The notes under the pieces were generated by a model, which was not told the DNA's origin, did not search any database, and saw only the letters and a list, made by a program, of their open reading frames with translations. A program made the translations under genes and the position numbers. A stretch of 64,000 nucleotides of DNA from Streptomyces sp. NBC_01439 (GTDB lineage: Bacteria; Actinomycetota; Actinomycetes; Streptomycetales; Streptomycetaceae). Positions within the stretch are counted from its first letter, which is position 1; every line of letters starts with the position of its first letter. The DNA lies in NCBI RefSeq assembly GCF_036227605.1, contig NZ_CP109487.1, positions 7,675,001 to 7,739,000 of the forward strand, given 5' to 3'. Shown here piece by piece: positions 1 through 64,000 of this stretch.

Positions 1-2003
<2,003 letters not shown>

Positions 2004-2080
2004 AGTTGCTCGCGTCCACTGTGTTAGTTCTGAAATAACGAACAGCTGTGATGATAGCCAGCGTTCTAAATTTCATAGTG

Positions 2081-2198
2081 TTTCGGTGGTCATAGCGTTA
2101 GGGAAACGCCCGGTTACATTCCGAACCCGGAAGCTAAGCCTTTCAGCGCCGATGGTACTGCAGGGGGGACCCTGTGGGAGAGTAGGACGCCGCCGAAC
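2081..2198 (+). rRNA. rrf: 5S ribosomal RNA
   Basis: About 118 bases beginning TTTCGGTGGTCATAGCG and containing the conserved loop text CCGAACCCGGAAGCTAAGCC near 2,121, ending at the complementary CGCCGAAC. Terminal bases pair to close helix I. It follows 23S and precedes a strong terminator, so it is the last RNA of the rrn operon. Ends are accurate to a few bases. Confidence 0.96.
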
Positions 2199-2210
2199 AA
2201 TTATTGCGGA

Positions 2211-2251
2211 AGCCCCGCACCAGCCCTTTATGGGTTCGGTGCGGGGCTTTT
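2211..2251 (+). terminator. rrn operon terminator
   Basis: The perfect arms AGCCCCGCAC (2,211-2,220) and GTGCGGGGCT (2,239-2,248) form a GC-rich hairpin followed by TTTT, placed 12 bases after the 5S gene. This is a classic intrinsic terminator. Confidence 0.9.
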
Positions 2252-2337
2252 CTGCGTTCAGGACACGTGTGCGGTCTCCTGTAGGGTCAGGAGGCATCGA
2301 ACGACCACATTTCTACAGTCACAGTGGAGGCCCCCGG

Positions 2338-2928
2338 GTGGAGGTCCAGGAGACTCGGGTTCAGACTGACCGAATTTTCACCATTCCCAACATCCTGAGC
2401 ATGGCTCGCCTCGCCGGCGTACCCCTGTTCTTGTGGTTGATCCTTGCGGAGTACGACGGGTGGGCCCTGGCCGTCCTCATGCTCAGCGGGATCAGCGACT
2501 ACCTCGACGGGAAGCTCGCGCGGCGCTGGAATCAGATCAGCAAGCTCGGCCGGCTGCTCGATCCTGCCGCGGACCGGCTCTACATCCTGTCGACGCTCTT
2601 CGGTCTGACTTATCGCGGGCTTCTGCCGCTGTGGCTCACCGGAGCGTTGCTGGCGCGCGAGCTGATGTTGCTGGTCATGGTGTGGATCCTGCGCCGTCAC
2701 GGATATCCGCCGCCGCAGGTCAACTTCCTCGGCAAGGCCGCCACCTTCAACCTGATGTACGCGTTTCCGTTGCTGCTGCTCAGTGACGGAAGCGGCTGGT
2801 TGGCCTGGTTGGCGTCAGTTTTCGGATGGGCGTTCGCTGTATGGGGTACAACCCTCTACTGGTGGGCAGGAATCCTTTACGTGGTTCAAGTCCGCCGTCT
2901 GGTGAAGGCTGACACCACGGCCGATTGA
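2338..2928 (+). CDS. CDP-alcohol phosphatidyltransferase family membrane protein
   Basis: A 196-residue integral membrane enzyme of the CDP-alcohol phosphatidyltransferase family, which transfers a phosphatidyl group from CDP-diacylglycerol to an alcohol at the cytoplasmic membrane. The family signature D-x2-D-G-x2-A-R-x8-G-x3-D-x3-D is intact ([11 protein letters not shown], then [10 protein letters not shown], about residues 55-80), followed by several hydrophobic segments. The acceptor alcohol (glycerol-3-phosphate, inositol phosphate or other) cannot be read from the motif. I chose the GTG at 2,338 because the frame upstream runs into the 5S RNA and terminator; the product then starts [12 protein letters not shown]. 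It stands at the head of the block leading to the nucleotidyltransferase gene, with about 100 bases between them. Confidence 0.88.
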
Positions 2929-3028
2929 GCCCGCCCGGCGCCGGATGACGCGGAGGAGTCGCGGAGTCACCGACCGAGACGGGCGAGGGTCGGCACGACT
3001 GTCGTCTCCCAAGGAGGACTCTTCCGAC

Positions 3029-5524
3029 ATGAAGGCCGTCGTGATGGCCGGTGGCGAGGGCACGCGTCTTCGCCCCATGACGTCGAGCATGCCCAAGCCG
3101 CTCCTGCCGGTGGCCAACCGGCCGATCATGGAGCATGTGCTCAGGCTGCTCAAGCGGCACGGGCTCAGCGAGACCGTGGTCACCGTGCAGTTCCTGGCGT
3201 CACTCGTCAAGAACTATTTCGGGGATGGCGAAGAGCTCGGAATGGAGCTCACCTACGCCCATGAGGAGAAGCCACTCGGGACCGCCGGCAGCGTCAAGAA
3301 TGCCGAGGAGGCACTGAAGGACGACGCCTTCGTCGTCATTTCCGGCGATGCGCTCACCGACTTCGACCTCACCGATCTGATCCGCTTCCACAAAGAGAAG
3401 GGAGCCCTCGTCACGGTGTGCCTGACCCGGGTGCCGAACCCACTGGAATTCGGCATCACGATCGTGGACGAGGCGGGCAAGGTCGAACGGTTCCTGGAGA
3501 AGCCGACCTGGGGGCAGGTGTTCTCGGACACCGTCAACACCGGCATCTACGTCATGGAGCCCGAGGTCTTCGACTACGTGGATCCCGATGTCTCCGTCGA
3601 CTGGTCCGGTGACGTCTTCCCCCAGCTGATGAAGGAAGGCCGGCCCATCTACGGCTACGTCGCCGAGGGCTACTGGGAGGACGTCGGCACGCACGAGAGC
3701 TACGTCAAGGCGCAGGCCGACGTGCTCGAGGGCAAGGTCCAGATCGAGATGGACGGCTTCGAGATCTCCCCCGGGGTGTGGATCGCCGAAGGGGCCGAGG
3801 TGAGCCCCGACGCGGTGCTCCGCGGGCCGCTCTACATCGGGGACTACGCCAAGGTCGAAGCCGGCGCGGAAATCCGCGAGCACACCGTCATCGGGTCGAA
3901 CGTCGTCGTCAAGAGCGGGGCCTTCCTGCACCGGGCCGTCGTCCACGACAACGTGTACATCGGACCGCACAGCAATCTGCGTGGCTGCGTCATCGGGAAG
4001 AACACCGACATCATGCGGGCCGCGCGGATCGAGGACGGCGCCGTCATCGGCGACGAGTGCCTCATCGGTGAGGAATCCATCGTCCAGGGGAACGTGCGGG
4101 TCTACCCCTTCAAGACGATCGAGGCCGGTGCCTTCGTCAACGAGTCGGTTATCTGGGAGTCCCGCGGCCAGGCGCACCTGTTCGGCGCGCGCGGGGTCTC
4201 CGGAATCCTGAACGTGGAGATCACCCCGGAAGTGGTGGTCCGGCTCGCCGGCGCGTACGCCACGACCCTGAAGAAGGGGGCGACTGTCACCACGGCCCGT
4301 GACCACTCCCGAGGCGCCAGGGCGCTCAAACGGGCCGTGATCTCCGCGCTCCAGGCCAGCGCCATCAACGTACGAGACCTGGAGAACGTACCGCTGCCCG
4401 TGGCACGGCAGCAGACCGCGCGCGGCAGCGCCGGCGGGATCGTCCTACGGACCTCGCCCGGTGTGCCCGACTCGGTGGACATCATGTTCCTCGACGAGCG
4501 GGGAGCGGACCTCTCGCTCCAGGGACAGCGCAAGCTGGACCGGGTCTACGCACGCCAGGAGTACCGGCGGGCGTTCCCCGGAGAGATCGGAGACCTGCAG
4601 TTCCCGGGCAGCGTCTTCGACGCCTACACCGGCTCGCTGCTGCGGCGGGTGGACACCACCGGCATCGCCGATGCCGGGCTCAAGGTGGTCGTGGACGCCT
4701 CGAACGGAAGCGCCGGACTGGTTCTGCCCAGCCTGCTGGGCCGGCTCGGTGTGGACGCGCTGACGATCAACCCCGGGCTCGACGAGTCCCGGCCGACCGA
4801 GACCAGGGAATCCCGGCGGGCCGGGCTGGTGCGGCTGGGAGAGATCGTGGCCTCCGCGAGGGCCGCCTTCGGGGTGCGGTTCGACCCGGTGGGCGAGCGG
4901 ATCTCGCTGGTGGACGAGCGCGGGCGGATCATCGAGGACGACCGGGCGCTCCTGGTGATGCTCGACCTGGTGGCCGCGGAGAAGCGCAGCGGCAAGGTCG
5001 CGCTGCCGGTGACCACGACCAGGGTGGCCGAGCAGGTGGCGGCCTACCACGGCACACAGGTCGAGTGGACGACGACCTCGCCCGACGACCTGACCCGGGT
5101 GGGCCGCGCGGAGAACACCATCTTCGGCGGCGACGGCCAGGGCGGCTTCATCGTTCCCGAGTTCAGCAGCGTCTTCGACGGTTCGGCCGCCTTCGTACAA
5201 CTGCTCGGGTTGGTGGCGCGCACACAGCTCACGCTGAGCCAGATCGACGCCCGGATCCCGCGGGCCCACGTGCTCAAGCGGGACGTTTCGACGCCGTGGG
5301 CGGTGAAGGGGCTCGTCATGCGGCGGGTCGTGGAGGCGGCCGGTGACCGGCAGGTGGACACCACGGACGGGGTGCGGGTGGTCGAGGCCGACGGACGGTG
5401 GGCGCTGGTCCTGCCGGACCCGGCGGAAGCGGTGACCCACCTGTGGGCCGAGGGCCCCGACGGCGGCACCGCGCAGGCCCTGCTCGACGAGTGGGCGGGC
5501 GTCGTGGAGGGCGCCGGGCAGTGA
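3029..5524 (+). CDS. Mannose-1-phosphate guanylyltransferase-like protein fused to a degenerate phosphomannomutase domain
   Basis: An 831-residue two-enzyme fusion. Residues 1 to about 235 form a sugar-nucleotide transferase with the signature [11 protein letters not shown] and the lysine in MPKPLLPV. Residues 255-370 are left-handed beta-helix hexapeptide repeats. From about 400 on the chain follows the phosphoglucomutase/phosphomannomutase fold. There, the catalytic phosphoserine loop (TASHNP in active enzymes) reads [11 protein letters not shown], the metal loop DGDGDR reads DPVGER, and the sugar loop GExSGH reads GGDGQGGF, so the mutase half is probably inactive. A likely role is GDP-mannose (or another NDP-sugar) supply for mannosylated lipids and glycoproteins, with the mutase half as sensor or scaffold; that role is inference. 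The ATG at 3,029 has the ribosome site AAGGAGG at 3,011. Confidence 0.87.
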
Positions 5525-5555
5525 GTGCCCGGCACGCGATGACGTAGCGCGGAAG

Positions 5556-5598
5556 TCCGGTGGGCCGGGCGCGGGGAGTGCCGGCCCGGCCCACCGGA
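5556..5598 (+). terminator. Long GC-rich hairpin after the nucleotidyltransferase gene
   Basis: The perfect 15-base arms TCCGGTGGGCCGGGC (5,556-5,570) and GCCCGGCCCACCGGA (5,584-5,598) flank a 13-base loop in the gap between two rightward genes. It lacks a T run, as is usual for Streptomyces terminators. Confidence 0.7.
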
Positions 5599-5644
5599 TG
5601 GACGCATTGGGTGAGTGTGCTGCCGACATGCGACGATGTGCGGC

Positions 5645-6544
5645 ATGTCGCAGCCGCCCCACAACCGGACTTCGGCGTCTCCTGTGCCCGCGCGCCCGGA
5701 CGCTTCCATGTCGCTGCTGACGCACGTGATGGACCACAGTCTCGACGAGGGCTACGCGGAGGCGGCGGCCCGGCGCGAGGCGGAGGGTACGGCGGGTCTG
5801 CCGCGGACCCTCAAGGCCAAACTGGGGCTCGCCGCCGGGCTCGTCGTCACCGCCATGGTCGTCACGCTCGGTGCGGCCGAGGCGCAGATAGCCGCGCCGG
5901 TGCTGGCCAAGGAGCGTCAGGAACTGATCGACCGGGTGGAGCGGGCGGACGACCGCGCGCACGGCCTGGAGCGTGACATCGACCGCCTCAGGACCGATGT
6001 CGCGGGCCGCCAGCGTGCGGCACTGAAGCAGCCCGGCGGGGGCCAGGGCGAGCTCGTGGCCCTGCTGGCGGGTGCCACGGAGGTCCACGGGCCGGGGATC
6101 AAACTGGTGGTGGACGACGCGAAGGGCGCGTCTTCGGGCGGTGGTGGCAAACCGCGCGAGAGCTCCGGTTTCTCGGACACCGGCCGACTCCGCGACCGTG
6201 ACCTGCAGAAGATCGTCAACGGGCTCTGGCAGTCCGGGGCGGAGGCCATCTCCATCAACGGGCAGCGGCTGACGGAACTGTCGGCGATCAGGGCCGCGGG
6301 TGACGCGATACTGGTCGACAACAGGCCGCTGGTGCCGCCGTATGAAGTGCTGGCGGTGGGGGACAAGAAACGGCTCGGCACGGCCTTCCAGGACTCGGCG
6401 GACGGACAGTACCTGCACGTGTTGCAGGAGAGCTACGGGATCCGTTACGCCCTGTCCCCGGCGGACGACCTGCGGCTGCCGGCCGCATCGAGTCTGACCG
6501 TACGAACAGCTACACCGGCAGAGCAGCAGAAGGGTGCATCGTGA
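5645..6544 (+). CDS. DUF881 membrane-anchored protein (first copy)
   Basis: A 299-residue single-pass membrane protein. After about 55 polar residues there is one transmembrane helix (LGLAAGLVVTAMVVTLGAA), then a coiled-coil stretch rich in E, R and D, then the DUF881 domain (from EVHGPGIKLVVDD to PLVPPYEVLAVGD). DUF881 proteins are encoded beside small basic protein and division genes in Gram-positive bacteria; their biochemical role is unknown. The ATG at 5,645 gives MSQPPHNRTS; an upstream in-frame ATG at 5,615 is close to the terminator hairpin and less likely. It overlaps the next gene by 4 bases (GTGA), so the two are translationally coupled. Confidence 0.85.
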   Translation: MSQPPHNRTSASPVPARPDASMSLLTHVMDHSLDEGYAEAAARREAEGTAGLPRTLKAKLGLAAGLVVTAMVVTLGAAEAQIAAPVLAKERQELIDRVERADDRAHGLERDIDRLRTDVAGRQRAALKQPGGGQGELVALLAGATEVHGPGIKLVVDDAKGASSGGGGKPRESSGFSDTGRLRDRDLQKIVNGLWQSGAEAISINGQRLTELSAIRAAGDAILVDNRPLVPPYEVLAVGDKKRLGTAFQDSADGQYLHVLQESYGIRYALSPADDLRLPAASSLTVRTATPAEQQKGAS

Positions 6545-6873
6545 TCGCGGTACTGGGCCTCTTGGCCGGAGTGGTGGCCGGACTTCTGGTCCGGCCCGAA
6601 GTGCCGGCCGTGGTGGAGCCATATCTGCCGATCGCCGTGGTGGCGGCGCTGGACGCGGTGTTCGGCGGCCTCCGCGCGATGCTGGACGGCATCTTCGTGG
6701 ACAAGGTCTTCGTGGTGTCGTTCCTGTCGAACGTGGTCGTGGCCGCGCTGATCGTCTTCCTCGGTGACAAGCTCGGGGTCGGCTCGCAGCTGTCCACGGG
6801 TGTGGTCGTGGTCCTCGGCATCCGCATCTTCTCCAACGCCGCGGCCATCCGCCGGCACGTGTTCCGGGCGTGA
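6541..6873 (+). CDS. sbp: Small basic protein family (DUF1290) membrane protein
   Basis: A 110-residue protein with three to four hydrophobic helices (MIAVLGLLAGVVAGLLV; YLPIAVVAALDAVFGG; VVSFLSNVVVAALIVFLGD; STGVVVVLGIRIF). It matches the Sbp/DUF1290 family known from Bacillus and actinobacterial division-associated clusters. The GTG start overlaps the preceding stop codon, and a DUF881 gene lies on each side, so the three proteins probably form one membrane assembly. The biochemical function is not established for the family. Confidence 0.85.
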   Translation: MIAVLGLLAGVVAGLLVRPEVPAVVEPYLPIAVVAALDAVFGGLRAMLDGIFVDKVFVVSFLSNVVVAALIVFLGDKLGVGSQLSTGVVVVLGIRIFSNAAAIRRHVFRA

Positions 6874-6878
6874 GGCCG

Positions 6879-7895
6879 ATGAGCACGAACGACAGCCCCG
6901 AGGAGCAGGGGGGCGCGGGCCGGCCGCCGGAGCCCCCGAAGGCCCCGGAGCCCACGAAGTCTCCGGAGGGCCCGCAGCCCTCGACGGCGCCGCAGCCCCC
7001 GACGGCGCCGCAGCCTCCAAAGACGCCGCAGCCCCCGAGGGCACCTGGGACCCCGCAGTCTCCGGAGTCCCTGCGGCCCGCGCAGTCCTCGGAGCCCCCG
7101 AAGTCGCCACGACCCCTGCAGTCGCCGGAACCGCAGGAGGCGTCGGAGCCGTCCAAGGAGGTACCGGGGCAGCCGGAGGAGACCGGTCGGCAGCGGCTCG
7201 CGGCCGGGCTGTGGCCACCGCGGGTGAGCCGCGCCCAACTGATTGTGGCGCTGCTGCTGTTCGTCCTGGGGCTGGGACTCGCGATCCAGGTCCGGTCCAA
7301 CAGCGACTCCAGCGCGCTGCGCGGGGCCCGCCAGGAGGACCTCGTACGGATCCTCGACGAGCTCGACGGACGGACCAAGCGCCTGGAGGACGAGAAGCAG
7401 CGGCTGGAGGACCAGCGCAAGGAACTGGAGAGCAGCTCCAACCAGGCCGAGGAGGCCCGCAAGCAGACGGTCGAGAAGGAACGCCAACTCGGCATCCTGG
7501 CCGGTACGGTGGCAGCCCAAGGACCGGGCATCACGCTGAAGATCACGGATCTCACGGGTCAGGTGCAGTCCGACCAGTTGCTGGACACGCTTCAGGAGCT
7601 GCGGGCGGCGGGGGCCGAGGCGATCCAGATCAACGGCGTGCGCATCGTGGCGGGCTCGTACTTCTCGGACGAGAACGGCGGGGTCTCCATCGACGGCAAG
7701 AAGATCACACAACCCTACGAATTCAAGGTCATCGGCAAGCCCCAGGATCTGGAGCCCGCGTTGAACATCCCCGGCGGTGTCGTCCAGACGCTGGAGAAGG
7801 AGCAGGCCACCGTCGCCGTCACACGGTCGGCGAAGATCGTTGTGGATGCCTTGCGGGCTGCGAAGCAGCCTGACTACGCTCGGTCGTCATCGTGA
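6879..7895 (+). CDS. DUF881 membrane-anchored protein (second copy) with proline-rich N-terminus
   Basis: A 338-residue protein. Residues 10-100 are a low-complexity cytoplasmic tail built from PxxP-type repeats (APQPPTAPQPPKTPQPP and similar). One transmembrane helix follows near residue 120 (LIVALLLFVLGLGLAI), then a charged coiled coil (about 150-200) and a DUF881 domain (GPGITLKITDLTG to QPYEFKVIGKP). The proline-rich tail could recruit partners, which is inference. The start is uncertain: the ATG at 6,879 (MSTNDSPEE) is used here, but a GTG at 6,870 overlapping the previous stop is equally possible. It belongs with the preceding DUF881 and Sbp genes; a 190-base gap separates it from the FHA gene. 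Confidence 0.84.
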   Translation: MSTNDSPEEQGGAGRPPEPPKAPEPTKSPEGPQPSTAPQPPTAPQPPKTPQPPRAPGTPQSPESLRPAQSSEPPKSPRPLQSPEPQEASEPSKEVPGQPEETGRQRLAAGLWPPRVSRAQLIVALLLFVLGLGLAIQVRSNSDSSALRGARQEDLVRILDELDGRTKRLEDEKQRLEDQRKELESSSNQAEEARKQTVEKERQLGILAGTVAAQGPGITLKITDLTGQVQSDQLLDTLQELRAAGAEAIQINGVRIVAGSYFSDENGGVSIDGKKITQPYEFKVIGKPQDLEPALNIPGGVVQTLEKEQATVAVTRSAKIVVDALRAAKQPDYARSSS

Positions 7896-8088
7896 TGAAT
7901 CGGAGTGAAGGGTCGAGCGGCCCACGCGGGCGGATGCCTGCGGGGGGTCGGCGCACCGAAGTCGCGGTGCGTGGTGGAAACTGTCTGGTGGTTACGGACG
8001 TTGTCAGAATGTCCGGGTCGGCAGGTGTCTGCATTCGGAGTTCGTCCTGCCCCACGGGCGGGTCTGTTTCAGTCAAGGGGAATCGCCC

Positions 8089-8928
8089 GTGAAGTTGTTT
8101 GAGAAGTTGTTCGGCAAGAAGAACCGTGAGGAAGGCGGCGCGGCACGGCACCGCGCCGGACACGGTGAGGCGGAAGGGCAGGGCGACCGGCCGCTCTTCC
8201 GTGACGAGGTCGCCGGCGCGGGGGATGTTTCGGGTGCCCCCGGCGCGTCGGCTGTTGACCCTGCTGGTACCGGACGCATAGGTTTCGGTGGACCATCAAC
8301 CTCAAGTGCGGGTGGAGGGTTTGCCCCCGACCCGTATGCCACCAATGCATCCGCGGGGCAGCCGCGGCGCGAGGAGCCGTCCATGTCGGCCGAGCAGATT
8401 TGCAGCAGGTGCGGACACCGCAGCGATGCGGCCAGTCGGTTCTGCTCGAACTGCGGTGCGCCGCTGCGGGCGGGTCTGACGCCGGAGCGTGCCTCGGAGA
8501 CCACGTCCACGATCTCGATCTCGGGCCTCGAGGCCTACGAGGCCGAGGTGTCCGGACAACCGCACGTGTCGTCCTCCTCGCTGTCCCCCGAGGCGCAGGC
8601 CGCGGTGGAAGCGCTGCCCCCCGGTTCCGCTCTGCTCATCGTGCGGCGCGGTCCCAACTCCGGGAGCCGTTTCCTGCTGGACGGTGAGCTGACCACGGCC
8701 GGCCGCCACCCGCAGAGCGACATCTTCCTGGACGACGTCACCGTCTCCCGGCGGCACGTCGAATTCCGCAGGGGCCAGGAGGGCGGCTTCACCGTCGCCG
8801 ACGTCGGCAGCCTCAACGGCACGTACGTGAACCGTGAACCGATCGACTCCGTCGCCCTGCAGAACGGCGACGAGGTGCAGATCGGCAAGTACCGGCTGGT
8901 CTTCTACGCGAGCCTGCGGGGCATCTGA
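8089..8928 (+). CDS. garA: FHA-domain regulator of GarA/OdhI type with zinc ribbon
   Basis: A 279-residue protein. A zinc-ribbon-like module (CSRCGHRSDAASRFCSNC) sits around residues 105-125. A threonine-rich phosphorylation motif follows (ETTSTISI, T138/T139/T141). The C-terminal 95 residues are an FHA domain with GRHPQSDI, SRRHVEF and SLNGTYVN. In mycobacteria and corynebacteria GarA/OdhI is phosphorylated at an ETT motif by PknB/PknG kinases, folds onto its own FHA domain and stops inhibiting 2-oxoglutarate dehydrogenase and glutamate dehydrogenase. The N-terminal half is longer than in GarA. The GTG start has ribosome site AAGGGGA 8 bases upstream. Confidence 0.88.
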   Translation: MKLFEKLFGKKNREEGGAARHRAGHGEAEGQGDRPLFRDEVAGAGDVSGAPGASAVDPAGTGRIGFGGPSTSSAGGGFAPDPYATNASAGQPRREEPSMSAEQICSRCGHRSDAASRFCSNCGAPLRAGLTPERASETTSTISISGLEAYEAEVSGQPHVSSSSLSPEAQAAVEALPPGSALLIVRRGPNSGSRFLLDGELTTAGRHPQSDIFLDDVTVSRRHVEFRRGQEGGFTVADVGSLNGTYVNREPIDSVALQNGDEVQIGKYRLVFYASLRGI

Positions 8929-8947
8929 CCCTCAAAGGGAAGGTTCC

Positions 8948-9730
8948 ATGCTGCGTACCCCGACCGGCGGTGCCCCGAGGAGTGGCGCCGCCGGCACCGC
9001 CGGCACCGCCGGCCCGGCCGGGCGGCTGGTGAGCATCGGCACGGTGCTCACCACGCTGCGTGACGAATTCCCCGAAGTCACCATCTCGAAGATCCGTTTT
9101 CTGGAGGCGGAGGGACTCGTCGAGCCCCGGCGCACACCTTCGGGATACCGCAAGTTCAGCACCGAAGACGTGGAGCGGCTCGCTCGGATCCTGCGCCTGC
9201 AGCGCGACCACTACCTACCGCTGAAGGTCATCCGCGAGCAGCTCGACGCGCTCGCCCGCGGGGAGCAGATCCGCATTCCGGCACCGACCGCGCACGGGGA
9301 CGCCACCGATCCTGCCGGACCGGCGGCCGTCTACGGGGAAGCGGGACAGGAGCGGCCCACCGTGGCCCGGGTGGGCCGGGCCGAGCTCCTCGCGGCCGCC
9401 GGGGTGGACGAGGTGCAGCTGGTCGAGTGGGAGTCGTACGGGCTGCTGGCCGAAGGCGCCGACGGCGGATTCGACGCCGAGGCGGTGACGGTGGCCCGAC
9501 TGGTGGCCGACCTGGGCCGTTTCGGGTTGGAGCCGCGGCACCTGCGTGCGATGAAGGCCGCCGCGGACCGCGAGGCCGGGCTGGTGGAGCAGGTGGTGGC
9601 ACCGCTGCGCCGGCACCGCAATCCGCAGACGAGGGCCCATGCGGAGGCCACTTTGAAGGAGCTCGCGGGACTGTCCGTGCGGCTCCACGAGGCGTTCGTA
9701 CAGACCGCTCTCGGGGTCCGACTGCCCTGA
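8948..9730 (+). CDS. ftsR: MerR-family regulator FtsR
   Basis: A 260-residue MerR-type DNA-binding protein. After a glycine/alanine-rich leader of about 30 residues, the winged-helix DNA-binding domain reads TLRDEFPEVTISKIRFLEAEG, with LVEPRRTPSGYRKFS as the wing. The C-terminal half is a long helical segment without the cysteines of metal-sensing MerR proteins. Position directly downstream of the FHA gene (19-base gap) and sequence fit FtsR, which activates ftsZ in Corynebacterium. Whether it controls ftsZ here is inference. The ATG at 8,948 is preceded by AAGGGAAGG. Confidence 0.85.
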   Translation: MLRTPTGGAPRSGAAGTAGTAGPAGRLVSIGTVLTTLRDEFPEVTISKIRFLEAEGLVEPRRTPSGYRKFSTEDVERLARILRLQRDHYLPLKVIREQLDALARGEQIRIPAPTAHGDATDPAGPAAVYGEAGQERPTVARVGRAELLAAAGVDEVQLVEWESYGLLAEGADGGFDAEAVTVARLVADLGRFGLEPRHLRAMKAAADREAGLVEQVVAPLRRHRNPQTRAHAEATLKELAGLSVRLHEAFVQTALGVRLP

Positions 9731-9781
9731 GGTGGGGGGCCCGACTACCCAAACCTGTCGAGCAGGTCCTAGGGTTACTGT

Positions 9782-10255
9782 GTGAACGAGCTCGACGTTG
9801 TGGGTGTCCGGGTGGAAATGCCCTCCAACCAACCGATCGTGCTCCTGCGTGAAGTGGGAGGCGACCGGTACCTCCCCATCTGGATCGGTCCAGGGGAGGC
9901 GACCGCCATTGCCTTCGCGCAGCAGGGGATGGCCCCTGCTCGACCGCTGACGCACGACCTGTTCAAGGACGTGCTGGAGGCGATCGGCGAGGAGCTCACC
10001 GAGGTCCGGATCACGGATCTGCGGGAGGGCGTCTTCTACGCGGAGCTCGTCTTCGCCAGCGGGGTCGAGGTGAGTGCGCGTCCTTCCGACGCCATAGCCC
10101 TCGCCCTGCGGACGGGGACGCCGATCTACGGCAGTGACGGCGTGCTGGACGACGCCGGAATCGCCATTCCGGACGAGCAGGAGGACGAGGTGGAGAAGTT
10201 CCGCGAGTTCCTCGACCAGATCTCACCGGAGGACTTCGGCACCGGCCCGCAGTGA
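9782..10255 (+). CDS. Bifunctional nuclease domain (DUF151/BFN) protein
   Basis: A 157-residue soluble protein of the BFN family (MNELDVVGVRVEMPSNQPIV; LPIWIGPGEATAIAF; ARPSDAIALALR). Plant family members have combined RNase/DNase activity; the bacterial role is unclear. The acidic C-terminus (EQEDEVEKF) is typical. A possible -10 box TAGGGT at 9,770-9,775 lies only 6 bases before the GTG start, suggesting a leaderless transcript. It sits between two MerR genes in the same orientation. Confidence 0.85.
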   Translation: MNELDVVGVRVEMPSNQPIVLLREVGGDRYLPIWIGPGEATAIAFAQQGMAPARPLTHDLFKDVLEAIGEELTEVRITDLREGVFYAELVFASGVEVSARPSDAIALALRTGTPIYGSDGVLDDAGIAIPDEQEDEVEKFREFLDQISPEDFGTGPQ

Positions 10256-10347
10256 GGTGTCGGCCGCGTCGTCCTCGGGGATCCTCAGGCCATTCGATTA
10301 GCCTTTCCACGCAAAGGGATACGGGAAACCACTCTCAGGGTGATTAT

Positions 10348-10403
10348 CACTCGGCGTGCCGAGTGTGGCGATCGTTGACGCACCCCTGGTGACTGCCTAC
10401 CTT
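10348..10403 (+). promoter_or_regulatory. Promoter with perfect upstream palindrome before the second MerR gene
   Basis: A -35 box TTGACG (10,375-10,380), a 17-base spacer and a -10 box TACCTT (10,398-10,403) make a good vegetative promoter. Nine bases upstream of the -35 lies an inverted repeat with perfect 8-base arms, CACTCGGC GT GCCGAGTG (10,348-10,365). The palindrome is a candidate operator, possibly for the MerR protein encoded just downstream. Confidence 0.65.
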
Positions 10404-10435
10404 CGAGGTGGGCAGGTCAAGGACGGAGGGTCGGC

Positions 10436-11074
10436 GTGAGGATCACGGGCGACGGTACGACCGGGGGCACCCCCGCACGGAGTGAGGCTGGGCCGTACCC
10501 GCTGCACGGCGGTTCGGTCGGTGCTGCGCGCCGTCAGCCGGAGTCGACGCCGGTCGGACCGGTGGGCGCGGACCCGGAGCCCGAGCAGATCGGATACCGC
10601 GGGCCCACGGCGTGCGCCGCGGCCGGCATCACCTACCGGCAGCTCGACTACTGGTCCCGGACCGGGCTGGTGGAGCCCAGCGTGCGGGCCGCCCACGGGG
10701 CGGGGACGCAGCGGCTCTACAGCTTCCGCGACGTCGTGCTCCTCAAGATCGTCAAGCGTTTCCTGGACACCGGGGTGGCGCTGCAGAACATCCGCACGGC
10801 GGTCCAGCACCTGCACGACCGGGAGCTCTCGGACCTCGAACGGATGACGCTGATGAGCGACGGCGCCACCGTGTACGAGTGCACCTCGCCGGACCAGGTC
10901 GTCAGCCTGCTCCAGGGCGGGCAGGGCGTCTTCGGCATTGCCGTGGGCGTGGTGTGGCGCGACGTCGAGAGCGCGCTGTCGCAGCTCCACGGGGAGCGCG
11001 TGGACACGGGCGAGACCCTGGTGCGGCACAACCCGACGGACGAGCTGGCCGCCCGCCGCAACCGGGCCGTCTGA
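10436..11074 (+). CDS. MerR-family transcriptional regulator
   Basis: A 212-residue regulator. About 60 low-complexity residues precede a MerR helix-turn-helix (ACAAAGITYRQLDYWSRTGL, wing GAGTQRLYSFRDVV, roughly residues 58-100) and a helical dimerisation segment. The C-terminal part (TLMSDGATVYECTSPDQVV) resembles small effector or contact domains seen in actinobacterial MerR proteins, without metal-binding cysteines. The GTG at 10,436 has GGAGGG 6 bases upstream. Conserved neighbourhood with FtsR, BFN and FHA genes argues for a housekeeping role; the target genes cannot be read from sequence. Confidence 0.84.
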   Translation: MRITGDGTTGGTPARSEAGPYPLHGGSVGAARRQPESTPVGPVGADPEPEQIGYRGPTACAAAGITYRQLDYWSRTGLVEPSVRAAHGAGTQRLYSFRDVVLLKIVKRFLDTGVALQNIRTAVQHLHDRELSDLERMTLMSDGATVYECTSPDQVVSLLQGGQGVFGIAVGVVWRDVESALSQLHGERVDTGETLVRHNPTDELAARRNRAV

Positions 11075-11117
11075 CCCGATCCGGGGCATTGTCAGTGGCG
11101 TAGGGCAGCATCGGGCT

Positions 11118-12599
11118 GTGAGAGCCGCGCCGACCATCCTGCATCTGGACATGGATGCCTTCTACGCCTCCGTGGAGCAGGCGTCGAAGCCGAGCCTGCG
11201 CGGCAAGGCGGTCATCGTCGGCGGCCTCGGGCCGCGCGGGGTCGTCGCCACGGCCTCGTACGAGGCCAGGCGCTTCGGGGTGCACTCCGCGATGCCGATG
11301 GGGCAGGCGCGCCGGCTCTGCCCGAACGGCGCGTACCTGGTCCCCCGCTTCAGCCTCTACCGGCAGGTCAGCGACGTGGTGATGGCCATGCTGCGGGAAC
11401 TGTCGCCCCTGGTGGAGCCCCTGAGCCTGGACGAGGCCTTCGTGGACCTGGAGGCGGGCGGGGTGGCCTTCGACTCGCGCAGTGCGCGGGAGGCGGGGGA
11501 GCGGCTGCGGGCCGACATCCGGGCCGCCACGGGGCTCAGCGGATCGGTGGGGCTGGCCGGGTCGAAGATGCTGGCCAAGGTGGCCTCCGAGGAGGCCAAG
11601 CCGGCCGGACTGCTGCTGATCGAGCCGGGGACCGAGCGCGAGCTGCTCGCGCCGATGTCGGTACGGACCCTGCCCGGGGTGGGGCCGGCCACGGGCGAGC
11701 ACCTGCGCCGGGCCGGGATCACGACCGTGGGGGAGCTGGCGGAGGCCGGGGAGGACGAGCTGGTCCGGATGGTCGGCCGCTCCGCCGGTGCCGGGCTGTA
11801 CCGGATGGCCCTCGGGCTGGACGACCGGCGAGTGGTCGCGGAGCGGGACGCGAAGTCGGTGTCGGTCGAGGACACCTTCGACGTGGACCTGCACGACCGG
11901 GTACGGATCCGCGGCGAGGTGCAGCGGCTCGCCGACCGGTGCGTGCAGCGGCTGCGGGACTCGGGGCACTCGGGGCGCACGATCGTGCTCAAGGTGAGGC
12001 GGTACGACTTCTCCACGCTGACCCGCTCCGAGACCCTGCGGGGGCCCACGGACGACCCGGCGGTGGTGCGGGAGGCGGCGGGGCGGCTGCTGGAGGGCGT
12101 GGACACCACGGGCGGGGTGCGGCTGCTGGGCGTGGGGGTGAGCGGGCTGGCGGACTACACGCAGGAGGACCTGTTCGCGCAGTCGCTCGCCGCTGAGTCG
12201 GACGGGACTGACAGGGCTGACGGCAGTGACAGGTCTGGTGGGACTGGCAGGCCTGACGGGACTGGTGGGACTGACAGTGCTGACGGAGCGGACAGGACGG
12301 TCGGGGCCGTAGGGGAGGCGCTGGCGGGCGGCGCCGTCGAGACGGCGGCCGAGGGCGCCCGGGGGGTCGCTGAGCCACTCGGGGAGCCGGAGCCGGCCCC
12401 CGAACGGCGCTGGACGGCCGGAAGCGACGTGCGACATGCCGTGTACGGGCCCGGATGGGTGCAGGGCAGCGGGGTCGGGCGGGTGACCGTGCGGTTCGAG
12501 CAGCCCGGATCGGAGCCCGGCCGGGTGCGGACCTTCCGGGTGGACGACCCCGAGCTGGAGCCGTCCGATCCGTTGCCGCTCGTGGGGGAGCGGCCCTGA
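11118..12599 (+). CDS. dinB: DNA polymerase IV (Y-family)
   Basis: A 493-residue error-prone Y-family polymerase for lesion bypass. The catalytic motifs are intact: HLDMDAFYASVEQ at residues 8-20, YEARRFGVHSAMP, and SLDEAFVD around residue 103. The thumb and little-finger regions follow (LPGVGPATGEHLRRAG; SVSVEDTFDVD). Residues about 360-400 are a low-complexity Gly/Asp/Ser/Thr insert (DGTDRADGSDRSGGTG), and the last 60 residues (VYGPGWVQGSGVGRVTV) are an extension common in actinobacterial copies. The GTG at 11,118 was chosen because VRAAPTILHLDMDAF matches the usual N-terminus. The stop lies 3 bases from the convergent PRC-barrel gene. Confidence 0.9.
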   Translation: MRAAPTILHLDMDAFYASVEQASKPSLRGKAVIVGGLGPRGVVATASYEARRFGVHSAMPMGQARRLCPNGAYLVPRFSLYRQVSDVVMAMLRELSPLVEPLSLDEAFVDLEAGGVAFDSRSAREAGERLRADIRAATGLSGSVGLAGSKMLAKVASEEAKPAGLLLIEPGTERELLAPMSVRTLPGVGPATGEHLRRAGITTVGELAEAGEDELVRMVGRSAGAGLYRMALGLDDRRVVAERDAKSVSVEDTFDVDLHDRVRIRGEVQRLADRCVQRLRDSGHSGRTIVLKVRRYDFSTLTRSETLRGPTDDPAVVREAAGRLLEGVDTTGGVRLLGVGVSGLADYTQEDLFAQSLAAESDGTDRADGSDRSGGTGRPDGTGGTDSADGADRTVGAVGEALAGGAVETAAEGARGVAEPLGEPEPAPERRWTAGSDVRHAVYGPGWVQGSGVGRVTVRFEQPGSEPGRVRTFRVDDPELEPSDPLPLVGERP

Positions 12600-12602
12600 C
12601 CC

Positions 12603-12968
12603 CTAGTTCTCGTCACCCGCCAGACGGCCGAAGTCGCGGTCGAAGTCCGACGGAAGGGTCGTGTCCAGCCCGTAGTGGTGGTAGAGCTGCAGCTCCTGCT
12701 CGGGGGAGAGGTGGCGCCCGACCCCGAAGTCCGGGGCGTCCCTGATGAGGGCGCGTTCGAAGGGCACCCGCAGGGTGTCGCCCACCAGCTCGCTCGGCTC
12801 CAGCGGGACGAAGGCGTCCCGGCTGAAGAGTCCCGTCCGGACCGCGGCCCACTCCGGGACGCCCGTGGCATCGTCGAGGTAGACCTCGTCGATCGTGCCG
12901 ATCTTGGTGCCATTGCGGTCGAACGCCTTGCGGCCGATCAGGCTGCGCGGATCGATGTCGGTCTGCAC
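12603..12968 (-). CDS. PRC-barrel domain protein
   Basis: A 121-residue soluble protein with one PRC-barrel (SLIGRKAFDRNGTKIGTIDE; VYLDDATGVPEWAAVRTG), followed by an acidic tail (HHYGLDTTLPSDFDRDFGRL). PRC barrels are small beta folds found in RNA-processing and stress proteins, and the role here is unknown. The GTG start at 12,968 has a strong GGAGGG site 3-8 bases upstream; extending the frame further would run into the riboswitch region. It converges with dinB. Confidence 0.83.
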   Translation of the reverse strand: MQTDIDPRSLIGRKAFDRNGTKIGTIDEVYLDDATGVPEWAAVRTGLFSRDAFVPLEPSELVGDTLRVPFERALIRDAPDFGVGRHLSPEQELQLYHHYGLDTTLPSDFDRDFGRLAGDEN

Positions 12969-13087
12969 GGTCCCTCCAAAAGGTCGCAACTGCTCCGTAA
13001 TGACTACAGAAGTGCATATCCGCAGCGGAGGCCACTCGGGGAGGGTCCAGATCCTCGCTGGTACGCTGGTGAACGGCTGTCGACCCT

Positions 13088-13313
13088 GTGCGGGAGAGTC
13101 CTCCGAGTGAACGTGACGGAGGCGCCGAAGGAGCAAATCCTCCCCGGAATCTCTCAGGCATACGTACCGCACGGACGAGGCCACTCTGGAAAGCAGGGCG
13201 GGTACCGGGCGTGCAGTGCCGGTCCCCCTCCTCACCGACGGTGAAAGCCGGAACTCTCGGGAGACCCCCGTGACTCCGGTGAAACTCTCAGGTGCAGATG
13301 ACAGAGGGGGAGG
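13088..13313 (+). promoter_or_regulatory. Tandem glycine riboswitch controlling gcvP
   Basis: Two successive aptamers match the glycine riboswitch class. Aptamer 1 carries GCGGGAGAG (13,090), GCCGAAGGAGCAA (13,123) and the closing CACTCTGGAAAG (13,182). Aptamer 2 has arm CCCCCTC (13,224) pairing with GAGGGGG (13,303), CACCGACGGTGAAA (13,233), and the core ACTCTCAGGTGCA next to GACAGAGGG (13,285-13,307). In this class, glycine binding turns on the glycine cleavage gene downstream. A likely -10 box TACGCT (13,062) lies just before it. gcvP begins about 62 bases after the second aptamer. Confidence 0.92.
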
Positions 13314-13374
13314 CCGTCCGGGTGCCCGCGCCGTGGTGCCCCTCGCAGGTCATACGACCAGGAGGCCTCCGTAC

Positions 13375-16260
<2,886 letters not shown>

Positions 16261-16272
16261 GGTGTACCGCGT

Positions 16273-16300
16273 CGTACGACCGCCGCATGACGGTCGTACG
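16273..16300 (+). terminator. Hairpin after gcvP
   Basis: The perfect arms CGTACGACCG (16,273-16,282) and CGGTCGTACG (16,291-16,300) flank an 8-base loop 13 bases past the gcvP stop codon. Confidence 0.7.
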
Positions 16301-16310
16301 GCATGAAGAA

Positions 16311-16345
16311 GGGGCTGGTCCGGGAGAATCTCCCGGACCAGCCCC
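16311..16345. terminator. Strong bidirectional hairpin between gcvP and the DUF5999 gene
   Basis: The 17-base perfect arms GGGGCTGGTCCGGGAGA and TCTCCCGGACCAGCCCC, with an almost absent loop, lie between two convergent genes and can end transcription from both sides. Confidence 0.8.
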
Positions 16346-16380
16346 TTCGTCGTTCGCTACGGTCGACCGGACGGCTTCGC

Positions 16381-16569
16381 CTAGGCCGCCGCGAGCGGGC
16401 GGTGCGGGGCGATGATCTGGCCGTCCGGCAGCAGTTCACCGGTGTCCTCGAAGAGGAGGACGCCATTGCACAGCAGGCTCCAGCCCTGCTCCGGGTGGTT
16501 GGCCACCGGGCGCGCGGCCTCCCGGTCGGCGGATTCGGCTGACGGGCAGGCTGGCTGGTGCTGGCACAT
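16381..16569 (-). CDS. DUF5999 family small protein
   Basis: A 62-residue acidic peptide beginning MCQHQPACPSAES and containing EQGWSLLCNGVLLFEDTGEL, recognisable as DUF5999, a family restricted to streptomycetes and relatives. Three cysteines (positions 2, 8 and 34) and two histidines near the start could bind a metal, which is inference. The start at 16,569 was chosen because the family begins MC; an open frame upstream to 16,626 has no clear ribosome site. Function unknown. Confidence 0.75.
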   Translation of the reverse strand: MCQHQPACPSAESADREAARPVANHPEQGWSLLCNGVLLFEDTGELLPDGQIIAPHRPLAAA

Positions 16570-16830
16570 GGATGCGTTCTTTCGCTGCGGTGTGGTCTGT
16601 GTGCTACGGCTCGATGCGTGATTCATGGCCGTCCCCCTGGGTCATCCCCGCACCCGCGGGGAGCGTGTCATCAGTCTTCCTCCATGACAGCCGCTTCGCA
16701 GGTATTTCCCGGCAGCCGTCCTCACAGATTGATGACGCATCACTCGTGCGGGCGGTTCAGGCCAACTCCCCTGTCATTTCGGATGGTTCGCGAGTGGCCC
16801 GGGTGGACTAGGCCGAATGAGTGATTCAGG

Positions 16831-17451
16831 TCAGGCGGCGGGTGCGGCCAGGGAGGGGGGCGGCGCCGTCGGTGTCGGGGTGAGCCGACGGGTGAGTACG
16901 GGCAGCAGCTCGGAGACCGGATGCGGCCGGTGCGCGGCGATGCCGGGCGGGGCCGGGGCGAGGGGTACCAGCAGGTCCTCGCCGGCCGGTAGCCCGGCGG
17001 CGGCGTCCGCGCCCACCGCCCCGTGCAGCCACAGGGTCAGCATGTAGAGCTCCGGAACCGACAGCAGCCGTGGCTGGTAGCCGGTGGTGAGGGACTCCGC
17101 CTGACGCAGGGCGCGTTCGGTGGCCGCGACGTAGGGGCCCTCGAAGAAATGGGAGAAGACCCAGCCGTCGGGAGTCAGCCGGGTGTCGGCCGCCGCGACG
17201 TAGCGGTCCCCGCTGCGGATCAGGAACCGCCAGCCCGTGAGCCGGGTGCGCGGCGGCCTGCCGCCGGCCGCGAGGTTGGACATGCCCAGCCGGTCGAGGA
17301 CGTGCACCGGAAGCGGGAGTTCGGCGGTCAGCGGCCCTTGGATCGCGCGCAGGGCCGGGGTGTGCGCCTCGTGGACGGCGGTGGGGGAACCGAGTGCCGC
17401 GAGGACGCTGCGCAGGGCGGGCGCGGGAGCCGGAGGGACATGCAGCGGCAT
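16831..17451 (-). CDS. Conserved hypothetical protein
   Basis: A 206-residue protein, MPLHVPPAPAPALRSVLAAL, without membrane helices or a motif I recognise. The middle (LTGWRFLIRSGDRYVAAADT; HFFEGPYVAATERALRQAES) looks like a compact alpha/beta domain, and the last 25 residues are Pro/Ala/Thr-rich. The ATG at 17,451 has GAGGCGACCC upstream; the longer frame to 17,592 is low quality. It is divergent from the glutamate-cysteine ligase gene across a 490-base gap. No function is proposed. Confidence 0.65.
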   Translation of the reverse strand: MPLHVPPAPAPALRSVLAALGSPTAVHEAHTPALRAIQGPLTAELPLPVHVLDRLGMSNLAAGGRPPRTRLTGWRFLIRSGDRYVAAADTRLTPDGWVFSHFFEGPYVAATERALRQAESLTTGYQPRLLSVPELYMLTLWLHGAVGADAAAGLPAGEDLLVPLAPAPPGIAAHRPHPVSELLPVLTRRLTPTPTAPPPSLAAPAA

Positions 17452-17939
17452 GGTGGGTCGCCTCTCACTTGGGAGACCGGTGGAACGGGGGCAGGTGCGG
17501 ACTCGCATTCTGGGGCCAGAGGGGGGCCGAGGGGCAATGGCCGCGCGCCAACTCTCTGCCTCGTTTGCGGAGTTTATACGACATGTGTTCACGCAGTGTT
17601 TCGGCTAGCTGTCCCGCCTATTGCCGGCAAGGCGCTTACCGGACCCGCTGACATGACGTTCATGGCGGCTGCGCGCGAACATGTCGCGCTGACCTCGGAG
17701 GTTACCGGATGGGGGCTCGGCTGGAAAGCTTCGGTTATCCCAACGAGGCAAAGTCGAAGCGGAATTTGCATACCGCGACTTGCCAAGTGAATGTGCCGAA
17801 GCGCCCTTCGGCCAAACCGGCGCGCGCTCCTCGTCACGCACGCCCCCCGCGCGTTATGGATCACGCTGCCGGGGCATCATCGACCGTAACGCGCGCCTGG
17901 GGTGTACCGGGCCAGGCCCACTCGAGGAGGGACGCTTCG
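17452..17939. other. Divergent intergenic region, 488 bases
   Basis: No convincing gene. It is clearly less GC-rich than its surroundings between about 17,560 and 17,790, as expected for a promoter region serving the two divergent genes. The only clear signal is the ribosome site GAGGAGGG at 17,924, which belongs to the rightward gene. Confidence 0.55.
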
Positions 17940-19472
17940 ATGGGGGAGAAGGTCGTGGCGGGCGGATTCGACCTGTCCGATCGGCAGCGGTATCGAAGGA
18001 AGCTCCACGAGTGCCTGGAGGGACTGGAGCGGCTCCTGGCGGAGAAGAGGTTCGATCGCCCGAAGAACATGATGGGACTGGAGATCGAGCTGAATCTCGC
18101 GGGTGCCGACGGATTGCCGAGAATGGTGAATGCGCAGGTGCTGGAGCGGATTGCGAGCCCTGATTTTCAAACCGAACTGGGAATGTTCAACCTGGAGGTG
18201 AACGTCCTTCCGCACCGGCTGGGTGGTCGAGTATTCGACCGGCTCGCCGAGGAACTCAGCGCCGGGCTGGGCTATGCCCACCGGAAGGCCGCGGAGATCG
18301 ACGCCGGAGTGGTGATGATCGGCATTCTGCCGACGATCTCCCGCGCCGACCTGGTCACCGCGAACCTTTCGGCGGTGGACCGCTACTCGCTGCTCAACGA
18401 GCAGATCCTGATGATGCGCGGGGAGGACTTCACGCTCGACATCGACGGCGTCGAACGGCTGATCTGGACCTCCGGGTCGATCGTGCCGGAGGCCGCTTGC
18501 ACCTCCGTACAGCTGCACCTGCAGGTGACGCCGGCCCGGTTCTCGGCGGTCTGGAACGCGGCGCAGGCGGTGGCCGCGGCACAGATAGCCGTCGGCGCCA
18601 ATTCGCCCTTCCTGTTCGGGCGCGAGCTGTGGCGGGAGTCGCGGCCGCCGCTGTTCACGCAGGCCACCGACACCCGGCCGCCCGAGCTCCAGGCGCAGGG
18701 CGTGCGGCCCCGCACGTGGTTCGGGGAGCGGTGGGTGGACTCGGCGTACGAGCTCTTCGCCGAGAACGTCCGCTACTTCCCCTCCCTGTTGCCCATATGC
18801 GACGAGGAGGAGCCGCTCCGGGTGCTCAACGAGGGCGGGGTACCGGGCCTGCAGGAACTGGTCCTGCACAACGGCACCGTCTACCGGTGGAACCGGCCCG
18901 TGTACGGGGTCGCCGACGGGGTGCCGCACCTGCGCGTGGAGAACCGGGTGCTGCCGGCCGGGCCGACGGTCGCCGACGTCGTCGCCAACGCCGCCTTCTA
19001 CTACGGGCTCGTACGCACCATCGCGGACGAACCGCGCCCGGTCTGGACCCGGCTGCCCTTCGCCGAGGCGGAAGCCAACTTCGACGCGGCCTGCCGGTAC
19101 GGCATCGACGCGCGGCTGCGGTGGCCGCGCCGCGGCCGGGCCGGGGGGCTGGCGAGCGTGCCCGCCGTACGGCTGGTCCTGGACGAGCTGCTGCCCATGG
19201 CCGCTGCGGGGTTGGACGCCTGGGGCATCGAGCCCGCGGACCGGGACCACTACCTCGGCATCATCGAGGAGCGCTGCCGGCGCCGGGTGAACGGGGCGAC
19301 CTGGCAGGTGGACACCTACCACCGGGCACTCGCCGCCGGACTGGAGCGGGACGAGGCGCTGGCTGCGACGACCCGCAGGTACAGCGAGCTCATGCACAAG
19401 GGCGACCCGGTGCACACCTGGCCGGTGGGGCTGACGGAGGAGGTGACCGCCTCGGTGCCCGTCGTGCGCTGA
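17940..19472 (+). CDS. Glutamate--cysteine ligase (GCS2) family protein
   Basis: A 510-residue ATP-grasp-like enzyme of the GCS2/YbdK type. Residues 40-70 carry the substrate-binding text MMGLEIELNLAGADG, followed by ELGMFNLEVNVLP and the ACTSVQLHLQV strand near residue 190. YbdK-type enzymes ligate cysteine or other amino acids to glutamate. Streptomycetes use mycothiol rather than glutathione, so the real product is open. It is longer than YbdK (about 370 residues), with a C-terminal helical extension. The ATG at 17,940 has GAGGAGGG 8 bases upstream. Confidence 0.8.
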   Translation: MGEKVVAGGFDLSDRQRYRRKLHECLEGLERLLAEKRFDRPKNMMGLEIELNLAGADGLPRMVNAQVLERIASPDFQTELGMFNLEVNVLPHRLGGRVFDRLAEELSAGLGYAHRKAAEIDAGVVMIGILPTISRADLVTANLSAVDRYSLLNEQILMMRGEDFTLDIDGVERLIWTSGSIVPEAACTSVQLHLQVTPARFSAVWNAAQAVAAAQIAVGANSPFLFGRELWRESRPPLFTQATDTRPPELQAQGVRPRTWFGERWVDSAYELFAENVRYFPSLLPICDEEEPLRVLNEGGVPGLQELVLHNGTVYRWNRPVYGVADGVPHLRVENRVLPAGPTVADVVANAAFYYGLVRTIADEPRPVWTRLPFAEAEANFDAACRYGIDARLRWPRRGRAGGLASVPAVRLVLDELLPMAAAGLDAWGIEPADRDHYLGIIEERCRRRVNGATWQVDTYHRALAAGLERDEALAATTRRYSELMHKGDPVHTWPVGLTEEVTASVPVVR

Positions 19473-19634
19473 CCGGCTCCGGCCGTGGCTCCGGCGGTGG
19501 CTCCGGCAGTGTCTCCGGCTCCGGCTGAGGGCTCCGCTGGCCCGCCCGCCTGCGCTCCCGCCCGCTCGCCCGACGCCCCCGGCGATCTTGTTGAGGGCCC
19601 CGCAGTGATCCTCCCAGTCCGCCGAGGAGGCAGT

Positions 19635-20474
19635 ATGGGGTGGTCGCAACGGGATGGCAGGACGGAGTCGGGCGTGCGGACGGAGCCGGAGCCGGTGTTC
19701 TTGGAACTGGACGAGGACGGGCGGCGGCGCCTGCTGCGCACCGAGACGCTGCTCGTCCTCGCGCTGTCGTTGGGCGCGAGCGGGGTCTCGGCACTCATCA
19801 GCTTCATCGGCTCGCTCACCAAGCCCGGCGGCCTCAAGGACCAGGCGGCCACGCTCAACGGCTCCTACGCCCCGGGCCGGCCCTGGCTGGACCTCGCCTG
19901 GCAGCTGTTCGGCATCGCGAGCGCCCTGGTACCCGTACTGCTGGTCGCGCACCTGCTGACCCGCGAGGGCGCCCCCGGGCTGCGGGCACTGGGCTTCGAC
20001 CGCACCCGGCCCTGGTGGGACCTCGGCCGGGGCGCGCTGGTCGCGGCCGGGATCGGTAGCGCCGGGCTGGCCTTCTACTTGGGCGCCCGGGCCACCGGAT
20101 TCAACCTCACGGTGGTGCCGGAGGCGCTGCCCGACGTGTGGTGGAAGTTCCCCGTACTCATCCTCTCCGCACTGCAGAACGCCCTGGTGGAGGAGATCAT
20201 CGTGCTGGCCTACCTGCTGCGCCGGCTCGGCCAGCTGGGCTGGTCGCCCATGGCCGCGCTGCTGGCCAGCTCGGCGCTGCGCGGCTCCTACCACCTCTAC
20301 CAGGGCATCGGCGGCTTCATCGGCAACATGGTGATGGGCGTCGTCTTCGTCCTCGCCTACCGGCGCTGGGGCCGGGTGGCACCGCTCTTCGTCGCGCACG
20401 CGCTCCTCGACATCGTGGCCTTCGGCGGGTACGCGCTGCTCGCGGGCAAGGTGGGCTGGCTGCCGACCCCGTGA
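19635..20474 (+). CDS. CPBP-family intramembrane metalloprotease
   Basis: A 279-residue protein with about seven transmembrane helices. The CPBP (CAAX protease/bacteriocin-processing, Abi) motifs are present: EEIIVLAYLLRR near residue 192, the SYHLYQG histidine near 220, and HALLD near 255. Members cleave membrane-bound peptides or prenylated proteins; the substrate here is unknown. The ATG at 19,635 follows GAGGAGG. The 160 bases before it carry an imperfect CTCCGGC repeat (19,475-19,530) and no gene. Confidence 0.83.
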   Translation: MGWSQRDGRTESGVRTEPEPVFLELDEDGRRRLLRTETLLVLALSLGASGVSALISFIGSLTKPGGLKDQAATLNGSYAPGRPWLDLAWQLFGIASALVPVLLVAHLLTREGAPGLRALGFDRTRPWWDLGRGALVAAGIGSAGLAFYLGARATGFNLTVVPEALPDVWWKFPVLILSALQNALVEEIIVLAYLLRRLGQLGWSPMAALLASSALRGSYHLYQGIGGFIGNMVMGVVFVLAYRRWGRVAPLFVAHALLDIVAFGGYALLAGKVGWLPTP

Positions 20475-20667
20475 CCGCCTCCCTGACCGACCCCTGACCG
20501 ACGGTGGCCCACCCGATCGGCCCTTCCGGGCGGTGACGGACGCGGGGGCGGTGCGACGCTGGAGGCCAGTGCTGTGACCGGCAGGGTCCACCGGGTCGCC
20601 GTGCCAGGCACGACGGGCACGCCCGGCCCGCCTGTCCGGCCACAGCACCAGTGAGGAGGCGCACCCG

Positions 20668-21402
20668 GTGGCTGTTCTGGACTCCCTGGTGCCGTTCGCG
20701 CCGTTCCTGGTGCCCGTGGTCACGGGCCTGGTGGGCGGGATCAGCCTCCTCATTCGGGACCGACGGGAGGCGCGCAGCAGCGATCACCACTACCGCAGGC
20801 GCCTGGAGAAGGCCGCGCTGGAGATCCAGTTCCTCACCGGCTGGCTGCAGGCCAAGGAGCTGGCGCCGACCGATGCGCCGCCCCCGGATCCGGAGCCCGG
20901 ACGCTGGCTGGACGAGTGCTACGCGTCGGTGCGCCGGGCCAAGGCGGACACGGGCGGCCGCCACCGGACGGGGCCGGTCTCGCTGCGCCGCCTGCTGCTC
21001 CTGGGGGAAGCGAGCGGCCCGGCGAAGAGCGTGCGGGTCGTCTACTGGATCTCCCTCCTCCTGTTCAACGTCGCGCTCGCGTGGTGGGTGAACGCGCTCA
21101 TCGCAGGCGTACCCGGCTTCATGCACGAGGACGGTGTCTCCGAGTCCGAGGAAATCGCCTCCTACCTGGGGGCGGCGGGCGTCCTCTTCGTCATGTCGGC
21201 CCTCCTGTGGGTGTGGACGGTGCACTTGGGCGCGGCGGAGCCGAAGCAGGTGTACCGCAAGCGGATCGACTCGGCCGCGTGGGAGGAACAGGAGCGGAAG
21301 CGGCGGAGTGCCGCACACGCGAAGGCGGTTGCGAAGGCCAGGCGCGCGAAGGGGGACGTGCAGGGGGACGGGGACGGGGACGGGGGCGGGTCCGCGGGCT
21401 GA
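20668..21402 (+). CDS. Hypothetical membrane protein
   Basis: A 244-residue protein with a short N-terminal hydrophobic segment (FAPFLVPVVTGLVGGISLL), a charged cytoplasmic region (residues 30-120) and two helices (VYWISLLLFNVALAWWVNAL; SYLGAAGVLFVMSALLWVWT). The tail is basic, then DG-repetitive (GDGDGDGGG). The GTG at 20,668 has GAGGAG about 10 bases upstream. I recognise no family; the topology suggests a small regulatory or scaffold membrane protein. Confidence 0.65.
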   Translation: MAVLDSLVPFAPFLVPVVTGLVGGISLLIRDRREARSSDHHYRRRLEKAALEIQFLTGWLQAKELAPTDAPPPDPEPGRWLDECYASVRRAKADTGGRHRTGPVSLRRLLLLGEASGPAKSVRVVYWISLLLFNVALAWWVNALIAGVPGFMHEDGVSESEEIASYLGAAGVLFVMSALLWVWTVHLGAAEPKQVYRKRIDSAAWEEQERKRRSAAHAKAVAKARRAKGDVQGDGDGDGGGSAG

Positions 21403-21482
21403 CCCGCTCGGACAGGCACCTCCGGCCCGGCCCGGTTTGGCGTCCTCGTCCTCGTCCTCGTCCGCGTTCGTGTCCCGTGTGC

Positions 21483-22325
21483 TCATCCCGCCCGTTCGGC
21501 CCCGGGCGGCGGCGCGAGGAGCTCTCCGTCCACGACCGTGACGGCCCGGCCGGTCAGCAGGGTGCGCTCGCCCGCCAGGGTCACCCGTACCAGCCCGCGG
21601 CGCGCACCGCCCTGGAGGCCGGTCAGTTCGGTACGGCCCAGCCGCTCCGCCCAGAACGGGGCGAGCGCGGTGTGGGCGCTGCCGGTGACCGGGTCCTCGT
21701 CGATGCCGAAGGCGGGGAAGAAGCCGCGGGAGACGAAGTCGTACCCGAGGGAGGGATCCTCGGCGGGCGCGGTGACGATCACCCCCCGCCGGGCGAAGGC
21801 GCGCAGGGCGCCGTGGTCCGGTTCCAGCTCGCGCACGGTCTTCTCGTCGGCGAGCTCCACGACGAGGTCACCGATGTGGTCGGCGGTGTCGTGCACCGAG
21901 AGGATCGGGGGACCGCCGAGCGCATGGTCCACGGCGGCCGGCGCCGCCACCGGGGTCAGCGAAGAGGTCGGGAAGTCCATGGTGACCGTGCCGTCCTCGG
22001 CGGCCTCGGCCGTGAGGACGCCGCAGCGCGCGGAGAAGCGGATCAGTCCCGTGGCGAGCCCGCTGGTGGCCAGCACGTGCGCGGTGGCCAGGGTGGCGTG
22101 GCCGCACATGTCCACCTTGGCGGCCGGGGTGAACCAGCGCAGCGCCCAGTCGGCTTCCCCGCCGGGCGGCAGGGGGTGGGCGAAGGCGGTCTCGGAGAGG
22201 TTCATCTCGCAGGCCACCTGCTGGAGCCAGGCGTCCGGGGGGAACGCTGCGTCGAGGAGCAGGACTGCCGCGGGGTTCCCCTGGAAGGGTCGGTCGGTGA
22301 AGGCGTCGACGATTCGGATGCGCAT
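21483..22325 (-). CDS. PhzF-family isomerase/epimerase-like protein
   Basis: A 280-residue PhzF-fold protein (two related diaminopimelate-epimerase-like halves). The start MRIRIVDAFTDRPFQGNPAAV is characteristic, and the acid/base glutamate is present in NLSETAF near residue 46. Also typical are FTPAAKVDMCGHATLA and DEDPVTGSAHT. Most family members outside phenazine clusters have unknown substrates, and no phenazine genes are nearby. The ATG at 22,325 was chosen from the family N-terminus. It is isolated, transcribed toward the membrane-protein gene. Confidence 0.85.
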   Translation of the reverse strand: MRIRIVDAFTDRPFQGNPAAVLLLDAAFPPDAWLQQVACEMNLSETAFAHPLPPGGEADWALRWFTPAAKVDMCGHATLATAHVLATSGLATGLIRFSARCGVLTAEAAEDGTVTMDFPTSSLTPVAAPAAVDHALGGPPILSVHDTADHIGDLVVELADEKTVRELEPDHGALRAFARRGVIVTAPAEDPSLGYDFVSRGFFPAFGIDEDPVTGSAHTALAPFWAERLGRTELTGLQGGARRGLVRVTLAGERTLLTGRAVTVVDGELLAPPPGAERAG

Positions 22326-22668
22326 GCTCCGACGGTAGGGCGGTTTCTTGATCATCGACAAAGGCCAATCGGGGGTGACTGGCCCTGTCCGGTGTGGTGC
22401 CGCCCGCGCAGTCCGGCCCCGACCGGACCGTCACGGATCGTCCAGTTCCCCGGAGCCCGCCGCCGCGCCCGCATCGACGACGACCTCGCCGCCCGGACCG
22501 AGCGTCCGACACCCGAACCACACCGGATCGTCGACGCGGCGGCGGTCCGCGGGGCGGCGGTCCGCGGGGCGGCGGTCCGCGGGGCGGCGCGCAACGCCCG
22601 GTACGCAGGGCTCCGGTTCACCCTTGCCGCCGTGAACCGGCTTGTCCGTACGCACTAGTGTGCGCAGT
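22326..22668. other. Intergenic region with three-copy 15-bp tandem repeat
   Basis: A 343-base divergent gap without a supportable gene. The unit CGGCGGTCCGCGGGG is repeated three times exactly, with a short fourth start, at 22,540-22,589. In one rightward frame the stretch 22,440-22,658 reads with protein-like composition but has no start signal; it could be a decayed gene. Confidence 0.6.
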
Positions 22669-23364
22669 GTGCGCGTACTTCTGGTGGAAGACGATGAGCC
22701 GGTCGCCGAGTCCCTGCTCCGCGGCCTGAGCCGCTACGGCTTCGACGTCGAGTGGGTCACCACGGGCGGCGCGGCGTTGGGTCACGAGGGTCCGTACGAC
22801 GTCGTCCTCCTCGATCTCGGGTTGCCCGACACCGACGGCCTCGACGTGTGCAAGGCGCTGCGCGGGCGCAGTGCCGTGCCGATCATCGTGATCAGTGCCC
22901 GCAGCGACGAGACGGACCGGGTGGTCGGGTTGGAGCTGGGCGCCGACGACTACGTGTCCAAGCCGTTCGGGGTCCGGGAGGTCATCGCGCGGATACGGGC
23001 GGTGATGCGGCGCGTGCAACCCCGCACCCCGTCGACTCTGGAGAGCGCCCCCGACCGGTACGGTTCCCGGCTCACCATCGACCGCAGGGCCGCCCGCGTC
23101 CGGCTGGACGGCCAAGAGGTGGCGCTCGCCCCCAAGGAGTACGACCTGCTCGCCTTCCTCACCGAGGAGCCCGGCGCGCTGATGTCCCGCGAGCAGATCA
23201 TGGAAGCCGTCTGGGACGCGAACTGGTTCGGGCCGACCAAGACGCTGGACGTGCACGTCGCGGCGCTGCGGCGCAAACTCGTCGGGGCGATCACCATCGA
23301 TGCGGTACGGGGGGTCGGCTTCCGGCTCGAGGTCGACAAGGGCGGGAACGACGCCGCTCCATGA
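22669..23364 (+). CDS. OmpR/PhoB-family response regulator
   Basis: A 231-residue two-component regulator. The receiver domain has the acidic pocket EDD (residues 7-9), phospho-acceptor D49 in VVLLDLGLPDTDG, and K near residue 101 in DYVSKPFG. The C-terminal winged helix runs from KEYDLLAFL to VDAVRGVGFRL-like text. The GTG at 22,669 lies 6 bases after a -10-like TAGTGT (22,657-22,662), implying a leaderless message; another in-frame GTG is at 22,660. The stop overlaps the kinase start (ATGA), so the two are an operon. The signal is unknown. Confidence 0.88.
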   Translation: MRVLLVEDDEPVAESLLRGLSRYGFDVEWVTTGGAALGHEGPYDVVLLDLGLPDTDGLDVCKALRGRSAVPIIVISARSDETDRVVGLELGADDYVSKPFGVREVIARIRAVMRRVQPRTPSTLESAPDRYGSRLTIDRRAARVRLDGQEVALAPKEYDLLAFLTEEPGALMSREQIMEAVWDANWFGPTKTLDVHVAALRRKLVGAITIDAVRGVGFRLEVDKGGNDAAP

Positions 23365-24725
23365 TCCGCCAGCTGATCCGCAGCTACATCCTGCTCGTCG
23401 CCGTGGCGATCCTGCTGTTCACCGTGCCGGTGGCCTTCACGCTCACCGCCCAGCTGCGCGATGACACCGAGGCGTTCGTCAAGCGCGAGGCGACCACCAT
23501 GGCCCTGCTGTTGGGCAACGGCAACGCCAGCTCCTGTCAGGCGCTGGAGGAGGTGGTGCGGGCGTACGAACAGGAGACCCACGACCGGGTGCAGGTGACC
23601 GTCACCGACACCTGTGCGCCGGACATTCCCGCGCCGGCCGCCGACGCGGTCCTGTCCCGGGCGCTGAAGGACGGGGAGACGACGACCGACTGGGGTTCGG
23701 ACCTCATATGGGGCCGTGACCTGGTGATCACCGTCCCCGCGAAGGACCGGGGCCGGATCGTCGGCGCCGTGCGCATCGTCTATTCGACCGGCAACCTCAC
23801 CCACCGGCTGTGGACGATCTGGGGCTTCCGGGCCGGGCTCGCGGTGGCGGTGCTCGGGGTGGCCGCCCTGATCGGCGCGGTGGTGGCCCGCCGGCTGACG
23901 CGTCCGCTCCGCCAACTCAACGACGTGGCGAGCAGGTTCAGTGACGGCGACCTGTCCGCACGCTCCCCGGTGGAGGGCCCGCAGGAGACCCGGACCCTCG
24001 CCCGGACCCTCAACCAGGCGGGCGAGCGGCTGGACACGCTGATCGCCTCGCAGCGCATCTTCGTCGCGGACGCCTCCCACCAACTGCGCACGCCGCTCAC
24101 GGCGTTGCGCCTGTCGCTGGACAACATCGCGGACGGCGTCGACGACGAGTTCGTGCACGAGGACGTGGAACTGGCGACCACGGAGGTCGTCCGGATGAGC
24201 CGCTTGGTCAACGGTCTGCTGGTGCTGGCCCGGGCGGAGGCCAAGGTGTCCGCGGCCGAGCCGCTGCCGCTCAGGGACATCGTGGAGGAACGGCTGTCGG
24301 TGTGGAGGCCGGCCGCCGACGAGCGCGGAGTCACCATCGCGTTCGGGGCGGGCGTCGACGGCCGGCCGGCGGTGTTGGCCAGCCCCGGCCATCTGGACCA
24401 GGTGCTAGACAACGTGCTCTCGAACGCGCTGGAGGTCTCACCGGACGGCGGCACGATCACCGTCCGGATCGACCCCCGCGGTGCCGAGGCCGTGCTCTCC
24501 GTCCTCGACGAGGGACCCGGCATGTCGGATGCGGAGAAGTCCCGCGCCTTCGACCGGTTCTGGCGCGGTCAGGGCCTGACCGGGCGCTCCGGTTCGGGCC
24601 TCGGCCTCGCCGTCGTCAAGCAGCTGGTGACGGACGACGGCGGCACGGTGACCCTGCAGGACGCTCCCGGCTCGGGTTTGTGGGTGGTCATCACCCTTCG
24701 GGCATCTTCGAGGAGTGGTGGTTGA
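23361..24725 (+). CDS. HAMP-domain sensor histidine kinase
   Basis: A 454-residue membrane kinase. TM1 is at residues 8-30 (YILLVAVAILLFTVPVAF). The extracellular sensor of about 115 residues contains two cysteines (NASSCQALEE; TDTCAPD) that could form a disulfide. TM2 (AGLAVAVLGVAALIGAVVA) and HAMP follow. The H-box histidine is H240 in ADASHQLRTPLTALR. The ATP-binding domain has DQVLDNVLSNALE, DEGPGM and GSGLGLAVVKQL. It partners the upstream response regulator. Its last 35 bases overlap the convergent gene on the other strand. Confidence 0.9.
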   Translation: MIRQLIRSYILLVAVAILLFTVPVAFTLTAQLRDDTEAFVKREATTMALLLGNGNASSCQALEEVVRAYEQETHDRVQVTVTDTCAPDIPAPAADAVLSRALKDGETTTDWGSDLIWGRDLVITVPAKDRGRIVGAVRIVYSTGNLTHRLWTIWGFRAGLAVAVLGVAALIGAVVARRLTRPLRQLNDVASRFSDGDLSARSPVEGPQETRTLARTLNQAGERLDTLIASQRIFVADASHQLRTPLTALRLSLDNIADGVDDEFVHEDVELATTEVVRMSRLVNGLLVLARAEAKVSAAEPLPLRDIVEERLSVWRPAADERGVTIAFGAGVDGRPAVLASPGHLDQVLDNVLSNALEVSPDGGTITVRIDPRGAEAVLSVLDEGPGMSDAEKSRAFDRFWRGQGLTGRSGSGLGLAVVKQLVTDDGGTVTLQDAPGSGLWVVITLRASSRSGG

Positions 24726-25194
24726 CGATCAGCCACTTGCCGTTCCGCTTTTCGTACTCGTACGAGTAGCGGGCTTTCACGGTGCTCTTCGCTCCGGTCT
24801 TCGGGTCGGTGAGCGTGAATGCGTAGACGCCGGTGTCGATGGCGGAGTTCTTGTCGAGGACGTTGACTATGGTTTCGACCTTCACGCCGACGGGCTTGTT
24901 CTGCAGGAAGTGCTCGAAGTAGTCGACGATTTCCGCACGGTCGGTACGGATCTTGTTGGAAACCGTGGGCAGGAGGACCGCGTCGCTCGCGTAGAGGTCG
25001 GCCACCTTCTTCGGGTCACCGGTCTGCAGGGCCTTGTTCCAAGTGTCGAAGAGGCCTGCGACCTGGACCTTTGTGGGTTGGGGGTCCCGGTGCTGGGGCC
25101 CGGCCGTCGCGGCGACGGTGCCGACGGTACCTAGGGTCAGGACCGTGGCGGCGGCGACGACGGCTGCGCGCTTGCTGAGGGAACGACGGGTCAA
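24691..25194 (-). CDS. Secreted NTF2-like protein (SgcJ/EcaC, DUF4440-type)
   Basis: A 167-residue protein with a signal-peptide-like N-terminus (LSKRAAVVAAATVLTLGTVG, Ala-rich cleavage region) and an NTF2/SnoaL-type domain (VAGLFDTWNKALQTGDPKKV; LYASDAVLLPTVSNKIRTDR; KARYSYEYEKRNGKWLIVNH). Proteins of this class bind small molecules or assist assembly of other proteins; no catalytic assignment is possible. The TTG at 25,194 is the best start (GGAG a few bases upstream); the frame stays open further but is low-complexity. It overlaps the end of the sensor kinase gene tail-to-tail by 35 bases. Confidence 0.75.
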   Translation of the reverse strand: MTRRSLSKRAAVVAAATVLTLGTVGTVAATAGPQHRDPQPTKVQVAGLFDTWNKALQTGDPKKVADLYASDAVLLPTVSNKIRTDRAEIVDYFEHFLQNKPVGVKVETIVNVLDKNSAIDTGVYAFTLTDPKTGAKSTVKARYSYEYEKRNGKWLIVNHHSSKMPEG

Positions 25195-25833
25195 CGCATC
25201 TCCAGGGTGAGGCGGGTCGGAGCGGTCTGCTTCCCGTCGGGAAGTCCCTGCCGGGAGGCCCTCGGGGGAAGCGGCTCCAGACTCGCCGGCCACGGTCCAG
25301 GAACGGTGCAAGCGGGCTCCAGCGCAGGGCCAGGACACGGCCAACCCACGGGGAGTGGTCGTCGCGTCACTCCGTCCGCTCTGTCCACTCCGTCCGCTCC
25401 GTTCGCTCGGTTGCCGGGCCTCCAGTCCCACCGGGCCCCACGGACGTGCTGCGGTCGTGGTGTCGACGAGGTGGTTCCACAGAGCTTCGATCCCGGGCCG
25501 ACCGCGCAGCCCGAACCGTTCGGGGGTCCACATCCGGCCGCCGCGGACGCTCGGGTCGAGCACAGCACGGTCCGGACGGCGGGCCGTGCGAGGGGCAGCG
25601 TCCTTGCCGGCGCATCGACCTCGGTCTGCAGCGGTCCATCGTCGGCTCCACGAACTGCGTTCGGTCCCACGTCGATGACCGATCCGAGTTCGGTGGCACG
25701 GGGCACCTGCCCTTTGACAGCCGAGTCAGTCCATGCGATGGCCTGACCTGGGGGGATTACGGGACAGCCCTGAGGGTGGATGTCAAAGGAGAGTTGTCGG
25801 TCGGGAGCAAGGCGAGGGCCGCGGCTGAGCGGT
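25195..25833. other. Gene-free stretch of 639 bases, possible decayed DNA
   Basis: No gene with a start signal can be supported. An imperfect repeat of GTCCGCTC units lies at 25,370-25,410. Leftward translation of about 25,400-25,560 (MWTPERFGLRGRPGIEALW) has protein-like composition but no ribosome site. An IS-like end lies at 25,754-25,771 (separate entry). The stretch may be what remains of an insertion or of a gene hit by one. Confidence 0.55.
25754..25771 (+). repeat. Solo insertion-sequence-like end, copy 1
   Basis: The 18-base text GGATTACGGGACAGCCCT occurs here and again at 43,641-43,658 in the same orientation. Read on the other strand it starts AGGGCTGTCCCGTAATCC, which resembles terminal repeats of streptomycete IS elements (from memory, not searched). 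No transposase is present near either copy. Confidence 0.55.
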
Positions 25834-26715
25834 TCAGCGCCGGCCGGAACCGCGTGCGCCACCTGTCACGGGCCTCCCTGCCCGCCAGAAGTCCGGCCAC
25901 GCGACGTCGTCGATCGCCAGCCACGGCGCGGCGGCGACGGCAGTCGGCGTAAGCCCCGTGAACGCCTTCACGTCGCGGTGCAGATGGGGCTGGTCGACGT
26001 AACCGCTCTCGGCCGCGACACCGGCGGGAGGGAGACCCGCCGCGAGTAGATGGGCCGCACGGTCGAACCGCACCAGCTGGGCGGCGCGCTTCGGGGTGAT
26101 GCCGAGCTGTGCCCGGAAACGCGCCCACAGGCGCTTGCGGCTCCAGCCGACCTCGTCCGCCAGGCTGTCGATACGCACCCGGCCGCCGCCGGTGACCGTC
26201 CGCCTCCAGACGTGGGCGACCTCCGGATCGACCCGCAGGCCGTCCCCGATCCGCCGGCGGATGATGTCCGCCGCCATCGCATACCGCTCGTCCCACGACC
26301 CGGCTGCACTCAGCCGCTCCTCGATGCGTCCGGCGTCGCGGCCCCAGACGTCAGCCAAGGACTCCACGCTCCCGCTGGCCCCGGCCGACGAGCCGAGCAC
26401 CGCGGCCGCCACACCCGGCTGAAGCCGGATCTGCAGGCACTCGCCCACCAGGCCGGACGCCCGTAGCTCCCCGGGGGCCAGGCCGATCACGACACTGCCG
26501 TGTCCGCGCCGGCCCCGCGTGTCGTAGACCAGGCCGTCATCGTCGCTCAGATCGATGAGCAAGGTGACGGACGGATGCGCGACCATGGCGATGTCGACGG
26601 GCGTGGGGACACGCTGGCGGAATCCGGCCATGCTGATGCCCGGCAGCCGGTTCGAAGGCACCGGTACCGCGATGTCAACGCCCGACCACACGGGGGGCAC
26701 GCCCTGCGACGACAC
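25834..26715 (-). CDS. AraC-family transcriptional regulator
   Basis: A 293-residue regulator with an N-terminal cupin-like sensing domain (VAHPSVTLLIDLSDDDGLVY; ECLQIRLQPGVAAAVLG). The C-terminal AraC domain has two helix-turn-helix units (RIDSLADEVGWSRKRLWARF; PPAGVAAESGYVDQPHLHRD). GTG start at 26,715. A -10-like TAGACT on the coding strand (26,727-26,722) lies 6 bases before it, so a leaderless transcript is plausible although the hydrolase gene ends only 9 bases upstream on the same strand. The ligand is unknown. Confidence 0.87.
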   Translation of the reverse strand: MSSQGVPPVWSGVDIAVPVPSNRLPGISMAGFRQRVPTPVDIAMVAHPSVTLLIDLSDDDGLVYDTRGRRGHGSVVIGLAPGELRASGLVGECLQIRLQPGVAAAVLGSSAGASGSVESLADVWGRDAGRIEERLSAAGSWDERYAMAADIIRRRIGDGLRVDPEVAHVWRRTVTGGGRVRIDSLADEVGWSRKRLWARFRAQLGITPKRAAQLVRFDRAAHLLAAGLPPAGVAAESGYVDQPHLHRDVKAFTGLTPTAVAAAPWLAIDDVAWPDFWRAGRPVTGGARGSGRR

Positions 26716-26724
26716 GACACCAGT

Positions 26725-27558
26725 CTAGGCCGGGCCCGTTGGCGGGTTTCCGGCGCAAAGGGCCGCGAAGTCCAGTAGCAGCCGGCCCACCGGCTCGGGC
26801 GCTTCCAGCACGGGAATGTGCCCGACGCCCGGCATCATCTCGACCCGCACGTCCGGCACGACGTCGTACTGGCGCGCCGACGCAGGATCCCACCGGGGAT
26901 CGGCAGCGCCGAAGACCACGAGTACCGGGAGCCCGAGGGCGGCGAGCCGCTCGGGCACCGGCTGCTCGGCGAGGTAAGCGGTGTTCTCGCGCAGCACTTT
27001 GCGGAACGCGCGGTACGTGGTGCTCCGCACGTCGGCGACCATGCCGGGCGGGATGGGCGCAGGGCCGGCGAGCGTGGCGCCGATGCCTTTGCGGATCATC
27101 GCATCCGAACGTCGCGACCACAGCAGCGGCCCGAAGGGCGGTGCCAGCATGGCGCGGAGGATGGCCGGCTGCGGCAGGAGCGCGTCGATGCGCGGGCCGG
27201 TACTGATCATCGCCAGCGAACCCACCAGGTCGGGGCGCTGCTCCGCGAGCGCGGTGGCGACGTAACCGCCGCTGGAGTGGCCGGCCACGGTGACCGAGCG
27301 CAGCCCGAGTTCGTCGAGCAGCGCCGCCACGCGGCCCGCCTGCGCCCGAACGTCGTAGGACACGGCGGGCGGGGACTGGCCGCAGCCCGCGAGGTCCATC
27401 CGGACGACATGATGGCGGGCGGCGAGGGCCGGGACCACCGGCTCCCAGGAGGCGCCCGAGGCTCCAGATCCGTGGATGAGCAGCAGCGGCGGCGCGTCCC
27501 GCGGTCCGTCGCGGTCCACATGCATCGACTGCGCGTGCTGTGCGTCGTGGTCGTCCAT
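26725..27558 (-). CDS. Alpha/beta hydrolase
   Basis: A 277-residue alpha/beta-hydrolase fold enzyme. The oxyanion region is LLLIHGSGASG (residues 22-32), the nucleophile elbow is GHSSGG (serine near residue 95), the acid is in VFGAADPRW, and the base histidine is in GVGHIPVLE. The substrate cannot be deduced; similar proteins are esterases, epoxide or C-C hydrolases. The ATG at 27,558 (MDDHDAQHAQS) is used; MHVDRDG at 27,525 is an alternative. It probably forms a unit with the AraC gene 9 bases downstream. Confidence 0.82.
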   Translation of the reverse strand: MDDHDAQHAQSMHVDRDGPRDAPPLLLIHGSGASGASWEPVVPALAARHHVVRMDLAGCGQSPPAVSYDVRAQAGRVAALLDELGLRSVTVAGHSSGGYVATALAEQRPDLVGSLAMISTGPRIDALLPQPAILRAMLAPPFGPLLWSRRSDAMIRKGIGATLAGPAPIPPGMVADVRSTTYRAFRKVLRENTAYLAEQPVPERLAALGLPVLVVFGAADPRWDPASARQYDVVPDVRVEMMPGVGHIPVLEAPEPVGRLLLDFAALCAGNPPTGPA

Positions 27559-27910
27559 GGGGCGATGGTGCGGGGGGCGGCGGCTGCCGGTCTTGTACGA
27601 ATGTCGCCAAGGGCCCGCGGCGGGCGCGCCCCGCATCTGGATGGACGTGCATGCAGCGAGCGGCGCGTGGTCGCCGAGCCGGTCGCGTGTGTGACGGTAG
27701 CCAGCTTGTCGGTCGAACTCCGGTCACGGCATTGCCCCTTGGGGGCATCCGGAGGCAGACCGTACAGCACCTCCAGGATGCGCCCCTCCCGGCAACGAGC
27801 CTGGTCAGCGGCCTTCTTGGGAAGCTCTGCGATCCGGGCAGTCGGCGGAACCCGTCGCGCCTCCTCCGTCGGCCAGGCGCACGACCGGGTGCGGGACCGC
27901 TGCCCCGCCG
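27559..27910. other. Gene-free stretch upstream of the PadR promoter
   Basis: This is the left part of a 464-base divergent gap. Several overlapping open frames exist on the minus strand, but none has a ribosome site or recognisable domain. I see no RNA gene or repeat here. Confidence 0.5.
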
Positions 27911-27969
27911 CACTATCGACGACAGGTTCCGATATATCGTTGACAGGTCGCGAGGTGTCGCCGATAGTG
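27911..27969 (+). promoter_or_regulatory. padR-type promoter with nested palindromes
   Basis: A -35 TTGACA (27,940-27,945), 17-base spacer and -10 GATAGT (27,963-27,968) form a near-consensus promoter. It is framed by the inverted repeat CACTATCG (27,911-27,918) / CGATAGTG (27,962-27,969), whose right arm covers the -10. A perfect palindrome CGATATATCG (27,930-27,939) ends immediately before the -35. ATATCG-type sites are typical PadR operators, so autorepression by the gene product downstream is likely. Confidence 0.72.
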
Positions 27970-28022
27970 GAGACATCGGACAACCGATGAAGCAACGACA
28001 ACGTGACGAAAGGAGCGCAGTC

Positions 28023-28643
28023 ATGCGTTCACGCGGACAGCACGGACACGAGCACGGCCATGACCACGGACGGGGCCACGACCACTGCGGGCCCGATCGT
28101 CGGGAGGGTTTCAAGGGGCGGCGCGCCGCCTTCGGCCCGTTCGGCCCGCCCTTCGGCGGAGGCCCCTTCGGTGGTCGCGGCGGACGTGGCGGACCGCGGG
28201 GTCGGGCCCGGCGCGGCGATGTGCGCGCCTCGATCCTGGCGCTGCTCGCCGACCGGCCGATGCACGGCTACGAGATGATCCAGGAGATCGGTGAGCGCAG
28301 CGGCGGGGCCTGGAAGCCCAGCCCGGGCTCGGTCTACCCGACCCTGCAGTTGCTCGAGGACGAGGGGCTCATCGCGAGTGCGAGCGAGGGCGGCAAGAAG
28401 CTGTTCACGCTCACCGACGCCGGCCGCACCGAGGCCGAGTCGGGCCCGGACGCCCCGTGGGCGGATGCCGGGCGCGGCTTCGACTTCGAGGCGATGCAGG
28501 AGGTCCGGACGGCCGGCATCGGTCTGATGGAGGCCTTCGGGCAGGTCTTCAAGACCGGCTCGCCCCAGCAGCGGGAGAAGGCCCTCGGGGTCATCAACGA
28601 CGCCCGCAAGAAGCTCTACCTGATCCTGGCCGACGAGCACTGA
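28023..28643 (+). CDS. PadR-family regulator with histidine-rich N-terminus
   Basis: A 206-residue regulator. Residues 5-25 are histidine-rich (GQHGHEHGHDHGRGHDHCG), then a glycine/phenylalanine-rich linker (FGPFGPPFGGGPFGGRGGRG) leads to the PadR winged helix (ASILALLADRPMHGYEMIQE; PSPGSVYPTLQLLEDEGLI) and a C-terminal dimerisation helix (INDARKKLYLILADEH). PadR proteins usually repress exporter or detoxification genes. The His tract suggests metal binding, which is inference. The ATG at 28,023 has GAAAGGAG about 7 bases upstream. A strong hairpin follows the stop codon, and no exporter sits in the same transcript. Confidence 0.87.
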   Translation: MRSRGQHGHEHGHDHGRGHDHCGPDRREGFKGRRAAFGPFGPPFGGGPFGGRGGRGGPRGRARRGDVRASILALLADRPMHGYEMIQEIGERSGGAWKPSPGSVYPTLQLLEDEGLIASASEGGKKLFTLTDAGRTEAESGPDAPWADAGRGFDFEAMQEVRTAGIGLMEAFGQVFKTGSPQQREKALGVINDARKKLYLILADEH

Positions 28644-28667
28644 GCCCGACCGGCCCCGGCGTGCGGC

Positions 28668-28702
28668 GGCGCGCCCCGCGAGTTCGTCTCGCGGGGCGCG
28701 CC
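28668..28702. terminator. Bidirectional terminator hairpin
   Basis: The 15-base perfect arms GGCGCGCCCCGCGAG (28,668) and CTCGCGGGGCGCGCC (ending 28,702) with a 5-base loop lie between the convergent PadR and SRPBCC genes. Confidence 0.8.
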
Positions 28703-28730
28703 TTCGCGTGCGGAGCGTACGGCCCGGAGG

Positions 28731-29159
28731 TCAGACGACCAGGCCGGCCAGCTTGCGCAGCGACTCGTTCAGTGCGGCGGTGGCCGAGTCCTTGAGCTTG
28801 CCCGCCATCAGGGAGACGGCGGCCCCGGTGAACTCGCCGTCGATGCGGACCGTGGTGGCCTCGCCGTCCGGGATCAAGGTGTACCGGGTGAGGACCGCCA
28901 CGCCCATCGGGCCCTTGCCGGTGATGGCGAAGAGGCGCTCGGCCTCCAGCTCCGAGACGGTCCAGACGACCTCGGCCGGGAAGCCCATCATCTTCATGTT
29001 CTCCGCGAAGGTGGCGCCGACCGCGAGGGTCTCGGGTCCGCCCCCGGGGAAGTTCGTGTGGGTCATGCTCCACTGCCCGTACGCGTCCCAGTCCGTCAGC
29101 TGGGACCAGAGCAGCGCGGCGGACGCCTCGATGCGTGATTCCGCGGTGACTTCGGCCAT
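28731..29159 (-). CDS. SRPBCC (START-like) family protein
   Basis: A 142-residue polyketide-cyclase/START-fold protein, MAEVTAESRIEASAALLWSQ, with the hydrophobic-cavity strands VWTVSELEAERLFAITGKGP and TTVRIDGEFTGAAVSLMAG. This fold binds hydrophobic ligands, and no catalytic role can be assigned. The ATG at 29,159 has GAAGGGG upstream; a longer frame has no site. It is divergent from the EamA gene at 29,332. Confidence 0.82.
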   Translation of the reverse strand: MAEVTAESRIEASAALLWSQLTDWDAYGQWSMTHTNFPGGGPETLAVGATFAENMKMMGFPAEVVWTVSELEAERLFAITGKGPMGVAVLTRYTLIPDGEATTVRIDGEFTGAAVSLMAGKLKDSATAALNESLRKLAGLVV

Positions 29160-29331
29160 GCGGCCACCCCTTCTCGTCGGGTACGTGCGGCGGAAGGTAG
29201 CCCCGGCGGGCGGAACATTCAATACTGACGACCTGTCAGACGTGGCCGCGGTCGACCGGCCGTGATCTCGACTCCGTCTCAACAGGTGTCATCCCCGTGA
29301 CGGTCCTGACCCACCCTGTCATGATGGCGGG

Positions 29332-30303
29332 ATGCAAGCGTCAGGGAGAAATGCCGGACTGGGCCTCGCCCTCGTCTCGGCGTTCGCGTTCGGTGGTTCC
29401 GGAGTCGCGGCGAAGCCGCTGATCGAGGCGGGTCTGGACCCCCTCCACATGGTCTGGCTCAGGGTGGCCGGGGCGGCGCTCGTGCTGTCCCCGCTGGCCT
29501 GGCGCCACCGCGACCTCGTGCTGTGCAGGCCCGCGCTGCTCGCCGGCTTCGGGCTGGTCGCCGTCGCGGGTGTGCAGGCCTTCTACTTCGCCTCCCTGTC
29601 CCGCATCCCCGTCGGCGTGGCCCTGCTGCTGGAGTACCTGGGCCCGGCGCTGCTGCTCGGCTACATCCGCTTCGTGCAGCGCAAGCCCGTGACGCGCGCC
29701 GCCGCCGCGGGCGCGGCCGTGGCCGTCGTGGGGCTGGCCTGCGTGGTCGAGATCTGGGCCGGGCTGAGCCTGGACCTGCTCGGCGTGCTCTTCGGCCTCG
29801 CCGCCGCCTGCTGCCAGGCCTTCTACTTCGTCTTCGCCGACCAGGGCGCCGACGGGGACGACGCCCCCGACCCGCTCGGGGTGATCGCGTACGGCATGCT
29901 CGTCGGCGCCCTGGTGATGACCGTGATCGCCCGGCCCTGGGAGATCGACTGGCAGGTGCTGGGCGGCGAGGCCTCCGTGGGCGGCACGATGGTGCCCGCG
30001 CCGGTGTTGCTCGCCTGGGTGGTGCTGGTCGCGACCGTCTTCGCCTACCTGACCGGTGTGGTCTCGGTGCGCAGGCTCTCGCCGCAGGTCGCCGGCGTCG
30101 TGGCCTTCCTGGAGGCGGTCGTCGCCACCGTGTTCGCCTGGATCCTGCTCGGAGAGCACCTTTCCACCTGGCAGATCGTCGGTGGCGGTCTGGTGCTGGG
30201 CGGCGCCTTCATCGCGCAGTCCGCCCGGCCGGTCCCGCCGGTGCCGGTCGTCGCCGAGCAGGCCGTGCCGGGCCGTGAGGCGGCCGCGGTCGGCAAGGGC
30301 TAG
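29332..30303 (+). CDS. EamA/DMT-superfamily transporter
   Basis: A 323-residue inner-membrane transporter with about ten helices in two EamA repeats (first ending in LLEYLGPALLLGYI, second in FLEAVVATVFAWILLGE). DMT members export amino acids and metabolites or import nucleotide sugars; the substrate is unknown. ATG at 29,332. The next gene is a second, different EamA transporter 162 bases downstream. Confidence 0.87.
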   Translation: MQASGRNAGLGLALVSAFAFGGSGVAAKPLIEAGLDPLHMVWLRVAGAALVLSPLAWRHRDLVLCRPALLAGFGLVAVAGVQAFYFASLSRIPVGVALLLEYLGPALLLGYIRFVQRKPVTRAAAAGAAVAVVGLACVVEIWAGLSLDLLGVLFGLAAACCQAFYFVFADQGADGDDAPDPLGVIAYGMLVGALVMTVIARPWEIDWQVLGGEASVGGTMVPAPVLLAWVVLVATVFAYLTGVVSVRRLSPQVAGVVAFLEAVVATVFAWILLGEHLSTWQIVGGGLVLGGAFIAQSARPVPPVPVVAEQAVPGREAAAVGKG

Positions 30304-30465
30304 GGTGGCGGACATGCATTCGACCGTGCTTCCGCCTCCCGCCGCCTAGCGCGGGCGGCGCCACCACGACAGGTACCCGGTCCGGGAGCTCCCCGGGCGG
30401 GTCCGTGCTGCCCGCGAAGCGATGACCTGCTTCTTTCATCCTTCACGCATGCGCGGAGACATCTC

Positions 30466-31425
30466 GTGTCGAACCATTCGCCCGCTGCCGGGCGCAGTCT
30501 GCTGTACCTCGTCGTCGCCGGAGCCGCTTGGGGCACCGCCGGGGCGGCCGCCTCCCTCCTCTTCCTGGCCAGTGACCTCGGCCCGCTCGCCCTGTCCTTC
30601 TGGCGGTGCGCGGGCGGCCTCCTGGTGTTGCTCGGAGTGCTCGCCGTGCGCGGGTCCCGGTCCGTCCCGGGGCGGGTGCGGCCCCCGGTGGCTTCGCTGA
30701 TCGTCACCGGGCTCCTCTTCACCCTCTTCCAGGCCGCGTACTTCGCCGCCGTGCGCGATACGGGCCTCGCGGTGGGCACCGTGGTCACCCTCGGCGCCGG
30801 GCCCGTGATCATCGCGCTGGGGGCCCGGTACTGGATGGGCGAGCGGCTCGGCCGCGGCGGCGCGGTCGCCGTCGTGGGGGCGCTGGCCGGACTGGCCGTA
30901 CTGGTGCTGGGCAGCGGCGGCGGCGAGGTGCGGCCGCTCGGCGTCGGCTGGGCGCTGTTGTCGGCCGCCGGGTACGCGGGCATGACCCTGCGGGCGCGCT
31001 GGCTCGGGCAGCGCGGGGCGGGCGGGGACCCGCTGGTGACCACCGCCTGGTCGGTGGCCGTGGGCACGGTGTGCCTGCTGCCGCTCGCCGCGGTGGAGGG
31101 GCTGCTGCCGCACACCGCCGATCTCGGACGGGTGCTCTGGCTGCTGGTGTACGTCGCCACCGTGCCGACCGCACTGGCGTACGCGCTCTACTTCACGGGT
31201 GCCGCCGCGGTACGGGCCGCCACCGTGTCGGTGATCATGCTGATCGAGCCGGTGAGCGCGGCGGCGATCGCGGTCCTGCTGCTCGGGGAGCGGCTGACCG
31301 GCGCCGTGGTGCTGGGTACCGTACTGCTGCTGACGGCGGTGGGCGCGCTGATCGTGGCGGAGGCCCGCGGGCCGGTGGCCGCGCCCACCCCCGTGCGGCG
31401 CAGCCCTCAGAGCGCGCTGAGGTAG
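30466..31425 (+). CDS. EamA/DMT-superfamily transporter
   Basis: A 319-residue protein with ten predicted helices. The EamA repeats are visible as [15 protein letters not shown] with [17 protein letters not shown], and [20 protein letters not shown] with [21 protein letters not shown] at 30,466 with GCGGAG upstream. Its last 19 bases overlap the convergent PPOX gene. It is not a close copy of the preceding transporter. Confidence 0.87.
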
Positions 31426-32150
31426 TCCGGTACGGCGATGCCGGGGGTCAGGTCCGCGGCGGGCACCGGGGTTCCGTACGCCGGGGCCACCGGGACCACG
31501 CCCGCCCAGTGCGGCAGGTCCAGGTCCTCGGCGTCGTCGTTCACCGGGCCGCTGCGGATCTTCGCTGACACCTCGGCGAGGTCCACGCGGATCACCGAGG
31601 TGGCGGCGAGTTCCCGGGCGTTGGCCGGCCGGGTGTCGGCGGAGCGGCCCGGGGCGACGGCGTCGACCATGGCGTCCAGGGCCGTCCGGCACTCCGCCTC
31701 GTCCGTGACCTGGTGGGCGGTGCCGTGCACGACCACCGAGCGGTAGTTGAGCGAGTGGTGGAAGGCCGAGCGGGCCAGGACCAGTCCGTCGACGTGGGTC
31801 ACGGTCACGCAGACGGGCAGGCCCGGGTCGGTGCGGCGGGCCGCGAGCAGCGGGCGCGAGCCGGTCGAGCCGTGCATGTAGAGCGATTCGCCGACCCGGG
31901 CGTACAGCGTGGGCAGGACCACGGGCGCGCCGTCGCGGACGAAGCCGAGGTGGCAGACGTAGGCGCCGTCGAGTATCGAGTGCACCGTCTCGCGGTCGTA
32001 GCGCGCCCGGTCGCGGGAACGGCTGGGGACGGTGAGGTCGGTGGGCTCGTAGCTTCCGGCCGATCCGTCCGCGGCGGGCCCCTCGGTCCCTTCGGTCCTC
32101 TCGGTGGGTGCGGTCGTTGCGGGCGGTTCCGTCGCGGGCGTGGCGGTCAT
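31407..32150 (-). CDS. Pyridoxamine 5'-phosphate oxidase-fold (PPOX) flavin-binding protein
   Basis: A 247-residue split-barrel flavoprotein. About 45 Thr/Glu-rich residues precede the barrel ([60 protein letters not shown]). Such proteins bind FMN or F420. Because a MocR (PLP-binding) regulator is divergent across only 37 bases with a shared palindrome, a link to vitamin B6 or amino-acid metabolism is suggested, as inference. The ATG at 32,150 starts MTATPATEP. The 3' end overlaps the EamA gene. Confidence 0.83.
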
Positions 32151-32164
32151 GGTGCCGACTCCAT

Positions 32165-32180
32165 TGCACTAGTGCATACT
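32165..32180. promoter_or_regulatory. 12-bp palindromic operator and -10 box between PPOX and MocR genes
   Basis: TGCACTAGTGCA (32,165-32,176) is a perfect palindrome in the 37-base divergent gap. The overlapping -10-like box CATACT (32,175-32,180) is 7 bases before the GTG of the MocR gene, fitting a leaderless transcript that the bound regulator would block. Confidence 0.7.
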
Positions 32181-32187
32181 GGGGTTT

Positions 32188-33522
32188 GTGCTAGGAGACT
32201 ATCGGATCACAGGACGTCGCGCAGCGGATATCGCCGCCGGCGTGGAGACGGGCGTGGCCTCGGGTGCGCTCCCGCCGGGTTCGCTGCTGCCGCCGATGCG
32301 GGAGCTGGCGGGCGAGCTGGGGGTGAACCCCAACACCGTGGCCGCCGCCTACCGGACGCTGCGCGAGCGCGGGGTCATCGAGACCGACGGGCGGCGAGGC
32401 AGCCGGGTGCGGGCCCGCCCGTCGAGCACGCCGCGGGACGCGCTGCGCATGGTGGTGCCGGAGGGCGTGCGTGACCTCGCGGAGGGCAGCCCGGACGTGT
32501 CCTTGCTCCCCGCGCTGGAGGGGCCCCTCGCCGCGGCCGCCCGCCGCTACGCGCTGGCGCCGACCCTCTACGGGGCGGCCCCGGTCGCCCCGGAGCTCGC
32601 GGAGCTGGCCCGGGCCGGCTTCGACGCGGACGGCGTGCCGCCGGGGCCGGTGGCGGTGACCTCCGGTGCGCTGGACGGGATCGAACGGGTGCTCACCGCC
32701 CATCTGCGGGCGGGCGACGCGGTGGCGGTCGAGGACCCGGGATGGGGCGGGGCGCTGGACCTGGTCCCGGCGCTCGGGCTGCGCGTGCTGCCGGTGGCCG
32801 TGGACGACGACGGGCCCCGGCCCGAGGCGGTGGCCCGGGCGCTGAAGGCCGGCGCGCGGGCGCTGGTGGTGACCTCGCGGGCGCAGAACCCGACCGGGGC
32901 CGCGGTGGGTGCGGAACGGGCGCGGGAGCTGCGGGCCCTGCTGGCGGACCACCCCGAGGTGCTGCTGATCGAGGACGACCACGGGAACGGGATCGTCGAC
33001 CTGCCGCTGCATCCGCTGGGCGGAGTGACCCGGCACTGGGTGCTGGTGCGGTCCACGGCGAAGGCGTACGGGCCGGACCTGCGGCTCGCGGTGCTGACCG
33101 GCGATGCGGTCACGCTGGACCGGCTGCGGGGTCGGCAACGGCTGGGGCCGGGCTGGGTGAGCCGGTTGCTGCAGTACGCGGTGGTGGAGCTGTGGGCCTC
33201 GGGCGCGGTCGACCCGGTGGCGGTGTCCCGCTCGTACGCGGAGCGGCGCGACGCGCTGGTCGAGGCGCTGCGGGAGCGGGGGGTCCGGGCGCACGGGCGC
33301 AGCGGCCTGAACGTCTGGGTGCCGGTGGTCGACGAGACGGTGGTCGTGACCCGGCTGCTCGCCGCCGGATGGGCGGTGTCCCCCGGGGCTGTCTTCCGGG
33401 TCGAGGCGGGGCCGGGGGTCCGGCTGACGGTCTCGCAGCTGTCGGCCGACGAGGTGCCGGGCCTGGCGGACGCGGTGGCCGCGGCGGCCAGTGTGGGAGC
33501 GGCGGGCGTGCGGTACGACTGA
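32188..33522 (+). CDS. MocR-type GntR regulator with aminotransferase-like domain
   Basis: A 444-residue fusion. Residues 8-75 are a GntR winged helix (SLLPPMRELAGELGVNPNTV; RTLRERGVIETDGRRGSRV). Residues 95-440 follow the fold-type-I aminotransferase (LYGAAPVAPELAELAR; SRAQNPTGAAVG; LLIEDDHGN). The PLP-lysine region reads VRSTAKAYGPDLRLAVLTG, with the lysine in STAK. MocR proteins use PLP to sense B6 or amino acids (PdxR, GabR). The GTG at 32,188 was chosen on the leaderless promoter. Confidence 0.88.
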   Translation: MLGDYRITGRRAADIAAGVETGVASGALPPGSLLPPMRELAGELGVNPNTVAAAYRTLRERGVIETDGRRGSRVRARPSSTPRDALRMVVPEGVRDLAEGSPDVSLLPALEGPLAAAARRYALAPTLYGAAPVAPELAELARAGFDADGVPPGPVAVTSGALDGIERVLTAHLRAGDAVAVEDPGWGGALDLVPALGLRVLPVAVDDDGPRPEAVARALKAGARALVVTSRAQNPTGAAVGAERARELRALLADHPEVLLIEDDHGNGIVDLPLHPLGGVTRHWVLVRSTAKAYGPDLRLAVLTGDAVTLDRLRGRQRLGPGWVSRLLQYAVVELWASGAVDPVAVSRSYAERRDALVEALRERGVRAHGRSGLNVWVPVVDETVVVTRLLAAGWAVSPGAVFRVEAGPGVRLTVSQLSADEVPGLADAVAAAASVGAAGVRYD

Positions 33523-33526
33523 CGGG

Positions 33527-33558
33527 CGCCCGAGCGCCCGAGCGCCCGAGCGCCCGAG
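33527..33558 (+). repeat. Tandem 8-bp repeat, four copies
   Basis: CGCCCGAG is repeated four times without change, beginning 5 bases after the MocR stop codon. It lies in a 374-base gap (33,523-33,896) that otherwise has no gene, only the terminator at 33,847. Confidence 0.75.
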
Positions 33559-33846
33559 CGACCGGGCGCTCCGGCGCCGCGGAGCCGGACTTCGGACTCC
33601 GGCAGGGAACCCGCGGCGCAGTGGAACCCGGGGCTCGCCAGTCCGGCCTTGGCGGTCGGCCCCGCCCGGGCCGCGCCCGGGCCGCCGGGTTTGCCAGCGG
33701 GATCCGGGGCCGGCCGGGGGAGCGGGGGGAGACTGCTCGACGGGATGCCGGTTCCGTACGGGCTGAACACCGAACCGGCGTCGGCGGCCGTCGCGAGATC
33801 CTGCGGGCCGGGCGGATCCCCTGCTCGGTAGGGCCCGGCGGTCGAC

Positions 33847-33890
33847 CGACCCCGTCGGGGCGGGACCCCATGCCGCCCCGACGGGGTCGG
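33847..33890. terminator. Long terminator hairpin before the third EamA gene
   Basis: Near-perfect arms GACCCCGTCGGGGCGG and CCGCCCCGACGGGGTC flank a 9-base loop, immediately downstream of the leftward EamA gene and able to serve the rightward MocR transcript as well. Confidence 0.78.
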
Positions 33891-33896
33891 GGAAGG

Positions 33897-34904
33897 TCAG
33901 GCGGGCCTGCGGGCCCCGGGGCGGGTCTGGGTCAGGGCCGCGCCGGCCAGGACGATCGCGGCGCCGACCGGGGTGTTCCAGTGGAGTTGCTCGCCGAGGA
34001 CCAACACGCCCGCCGTGGTGGCGATGACCGGGATGAAGTAGGTGACCATCTGCGCAGTGGTCGGGCCGACCTCCGTCACCAGCCCGTACTGCATTTGCAG
34101 GGCCATGCCCGTACCGAGGGCGCCCAGCGCGATCACCGACAGGGTCGGCCAGAGCGGGAACGAGCTCGGGGTCGAGGTGAAGACGGCGCTCACGAGCGCG
34201 AGCTGGAGCGTGGAGACCATGAGCTGGCCGCCGGTCAGAGCCACCGGGGAGCCGGGGGTCCCGGCCAGCGTGCGCCGGACGTAGATCCAGCCGACGGGGT
34301 AGCACAGGGACGCGAGCAGGGCGAACGCCGTGCCCTTGGCGTCGACGCCGGAGAAGCCCTGCCAGGCACCGAGCACGGTCAGGACGCCGAGGAAGCCCAG
34401 GCCCAGTCCGGCGAACCGGCGGCGCGTCGGGCGGTCCTCGGACAGCGCGACCAGCGACAGCGCCATGCCCCACAGTGGCGAGGTGGCGTTGCAGATGCCG
34501 GCCAGGCTGGAGGGGATGCTCAGCTCCGCGTACGCGAAGAGCGAGAACGGGGCGGTGTTGAGCAGCAGCGCCGCCACGGTCAGGTGGCCCCAGGTGCGCA
34601 GGCCCCGGGGGAGCGGCTCGCGGCGGACCAGCAGCACGGTGAGGAGGGCGAGCGCGCCGAACAGGACCCGGCCGAGCGCCACCTGGAACGGAGCGTAGGC
34701 CTCCGTGCCGACCTTGATCAGGAGGAAGCTGAAGCCCCAGACGACCGAGAGGATCGCGAACCGGATCCGCCAGTCCAGCAGGCCGCCCCGGCGCCGGCCG
34801 GTGGAGGGGGCGGCGGTCGTGGTGGGGGCTGCGGTCGTGGTGGGGGAGGCCGGGGACGGGGAGGCGGCCGGGAGGGTCGGTCCGGCGGTGGTCGGTGCGC
34901 TCAT
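33897..34904 (-). CDS. EamA/DMT-superfamily transporter
   Basis: A 335-residue exporter-like protein. The first 45 residues are Thr/Ala/Pro-rich (SPTTTAAPTTTAAPSTG) and cytoplasmic. Ten helices follow, with EamA landmarks SVVWGFSFLLIKVG, SIPSSLAGICNATSPLWGM and TYFIPVIATTAGVLVLGE. ATG at 34,904 with AAGGGG upstream. It is divergent from a LysR gene across 74 bases, the standard arrangement for a LysR-controlled exporter. Confidence 0.87.
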   Translation of the reverse strand: MSAPTTAGPTLPAASPSPASPTTTAAPTTTAAPSTGRRRGGLLDWRIRFAILSVVWGFSFLLIKVGTEAYAPFQVALGRVLFGALALLTVLLVRREPLPRGLRTWGHLTVAALLLNTAPFSLFAYAELSIPSSLAGICNATSPLWGMALSLVALSEDRPTRRRFAGLGLGFLGVLTVLGAWQGFSGVDAKGTAFALLASLCYPVGWIYVRRTLAGTPGSPVALTGGQLMVSTLQLALVSAVFTSTPSSFPLWPTLSVIALGALGTGMALQMQYGLVTEVGPTTAQMVTYFIPVIATTAGVLVLGEQLHWNTPVGAAIVLAGAALTQTRPGARRPA

Positions 34905-34965
34905 GCCCCTTACTGTGCGTGCATCAACTTCGTAGGACAAGCGAGAGTTTCTCGGGGTGGCGTCG

Positions 34966-34971
34966 TAGCAT
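34966..34971 (+). promoter_or_regulatory. Leaderless -10 box for the lysR-type gene
   Basis: TAGCAT lies 7 bases before the ATG at 34,979, consistent with transcription starting at or next to the start codon. I found no clear -35 box. Confidence 0.5.
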
Positions 34972-34978
34972 TGCTTAC

Positions 34979-35899
34979 ATGTTGAACCTGGAGCGGCTGC
35001 GCACCCTGGACGCCCTCGCCCGCCACGGCTCGGTCAGCGGTGCGGCCGACGGCCTCCACGTCACCACCTCGGCCGTGTCCCAGCAGCTGGCCAAGTTGGA
35101 GCGCGAGGTCGGACAGCCGCTGCTGGCCAGGAACGGGCGCGGGGTCCGGCTCACCGACGCCGGGCGGCTGCTCGCCGATCACGCCGCCCGGATCATCTCC
35201 CAGGTGGAGCTCGCCCAGGCCGATGTCGAAGCCCAGCGGGGCTGCGCCGTGGGCGAGTTGCGGATCGGCGCCTTCCCGACCGCCATGCGCGGGCTGCTGC
35301 CCCGGGCCCTGGCCGCACTGCGGGCGGGGCATCCGGAGCTGCGGGTCAGGGTGCGCGAGCAGGAGCCCGAGGAGAGCATGGCGGCCGTCGTGCGCGGGGA
35401 CCTCGACCTGGCCCTGGCGATCGACTGGCACAACAAGCGGATGCCGGTGCCCGCCGAGCTCACCCGGACCCACCTGCTGGACGACACCGTCGACATCGCG
35501 GTCCCGGCCGGCCACCGGCTGGCCGACCGGACCGCGAGCTCCCCGAAGTCCGGGATCTCCCTCGCCGAATTCGGCGACGACGACTGGATCTCCTGGAACG
35601 AGGGGCAGTTCTGCTACGAGTGGCTGGTCTTCACCCTGCGCGGTACGGGCATCGAGCCGCGCATCGCCCACATCGCCGAGGAGCACCACACCCAGCTGGC
35701 CTTCGTGGAGGCCGGACTCGGCGTGTGCGTGGCACCGAAGCTGGGCCGCGGCCCGGTGCCGCCGGGCGTGCGGCTGCTGCCGGTCTGCGACAGCGTACGC
35801 CGCCACGTCTACGCCGTCTGGCGCGCGGACGCCGACCGCAGGCCCTCCATCCGGGCCGCGGTCGACGCCCTGCGGCAGGCGGCCGCCGGCCTTCGGTAG
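34979..35899 (+). CDS. LysR-family transcriptional regulator
   Basis: A 306-residue regulator with the N-terminal helix-turn-helix (LRTLDALARHGSVSGAADGL; TTSAVSQQLAKLEREVGQPL) and a periplasmic-binding-like effector domain (GELRIGAFPTAMRGLLP; HTQLAFVEAGLGVCVAPKLG). It most likely controls the divergent EamA exporter, by analogy with other LysR/exporter pairs. Start ATG supported by the leaderless -10 box. Confidence 0.88.
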   Translation: MLNLERLRTLDALARHGSVSGAADGLHVTTSAVSQQLAKLEREVGQPLLARNGRGVRLTDAGRLLADHAARIISQVELAQADVEAQRGCAVGELRIGAFPTAMRGLLPRALAALRAGHPELRVRVREQEPEESMAAVVRGDLDLALAIDWHNKRMPVPAELTRTHLLDDTVDIAVPAGHRLADRTASSPKSGISLAEFGDDDWISWNEGQFCYEWLVFTLRGTGIEPRIAHIAEEHHTQLAFVEAGLGVCVAPKLGRGPVPPGVRLLPVCDSVRRHVYAVWRADADRRPSIRAAVDALRQAAAGLR

Positions 35900-35945
35900 G
35901 TCTGCCGGTCTGCGGTTCGCGGTCCGCCGGTCCGACACGACACGC

Positions 35946-36425
35946 CTACAGCTTGCGGAAGTCCCAGGAGACGATCGAGTCGGGGGTCAGCCGGATCCAG
36001 GCGTGCCGCCCGTCGTGCGGCATCTCCTCGATGCCGAAGTTCTTGACCGGGAAGATCCGCTCGGCCTCCGCGAGCTCGGGGCAGGGCTCGCCGGTGCGCG
36101 GGGCCTCGCCCACGAAGGCGGCGCTGCCGGACAGCTCCACCCCGCGCAGTTCGTCGTACGACTCGCCGGCGTCCACGACCACCGAGATCCGCGGATCCTT
36201 GCTCAGGTCGGACCAGCGGCGGCTGCGCGTGATCGAGTACAGCCACAGCGAGCTGCCGTCCCACGCGAACCACAGGGCGCCCACGTGCGGGCGCCCGTCG
36301 GGGGAGACCGTCGCGACCCGACAGGTCCTCTGCTCGCGCAGGAAGGAGTCCACTTCCGCGTCGCTCATCATGATGCGCCGGCCCCGCCGCTGCGAGGTTC
36401 CGGTTCCTGACCCGTCCACGTCCAT
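35946..36425 (-). CDS. PPOX-class split-barrel flavin/F420-binding protein
   Basis: A 159-residue split barrel (FLREQRTCRVATVSPDGRPH; LWFAWDGSSLWLYSITRSRR; DPRISVVVDAGESYDELRGV). Actinobacterial members often use coenzyme F420 or FMN to reduce small molecules. The N-terminus (MDVDGSGTGTSQ) is low-complexity, and MMSDAEVDSF may be the real start. It is divergent from the isochorismatase-fold gene across 76 bases and is distinct from the PPOX gene at 31,407. Confidence 0.83.
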   Translation of the reverse strand: MDVDGSGTGTSQRRGRRIMMSDAEVDSFLREQRTCRVATVSPDGRPHVGALWFAWDGSSLWLYSITRSRRWSDLSKDPRISVVVDAGESYDELRGVELSGSAAFVGEAPRTGEPCPELAEAERIFPVKNFGIEEMPHDGRHAWIRLTPDSIVSWDFRKL

Positions 36426-36501
36426 CCGTACTGCACCCCTTCACATCTGACTGTGTGTCAGGAATCATGAGCGCTCTTCCGTCGCCACGCCAGGGGGAGC
36501 C

Positions 36502-37116
36502 ATGCCGGATCTCGATCCCGCCACCACCGCGCTGCTCACCGTCGAGTGCCAGAACGGTGTCGTGGGCGAGGAGAGCGCGCTGCCCGAACTGGCGAAGGAG
36601 GCCCGGGACTCGGGGATGCTGGACCGGGTGGCCGCGCTCGTCGACGCCGCGCGCGGGGCCGGCGTCCAGGTGCTTCACGCGGTTGCCGAACGACGGCCCG
36701 ACGGGCTCGGCGCGAACGCCAACGCCCGGCTGTTCCGGGCCGCGGAGCGGCTGCCCGTGCGCCAGCTGACCGGGAGCCGGGCGGTGGAGGTTGCCGCGCC
36801 CATCGTCGTCGCCGGGCAGGACCTGGTGGTCCGCCGGCTGCACGGACTCTCCCCGATGGCCGGTACCGACCTCGACCCCCTGCTGCGCAATCTCGGCATC
36901 CGCACCCTCGTCGTCACCGGGGTCTCCTCCAACATCGCCATCCCGAACACCGTCTTCGACGCCGTGAACCTCGGCTACCGGGTGGTGGTCCCGGAGGACG
37001 CCATCGCCGGGGTGCCGGCCTCCTGCACCGCCGAGGTGATCCGCAACTCCCTCGCGCTGGTAGCGGACATCACCACCGCCGAAGAGCTCCTCGATCAGTG
37101 GGCTCCCGCGACCTGA
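36502..37116 (+). CDS. Isochorismatase-fold protein lacking the catalytic triad
   Basis: A 204-residue cysteine-hydrolase (isochorismatase) fold. The family triad is Asp, Lys and Cys. Here the Asp position is E15 (LLTVECQNG instead of a VxDxQN form), the Lys region reads LVVRRLHGLS, and the Cys position is A146 (VSSNIAIPNT instead of xxNVCVxxT). The fold is otherwise complete, including MAGTDLDPLLRNLGIRTLVV. The protein is therefore probably non-hydrolytic, possibly ligand-binding. ATG at 36,502 with GGGGGAG upstream. Confidence 0.82.
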   Translation: MPDLDPATTALLTVECQNGVVGEESALPELAKEARDSGMLDRVAALVDAARGAGVQVLHAVAERRPDGLGANANARLFRAAERLPVRQLTGSRAVEVAAPIVVAGQDLVVRRLHGLSPMAGTDLDPLLRNLGIRTLVVTGVSSNIAIPNTVFDAVNLGYRVVVPEDAIAGVPASCTAEVIRNSLALVADITTAEELLDQWAPAT

Positions 37117-37473
37117 CGCCCGTAGCCCGGTCGACTGCTGACCGGAGTGATCGTCTGAGTTCACGCGTGCGCAGCAGGCCCGGCTGGCTGGGCGACCTCG
37201 CGGGCGCCATCCAGTTACTGGGGTCCTGGGTTTCCGGGGCCCCGAGGCTCGGCGTACCCGTCCAGCGCGGTGATCCCCTTCTGCGGCGGCCTGTCGATCA
37301 CCCGGTAGGCGGGGGAGCGAGCGTGAACAACGGAAACAGGTTAAACAGCCGGTTTCTTGGTAGGTTGGCGGACGCGGACGTGTGCCAGGCAGGGCCGTGT
37401 CCGCGCGCCCCAACTGCTCTGGCGGACGGCCGGAGCGGAGGGGTCGAAGCCGACGGAAGGTGACGGGGACGCG
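37117..37473. other. Regulatory gap before the ABC operon, 357 bases
   Basis: No gene is visible. The relatively AT-rich stretch 37,321-37,370 carries the candidate autoregulator element listed separately; the rest shows no repeat or RNA signal. Confidence 0.55.
37334..37355 (+). promoter_or_regulatory. Candidate 22-bp autoregulator-responsive element
   Basis: The half-sites AAACAGG (37,334-37,340) and CCGGTTT (37,349-37,355) form an inverted repeat with one mismatch over 22 bases, the spacing and A-C/G-T pattern seen in ScbR/ArpA-type operators. It lies 118 bases before the ABC operon, which ends at a gene for a ScbR-type regulator. Confidence 0.5.
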
Positions 37474-39291
37474 ATGAAATCGGAGCAGGTGCAACCGTTG
37501 GAAGCAGTGGGGCTTGGCGAGTTATTGCGCCCCGTCACGTCGAGGCTGGTCGCGGCGATCGGGCTGCAGGCCGTCGCGGCGGTGGTCGCCGTGGTGCCGT
37601 TCGCCGCGGTGGCGGAACTGGCGGGGGTGTTCTTGGTGGACGGCCCGGTCGACGAGGGCGCGGCACGGACGGTCGCCGCCGCCGCGGGCGGCGCGCTGAT
37701 GCTGTGGCTGGTGCTGAACACCGCGGCGGGAGCGATCGCCCATGCCGCGGACCTGGATTTCCAGCTCTCGGTGCGACGGAGGATGGTCGACCGGCTCGGC
37801 CGGGTGCCACTGGGATGGTTCACCGATCGCGGAGCGGGCGGAATCGGGAAGGCGGTCCAGCACGACGTGGACACCATGCACCACCTGGTGGCCCACTCCT
37901 TGCTGAACCTCACCGCGAGCGTGGTCACCCCGCTCGCGACCCTGGTCTACCTCTTCGTGGTGGATTGGCGGATGGCGTTGATCCTGATGATCCCGCTGGT
38001 GATCGGAATCGGGCTGTTCATCAAGATGATGGTGAGCCTGGACGCCCAGACCGCCGCCTACGAGCAGGCCCAGGAGCGCATCGTCTCCAGGGTCATCGAG
38101 TTCGTCGAAGGCATCGCCGTCGTCAAGATGTTCGGCCAGGCCCGGCGAGCGCACCGTCAGTACGCGCAGGCCGCCGACGACTTCACCACGTTCTTCATCG
38201 CCTGGATCTCCAAGGGCTACCGGGCCACCGCGGCGTCGGCACTGATCCTCGGCCCGGTCACGATCCTGCTCACCGTGCTGGTCGGCGGCACGGCACTCGT
38301 CTCGTCCGGTTCGCTCGACCCGCTCGACCTGCTGCCGTTCGCCATCCTGGGCCTGAGCGTGGCCGCACCCCTGCAGGCGCTCGACTTCCACGGTCACGAC
38401 ATGGAGATGGCCGGGGCGGCCGCCAAGCGCGTGGGCGCACTGCTCGCCGCGCCGGAACTCGCGGTTTCCGATGCGCCGCAGCGGCCGGAGACCGATGGCG
38501 GTGTCCGCGTGGAGCTGTCCGGCGTCGAGTTCGCCTACGACGCGGACCGGCCGGTCCTGAGCGGCATCGACCTGGCCCTCGAACCCGGCAGCGTGACCGC
38601 CCTCGTGGGGAGCTCGGGTTCGGGCAAGACGACGCTCGCGAAGCTGCTGCCCCGGTTCTTCGACCCGACCGCGGGCACCGTCACCATCGGCGGCGTGAAC
38701 CTGTGCGACATCGACCCGGACCAGCTGTACCGGCTGGTGTCGTTCGTCCTGCAGGACGTACAGCTGCTGCACGCCACCGTGCGGGACAACATCCGGCTCG
38801 CCCGTCCCGACGCGGACGACGAAGCGGTGCGTCGCGCGGCTCGCGCGGCCGCCATCGACCGGCGCATCGAGGAACTGCCGGGTGGCTACGACTCGATGGT
38901 GGGCAAGGACGTCCGCTTCTCCGGCGGCGAGGCACAGCGGATCTCCATCGCCCGGGCGATCCTCGCGGACACCCCGATCGTGGTGCTCGACGAGGCGACC
39001 GCCCATGCCGATCCGGAATCGGAGGCGCAGATCCAGGACGCGCTGTCGGAACTGGCCGTGGGGCGAACCGTGCTCGTCGTCGCGCACCGGCTGGCCTCGG
39101 TCGTCGGCGTCGACCGCATCGTGGTCCTCGAACAGGGCCGGATGGTCGAGCAGGGCACGCACCAGGAGCTGCTCGCCGCCGGCGGGCGGTACCGGCGGAC
39201 TTGGAACCTGCAGGAGCAGGCCGGCGCCGAGGAGACCGACGGCCACGACGCCCACGCCGGCGCCGGCATCGCGAAGGAGGAAGCGCGATGA
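37474..39291 (+). CDS. ABC transporter, fused permease/ATPase, subunit 1
   Basis: A 605-residue half-transporter of exporter (type IV) fold. Six helices occupy residues 20-310. The ATPase has Walker A GSSGSGKTT, Q-loop VLQDVQL, signature FSGGEAQR, Walker B IVVLDEAT and H-loop VAHRL. Sequence style resembles the IrtAB/YbtPQ branch that imports ferri-siderophores with an exporter fold, but a drug or signal exporter is equally possible. ATG at 37,474. The stop overlaps the next start by 4 bases (ATGA), so both subunits are made from one message and probably form a heterodimer. Confidence 0.87.
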   Translation: MKSEQVQPLEAVGLGELLRPVTSRLVAAIGLQAVAAVVAVVPFAAVAELAGVFLVDGPVDEGAARTVAAAAGGALMLWLVLNTAAGAIAHAADLDFQLSVRRRMVDRLGRVPLGWFTDRGAGGIGKAVQHDVDTMHHLVAHSLLNLTASVVTPLATLVYLFVVDWRMALILMIPLVIGIGLFIKMMVSLDAQTAAYEQAQERIVSRVIEFVEGIAVVKMFGQARRAHRQYAQAADDFTTFFIAWISKGYRATAASALILGPVTILLTVLVGGTALVSSGSLDPLDLLPFAILGLSVAAPLQALDFHGHDMEMAGAAAKRVGALLAAPELAVSDAPQRPETDGGVRVELSGVEFAYDADRPVLSGIDLALEPGSVTALVGSSGSGKTTLAKLLPRFFDPTAGTVTIGGVNLCDIDPDQLYRLVSFVLQDVQLLHATVRDNIRLARPDADDEAVRRAARAAAIDRRIEELPGGYDSMVGKDVRFSGGEAQRISIARAILADTPIVVLDEATAHADPESEAQIQDALSELAVGRTVLVVAHRLASVVGVDRIVVLEQGRMVEQGTHQELLAAGGRYRRTWNLQEQAGAEETDGHDAHAGAGIAKEEAR

Positions 39292-41027
39292 TCCGCCGAC
39301 TGTTCACCGCGCTGGGCCCGAAGCACGACCGCGCGCTGCGCAGGCTGCTGGCCCGGTTCACCGTAGCCGCCGCAATCCAAGGCGTCGCGTTCGTCATGCT
39401 CGTCCCCGCCCTGCGCGAACTGCTCGGCGACGAGCCGGAGCGGGCCTGGCCGTGGGTGATCACCCTCGCGGTGCTGTGGCTCGGCTACGCGGCGGTGAGC
39501 TACCCGGCGACACTGGCCGGTTACGGCACGGGGGCGGCCATGAGCCGCGACCTGCACCACCGGATCGGGGACAAGGTCGCCCGGCTCCCACTGGCGTGGT
39601 TCACCCCCGACCGCGTCGGCGGACTCGGGCGTCTGGCCTCGCAGCGCGTCGTCGACATCATGGGCGTGCCCGCCCACCTGCTGCACCAGTTGGTCGACAC
39701 CTTCGTCACACCCGCCGTGGTGGTGCTGGCAATGTTCCTGTTCGACTGGCGACTTGCCCTGTCGATGACGGTCGCCGCGATCGCCGTGGCGCTGGTGTAC
39801 CGGGTGGCGGGCCGCGGAATGGCGGCGGCAGACAAGGAGGCGGACCGCATCCACGCCGACGCGGCCGTACGGATCGTGGAGTTCGCCCGTGCCCAGCCGG
39901 TGCTCCGGGCCTTCGGCCGTACGGCGCAGGGGCACGCCGCGCTCGACGACTCGCTGGTCGCGCAGCACGCGGCCGGTCGGCGCCTGCTGCGCGCGAGCAT
40001 GCCCGGTCTGGTCTGGCTCGCCTTCATCGCGCAGGCGTCGTTCGTCGTGCTGCTGGCCCTCGGAACCCGCCTGGCGCTGGGCGGATCGCTGGACGCGGCC
40101 GAGTTCATCGCGCTGCTCGTGCTGTCGGCCCGGTTCGTCGAGCCCATCATGCTCACCTCCGAGCTGGGCGGTGCGATCCGGGTGGCCGAGCACGCGCTGA
40201 CCGAGATCAACGAACTGATCGACACGGAGACGCTGCCCGAACCGCGGACGTCGCGCCGGGCGGACGGCGCCGACATCGAACTCAATGACGTGCGCTTCGG
40301 CTACAACGGATCCACGGTCCTGGACGGACTGTCGATGCGGGTGCCGCAGGGCCGGATGACCGCGCTGGTGGGTCCCTCCGGCGCCGGCAAGACGACCGTG
40401 ATCAGGCTGATCGCGCGGTTCTTCGACCCGGACGCCGGGGCCGTGCGGGTCGGCGGCGTGGACGTGCGCGAGATGCGGACCGAGGACCTCACCTCCCTCA
40501 TCTCGGCCGTGTTCCAGGACGTCTACCTCTTCGACGGAACCATCCTGGAGAACGTACGTCTCGGCAGGCCCGACGCGACCGACGAGGAGGTCCACGCCGC
40601 GGCCCGCACTGCGCGCGTCGACCAGATCGCCGACCGGCTGCCGGGCGGCTGGGAAGCACCCGTCGGGGAGGGCGGGAGCCGGCTCTCCGGCGGTGAGCGC
40701 CAGCGCATCTCGATGGCGCGCGCACTGCTCAAGGACACCCCGATCGTGCTGTTCGACGAGGCGACCGCGGCACTGGACGCCGAGAACGAGCACGCCCTGC
40801 AAGAGGCGATGTCGGCACTGGCGCGGGACCGCACCGTACTGGTCATCACCCACCGGCTGCACACCTTGCGGGAGGCGGACCACATCATCGTGCTCGGCGA
40901 CGGCCGGGTCGTGGAGGAGGGAGTCCACGACGACCTCGTCGCACGCGACGGCCGGTACGCGCACTTCTGGCGGGAACGCCGCCGTGCGCAGGGCTGGCAC
41001 CTGGCGAAGTCCGCGGCGGTCCGCTGA
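39288..41027 (+). CDS. ABC transporter, fused permease/ATPase, subunit 2
   Basis: A 579-residue partner of the preceding subunit. Helices are followed by an ATPase with Walker A GPSGAGKTT, signature LSGGERQR, Walker B IVLFDEAT and H-loop ITHRL, so both nucleotide sites look intact. The N-terminal text (YGTGAAMSRDLHHRIGDKVA; LPLAWFTPDRVGGLGRL) is close to the IrtB/YbtQ style. GAAGGAGG lies upstream of the ATG. A terminator hairpin follows. Confidence 0.87.
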   Translation: MIRRLFTALGPKHDRALRRLLARFTVAAAIQGVAFVMLVPALRELLGDEPERAWPWVITLAVLWLGYAAVSYPATLAGYGTGAAMSRDLHHRIGDKVARLPLAWFTPDRVGGLGRLASQRVVDIMGVPAHLLHQLVDTFVTPAVVVLAMFLFDWRLALSMTVAAIAVALVYRVAGRGMAAADKEADRIHADAAVRIVEFARAQPVLRAFGRTAQGHAALDDSLVAQHAAGRRLLRASMPGLVWLAFIAQASFVVLLALGTRLALGGSLDAAEFIALLVLSARFVEPIMLTSELGGAIRVAEHALTEINELIDTETLPEPRTSRRADGADIELNDVRFGYNGSTVLDGLSMRVPQGRMTALVGPSGAGKTTVIRLIARFFDPDAGAVRVGGVDVREMRTEDLTSLISAVFQDVYLFDGTILENVRLGRPDATDEEVHAAARTARVDQIADRLPGGWEAPVGEGGSRLSGGERQRISMARALLKDTPIVLFDEATAALDAENEHALQEAMSALARDRTVLVITHRLHTLREADHIIVLGDGRVVEEGVHDDLVARDGRYAHFWRERRRAQGWHLAKSAAVR

Positions 41028-41044
41028 CCCGCGGCTCCTCGACC

Positions 41045-41088
41045 GGACACGGGCGGCGCAGACGCCGGCGCCTGCGCCGCCCGTGTCC
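41045..41088 (+). terminator. Terminator after the ABC operon
   Basis: The perfect 17-base arms GGACACGGGCGGCGCAG and CTGCGCCGCCCGTGTCC with a 10-base loop lie 18 bases after the stop of subunit 2. Confidence 0.78.
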
Positions 41089-41236
41089 CCCGCACGTTCC
41101 CCACCCCACGGGCGCGCGTGCCCGTCGGCCCGGGCCGGCAGAACGTGTGACGTACCCATGTCGTGGGCCGATGACAGCGGTCCGGATATGTTTGAGCGAT
41201 GTCAACAACAGTTGCCCCGTTGGGAGGGTCCAACGG

Positions 41237-41881
41237 ATGAGAGAAGTTCAGCAGGAACGGGCGTTCGCGACCCGGCAGCACATCATCGAGAGCGCCGCAG
41301 CCGTGTTCGACACGGAGGGGTTCGCCGGCGCGAGCCTCGGTCGGATCGTCGAGCGGGCCGGGACGACCAGAGGTGCGCTGCACTTCCACTTCCCGGCCAA
41401 GGAAGCCCTCGCCAGGGCGGTCCTCAACGAGCACACCAGCCGGATGAGCGCCGTCGTGGAGGAGATCACCCGAAGCGACGGGTGCGCGCTCGAACAGATC
41501 GTGGCGATCTCCAAGACGACCGCGCGGATGATCGACAAGGACGTCATCGTCCGGGCCGGTACCCGGCTGCTGATGGAGCTCACCTACACCGGCGAACTGC
41601 CCGTCGCGTACCGGACGTGGATCGACGCGTGCGAGAACATGGTCCGCAAGGCCATCGAGGACGGTGACATCGTGCCGACGATCTCACCGGACGCCGTGGC
41701 ATATCTCGTGATCTCCGGTCTGGCCGGGATCCAGATGGTCTCCTCGGTGCTCACCGGCCGCAGTGACCTGGACCAGCGTGTCGACGAGATGTGGGAGGTC
41801 CTGCTCCTCGGCCTCGTTCCGGCCGACCGCCGGTGGAAGGTGGCCGACCTGCTGAACTCCGCTGCCGGCGAGCGAACCTGA
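41237..41881 (+). CDS. ScbR-family (gamma-butyrolactone receptor-like) TetR regulator
   Basis: A 214-residue TetR-fold protein. The N-terminus RAFATRQHIIESAAAVFD with LGRIVERAGTTRGALHFHFP is the hallmark of ScbR/ArpA/CprB receptors. The ligand domain keeps the tryptophan (AYRTWIDACENM) that lines the butyrolactone pocket in CprB. No scbA/afsA-type synthase is in the window, so it may be an orphan or pseudo-receptor. ATG at 41,237; the preceding bases include the weak inverted repeat TGTTTGA/GTCAACA. The likely target is the ABC operon just upstream. Confidence 0.85.
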   Translation: MREVQQERAFATRQHIIESAAAVFDTEGFAGASLGRIVERAGTTRGALHFHFPAKEALARAVLNEHTSRMSAVVEEITRSDGCALEQIVAISKTTARMIDKDVIVRAGTRLLMELTYTGELPVAYRTWIDACENMVRKAIEDGDIVPTISPDAVAYLVISGLAGIQMVSSVLTGRSDLDQRVDEMWEVLLLGLVPADRRWKVADLLNSAAGERT

Positions 41882-42272
41882 CGCCATCTCCTGCCCCCTG
41901 CGCGCCAAATCGCCGTCCTGTAAAACAACTTAACCCGTACGAGAAAGCGCCGGCGCTCAATGAGTCGACTCACGCGGTGAATTGAGACGAGATCGGTGTG
42001 GCGGGTTCATGGAGCCATGTCAGTCGGGGCGCCTCGCGACCGAGGTCGAGAAAGCATGCTCCCCCAATCCTTTGCACGAATACGCGTCTCCCGGCCCTGG
42101 GCGAATTTAGCGCTGACGGCGACTGGAACGGGGAACGGGGAACGGGGCGGGAGCCGCTCAGCGGGTCGGATGGCCGAGGCGATCGCGGACTCCGCCTCCC
42201 TCGCGGAGCCGGGCCGCCCAGCGGCAACGTGCGCCGGACGCCTCGAAAGAGTTGACCTCGAATCTACGTTCT
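41882..42272. other. Gene-free stretch after the ScbR-like gene
   Basis: About 390 bases with a dip in GC around 41,920-42,110 and short palindromes such as GAGTCGACTC (41,962). Open frames on both strands have no ribosome sites. I see no RNA gene. Confidence 0.5.
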
Positions 42273-42319
42273 ATCGCTGCGGCCGTTCGCCCGCTCCGCA
42301 TGGGAAGGGCCGCAGCGAT
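42273..42319 (-). terminator. Terminator of the leftward lipoprotein gene
   Basis: The perfect arms ATCGCTGCGGCC (42,273-42,284) and GGCCGCAGCGAT (42,308-42,319) lie just past the stop at 42,340 of the leftward gene. Confidence 0.72.
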
Positions 42320-42339
42320 CGAAGAATCGACTCGGGTCG

Positions 42340-42999
42340 CTAGGGCGTCTTGCCCATGGTGACGGGAAGACGGTCCGCCACCTTCGCGCCGTCAGACTGT
42401 TCCAGTGTCACGTCGATCCAACCCTTGTGACCGTCCGGAAGCGTCACGTAGTAGACGTTGCGCCCCGACGCCCGGGCATCCAGTTTTCTGACGAGCGTCC
42501 AGGAAGTGTCCTTGGCCTCGTACTTCACGGATGTCACCTTGGATTCCGGAGCGGCCGCGAACACGACGTAGGGCTCCGAGAAGCCGTCACCGGGGCCGAA
42601 GAACGTGTCGAGACGCGATCCGGGTTCCTCGACCGTCGTCTTGGCGGCGTCCAGGCACGCGGTTTCGTGCATGGCAGCGCCCGAGACGGCTCCCTGGGCG
42701 AAGCAGACCTTCCCCTCGCTCGTTTCCCAGAGGTACGAGGCGGAGTTGCCGACGTGCCGGGCCAGGCTGAGCCCGCTGCCCGTGGGCGCGGATCCGGACG
42801 CGCCCGCCTGGTTCGCGAGGGCCGACTCCAGCCGGGCCAGGTCGGACAGCGGTGTCGACGGACGTGTGGCCGGCGCCGAGGCCGCTGACCCTGGGTCGTC
42901 GGTCGTCCGCTCCTGGTGCGTGCCGCAGCCGGCCGAGAGGAGGACCGAGGCTGCTGCCAGGTAGAGGCCTGCCTTGGCCCGGAGCGCCGTCACCTGCAT
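42340..42999 (-). CDS. Putative secreted lipoprotein, unknown function
   Basis: A 219-residue lipoprotein. The signal ends in the lipobox LLSAGC (cysteine near residue 25), followed by a Ser/Thr/Pro linker. The mature part (SASYLWETSEGKVCFAQGAV; NVYYVTLPDGHKGWIDVTLE) is a beta-rich domain I do not recognise. ATG at 42,999. It lies directly downstream of the RHS remnant on the same strand, so it may once have belonged with that toxin-like gene, but the sequence gives no proof of an immunity role. Confidence 0.72.
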   Translation of the reverse strand: MQVTALRAKAGLYLAAASVLLSAGCGTHQERTTDDPGSAASAPATRPSTPLSDLARLESALANQAGASGSAPTGSGLSLARHVGNSASYLWETSEGKVCFAQGAVSGAAMHETACLDAAKTTVEEPGSRLDTFFGPGDGFSEPYVVFAAAPESKVTSVKYEAKDTSWTLVRKLDARASGRNVYYVTLPDGHKGWIDVTLEQSDGAKVADRLPVTMGKTP

Positions 43000-43017
43000 G
43001 TTCCCATCTGGCCGCAT

Positions 43018-43637
43018 ATCGTGACTTCCAGTTTGATCTGGTTCTGCGATTCACTGGAGAACTTGTGTCCCTGCCAGGTGTGCACGTCGAACGTTCCCCA
43101 ACTCTGCGTCGTGGTACGGCCGTCCGCGTGAGCGTACATCGTCTGGTACTGCCGGAGGGTTCCGGACGCGTTGTGGCCGTAGTCGTAGGGGTGTTGAGGG
43201 TGAGTTCGGTCGTGCCGAGGCAGAGGGTGGTCTTCCCCGGTCCCCTCCGCGTCGTAGAGGTACGTGGAGGTACCCGTGGCGGTGGCGGCTGATTCGAGCT
43301 TGCCCTCGGGACTCCAGGTCAGCGACTGAGGGCTGCCGACGGCGTCCTTCCGGGTCACGGTGTTGCTCGAGGCGTCGCCCGCGGGGTCGTGGTCGGTCGA
43401 GGAGGTGCGGTTGCCGGTGACGTCGTAGGTGAAGGACCGGCGGTACGGCGCCGGGCCGCCGATCTGACCCGTCTGGGGTTCGGTGTTGGAGCAGCCTCCG
43501 ATACCGGGCACGGACGGACCGGGCCGGGTCGACGTCGTGGCGGTGTCGGTCCACGCCCGGGTCAGTCGGGAGTTGGTGACCTTGATCGCCGTGGCGCGGG
43601 CGTGGGTGGCGGGCGCGTACGCCGCGCGCTGGCCCAC
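43018..43637 (-). pseudogene. RHS/YD-repeat protein remnant
   Basis: Leftward translation gives RHS core text (SFTYDVTGNRTSSTDHDPAG; QSLTWSPEGKLESAATATGT; STYLYDAEGT). Then about 60 bases must be read in another frame to give the family motif TTLCLGTTELTLNTP, after which the first frame resumes (AHADGRTTTQSWGTFDVHTW). RHS proteins are normally over 1,000 residues; only about 200 codons remain and the 5' side stops at the IS-like end at 43,641. It is a truncated, frameshifted relic of a polymorphic-toxin or wall-associated protein gene. Confidence 0.75.
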
Positions 43638-43640
43638 CGC

Positions 43641-43658
43641 GGATTACGGGACAGCCCT
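43641..43658 (+). repeat. Solo insertion-sequence-like end, copy 2
   Basis: GGATTACGGGACAGCCCT is identical to 25,754-25,771 and in the same orientation. It forms the exact junction between the RHS relic and the HipA-family gene; the element body expected on its left is missing. The following TAGCCT (43,659-43,664) could act as a -10 box for the kinase gene. Confidence 0.6.
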
Positions 43659-43670
43659 TAGCCTGGGAAA

Positions 43671-44519
43671 ATGCTCACAGAAGTGATCGCGACCCGTTAC
43701 GTCACGCCCCTGCGTGAAGGCGGCTCGCTCCCGGGGATCGTCGAGGCCGACGACCTCGGTACCTACGTCATGAAGTTCACCGGAGCCGGCCAGGGTCGCA
43801 AGACCCTGGTCGCCGAGGTCATCTGCGGCCGCCTGGCCCAGCGGCTGGGCCTCAGGGTCCCACGGCTGGTGCAGATGCAGCTCGACCCCGTGATCGGGCT
43901 CGGCGAGCCCGATCAGGAGGTCCAGGAGCTGCTCAAGGCCAGTGGCGGGCTCAACCTCGGCATGGACTACCTGCCCGGATCGATCGGCTTCGACCCGCTC
44001 GCGTACCAGGTCGACCCGGTCGAGGCGGGGCACGTGGTTTGGTTCGACGCCCTCATCAACAACGTCGACCGCTCCTGGCGCAACCCGAACATGCTGGTCT
44101 GGCACGGGGACCTCTGGCTCATCGACCACGGCGCGACCATGATCTGGCACCACAACTGGCCCACCGCCGCGGCCGCGGCCGCCAAGCCCTACAACGCCTC
44201 CGATCACGTACTGGCCCCCGTGGGCCCGGACGTCGCCGCCGCGGCCGCCGCGCTGGCGCCGCTGGTGACCGAGGAGCTACTCACGGAGGTCGCGGCCGAC
44301 GTTCCCGACGAGTGGCTGGTCGACGAGCCGGGCTTCGACTCCACCGATGCGCTGCGCCGCGCCTATGTGGAGGCGTTGCTTCCGCGCGCGGCCACGATCC
44401 ACGAGAGGATCTCGCTGGAGGCCGAGGTGAAGACGCCTGCCGGACCTCCCGGCTGGCTCACCGACCACCTGCCGGAATGGCCCCACAAGACCCACCAGAA
44501 GAAGAGCGGCAGCAAGTGA
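43671..44519 (+). CDS. HipA-family kinase, short form
   Basis: A 282-residue protein of the HipA kinase fold, shorter than toxin HipA (about 440). The catalytic loop is NNVDRSWRNPNML, with D133 as base and N138/N140 as metal ligands, and the DFG-like motif is LIDHG (D152). An ATP-binding region is suggested by TYVMKFTGAGQGRKTLVAEV, with K45 as possible lysine. No HipB-type antitoxin lies next to it; instead a DUF3037 gene overlaps its stop (GTGA). ATG at 43,671, close to a possible leaderless -10 box. The substrate is unknown. Confidence 0.82.
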   Translation: MLTEVIATRYVTPLREGGSLPGIVEADDLGTYVMKFTGAGQGRKTLVAEVICGRLAQRLGLRVPRLVQMQLDPVIGLGEPDQEVQELLKASGGLNLGMDYLPGSIGFDPLAYQVDPVEAGHVVWFDALINNVDRSWRNPNMLVWHGDLWLIDHGATMIWHHNWPTAAAAAAKPYNASDHVLAPVGPDVAAAAAALAPLVTEELLTEVAADVPDEWLVDEPGFDSTDALRRAYVEALLPRAATIHERISLEAEVKTPAGPPGWLTDHLPEWPHKTHQKKSGSK

Positions 44520-44899
44520 CCAAGCGGGACGTGTTCGAGTACGCGCTGGTGCGCGTGGTGCCCCGGATGGAACGGGGCGAGTGCTTCAACGCGGGCGTGA
44601 TCGTCTACTGCCGGGCGCACACGTACGTGGCCGCCCGCACCCACCTCGACGAGGCGAAGCTCCTCGCGCTGGACCCCGGGGCCGATGTGGCCGGGGTACG
44701 GGCGGCCCTGCGCGGGGTAGAGGGCGTGTGCAGCGGCGGGGCCGAGGCGGGGCAGGCGGCGGGCGACGACGCTGGGCGGCGGTTCCGCTGGCTCATCGCC
44801 CCGCGGAGCACCGTGGTGCAGCCGGGTCCGGTGCACACCGGCCTGACGGCCGATCCGGGGGCAGAGGTGGAGCGGCTGTTGGACCTGCTGGTCCGCTGA
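44516..44899 (+). CDS. DUF3037 family protein
   Basis: A 127-residue protein, MTKRDVFEYALVRVVPRMER, with ECFNAGVIVYCRAHTYVAAR typical of DUF3037. The GTG start overlaps the HipA-family stop by 4 bases, a coupling that implies a joint function. DUF3037/HipA pairs recur in actinobacteria, as far as I recall. The biochemical role is unknown; it could be a substrate or modulator of the kinase. Confidence 0.82.
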   Translation: MTKRDVFEYALVRVVPRMERGECFNAGVIVYCRAHTYVAARTHLDEAKLLALDPGADVAGVRAALRGVEGVCSGGAEAGQAAGDDAGRRFRWLIAPRSTVVQPGPVHTGLTADPGAEVERLLDLLVR

Positions 44900-44974
44900 G
44901 GGTCGCGGCGGTGCTTCGGGGTCCTTTTTCGGAGCACCGTGCCCGGACCGTCGACGCGGCCGGACCGGGTGGCG

Positions 44975-45003
44975 TTGACACCGGGTGCCGGGGCTCCTAG
45001 CGT
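44975..45003 (+). promoter_or_regulatory. Vegetative promoter for the SDR genes
   Basis: A consensus -35 TTGACA (44,975-44,980), a 17-base spacer and -10 TAGCGT (44,998-45,003) give a start near 45,010 and a leader of about 65 bases before the first SDR gene. Confidence 0.75.
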
Positions 45004-45074
45004 CTCCTCAGCTGAAGCTACTAAGCGGTTGCTCATTTCTGGGTGACCGTCTCTCAAGGGCGAGGAGATCCAGC

Positions 45075-45836
45075 ATGTCCACCACCGAGCAGCGCGTCGC
45101 GATCGTGACCGGGGCGGCCCGGGGCATCGGCGCGGCCACCGCCGTACGCCTGGCGGCCGAGGGCCGGGCCGTTGCCGTACTCGACCTCGACGAGGCGGCC
45201 TGCAAGGACACCGTGGAGGCCATCAAGGCGGCCGGCGGCAAGGCCCTCGCGGTCGGCTGCGACGTTTCCGACGGCGCGCAGGTGGAGGCGGCCGTCGCGC
45301 GCGTCGCGAGCGAGCTCGGCGCCCCGACCATCCTGGTCAACAACGCGGGCGTGCTGCGCGACAACCTGCTGTTCAAGATGACCGAGACCGACTGGGACAC
45401 GGTCATGAACGTGCACCTGCGCGGTGCCTTCCTGATGTCCAAGGCCTGTCAGAAGCACATGGTGGAGGCCAAGTTCGGCCGCATCGTGAACCTCTCCAGC
45501 AGCTCGGCGCTCGGCAACCGCGGCCAGGTCAACTACTCCGCCGCCAAGGCCGGCCTGCAGGGCTTCACCAAGACCCTGGCCATCGAGCTCGGCAAGTTCG
45601 GCGTCACCGCCAACGCCGTCGCCCCCGGCTTCATCGTCACCGAGATGACCGCCCAGACGGCCGCCCGCGTCGGGATGGGGTTCGAGGACTTCCAGGCGGC
45701 CGCCGCCACCCAGATCCCGGTCCAGCGCGTCGGTCGTCCGGACGACATCGCCAACGCCATCGCCTTCTTCACTGGGGAGGCCGCGGGCTTCGTCTCCGGC
45801 CAGGTCATGTACGTGGCCGGCGGCCCGCTCAGCTGA
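45075..45836 (+). CDS. fabG: SDR-family 3-oxoacyl-ACP reductase-like enzyme
   Basis: A 253-residue short-chain dehydrogenase. The nucleotide-binding glycine motif is TGAARGIGAA (residues 12-21), NNAG is near residue 90, and the catalytic Ser and YxxxK appear in NLSSSSALGNRGQVNYSAAK. It reduces a 3-keto group with NAD(P)H and matches the FabG subgroup, though fatty-acid synthesis proper may use another copy. ATG at 45,075 with CGAGGAG upstream. It precedes a second SDR gene by 27 bases in a probable operon. Confidence 0.87.
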   Translation: MSTTEQRVAIVTGAARGIGAATAVRLAAEGRAVAVLDLDEAACKDTVEAIKAAGGKALAVGCDVSDGAQVEAAVARVASELGAPTILVNNAGVLRDNLLFKMTETDWDTVMNVHLRGAFLMSKACQKHMVEAKFGRIVNLSSSSALGNRGQVNYSAAKAGLQGFTKTLAIELGKFGVTANAVAPGFIVTEMTAQTAARVGMGFEDFQAAAATQIPVQRVGRPDDIANAIAFFTGEAAGFVSGQVMYVAGGPLS

Positions 45837-45863
45837 CGGTTCCACGAGAGACAGGGCGCAGAC

Positions 45864-46625
45864 ATGACGTACAGCGGTATCGACAGCGGCAAGGTCGCGC
45901 TGATCACCGGGGCGAGCCGGGGCATCGGCTACGGCATCGCCGAGGCACTGGTCGCCCGCGGCGACCGGCTCTGCATCACCGGCCGCAACGAGGAGGCCCT
46001 CAAGGAGGCCGTCGAGCGGCTCGGTGCGGACCGGGTGATCGGCGTCGCGGGCAAGGCGCACGACGAGGCCCACCAGGCCGTCGCCGTCGAGCGCGCGATG
46101 GACGCCTTCGGGCGCGTCGACTTCCTGGTGAACAATGCGGGCACCAATCCCGTCTTCGGGCCGATCGCGGACCTGGACCTCGGGGTCGCGCGGAAGGTCT
46201 TCGAGACCAATGTGATCTCGGCGCTGGGCTTCGCCCAGCGGACCTGGCACGCCTGGCAGAAGGACAACGGCGGCGCGATCGTGAACATCGCGTCCATCGC
46301 CGGGGTCTCCGCCTCGCCCTTCATCGGCTCGTACGGGATGAGCAAGGCCGCCATGATCAACCTCACGCTCCAGCTCGCGCACGAGATGGCGCCCGGGGTC
46401 CGGGTGAACGCGATCGCCCCCGCGGTGGTCAAGACGAAGTTCGCGCAGGCGCTCTACGAGGGTCGGGAGCAGGAGGCCGCGGCTGCCTATCCGCTCGGCC
46501 GGCTCGGGGTCCCGGAGGACATCGGCGGGGCGGCGGCGTTCCTCACATCTGCACAAGCGGAATGGATCACCGGGCAAACTCTCGTCGTCGACGGTGGGAT
46601 GTTCCTCAATGCCGGGGTCCACTGA
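45864..46625 (+). CDS. SDR-family oxidoreductase
   Basis: A 253-residue short-chain dehydrogenase with TGASRGIGYG (residues 16-25), NNAG, and the catalytic NIASIAGVSASPFIGSYGMSK. The C-terminal TGQTLVVDGG is standard for classical SDRs. The substrate is unknown. Translated from the same message as the fabG-like gene (27-base gap). Confidence 0.85.
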   Translation: MTYSGIDSGKVALITGASRGIGYGIAEALVARGDRLCITGRNEEALKEAVERLGADRVIGVAGKAHDEAHQAVAVERAMDAFGRVDFLVNNAGTNPVFGPIADLDLGVARKVFETNVISALGFAQRTWHAWQKDNGGAIVNIASIAGVSASPFIGSYGMSKAAMINLTLQLAHEMAPGVRVNAIAPAVVKTKFAQALYEGREQEAAAAYPLGRLGVPEDIGGAAAFLTSAQAEWITGQTLVVDGGMFLNAGVH

Positions 46626-46777
46626 CCGATAATCGGACGTATTTGCCTCCGAAAGAGAGGTAAATGCGTATCGAATATGTACGGAACCGGTCAAGTGCCT
46701 CACGAAACCACCCCATTGGATTCGTGGGGCACTGCGGTAGGGTCTGCCGCACCCCTGGCTGATCGAGGAGCGTGCAC

Positions 46778-48361
46778 GTGTTCAACCGGACCAGATGCCT
46801 GCAGATCACTGCGGCCCTTGCGTCCATATCCCTGCTCGCCGGTTGCGGCCTGCTGTCGGAGGACGACGGCGACGAGATGAAGAGGATCGTCGTCGGTACC
46901 ACGAGCACCCCGAGCACCCTCGATCCCGCGGCCGCGTGGGACGGCTCCTGGGAGCTGTACCGGAACGTCTACCAGACCCTGCTGGCGTTCCCGACGGGCT
47001 CCAGCAAGCCCCAGCCCGACGCGGCCCAGAGCTGCGAGTTCACGGACGCGGCGAGCCAGGCCTACCGGTGCACCCTGCGCAAGGGCCTGAAGTTCTCCAA
47101 CGGCGAGCCGCTCGACGCCAATGCGGTCAAGTACTCCCTCGACCGGATCAAGACCATCGGCTCCAACGTCGGCCCCAAGGGTCTCTTCGGCACCCTCGAC
47201 AAGATCGAGACGCCGGACCCGCTGACGGTCGTCTTCCACCTGAACACCTCGGACGCCACCTTCCCGTACGTCCTCGGTTCGCCCGCCGCCTCGCTCGTCG
47301 CGCCCAAGGACTACCCGGCCGACAAGATCCGCGAGGGCGACAAGATCACCGGCTCCGGTCCGTACGTGCTCGACTCGTACAAGGACGGCGCCGAGGCGGT
47401 GCTCACCGGCAACACGAGTTACACCGGCTTCGCCAACCGCAAGAACAAGGCGGTGACCATCCGCTACTTCGCGGACTCGCCGAAGATGATCGCGGCGCTG
47501 AAGGCGAAGGAGATCGACGCCACCTACCGAGGCCTGTCGGCCCCGGAGATCACCGACCTCCAGACCCCCGCGTCGCACGCCCTGGGCGTCCAGGTCGTCG
47601 AGAACGTCGGCGCCGAGATCCGCTACCTGGTCTTCAACCCCAAGGACCCCCAGGTCGCCAAGCTCCCGATCCGCCAGGCCATCGCCCAGATCGTCGACCG
47701 CGGTGCGCTCGTCTCCAAGGTCTACCAGGGCACCGCAGAGCCGCTGTACTCGATGGTTCCGAAGGGGGTCGTCGGCCACAAGACGCCCTTCTACGACAAG
47801 TACGGCGCCGCGGACGTCGCCAAGGCCAGGAAGATCCTCAGGGACGCCGGGATCGCCACGCCGGTCGATCTGACCTTCTGGTACACCACCGACCGCTACG
47901 GTTCCTCGACCGCCGACGAGTTCACCGAGCTCAAGCGGCAGCTGGACGAGAGCCAGCTGTTCCGGATCACCCTGCGCAGCCAGCCCTGGAAGACCTTCCA
48001 GACCGGCTACAAGAGCGGTGAGTACCCGATCTTCGGCCGCGGCTGGTTCCCCGACTTCCCGGACCCGGACAACTTCATCGCGCCGTTCGTCGGCAAGGAG
48101 AACGCGGTCGGCACCCCGTACGAGCCCGCCGAGATCGTGAACGACCTGCTGCCCAAGTCCCGCCGCGAGGGTGACCGCTCGGCCGGTGTCCAGGAGTTCG
48201 AGCAGGCCCAGAAGATCTTCGCCGACGACGTCCGCCTGCTGCCCCTGTGGCAGGGCAAGCTCTACGTCGCGGCGCGCGAGGACATCGCGGGCTCCGAGCG
48301 GGCACTGGACCCGCAGACCGTCATGCAGATGTGGGAGTTCTACCGCAAGACCAGCTGGTAG
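46778..48361 (+). CDS. ABC transporter substrate-binding lipoprotein, peptide/opine type (SBP family 5)
   Basis: A 527-residue lipoprotein with lipobox LLAGC (cysteine near residue 24). It then has the family-5 binding-protein pattern (RIVVGTTSTPSTLDPAAAWD; YRCTLRKGLKFSNGEPLDAN; FPDFPDPDNFIAPF). Such proteins capture oligopeptides or other cationic solutes for an ABC importer; the permease genes are not adjacent, so it may serve a distant system. The GTG at 46,778 was preferred to the GTG at 46,772 because GAGGAG (46,765-46,770) is then 7 bases away. Confidence 0.88.
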   Translation: MFNRTRCLQITAALASISLLAGCGLLSEDDGDEMKRIVVGTTSTPSTLDPAAAWDGSWELYRNVYQTLLAFPTGSSKPQPDAAQSCEFTDAASQAYRCTLRKGLKFSNGEPLDANAVKYSLDRIKTIGSNVGPKGLFGTLDKIETPDPLTVVFHLNTSDATFPYVLGSPAASLVAPKDYPADKIREGDKITGSGPYVLDSYKDGAEAVLTGNTSYTGFANRKNKAVTIRYFADSPKMIAALKAKEIDATYRGLSAPEITDLQTPASHALGVQVVENVGAEIRYLVFNPKDPQVAKLPIRQAIAQIVDRGALVSKVYQGTAEPLYSMVPKGVVGHKTPFYDKYGAADVAKARKILRDAGIATPVDLTFWYTTDRYGSSTADEFTELKRQLDESQLFRITLRSQPWKTFQTGYKSGEYPIFGRGWFPDFPDPDNFIAPFVGKENAVGTPYEPAEIVNDLLPKSRREGDRSAGVQEFEQAQKIFADDVRLLPLWQGKLYVAAREDIAGSERALDPQTVMQMWEFYRKTSW

Positions 48362-48370
48362 CACCGGCAG

Positions 48371-48405
48371 CAATGCGTCGGCCGCCCCGGGCGGCCGACG
48401 CATTG
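48371..48405 (+). terminator. Terminator after the binding-protein gene
   Basis: The perfect 16-base arms CAATGCGTCGGCCGCC and GGCGGCCGACGCATTG with a 3-base loop begin 9 bases after the stop. Confidence 0.82.
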
Positions 48406-48476
48406 TCAGTGGGCCCCGGTAGGTTCTGGAGCAGTTGCACGAGCAGTTGCACGAACTTGTACCGGAGGTTGTCGCC

Positions 48477-49154
48477 GTGACCCAGATGCTGCCCGAGTCC
48501 TGGCTCCCCGTCCTCGGCGGGGAGCTGGACCAGCCCTACTTCAAAGAGCTCACCGAGTTCGTCGAGAAGGAACGGGCGAACGGGCCGGTCTACCCGCCCC
48601 GCGAGCAGGTGTTCGCGGCCCTGGACGCCACCCCCTTCGACCGGGTGAAGGTCCTCGTCCTCGGCCAGGACCCGTACCACGGCGCCGGCCAGGGCCACGG
48701 CCTGTGCTTCTCCGTGCAGCCCGGGGTCAAGACCCCGCCCTCGCTGCGCAACATCTACAAGGAGATGAAGGAGGAGCTCGACCTGCCGATCCCGGACAAC
48801 GGGTACCTGATGCCGTGGGCCGAGCAGGGCGTCCTGCTGCTCAACGCGGTGCTCACGGTCCGGGAGGCCGAGCCCAATTCGCACAAGGGCAAGGGCTGGG
48901 AGAAGTTCACCGACGCCGTGATCCGCGCGGTGTCCGAGCGGCCCGACCCGGCCGTCTTCGTCCTGTGGGGCGCCTACGCCCAGAAGAAGCTCCCGCTGAT
49001 CGACGAGGAGCGGCACGTGGTCGTCAAGGGTGCCCACCCCTCCCCGCTGTCCGCCAAGAAGTTCTTCGGATCCCGGCCCTTCACGCAGATCAACGAGGCC
49101 ATTGCCGCCCAGGGGCATGAGCCGATCGACTGGCGGATCCCGAACCTCGGCTGA
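48477..49154 (+). CDS. ung: Uracil-DNA glycosylase, family 1
   Basis: A 225-residue base-excision repair enzyme removing uracil from DNA. The water-activating motif GQDPYHG (near residue 62), the uracil-binding PWAEQGVLLLN and the leucine-loop HPSPLSA are all present. The GTG at 48,477 (VTQMLPESW) has GGAGG 9 bases upstream and gives the normal length; the in-frame extension to 48,435 is unlikely. Confidence 0.95.
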   Translation: MTQMLPESWLPVLGGELDQPYFKELTEFVEKERANGPVYPPREQVFAALDATPFDRVKVLVLGQDPYHGAGQGHGLCFSVQPGVKTPPSLRNIYKEMKEELDLPIPDNGYLMPWAEQGVLLLNAVLTVREAEPNSHKGKGWEKFTDAVIRAVSERPDPAVFVLWGAYAQKKLPLIDEERHVVVKGAHPSPLSAKKFFGSRPFTQINEAIAAQGHEPIDWRIPNLG

Positions 49155-49249
49155 CGTCCCCCCGCGCCTCGGCGCCATTGCCGGTACCTCCGGCTAGCTT
49201 CTAGATGATCAGACCGGAGCAGGTCTGGCAGAGCAAGCCGGAGGCCGCC

Positions 49250-49858
49250 GTGACGGAGCAGCAGGAGGCGTCGCAGGATGCCGTCATGACCAGGATCGGC
49301 CAGGCGGTCATCCTGCTGCACGCCGGGGACCGCGAGGAGGCCCGCAACCGGCTCGGGGAGATCTGGTCCGAGATCGGTGAGGAGGGGGACTCCCTCCACC
49401 GGTGCACCCTGGCCCACTACATGGCCGACGCACAGGACGATCCGGCCGACGAGCTGGCCTGGGACCTGCGGGCCCTGACCGCCGCAGCCGACCTGCCGGT
49501 GGACCTGCCGGATGACCTCCCGGGCGATCAGCCCGGCGATCAGCCCGGCGACCAGCCCGGGTCCGGGCCGCCCCGGGACGGGCGGCCCGCGCGCTGGGAG
49601 CCGCATCCGCAGCTGCGGGTGTTCTACCCGTCCCTGCACCTGAACCTGGCCGCCGACTACGTGAAACTGCAGCGGCCCGAGGCGGCCCGGATCCACCTGG
49701 CCCGGGCCCGCGCGGCCACCGGGGCGCTGTCCGACGACGGGTACGGGAACGGCGTACGGGCCGCCATCGCCCGGCTGGAGCGGCGCCTGGCCGCGGAGCC
49801 GGAGGCCGGGCCCGGACCTGGATCCGGACCCCGACCGTTCCCCGAGCAGTCCCCGTAG
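49250..49858 (+). CDS. Hypothetical protein, TPR-like
   Basis: A 202-residue soluble protein, TEQQEASQDAVMTRIGQAV, with helix-turn-helix pairs suggesting tetratricopeptide-like folding (DREEARNRLGEIWSEIGEE; PEAARIHLARARAATGAL). It is interrupted by a proline/aspartate repeat (GDQPGDQPGDQPG, near residues 92-104) and has a Pro/Gly-rich tail. The GTG at 49,250 has CGGAGG 6-8 bases upstream; an ATG at 49,205 in the same frame is the alternative. Function unknown. Confidence 0.68.
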   Translation: MTEQQEASQDAVMTRIGQAVILLHAGDREEARNRLGEIWSEIGEEGDSLHRCTLAHYMADAQDDPADELAWDLRALTAAADLPVDLPDDLPGDQPGDQPGDQPGSGPPRDGRPARWEPHPQLRVFYPSLHLNLAADYVKLQRPEAARIHLARARAATGALSDDGYGNGVRAAIARLERRLAAEPEAGPGPGSGPRPFPEQSP

Positions 49859-49877
49859 GCCCTGGGTCCGCGGGCGG

Positions 49878-50417
49878 TCAGTCCCCTTGGACGCCCGAGC
49901 AGATGCGGGCCTCCGGGCTGTCGGGATGCCATTGGCCGTGCCTGCGGCCCAGTGCGCACACATCGGCCGGCCGCACCGGCAGCTTCCGGATCAGCTCGCG
50001 CTCCGCTTCGGCGTCGGGCCGGGGACGCCGCGGGCGGCCGCCCGGGTGCCCGGAGACGGGTTCGGCGGTCCGCCGGGGCTCCGGGATGTCCGGGACCGGC
50101 GGAGCCTCCTCCACGGGCCCGCCGGAGCCGCCCGGTACGGGGCGCTGCGCGGACCGCTGGGCGGCCGCAGGGCCCGCCGGGGCAGCGGGCCGCCCCGGGG
50201 CCGTCTCCAAGGCCTCCAGCGCCTCCAGGGCGGGCGCCCGGACGGTCACGGGGGCGGCCCCGGGCCCGCCGCGGGGCTGATGGCGGGGCGGTGCCCCGGC
50301 GGCGGGGGCCGCCGCGGGCCGCACGGGTCCGGGGCTCACCTGCACACAGCCGGAGACCGCCGAGACGGCGCAGGCGACTCCGAGCAGCAGCGTTGTCGTG
50401 GTTCGGGTGGGATGCAC
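49878..50417 (-). CDS. Putative lipoprotein with conserved C-terminal segment
   Basis: A 179-residue protein. The signal peptide ends in the lipobox SAVSGC (near residue 22). The middle 100 residues are Pro/Ala/Gly-rich and poorly constrained. The last 40 (ELIRKLPVRPADVCALGRRH; GQWHPDSPEARICSG) are well ordered, with two cysteines that may pair. The GTG at 50,417 is chosen so that the signal peptide is complete. Function unknown. Confidence 0.65.
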   Translation of the reverse strand: MHPTRTTTTLLLGVACAVSAVSGCVQVSPGPVRPAAAPAAGAPPRHQPRGGPGAAPVTVRAPALEALEALETAPGRPAAPAGPAAAQRSAQRPVPGGSGGPVEEAPPVPDIPEPRRTAEPVSGHPGGRPRRPRPDAEAERELIRKLPVRPADVCALGRRHGQWHPDSPEARICSGVQGD

Positions 50418-50546
50418 CCGCGCAACTCTGCTGTGCGAGGACCCCGTTGCGAAAACCCGGAGCCGATATTCACCCCGCACGGGTGACGGACGCACCCGCC
50501 GGACAGGGCCCCGGGGGCGGTCCGGGACCGCCCCCGGGCGGACCGC

Positions 50547-51071
50547 CTATTCGCCGGTGGCGCCGTCGATCTGCTCGCGCAGCAGGTCCGCGTGGCCGTT
50601 GTGGCGCGCGTACTCCTCGATCATGTGGGTGTAGACCCAGCGCAGGCTGAACACCTCGCCGCGGTGATGGTTCTCGGCCTGCGAGAGCAGGTCCAGCGAA
50701 CGGCCCGCGGCCGCCTGGCGCGCCAGCTCGACCTCCGTCTGCCAGACCGGCTCGGTCTCGGCCCACGTAGCCGCCTCGGTGAAGTGGAAGTCGCCGTCCC
50801 GGTCCTCGTCCGTGATGTAGAGCTCGGGCAGGTCCTCGCCCAGCATGACCTCCCGGAACCAGTACCGCTCCACCTCCGCCATGTGCCGTACGAGGCCCAG
50901 GAGGCTCAACTCGGAAGGGGCGAGCGGGGTCCTGCGCAGCTCCTCGTCCTGCAGTCCCTCGCACTTCCACATGAGGGTGGCACGGTGGTAGTCGAGCCAG
51001 CCGTCGAGCATCTCCCGCTCGGCGGCGGTGGTGGCGGGTTCTTCGCGGTGTGATCCTGAACTGGTGGTCAT
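50547..51071 (-). CDS. DinB-fold (DUF664) protein
   Basis: A 174-residue four-helix protein of the DinB/YfiT class (ERWMLDGWL-like helix; LGLVRHMAEVERYWFREVML; RWVYTHMIEEYARHNGHADL). The histidines in LVRHMAEVE and YARHNGHAD match the metal-binding triad of this fold. In actinobacteria these proteins include mycothiol-dependent transferases, so a thiol-transferase role is plausible. ATG at 51,071; it is divergent from the Gfo gene across 82 bases. Confidence 0.82.
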   Translation of the reverse strand: MTTSSGSHREEPATTAAEREMLDGWLDYHRATLMWKCEGLQDEELRRTPLAPSELSLLGLVRHMAEVERYWFREVMLGEDLPELYITDEDRDGDFHFTEAATWAETEPVWQTEVELARQAAAGRSLDLLSQAENHHRGEVFSLRWVYTHMIEEYARHNGHADLLREQIDGATGE

Positions 51072-51153
51072 GAGGATCATCCTGAGCGAACCGGGCCCCG
51101 GCCACCAGGGATTATGCTGCCGAGATCCACACGGACCGAACTTGGAGGCCCCG

Positions 51154-52059
51154 GTGAAGGTCGGCTGCATCGGACTCGGCGACATCGCGCAGAAGGCGTA
51201 CTTGCCCGTCCTCACCACCCGCCCGGGCATCGAGCTGCACCTGCAGACGCGCAACCCCGACACCCTGGAGCGGGTCGGCGACACCCACCACGTCCCGGCC
51301 GCGCGCCGCCACACCGATCTCGACGGGCTGCTCGCCGAGGGGCTCGACGCGGCCTTCGTGCACGCCGCCACCGTGGCCCACCCGGAGATCGTCACGCGGC
51401 TGCTGGAAGCGGGCGTGCCCACGTACGTGGACAAGCCGCTCGCCTACGAACTCGCTCACTCGCGGCAGCTCGTGGAACGGGCCGAGCGGCTCGGGGTCTC
51501 CCTCGCCGTCGGCTTCAACCGCCGCTTCGCGCCCGCCTACGCGCAGTGCGCCGACCACGCCCGCGAGCTGATCATCATGCAGAAGAACCGGGTCGGGCTG
51601 CCCGAGGACCCGCGCACGCTGGTGCTGGACGACTTCATCCACGTCGTCGACACCCTGCGGTTCCTGCTGCCCGGCGAGGCCGAACACCTCGACGTCCGAG
51701 CGGTGGTGCGCGAGGGGCTGATGCACCAGGTGGTGCTCCAGCTGTCCGGCGCCGGCTTCACCGCACTCGGCATCATGAACCGGCTGTCCGGCTCCACCGA
51801 GGAGATCCTGGAGGTGTCCGGCCGCGACACCAAGCGGCAGGTCGTCAACCTCGCCGAGGTCATCGACCACAAGGGCCAGCCGACCGTGCGGCGCCGCGGG
51901 GACTGGGTCCCCGTCGCCCGCCAGCGCGGCATCGAGCAGGTCGTCGACCACTTCCTGGAAGCGGTCGCGGCGGGTACGACGCTCAGCGCCCGCGACGCCC
52001 TGCGAACCCACGAGCTGTGCGAGCGGGTGGTGAGCTCGGCCCTGGAGCAGGCCTCCTGA
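51154..52059 (+). CDS. Gfo/Idh/MocA-family oxidoreductase
   Basis: A 301-residue NAD(P)-dependent sugar/alcohol dehydrogenase-like protein. The Rossmann motif GCIGLGDIAQKAYLP lies at residues 4-18, the lysine of the DKP motif is in YVDKPLAYE (near 93), and a GFNRRFAP motif follows. The GTG at 51,154 has TTGGAGG upstream. Its 3' end overlaps the convergent lnt gene by 77 bases, so both C-termini are encoded in the same DNA. Confidence 0.85.
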   Translation: MKVGCIGLGDIAQKAYLPVLTTRPGIELHLQTRNPDTLERVGDTHHVPAARRHTDLDGLLAEGLDAAFVHAATVAHPEIVTRLLEAGVPTYVDKPLAYELAHSRQLVERAERLGVSLAVGFNRRFAPAYAQCADHARELIIMQKNRVGLPEDPRTLVLDDFIHVVDTLRFLLPGEAEHLDVRAVVREGLMHQVVLQLSGAGFTALGIMNRLSGSTEEILEVSGRDTKRQVVNLAEVIDHKGQPTVRRRGDWVPVARQRGIEQVVDHFLEAVAAGTTLSARDALRTHELCERVVSSALEQAS

Positions 52060-53572
52060 GCGAACGGCTGCCCGCGACCGCGCAGTACACCGCCAGGGCG
52101 GCGAGGGCGGCGGCCACCGGCCAGTCCCCGAAGCGGACGTAGAGGGTCGTGCCGCGGGCGAGCGGGACCTCGTACACGGCCGCCGTGCTCGCGGAGGTGG
52201 GCAGGGCGGCGCCGACCCGCGCGCCGGAGGGGCCGTTCACGACGCTGATGCCCGTGAGGGTGGCGTGGACCATCGGGCGGCCGTTCTCGGCCGCCCGCAA
52301 CGCGGCCAGGGAGGCGTGCTGGGCCGGGGCCCAACTCTCCTGGAACGAGGAGGTCGCCGACTGGGCGACGAGCAGGGAGGCCCCGTCCAGGGTGAGGCGC
52401 CGGCTCATGTCGGGGAAGGCCGACTCGAAGCACACCAGGGGGCCGACCCGGACACCGCCGGGCCCCTCCGGCCGCCCGGGCAGGTCCATGACCACCGGGG
52501 CGTCACCGCGCACCCGGTCCTCGTCCGCCGCCTTGCCGACCGACGTGGCCCAGCCGAACAGCCCACGGGCCGGTACGTACTCCCCGAACGGGACGAGCCG
52601 CATCTTGTCGTACCGGTCGCCGGTGGGGCCCTGGGGGCCCACGAGGACCGCGCTCTTGTAGATACCGGGGTGGTCCGCCCGCCGCGCGTCCACGTTCACC
52701 AGCAGCGGAGCCCCCACCCGTGCCGACAGCGCGGCCAGCCGCCGGGCCAGGTCCGGGCGGGCGGTCAGGTCCGCGCCGACGCTGCTCTCGCCCCACACCA
52801 CCAGGTCGACCCGCTGCCCCGCCAGCGGCCGCGTCAGCCGCTCACCCACGTCGAACCGCCGCTCCGCACTGTCCGGGCCGTCCGTCACCGGGCCGGGCTG
52901 TACGAGGGCCACGCGCAGCCGGCCCGATTCCTCGGGCCGCGCCGCCCACACCCACACCGCTCCCGTCAGCACCGCGCACCCCGTCATCCCCGCCACCGCG
53001 GGAATCCGCGCCCCCGGCACCGCGATCAGCAGCACCAGCGCACAGTTCACCGCCACCACCAGCAGGCTGACCAGCCACACCCCGCCCACCGAGGCCAGCC
53101 GCAGCGCGGGCGCCACCTGCCACTGGCTCGCGCCCAGCAGCCCCCACGGCCCGCCGAGCCCCTGCCAGGACCGGACCAGCTCCGACAGCAGCCACCCCGC
53201 CGGCACGAGGACGAGCGCGCAGCAGGCCCGGCCCGCCGCCGGGGTCCCGCCGAGGAGCTCCCGCACCAGGAGCGCCCAGGGGATCCAGAGAAGCCCGAGC
53301 AACGCGGCCACCGGGACCAGGAACACGTGCAGACTGGGCAGCAGCCAGTGGTGGACGGCCAGGATGAACCCCGCGCCGCCGAGCCAGCCCTCCAGCGCCG
53401 CCCGCCGCCCGGTGGGGGCCGAGCGCAGCAGAAGCATCCAGGGCACGAGGGCGGCGTAGGCGAACCACCAGAGCGCGGGGGCCGGGAAGGCGAGGGCGGG
53501 CAGCGCCCCGGCGGCCACGGCGGCGGGCGCACGCCATCGAGGGGACCACCACCGCGTGCGCATCGTGATCAT
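51983..53572 (-). CDS. lnt: Apolipoprotein N-acyltransferase
   Basis: A 529-residue membrane enzyme that adds the third acyl chain to lipoproteins. Six to eight helices fill residues 10-205. The nitrilase-like domain has the triad E (VVWGESSVG, near 261), K (YDKMRLVPFGEYVP, near 322) and C (LVCFESAFP, near 381). Streptomycetes carry Lnt homologues although Gram-positive bacteria generally do not. Start ATG at 53,572; a second ATG (MRTRWW) is at 53,563. Its C-terminal coding overlaps the Gfo gene by 77 bases. Confidence 0.88.
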   Translation of the reverse strand: MITMRTRWWSPRWRAPAAVAAGALPALAFPAPALWWFAYAALVPWMLLLRSAPTGRRAALEGWLGGAGFILAVHHWLLPSLHVFLVPVAALLGLLWIPWALLVRELLGGTPAAGRACCALVLVPAGWLLSELVRSWQGLGGPWGLLGASQWQVAPALRLASVGGVWLVSLLVVAVNCALVLLIAVPGARIPAVAGMTGCAVLTGAVWVWAARPEESGRLRVALVQPGPVTDGPDSAERRFDVGERLTRPLAGQRVDLVVWGESSVGADLTARPDLARRLAALSARVGAPLLVNVDARRADHPGIYKSAVLVGPQGPTGDRYDKMRLVPFGEYVPARGLFGWATSVGKAADEDRVRGDAPVVMDLPGRPEGPGGVRVGPLVCFESAFPDMSRRLTLDGASLLVAQSATSSFQESWAPAQHASLAALRAAENGRPMVHATLTGISVVNGPSGARVGAALPTSASTAAVYEVPLARGTTLYVRFGDWPVAAALAALAVYCAVAGSRSLRRPAPGPSSPPARTARGFAGRRGR

Positions 53573-53639
53573 GGCGTGCCTCCGCTTCCAGTGTGGCAGT
53601 GCCCGGTGCCCCGGCCGAGTCGAGCGGTTCCCCCGCGGC

Positions 53640-54107
53640 TCAGGCGGTCATGTGCCGCCACGTCTCGTGCACGGTGACGCGGGTGAGCCGCCAGCCGTCA
53701 CGGGTCCGGGCCAGCGCGAAGCCGTAGCGCCCGGCCGCGACGAAGTTGGGCGAGGTGACCGCGGCGTCGGAGTCCGGCCCGGCCAGCCGCATCGGATTGA
53801 GGAAGTCCGCCCGGACCTCGGCGCTGTCCCCGGGGGAGCCGCCCAGGTCCTCCAGCCGGATCAGCCGGTTCACGATCAGGTGCTGGCGGACGGGGAAGAG
53901 CATCATCGTCTCCGCCAGCCAGTCCGCGACCTCCGCCACCGGACCCTCGATCCCGCCGGCCGAGCTGTAGTCGACCCTTCCGGAGGCGGTGAACAGGGCC
54001 CGGTACGCCTCCCAGTCACCGTCGTCGACGGCCACCGCGTAGCCCGTGACCACTTCGTCGATCGCCAGCCGGTCCATCACCGTCGCGAGATCCACACGCT
54101 GAGTCAT
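53640..54107 (-). CDS. NTF2-like (SnoaL) family protein
   Basis: A 155-residue single-domain protein (DRLAIDEVVTGYAVAVDDGD; WEAYRALFTASGRVDYSSAG; FALARTRDGWRLTRVTVHET). The fold is shared by ketosteroid isomerase and ring-hydroxylating dioxygenase beta subunits. No catalytic residues can be assigned. ATG at 54,107. It follows lnt in the same direction with a 67-base gap. Confidence 0.82.
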   Translation of the reverse strand: MTQRVDLATVMDRLAIDEVVTGYAVAVDDGDWEAYRALFTASGRVDYSSAGGIEGPVAEVADWLAETMMLFPVRQHLIVNRLIRLEDLGGSPGDSAEVRADFLNPMRLAGPDSDAAVTSPNFVAAGRYGFALARTRDGWRLTRVTVHETWRHMTA

Positions 54108-54176
54108 CGGGTCAGTGTGGGGCTGCGCGGGCGCGAGGCCAAGGGCCGTGCGCCCACCGGACCCTCCCGCGGGTGG

Positions 54177-54353
54177 TCAGTGACCGGAACGGGATTCCCG
54201 CTGCCGGACCACGACGAGGAACGCATCGCTGTCCAGGTCCATGACCACCTCCGCCGGCACGCCCTCGCGCATCCGCTGCGCCGCGTACTCCTCGGCGGGC
54301 CAGCTTCCCCGCGGACTTCCGGCGGGAAACCGCTCCAGCACCACTCGACCCAT
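54177..54353 (-). CDS. Small conserved hypothetical protein
   Basis: A 58-residue peptide, MGRVVLERFPAGSPRGS, ending with VVMDLDSDAFLVVVRQ, a strand-like motif I have seen in small streptomycete proteins near integrated elements. ATG at 54,353 preceded by AGCAGGGGG. It is too short for the usual size threshold but has a ribosome site, good codon use and a terminator upstream that separates it from the integrase remnant. Function unknown. Confidence 0.6.
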   Translation of the reverse strand: MGRVVLERFPAGSPRGSWPAEEYAAQRMREGVPAEVVMDLDSDAFLVVVRQRESRSGH

Positions 54354-54402
54354 GGCACACCCCCTGCTGTTCGCCTTCCGTTCTCTTCGGGAACAACGAC
54401 GC

Positions 54403-54436
54403 GCAGGCCGCCCGGGAACGTTCCCGAGCGGCCTGC
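54403..54436 (-). terminator. Terminator of the integrase remnant
   Basis: A near-perfect 34-base hairpin, GCAGGCCGC with CGGGAA and the matching TTCCCG with GCGGCCTGC, lies immediately downstream (leftward) of the stop at 54,440. Confidence 0.75.
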
Positions 54437-54439
54437 GGT

Positions 54440-54730
54440 TCACGCGAACAGGTGGCCGGCGACCTCGTGGCCCATGCGGGTCTCCACGGCGATGCGACTG
54501 TGTCGATCTTCGTCGAGCTGCTCCTTGCCGCCGTGGCGAAGCAGGTACAGCCGCTTCCCGGCGTACGCGGTCGCAGGGACCGCTGGAAGGGGGCGGCGGG
54601 AGATGACCAGCGGGGCTGGTCCGGGCGAATCCTCGCGAACTCCTCGGAGGCTGGTCGCCCGCGCGAGACCGGCCGCCAGTGGGAGTAGCCGAAGTTTGTG
54701 TCGGCCAGCAGCCCGCCGCCGATCGGCACA
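54440..54730 (-). pseudogene. Tyrosine recombinase (integrase) remnant
   Basis: The C-terminal catalytic box of a phage/ICE-type tyrosine recombinase is recognisable (LYLLRHGGKEQLDEDRHSRI; AVETRMGHEVAG) with the RHG arginine-histidine pair. Reading ends at LFA and a stop right after GHEVAG, before the nucleophile tyrosine. Upstream, text such as ADTNFGYSHWRPV continues in another frame near 54,700, so at least one frameshift exists. It is probably the inactive integrase of the element whose conjugation genes lie to the right. Confidence 0.68.
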
Positions 54731-55020
54731 CCACGAGGAACAGCTGCAGGGAGCGCACGCAGGGCTGCGTGAACTCGGTGACCTGGCAGTCCAAGAGGCA
54801 GACGCCCCGCCGGTGCAGCGTCTGCGGTGGCGCATCCAGGGCGGCGAACACACGCTCAATCAGGCCGAGTTCGCGCTAGCGCTGACTGAGCATCGGCTCG
54901 ACAACCTCCGAGAAGGCACCTGACAGACGATCCCGATCCGCCAAAGTCACCTATCCATAGGTTATTTTGACTGGCCTTCTGTCTCATACCGACTTCCATA
55001 ACGAACGAAGGGAAAACGCC
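54731..55020. other. Gap between integrase remnant and lipoprotein gene
   Basis: About 290 bases without a supportable gene. GC content falls between 54,930 and 55,010, as expected for the promoter of the lipoprotein gene. I cannot see a tRNA or attachment-site duplication here. Confidence 0.5.
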
Positions 55021-55470
55021 ATGAGGTTCACCAGCACTGCACGTACGACGCGGGCCAAGATGACCGTGTCCATCGCGGCCCTGGCCGCGGGCTCACTCAT
55101 ACTCACCGCCTGCAGCGGAAGCAGCGACAGCGCCAGCAAGCTCGACGGTACCTACTACGTCAAGGACGTCAACGGCACGTCCAAACTCGGCCAGCTGGTC
55201 GTCAATGGCAACGGCGTCTCGCATCATGAGTACAACTGCGATGGTGTCTACAAGGAGCCGGACGTGACCAGCACCGGCGAGTTCAACAAGGATCAGTCCC
55301 AGATCATCTGGACGGTCGCCGGAGACGACACCCGCAACAGGCGGACCGGCAGCGAGTCCATCTCAACCAGCAACACCTCGATCAGCATCGGCGGTAGCGT
55401 GTACGTGCGTGACAACTCCGATGCCGGCAAGGCTCTGCTGGACGGCTTCAAGACCAAGTGCAAGAAGTAG
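55021..55470 (+). CDS. Small putative lipoprotein
   Basis: A 149-residue lipoprotein with lipobox LILTAC (near residue 29) and a mature domain SASKLDGTYYVKDVNGTSKL, VSHHEYNCDGVYKEPDVTST, SISIGGSVYVRDNSD. Two cysteines in the mature part could pair. Base composition is less GC-rich than in neighbouring chromosomal genes, in keeping with acquired DNA. ATG at 55,021 with GAAGGGA upstream. Possible roles include surface exclusion for the conjugative element, as inference. A terminator follows. Confidence 0.75.
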   Translation: MRFTSTARTTRAKMTVSIAALAAGSLILTACSGSSDSASKLDGTYYVKDVNGTSKLGQLVVNGNGVSHHEYNCDGVYKEPDVTSTGEFNKDQSQIIWTVAGDDTRNRRTGSESISTSNTSISIGGSVYVRDNSDAGKALLDGFKTKCKK

Positions 55471-55504
55471 CGTCGACGTCCCGCTCGGCCGGCCAAGCAG
55501 CACG

Positions 55505-55535
55505 GAACCCCGTGGGCATCGCGTCCACGGGGTTC
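55505..55535 (+). terminator. Terminator after the small lipoprotein gene
   Basis: The perfect arms GAACCCCGTGG (55,505-55,515) and CCACGGGGTTC (55,525-55,535) with a 9-base loop are followed by a T-rich tail. Confidence 0.82.
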
Positions 55536-55567
55536 TGTCCTTCCTCGGCCGGTCAAGCCTCTGACGT

Positions 55568-56047
55568 CTACTCCTGAAGCTGCAGCGCCCGGTATTCCTC
55601 GATAGTCTCCGGCGGCTGGCCGTACTTCGGGGCATGCCGCTCGACGAAATCGAGTTCGGCCCATGCCTCTGGCCTCCGAATCCTCGACCGGGCCACCACG
55701 ACGAACACCACGGCGCTGACGCCGATGTTGGACAGACACCACCCCGTCAGCAGCACCATCAGCACCACAGGGAGATCATTCTCGATCTCCATGGTGCCCA
55801 AAACGCCCAAGCCTGCGCCGTTGGCCAGAAGGCCCGACACGTACCCCTCGAACGTGCCGGCCAGACGCGCCAGGATCCTCGGCTCGTCGCGATGCCGCAC
55901 GGCGCGCACCATCTCGCCGACGAACACGACGGTAGTCACAGCCGCCGCAGTACTCAGTGCCAGCTCACGGATCCCGGTGAGCCACCATCGCGCCGAGCGC
56001 CACCAGCCCAGCGGGAACTCGCCGCGAAGCCTCGATCCGAGCCTCAT
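55568..56047 (-). CDS. Hypothetical membrane protein
   Basis: A 159-residue protein with a hydrophobic segment ELALSTAAAVTTVVFVGEMV (30-50), a second LLANGAGLGVLG, and a third PVVLMVLLTGWCLSNIGVSA to VVFVVVA. The C-terminus is acidic and soluble (FVERHAPKYGQPPETIEEYR). ATG at 56,047. It is separated from the conjugation operon by a terminator. No family recognised. Confidence 0.65.
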   Translation of the reverse strand: MRLGSRLRGEFPLGWWRSARWWLTGIRELALSTAAAVTTVVFVGEMVRAVRHRDEPRILARLAGTFEGYVSGLLANGAGLGVLGTMEIENDLPVVLMVLLTGWCLSNIGVSAVVFVVVARSRIRRPEAWAELDFVERHAPKYGQPPETIEEYRALQLQE

Positions 56048-56080
56048 GGCCCCTCCTTCTCCTCATGCTGCTCAAAGGGC

Positions 56081-56120
56081 GACGCACCCGGTGAGGATGA
56101 TCGTTCTCACCGGGTGCGTC
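56081..56120 (-). terminator. Terminator of the conjugation operon
   Basis: The perfect 15-base arms GACGCACCCGGTGAG and CTCACCGGGTGCGTC with a 10-base loop lie just beyond the stop of the VirB6-like gene. Confidence 0.82.
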
Positions 56121-56150
56121 AGGCCTCCACGCTCGCCCTCGATCGGACGA

Positions 56151-59100
56151 TCAGTCCTCCTTCTTGCGCCGGCCTCGGCGGGGGCCACCGGCCGACGGCT
56201 GCTGCGGCTCCGGGGTCCCCACGCTCTGAGGGGTCGGATCGGTATTCCCGCGCGGACGCGGAACCGGAGCCGGCCGCGGCGAAGGAGCCGGTGCAGGAGC
56301 CGGTGCGGGAGCCGGCGGCCGCGGAGCATGAGCCGTCGGGGCAGGCGTCTGGCGCGGCGTCGACGGCGACGCCTGGATCGACTCCGGCTGACGCGGTGGC
56401 GTCTGAGTCGGAGTCCGCGCACCAGGCGCAGCCGGAGTCTGACCCACAGCCGGAGCACTGGCCCCTGGCTTCCTCGGAGCCGGAGTCCGCGCACCAGGCG
56501 CAGCCGGAGTCTGACCCGCAGCCGTGGCACTGGCCCCTGGCTTCCTTGGAGCCGTGGCACTGGCCCCTGGCTGACCCGCAGCCGTGGCACTGGCCCCTGG
56601 CTGACCCGCAGCCGGAGCACCGGCCCCTAGCTGCGTTGGAGCCGAGGCGCCGTCGCGGCGGGCGTTGATGACGGACGGCCGCCGGTCACGGTTCGCCTGC
56701 GCCTCGGCCTGCTCCTGCCCTGCCGGCGGTTGGACGGGGGGCTGGGCCTGAGCCGGGGCAGGGGTGCCCTGAGCGAAGCGCGTCGGACCCGTGCTCGGCG
56801 CACCCGACCGCGTCGGAGCAGGAGCCGGGGCAGGCACAGCCTCGCCGCTGAAGCGCTGCGGTGCAGCCTGCTCGTTGCTGCCCTGTTGGCTCTGCGCACC
56901 CTGGGAACCCGTGCTGAACTGCGTCGGTTCCGTCTGACCGGCGACAGCCTTACGGCCTCCGCTGGTCGGGACAGAAGCTGCGCCGCCGGCTCCGCTCTGG
57001 CCCTGAGCATCACCACGAGAACTCGACGGCTCCGTCGACGAGGAAAGTACCTCACCGCGGATGACCTTGTGGCCGTCCTGGCCGTCCGTGCTGTACCCGA
57101 AGTTCGACAGGCCACCCTGGTTGCTCAGACTCTGCGCCGTCTGCTTGTCCGAGCGCGAGCTGCCCGCTCCGCCACTCGTCAGCTGCAGCGGACCACCCTT
57201 GTCGGCGTGTCCGTCGCGACCGGGCGCGCCCAGAGCACCGGCGGGACCGGTGCCGCCCGGCAGAGCCTTGACGCCGTCACTGCCACCGCCGGAGCCACCA
57301 CCAGGACCACCATCCAGCGCCGGACTGTCCGGGCCATCCGGTCCGTCCTGCCCGCCACCCTCGAGGGTCAGCTGCTGCTTACCGGACGTCAACTCCATGG
57401 CGTCACCGTTCGTGCCGCCAGCGTTCGTCGGCGCCGTCTTGCCCGTGGGCTTGCCTGTGGGCTTGCCCGTGTTCGGGGACGCCGGACCGCTGGTCTTGCT
57501 GTTGAACCCGTCGGCGAGCTTGTTGCCCATGGCCATACCCGCGCCAGCCCCCGCACCCGAGGCCAGAGCAGGCATCAGCCCACCCTTGTCCGGCTTCGGC
57601 GTGTTGTTCGTCTCGAGGAACTTGTCCACGAGCTTGGTGACCACCTCGTCCATCGCCTGCAGCACGGTCTTGCGCACCCGTAGCAGGGCGAAGGTGATGC
57701 CCATGATCACCAGCGAGGAGATCAGGGTCAGGACCACCACGATGATCCCGCCGAGCGCAGGGCTGCCCCACAAGCCACCCGGGCTCATGAAGCTCGACAC
57801 GGGGCCAGCCATGATGTCCGGGACCGAGATCAGGAACTCCGAGACGAACTGGTAGACGAACAGCGTGACGAGGACTTCAAGGATCATCGCCGTGGAGTAG
57901 ACGATCACTTTGGCGATCGCCTGCATGGCGCCCAGCGTCGCGAACGGTACGGCGGCCACCAGGCTGAAGGTCCGCTTGATCGCCCCGGTCAGCATGCCGA
58001 TGGCGTACCAGAAGCCGAGCAGGACGATGGAGCCCAGGACCGTGGCCGAGTTGCTCCAGTACATGAACTTCGCCGGCCCCGTGCCCACCTGGCTGACCGC
58101 CATGTGGTTCTCGCGGGTGAACCCGCTGGTGGCGTTGTTCGATGAGTACATGGCCAGTGAGCTGGGCTTGAACCCGGTGTTGAGGTAGTTGTACGCCGCC
58201 AGGGGAGACAGGTTGCATGAGGAGGGCGTCTTGCCCACCGTAAAGCCACAGCCACCCTTCGTCCCCCTCGTGGTGAAGACCGTCGAATCCTTACCGGGAC
58301 GAGAGGAGGTCAGGCCCGTGCCGTCGGTCGAGATCACCGGGTGATCGACCGGCTTCGGCCCCTCTTCCTCACCGAACCTCTTCACGTCGCCGTAGCTGTC
58401 CTCGTGGACAAACCAGAGCTTCTTGGTATCCGCGCTCTCGTCCAGTTGCGTGATCGAGCTCTTGATCCCCGACTCGAAGTCGGAGGCTGCGATCTCGTTG
58501 CTCGCGATGTACTTGCCGATGATCCCGAAGGTCGAGAACACCGCTTTGAAGTCGTCCGAGGCACTTCCGGTGACGGAGACGGTGCCGTCCTTCCAAGCCG
58601 ACTCGGCGTCCTTGGCCTTCGTCCCGATGTTGATGCCGTTGAACGTCGCCCCGTGGGACTGCTTGTTGATCGCCAGCGCACTCGTGCGCACAGCCATCAT
58701 CGCGTCCGGGCTGGCCTGGTCATCGTCCCAGGAAACAGTGGCCTGGTCCGGGATCCCCAGGCGGTCGTTCATCATCCACGCCTCGAAGTCGACGTAAGTG
58801 CTCAGCACGACGCGCGTCGGGCCGGCGTGTTGACCGAGGACGGAGTCGTCGAACTTTCCGAGCACGCTGGAGTACATCGACCCGACGAGCGGCAGGCCGA
58901 CGCCGATGAAGACGACGCGCACGATGAGCCTCTTGATCGCCGAGCCCCGGTCCATCTTCTTGAACATGACCAGGCCGATGAGCAGGACGCCGATGAAGAT
59001 CGGCACGAGCGCCTGCCACGAGATGTCGACGAGCAAGCCGTACCAGCCGCTGATCCAGTGCTGCAGACCCAAGAGCGCGCCGCCTCCGGTATCGCCTCCG

Positions 59101-59798
59101 GTCATACCATCGGCAAGAGTCGGATTTACCGCCGCGACCGCGCTGTAGAACCACACGAAGGGGTTGATGAGCTTCAGGAACTGGATGATGACGTAGAACA
59201 GCGTGCCGACCGCCAGCGCCAGGGCGTAGAGGACCCAGATGATCGACCCCCCGATCACGCTCACGATCTGGCCGCCGATGCCCGAGGACATCGTGTCCAG
59301 GCCGAGGTCGTTGTTGGCCGCCCCGAAGTGCGCGTAGTCGAGCATGCCCGAGTACTTGGCGTTGCCCTTGTCGTCTTTCGCGGCCAGGGTCTCGTAGGTG
59401 ACGGTCTGCGAGGACCCCGACACCTCGGCGAAGAACCAGCCAACGATGTCGCCCAGGCTGAACTCCGGGTCGGCGTAGCCGAGAATGGAACCGCCCGCGG
59501 CCGGGCTGGACGTGACCGGCTTCCAGTTCGCGTGCATGCCCTTGTCGTTCTGCGGCGAGTTCTTCTCGCTGAAGTACGAGCTCGCGTTCGAGGCCAGCTG
59601 GTAGAGGCTGTAGTTGTCGCGCTCCTTCTTGTCGTCCGCGGACGCCGGCGAAGACGTCGCCATCATGAAGACCGGCACGAGCAGCGCCGCCAGGAGCATG
59701 AGGGCGAGCCCGCGCGCGAGCCTGCCCGGGCGGCCTGCCTCCACGTCGTGGCCGGCCCGGGCACGCAGCCTCGCCACCGCCGTGATCGTCCCGTTCAT
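56151..59798 (-). CDS. VirB6/TrbL-like conjugation membrane protein with long low-complexity tail
   Basis: A 1,215-residue protein. A signal peptide (ALMLLAALLVPVFMMATSSP, cleavage after ASA) is followed by a large extracellular part, then membrane helices around residues 130-280 (IIWVLYALALAVGTLFYVI; LVPIFIGVLLIGLVMF). A second extracellular loop contains cysteines (GCGFTVGKTPSSC). A final helix group follows near residues 590-720 (SIVLLGFWYAIGMLTG; LEVLVTLFVYQFVSEFL; GGIIVVVLTLISSLVIMGI). Residues 740-1,215 are Gly/Gln/Pro/Ala-rich and repetitive. The helix layout fits the channel subunit of a Gram-positive conjugation machine. The ATG at 59,798 has GGAGAG at optimal spacing; an ATG at 59,846 overlaps the preceding stop (ATGA). 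Confidence 0.72.
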   Translation of the reverse strand: MNGTITAVARLRARAGHDVEAGRPGRLARGLALMLLAALLVPVFMMATSSPASADDKKERDNYSLYQLASNASSYFSEKNSPQNDKGMHANWKPVTSSPAAGGSILGYADPEFSLGDIVGWFFAEVSGSSQTVTYETLAAKDDKGNAKYSGMLDYAHFGAANNDLGLDTMSSGIGGQIVSVIGGSIIWVLYALALAVGTLFYVIIQFLKLINPFVWFYSAVAAVNPTLADGMTGGDTGGGALLGLQHWISGWYGLLVDISWQALVPIFIGVLLIGLVMFKKMDRGSAIKRLIVRVVFIGVGLPLVGSMYSSVLGKFDDSVLGQHAGPTRVVLSTYVDFEAWMMNDRLGIPDQATVSWDDDQASPDAMMAVRTSALAINKQSHGATFNGINIGTKAKDAESAWKDGTVSVTGSASDDFKAVFSTFGIIGKYIASNEIAASDFESGIKSSITQLDESADTKKLWFVHEDSYGDVKRFGEEEGPKPVDHPVISTDGTGLTSSRPGKDSTVFTTRGTKGGCGFTVGKTPSSCNLSPLAAYNYLNTGFKPSSLAMYSSNNATSGFTRENHMAVSQVGTGPAKFMYWSNSATVLGSIVLLGFWYAIGMLTGAIKRTFSLVAAVPFATLGAMQAIAKVIVYSTAMILEVLVTLFVYQFVSEFLISVPDIMAGPVSSFMSPGGLWGSPALGGIIVVVLTLISSLVIMGITFALLRVRKTVLQAMDEVVTKLVDKFLETNNTPKPDKGGLMPALASGAGAGAGMAMGNKLADGFNSKTSGPASPNTGKPTGKPTGKTAPTNAGGTNGDAMELTSGKQQLTLEGGGQDGPDGPDSPALDGGPGGGSGGGSDGVKALPGGTGPAGALGAPGRDGHADKGGPLQLTSGGAGSSRSDKQTAQSLSNQGGLSNFGYSTDGQDGHKVIRGEVLSSSTEPSSSRGDAQGQSGAGGAASVPTSGGRKAVAGQTEPTQFSTGSQGAQSQQGSNEQAAPQRFSGEAVPAPAPAPTRSGAPSTGPTRFAQGTPAPAQAQPPVQPPAGQEQAEAQANRDRRPSVINARRDGASAPTQLGAGAPAAGQPGASATAAGQPGASATAPRKPGASATAAGQTPAAPGARTPAPRKPGASAPAVGQTPAAPGARTPTQTPPRQPESIQASPSTPRQTPAPTAHAPRPPAPAPAPAPAPSPRPAPVPRPRGNTDPTPQSVGTPEPQQPSAGGPRRGRRKKED
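56411..56640 (-). repeat. Tandem DNA repeats encoding the VirB6-like tail
   Basis: A unit of about 72 bases containing CACCAGGCGCAGCCGGAGTC occurs twice (near 56,417 and 56,489) with few differences. A shorter unit of about 33-36 bases, around CACTGGCCCCTGGCT, recurs at least five times up to 56,630. In protein they give PGASATAAGQ and QTPAAPGARTPAPRK blocks. Confidence 0.75.
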
Positions 59799-59842
59799 GG
59801 TCTCTCCTCTACTCCTCGTCCTCGTATCAGTGCTGACCTCGC

Positions 59843-62143
59843 TCATGTCTTTTCCAGCTTCTTGGGCCTGGGCCTTGTTGCTGGTCGCTTTGCGTTGTTC
59901 TCGGGCTGCTGCAGGCTCTTGCCTTCGTTGCGCCTGATCGCGTCAGCGTGGCCCGCGTCAGCCTCGTTGCCGTCGCCCTCGCTGTGCTTCCGGATGCTGG
60001 TGAGGTTCGCGCCCGGTGCCGGCTTGTCGTGCATGATCGAGTCCATCCGCGCCGTCTCTTCGGCCCTGGCCGCCTCCCGTCGGACCTGCCTGCGTTGGGC
60101 CTCGCGGTAGGGGTTGATCCCCAGTGCCAGGTCCAGGTGAAAGACCACGTTGGAGACGCCCCGGCGCAGGTACGTGAGGTTCTCGTCCTTGGTCGTGATG
60201 AGCCGGGCGAGATCCGGCGGGATCCGCTGGTGCAACTGCTTCTGGTACTCCGCCACTGTTTTGTCGCGCATCGGGCCGAAGAGCGTGTAGTCCGCAGCGT
60301 CGAACTTGTTGAAGTCGCTGTCGGCCAGCATCTTGTCGACGTCGTTGTAGCTGTAGACCACCCGGCCGCCGCGCTCGTGCATGTGGTCGAACTGGTCCTT
60401 GAGGTACTTCTTCACCCGGTCGTCGATGTGCTCGGTGCCGTGGATGATCACCGTGTCGCCGATTCCCAGCTTGCCGACGGCGAAGCCGACGATGTTCACC
60501 AGCTGCGCCATCGCCACGCCCTTGCCGCGGCGCATGAGCCGCGAGAAGTCGTAGACCACGCGCCGCGAATCCCGGACCCCGTCCACGGTCGAGGCCGTGT
60601 GGTTGTTGAACAGGTCGCCGTTGGTGCTCAGCATCGCGTTGGCGATGCCTCTGAGCACGTTGTAGGCGCGCAGCTGGTCCGGGTCGGTCTTGCTGGAGTT
60701 CAACAGCGCCTTGTGCGCGGTCGCCAGGTAGGAGACGAACATCTGAAGACGCGGCACCTGGGTGTGCGGGATGTTCACCACGCGCAGGCGGTTGCGCTGC
60801 TCCTGCGCGTTGTGCCGCCACATGCCCTGCTCGATGTAGAAGTCCGTGGCGGTGTCTTCGAGGGCACTGCGGATGATCGAGCCGACGGCACCATCGGTGG
60901 TCTCGTAGAGCTGCTCGAACATCAGCTTGAGCTTCTCCATCTGAGCGGAGAAGACCGTCAGCTCGTCCTCCTCCTCGCCGAACATTTCGAACATGTTCAC
61001 GTCGCCCTGGTTCAGGTCCACGCGCGAGGTGAGCCGCTCGAACCTCGGGCCGAGCTTGTCGAGGTTCGCCCCCTCAAGGACGAGGTGGACGACCTGGCCG
61101 TTGTTCAGCAGCGTCGCTTGCGAGATCTTCGAGCACCACATGTTGGCCACCCGCTGGCGGTCGAGGTACTCGCTGAGGGTGGCGTCGGCGACGATCACGT
61201 GGTGGTCGTAGGCGTTCACGTCCATGAGCACGGCGCTGTTGTTGACGTCGCCGACCATGTAGCCGACGTACTCGCCGCCCTTGTCGTTGAGGCCGTTGGT
61301 CACGAGCGAGTACGAGCCGGCCAGCTCGGTCGAGGTGAAGTGGAAGCCCTTGCCCTTCTTCTTCTCGTTGTTCTTCCACAGGCCCGAGAGCTCCTGGCGC
61401 TGCTCGCCGGCGTAGGGCGCAGCCTTCAGCGTGCCGAAGCGGTCGATGTACAGGCGCGTGACCCGGTCGATCGTGTCGTCCAGGGTCGCCAGATCCGGGG
61501 CCTTGAGAAAGAGCCGGTTGTGCACCGAGAGGTAGCTCGCGCCGTCTTGGAGCTCTCCGATCGTGACCCCGAGGTCACCGGAGATCTTCGCGGCCTTGCG
61601 CTTGGAGGAGGTCGTACCCGTCTCCTCCTGCTCGTTGGCATCGAGCCGTTCCAGCTTCTCGGACTGTTTCGTATAGGAGTCGATCCACTTGTCGTCCATC
61701 CGCTTGACCTGCTCAAGCACGACCGCGGTGACCCGCTCGTCCAGGCCGTCCGGGATCCGATCGATGCCCCAGAAGGCGGCGAAGTTGTCGTGCGCGGCGT
61801 CGTCGTGGAAGTACGCCAGGATGCAGGCGACCGAGCCGTCGACCTCGAAGTAGTCGGAGCGGAAGAGGTACTTCTCCTTCGGCTTCAGCGCGAGCAGATG
61901 CGGATAGGCGTCGAACGTGCCCTGGAGGTGCTTCACCTCCCGGCGGCGCTGCCACCAGTTCTTCTTCGGCTCTGCGGCTCCGTCGGCGACGCCGTGAGCT
62001 GCCGCAGTGTTCTGCACGCCCTCAGCCTGGGCAGCGTCGTCCGCGGGCAGATCGTCGACCAGAAGCTCCGCGCCCTCGTTCGTCTGGTCAGGCTTCTTTC
62101 CCGGGATGCCGAGCTGTGCCCGGACTTTCGTCATCAGCGCCAT
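59843..62143 (-). CDS. VirB4-like conjugation protein without P-loop (predicted inactive ATPase)
   Basis: A 766-residue protein whose alignment landmarks follow VirB4/TraC-type conjugation ATPases. The segment VTNGLNDKGGEYVGYMVGD leads to NAYDHHVIVADATLSEYLDR (near residue 312), where active enzymes have a GxxGxGK[ST] P-loop. The Walker B place reads DTVIIHGTEHIDD (near 568) instead of a hydrophobic stretch plus DEAH. The rest (VYDFSRLMRRGKGVAMAQLV; GGRVVYSYNDVDKMLADSDF) keeps the fold. Residues 15-60 are acidic and the last 60 basic. The start overlaps nothing; the stop overlaps the next frame (ATGA). An active partner ATPase may lie beyond the window. Confidence 0.72.
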   Translation of the reverse strand: MALMTKVRAQLGIPGKKPDQTNEGAELLVDDLPADDAAQAEGVQNTAAAHGVADGAAEPKKNWWQRRREVKHLQGTFDAYPHLLALKPKEKYLFRSDYFEVDGSVACILAYFHDDAAHDNFAAFWGIDRIPDGLDERVTAVVLEQVKRMDDKWIDSYTKQSEKLERLDANEQEETGTTSSKRKAAKISGDLGVTIGELQDGASYLSVHNRLFLKAPDLATLDDTIDRVTRLYIDRFGTLKAAPYAGEQRQELSGLWKNNEKKKGKGFHFTSTELAGSYSLVTNGLNDKGGEYVGYMVGDVNNSAVLMDVNAYDHHVIVADATLSEYLDRQRVANMWCSKISQATLLNNGQVVHLVLEGANLDKLGPRFERLTSRVDLNQGDVNMFEMFGEEEDELTVFSAQMEKLKLMFEQLYETTDGAVGSIIRSALEDTATDFYIEQGMWRHNAQEQRNRLRVVNIPHTQVPRLQMFVSYLATAHKALLNSSKTDPDQLRAYNVLRGIANAMLSTNGDLFNNHTASTVDGVRDSRRVVYDFSRLMRRGKGVAMAQLVNIVGFAVGKLGIGDTVIIHGTEHIDDRVKKYLKDQFDHMHERGGRVVYSYNDVDKMLADSDFNKFDAADYTLFGPMRDKTVAEYQKQLHQRIPPDLARLITTKDENLTYLRRGVSNVVFHLDLALGINPYREAQRRQVRREAARAEETARMDSIMHDKPAPGANLTSIRKHSEGDGNEADAGHADAIRRNEGKSLQQPENNAKRPATRPRPKKLEKT

Positions 62144-62188
62144 GGTGTCCTTCGTTCGTTCCTCGTCGTGTGAGTCGGCCTGGCGCTG

Positions 62189-63088
62189 TCAGTTCAGCGA
62201 CGCCTTGAGGTCGAGCAGTTCGTCGTCGATGCCCTGGTAGAAGACCCGCAGCATCGGCTCGGCCTCCTCGCGGTCGAGCATCGTGGCTTCCTTGATCATG
62301 AGGGTGGAGCCGCCGACCTCGGCCTGGAGGACTTGGTGTCCCTTGCGCAGTGAGTCGGTGTTCTTGCCCTTGAGCAGCAGGTACTGGTGGATCGAGGGGA
62401 ACTTCCCGCCCACGTGCTGCGTGAGGATGTCGTACTGCTCGTTCTGCAGCTCGATCAGATCGGGGTCACGGAGCTGAAGGGCCTGGTTGCGCTGCTCCAG
62501 GTTCGCCACCTGGTGGTAGATCCGCTGCGGTTCCTTCGTTGTGATGAAGCTGTGCTCGCAGGTCGTCTCAACCTTGCGCCAGAAGGAGTCGACCCGGTCG
62601 AGGATCCCGATCCGGTCCTCGTCGAAGAGCAGATAGCTCGCTGAGCCGACGACCAGGTAGACCCGGCCTTCGCCGCCGTCGGAGAAACGGATCAGCCCGT
62701 CCTCGTCGATCCCGTCGATGCCGACGATCGAGTAGAAGTCCGTGGGGTTCGAGCTGCGACGGGTGAGGACGTGGCGGGCTGTGCGGGGCAGATACGCAAG
62801 GAAGGCCGGCACCCGCATGATGCGCAGTTCCTTCGTCTTCATCAGCCCGCCGAAGTAGGCGATCGCCGCCAGTCCCCAGAGCACGAAGAACGCGATGGCG
62901 ACTGGGCCCGAGCTCGCGACGAACGTCGACGTGCTGAACCACAGCAGGGCGAGGGCGCCACCACCGAAGAAGAGCAGCTGCTTGATCGGGGAGGGCTTCG
63001 CCGCCCAGCCGCCCTTGCTGAGCGTGATCTCGTGATCTAGAAAGCTCCTGTTCAGCGAACTTGGCACCTTATAGGACAGTTTCGCCAT
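62189..63088 (-). CDS. Two-TM conjugation protein (PrgI/VirB3-like N-terminus)
   Basis: A 299-residue protein. Residues 1-35 are cytoplasmic (KVPSSLNRSFLDHEITLSKG), followed by two adjacent helices (QLLFFGGGALALLWFST; VAIAFFVLWGLAAIAYFGG), the layout of PrgI/TcpE/VirB3 subunits. The soluble remainder (TDFYSIVGIDGIDEDGLIRF; SDGGEGRVYLVVGSASYLLF) resembles the N-terminal domain of VirB4 proteins. Together with the next gene it may represent a split VirB3-VirB4 arrangement. ATG at 63,088 with CGGAG upstream; the gap to the VirB4-like gene is 45 bases. Confidence 0.72.
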   Translation of the reverse strand: MAKLSYKVPSSLNRSFLDHEITLSKGGWAAKPSPIKQLLFFGGGALALLWFSTSTFVASSGPVAIAFFVLWGLAAIAYFGGLMKTKELRIMRVPAFLAYLPRTARHVLTRRSSNPTDFYSIVGIDGIDEDGLIRFSDGGEGRVYLVVGSASYLLFDEDRIGILDRVDSFWRKVETTCEHSFITTKEPQRIYHQVANLEQRNQALQLRDPDLIELQNEQYDILTQHVGGKFPSIHQYLLLKGKNTDSLRKGHQVLQAEVGGSTLMIKEATMLDREEAEPMLRVFYQGIDDELLDLKASLN

Positions 63089-63457
63089 GAATCTCCGATC
63101 CCCCCTGCGACCGCAATGGCCATTGCTCGACCTATCGAGAAGTCTTCATACATGAGGCGTGTGGGTGGCATCCTATCTTAGATAAGCCATTCGAAACGAG
63201 ATTGAAAGGGACTCCGATGGCGGCGTGGGGCGAGTCTGACTGGTGGATCCGAGTCATCGCCGCTCTGGTCGAGGACTTCCTGACGAACCGACATCCCGTC
63301 GAGCACTGCCTGCTCCGAGTACCGAGGGGGGTGCGTGCCCGGCGCCGCGCAGCGTCTCCTTGACCCGATCGAGCACCGAGAGCGTTCCTGTCGTGAAACG
63401 GCAGCAGCGGGCCCCGAGGTCCGGGACCCGCTGCAACTCGTCACTACCCGGCCGACA
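63089..63457. other. Intergenic region upstream of the conjugation operon, with palindromes
   Basis: A 369-base gap with two candidate operators: the perfect 12-base palindrome CAATGGCCATTG (63,114-63,125), 26 bases before the PrgI-like start, and TATCTTAGATA (63,174-63,184). Open frames at 63,178-63,450 lack ribosome sites. The promoter of the leftward operon is probably here. Confidence 0.6.
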
Positions 63458-64000
63458 TCAACCGAACGACGGGACGATCTTCTTCTTGCCGCCCTCCTTC
63501 TTCCAGGAGATGCGGGCGTCGAAGGTCTTGCCCTTGGCCGAGACGAAGCCCGTGCCCTGGATGGTCTTACCGGCCGCCAGGTCCTTGCGCTGCGCATCGG
63601 TGAAGGTCACCTGGCACCAGGACCGAGGTGGCTCGTCGTCGGAGCCGAAATCAGGGGTGATCTTCCTGGCCTTCGCGTCCCAGGTGACCTTGCAACCGAA
63701 GGTCTTGCGAGTCCGCGCGCTGACGAAGTCGTCGATCTCCAGCGCCTGGCCCGCCAGGAGCACCGCGACCTCCGCCGGCGTGAACGTCCGGCCAGACCAC
63801 TCCGTCGGCTTGTCCGGCACCTCCAGCTGGAACCCGACGAACTTGCGACCCTTGAAGTTGCCGACGCCGAGCGCACCGGTGGCCGGGAAGGGCTTGTTCT
63901 CCTTCGGCCTCGCCTCGAACGAGATCGTTTCGCCCGCGAGCAGCTTTGCCACCTCGTCATCGCTGAACTCGTGGCCCGACCAGACCTTCTTGAAGGCGAC
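63458..64000 (-). CDS. Topoisomerase-tail-like repeat protein (5' end outside window)
   Basis: The C-terminal 180 residues of a protein that continues past the right edge. It consists of about three repeats with the plan W-S-G-x2-F-[ST]-x2-[EQ]-x6-AG (KVWSGHEFSDDEVAKLLAGE; TEWSGRTFTPAEVAVLLAGQ; RSWCQVTFTDAQRKDLAAGK). Each is followed by a strand rich in K, F and G (FVSAKGKTFDARISWK) and a closing PDFG/PSFG. Such repeats occur at the end of type IA topoisomerase or DUF3945-like proteins carried by conjugative elements. The N-terminal catalytic part is not visible, so the assignment is tentative. Confidence 0.6.
   Translation of the reverse strand, partial: VAFKKVWSGHEFSDDEVAKLLAGETISFEARPKENKPFPATGALGVGNFKGRKFVGFQLEVPDKPTEWSGRTFTPAEVAVLLAGQALEIDDFVSARTRKTFGCKVTWDAKARKITPDFGSDDEPPRSWCQVTFTDAQRKDLAAGKTIQGTGFVSAKGKTFDARISWKKEGGKKKIVPSFG

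Follow-up and report, generated by a model that had tools for sequence, protein, structure and literature searches.

Locus and Operon Organization

The window analyzed, 64,000 nucleotides of contig NZ_CP109487.1 from Streptomyces sp. NBC_01439, carries a minus-strand operon in which a gene for a 299-aa protein is followed, after a gap of 45 bases, by a gene for a VirB4-like protein and then by one for a membrane protein of 1231 aa (Table 1). The start codon of this last gene and the VirB4 stop codon overlap (ATGA). The original prediction held that the VirB4-like gene had lost both Walker motifs, and this was confirmed at the same place and on the minus strand: the P-loop pattern GxxxxGK[ST] is absent from the 766-aa product, residues 315–339 contain no Gly-Lys-Ser/Thr, and the Walker B consensus hhhhDE is missing.

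The 299-aa protein matches, by blastp, a 290-aa gene product of the staphylococcal plasmid SAP020A (E 3e-23) and a gene product of Gordonia pGKT2 (E 1e-80). The SAP020A gene corresponds to positions 21–275 of the VirB4 model NF045975, and in a motif-bearing relative the next gene corresponds to VirB4-model positions 316–884. Because adjacent genes match the two halves of one VirB4 model, VirB4 is split in two genes in these systems. The 1231-aa protein, which is probably VirB6-like, has no family match in Pfam or NCBIfam and aligns with the product of the gene at the equivalent place in pGKT2 (E 2e-92). The element also contains both a relaxase and a coupling protein (TraG-D_C match at 7786804–7787190, E 2.2e-14), as a Gram-positive conjugative type IV secretion system does, together with a double AAA+ ATPase. 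No tRNA was found at its ends, nor any direct repeat of at least 14 bases between the two flanks tried.

Table 1. Features of the Walker-less VirB4 locus and associated transfer genes (window positions where marked, otherwise contig positions or positions in the named sequence)
Feature	Coordinates	Strand	Basis or content
Walker-less VirB4, 766 aa	window 59843..62143	−	VirB4 N-terminal remainder; RecA-like domain lacking both Walker motifs
Former Walker A strand-loop-helix, residues 315–339	window 61127..61201	−	Predicted secondary structure; 171-row alignment
Former Walker B strand TVIIHGTEHI, residues 564–573	window 60425..60454	−	Invariant His568-Gly569
299-aa VirB3 and VirB4-N-domain protein, other half of split VirB4	window 62189..63088	−	blastp to SAP020A and pGKT2 genes
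1231-aa membrane protein, putatively VirB6-like	window 56151..59846	−	Position; hydrophobic stretches
MobL relaxase	7794444–7796981	−	PF18555, E 4e-109
VirD4/TraG coupling protein	7785862–7789938	−	P-loop AITRAGKG; Walker B DELGN
Double ClpA/ClpB-like AAA+ ATPase	frame 7792244–7794670	−	Two P-loops; TIGR02639 (ClpA) E 1.8e-75; ClpV-type model 2.1e-67
Other altered staphylococcal VirD4 coupling proteins	L093:990–4850; L094:1096–4800		

The Walker-Less Protein Is a VirB4 Homologue

A structure model of the 766-aa protein matches the VirB4 fold, so the expectation that the fold would be kept stood, and a second model, of an Enterococcus faecium member, likewise supports VirB4 homology and fold. 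In addition, a whole-length profile match joins the protein to motif-bearing VirB4/TraE homologues. Fold and sequence homology thus place it among the VirB4 proteins, with Walker A and Walker B missing. A Pfam search of the window protein gave nothing relevant, and its sole NCBIfam match, to a VirB4 model from Mycoplasma, had E 0.1 and fell below the curated cut-off. Six further Walker-less proteins reached E 0.0033 at best against the NCBIfam VirB4 models, which is the best value for all seven, while five of five motif-bearing VirB4 proteins matched at E 8.3e-43 or better, yet also under the curated cut-offs.

Motif Loss Is a Trait of the Whole Family

A homologue search gave 1070 matches passing E 0.01, the best 120 of which were examined, so that a motif-bearing member is possible among the other 950. 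At the Walker A place, all 173 homologues among the matches listed lack a P-loop; a P-loop-like pattern occurs elsewhere in 8 of them. The normal P-loop in close homologues that would have marked a local mutation was therefore not encountered. Homologues of at least 550 aa (170 proteins) were aligned with the window protein to give 171 rows, with P0139, P0146, and P0173, each shorter than 550 aa, left out. In every row His-Gly replaces the Walker B acids. A pattern scan for HG missed four homologues. On visual inspection P0163 and P0171 do carry HG, and the fragments P0146 and P0173 stop short of it.

Between two alignments, each of the motif places is shifted by one residue; the statements made here are valid for either alignment. 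The residue at 333 varies among A, S, T, and P, and that at 334 among N, T, S, D, and G; since neither is ever lysine in the 171 rows, there is no lysine in either register. Five residues, Trp336, Asn383, Trp442, His568, and Gly569, are identical in 171/171 rows. Motif-bearing VirB4 proteins also have Asn383 and Trp442, while Trp336 and His568-Gly569 are particular to the Walker-less branch. The same picture was obtained from genome loci: among the matches listed, HG is present and the P-loop absent at its place in 42/42, these being at least 42 loci from at least 80 matching genome stretches, assigned by their titles to 12 Actinomycetota genera. The motif loss is thus a trait of the whole family and is not local to one genome. 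Beyond the 171 rows lie very diverged outliers, Lactococcus pJM4A, which has YG, and S. salivarius B502, which lacks the Trp. Beside its transfer genes, pJM4A also carries a gene annotated CpaF/VirB11 (T2SSE match, E 7.1e-21).

Relation to Known Systems

The nearest motif-bearing homologues are the VirB4/TraE proteins of pLS20-like Firmicute plasmids (Lp16G, pUCCLBBS124_A, pBE43_1, pUTI-058y-1, and pLIS6). The gene neighborhoods are alike, with a VirB3-like small gene, a VirB4 N-domain gene, a lysozyme/CHAP gene, and MOBP/MobL relaxases, plus a double AAA+ gene in five of the six searched. However, unlike the Walker-less family, the pLS20-like proteins retain the GxxxxGKS motif and a Walker B with DE. 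Compared with the VirB4 of Thermoanaerobacter pseudethanolicus (PDB 4ag5/4ag6), the window protein shows 15% identity and lacks its motif residues. R388 TrwK/VirB4 (8rtd, 7o43) belongs to a Gram-negative system and is an ATPase according to a review. According to section 13 of a December 2025 review (PMC12857230), Walker A and B are retained in Gram-positive VirB4 homologues; judged by its sequences, the Walker-less family is an exception to that statement. A search of titles and abstract openings in the openly licensed literature found no published VirB4 family without Walker motifs.

Gordonia pGKT2 carries a family member (about 53% identity) together with a MobL relaxase, VirD4, and an AAA+ gene, and is transferable according to a second-hand statement in a review. 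The reported transfer favors a functional system but does not imply that the Walker-less gene is needed. The Gram-positive MOBP systems pWBG749 and pHTbeta (PMC4652767) were compared by oriT core; the main text of that paper describes the pWBG749 genes without the words VirB4 or ATPase. Their oriT core, CTTATGCTCTT (PMC4652767), has no exact copy in 7728000–7827999 and is absent also from pGKT2 and SAP020A, and it occurs in 3 of 11 Walker-less and 5 of 8 motif-bearing plasmids. After this test, the assignment of the staphylococcal and enterococcal Walker-less plasmids to the pWBG749 and pHTbeta families was dropped.

Evolution and Spread

A maximum-likelihood tree calculated from 48 rows has one branch that separates 40 Walker-less from 8 motif-bearing proteins, with 100/100 support and in 200/200 bootstrap trees. 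This tree has long branches (Lactococcus and S. salivarius); both were dropped, with some others, from a 34-row tree (26 Walker-less, 8 motif-bearing), which gave the same split (100/100) with the midpoint root on that branch. Because Walker motifs are general in the VirB4 superfamily, a single ancient loss would be the simplest account. The window gene has dN/dS values of 0.20–0.38 against ten relatives and is under purifying selection.

The family spans two phyla and includes plasmids that move between hosts. It occurs in 2 of 61 related genomes, NBC_01439 counted, and in 1 of 396 evenly drawn Actinomycetota, again NBC_01439. At E 1e-5, 190 plasmid records match, motif-bearing relatives included. 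Among viral contigs, 171 stretches fitted the search patterns and none encodes a relative.

A Probable Structural VirB4 and the Alternatives

Loss of the P-loop lysine together with that of the Walker B acids makes the usual ATP hydrolysis very unlikely. We think it probable that this VirB4 neither binds nor hydrolyzes ATP and that a Gram-positive conjugation (type IV secretion) system retains it in a structural role. The original prediction of a structural pseudo-ATPase is partly supported, by the VirB4 fold and the conserved motif loss, while the second active copy suggested along with it was not found in the element with the profile used; its other option, a channel energized differently, may hold. 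The Walker-less VirB4 and the upstream VirB3/VirB4-N-domain protein would form an inner-membrane ring for VirB6 and the rest, with the rebuilt pocket holding one conformation. Energy for DNA transfer would come from the coupling ATPase, and the AAA+ ATPase may act in assembly or disassembly. According to part of a review (PMC12857230), six of the twelve VirB4 copies in R388 appear structural; we propose that in the Walker-less branch all of them would be. On balance we lean towards a broader view, that one branch of conjugation systems, represented in two phyla, lacks a VirB4 ATPase altogether, VirB4 being a scaffold with a fixed pocket (W...HG) and the coupling ATPase alone powering transfer.

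The supposed motor retains its motifs in the two actinobacterial systems compared: the coupling proteins of the Streptomyces element and pGKT2 both keep TRAGKG and DELGN. The staphylococcal VirD4 P-loops are altered, to TRGNKGQ in SAP020A (L066:9931–13800) and S. capitis and to TRSAKGQ in S. epidermidis, so that N or A precedes the P-loop lysine in three staphylococcal coupling proteins; their Walker B sequences read EELGN (SAP020A), DELGN, and DEVGN, with E for D in one. The supposed motor therefore deviates there too. A TraG-type coupling protein lies on the same record as the Walker-less gene in the Streptomyces element, W01, W02, and W07. An FtsK/SpoIIIE-type protein is present in W06, and W05 shows an AAA_10 match of a similar kind. 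The profiles used detect no clear coupling protein in W03 or W04, and none of the TraG type in the vicinity of the Walker-less gene in the relative's genome G023.

One observation counts against a scaffold: residue 571, three past His568, is acidic in 168/171 rows and could serve a new site. The active site may then have been rebuilt, with a pocket of Trp336, His568-Gly569, and the acid at 571 that binds nucleotide or another ligand, so that the protein would work as an atypical NTPase or as a switch gated by a ligand. Full invariance of W336, H568, and G569, with the nearly constant acid at 571, does exceed what a bare scaffold needs. We nevertheless regard this as unlikely, given that lysine is missing at 333 and 334, that neither register retains the Walker B acids, and that pJM4A has YG in place of HG.

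The double ClpA/ClpB-like AAA+ ATPase might instead be a replacement motor acting on or through a dead VirB4 ring, in keeping with its two P-loops in the Streptomyces element and with an AAA_2 match in 8/8 Walker-less plasmids. The gene is also found in 5/6 motif-bearing plasmids (13/14 of those searched in all) and is therefore not a specific VirB4 replacement, which weakens this candidate and leaves it, in our estimate, distinctly unlikely.

An active VirB4 supplied in trans, from the chromosome or another element, appears very improbable. A second VirB4 with GxxGxGKT to the right of the window, a check proposed with the original prediction, was not found, either by a P-loop scan or by a profile of motif-bearing VirB4 proteins that is blind to some VirB4 types. 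This profile recovers only the Walker-less gene in the NBC_01439 genome and in plasmids W01, W02, W03, W05, W06, and W07. The Walker-less gene of W04 is too diverged for this profile, and W04 gave no match. Two motif-bearing controls yielded a single VirB4 apiece, and G023 yielded its Walker-less gene plus a weak match elsewhere (E 0.0034). Seven P-loop matches came from a six-frame scan of 7728000–7809999. Of the six that pass a coding filter, the AAA+ ATPase and a kinase-like gene account for two each and the coupling protein for one, the last being a chance match. In SAP020A the pattern occurs only in the AAA+ ATPase, plus one chance match, and pGKT2 has 15 matches in frames of at least 200 codons, among which the coupling protein and the AAA+ pair were identified. 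AAA_10 searches are insensitive to this kind of VirB4, with no match in W08, W09, W10, or W14, all of which have a P-loop VirB4, so their negatives were not used. NBC_01439 does encode a VirB4-like P-loop protein at 5191663–5192508 (minus strand; AAA_10 E 1.4e-11; GESGNGKS), adjoining a VirB4-N-domain-sized gene. However, it lies 2.5 Mb from the element and is only distantly similar, the VirB4 profile missing it at E 0.01, and the occurrence of the Walker-less family in two phyla and on plasmids that move between hosts also counts against supply in trans.

Recruitment of a VirB4-derived protein to a role outside the transfer channel has a very slim chance, although the HerA, DndH, and TrwB folds match the structure model too. 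Decay or local mutation in NBC_01439, to which the truncated topoisomerase and inserted elements of the element (insertions judged by eye) might point, is refuted by the loss in all listed homologues, near and far, by the open frames, and by the dN/dS values, and its probability is negligible.

VirB4 is treated as a general ATPase of type IV secretion. A family that keeps the shape of this motor but not its ATP-binding site suggests that in some bacterial mating machines VirB4 serves as a fixed component and not as an engine. The conserved branch offers a natural separation of function, making testable both the role of VirB4 ATP hydrolysis and whether a coupling protein alone can drive transfer. 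If the branch indeed lacks a VirB4 ATPase, Walker-less systems would escape VirB4-based detection of self-transmissible plasmids, consistent with the detection gap between the two groups of proteins against the VirB4 models. PLSDB types 0 of 11 Walker-less plasmids (pGKT2 included) as conjugative, versus 2 of 8 motif-bearing plasmids, a weak contrast.

Other Genes of the Elements

Window positions 63458–64000 hold only the C-terminal piece of a topoisomerase, continuing to the right (Toprim_Crpt E 2.6e-17, 209 aa); elsewhere, a topoisomerase occurs as a 791-aa frame in G023 and is annotated in pGS01, pGKT2, and SAP020A. By eye, inserted frames resemble a group II intron reverse transcriptase (7745116–7746597, minus strand) and a transposase (7765863–7767467, plus strand). 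The relative's element, G023:7012000–7071999, has VirB3, VirB4, and VirB6 genes and, by eye, an integrase-like frame.

The Streptomyces element also encodes a giant protein that unites the two catalytic barrels of multisubunit RNA polymerase in a single chain (7780147–7785702, minus strand), which we take to be YonO-like. Its Pfam matches are RNA_pol_Rpb2_6 (E 4.4e-8) and RNA_pol_Rpb1_2 (E 7.2e-5), compared with 2e-16 and 1.6e-10 for the SAP020A protein (L066:17000–22423). These proteins contain the motifs GDKISDLHGNKG and DGDFDGD, and the Streptomyces and SAP020A copies align at E 3e-65. Such frames are present as well in pGKT2, L067, L093, and L094, giving 6 elements among the 63 sequences scanned, many of them covering only 10 kb on each side.
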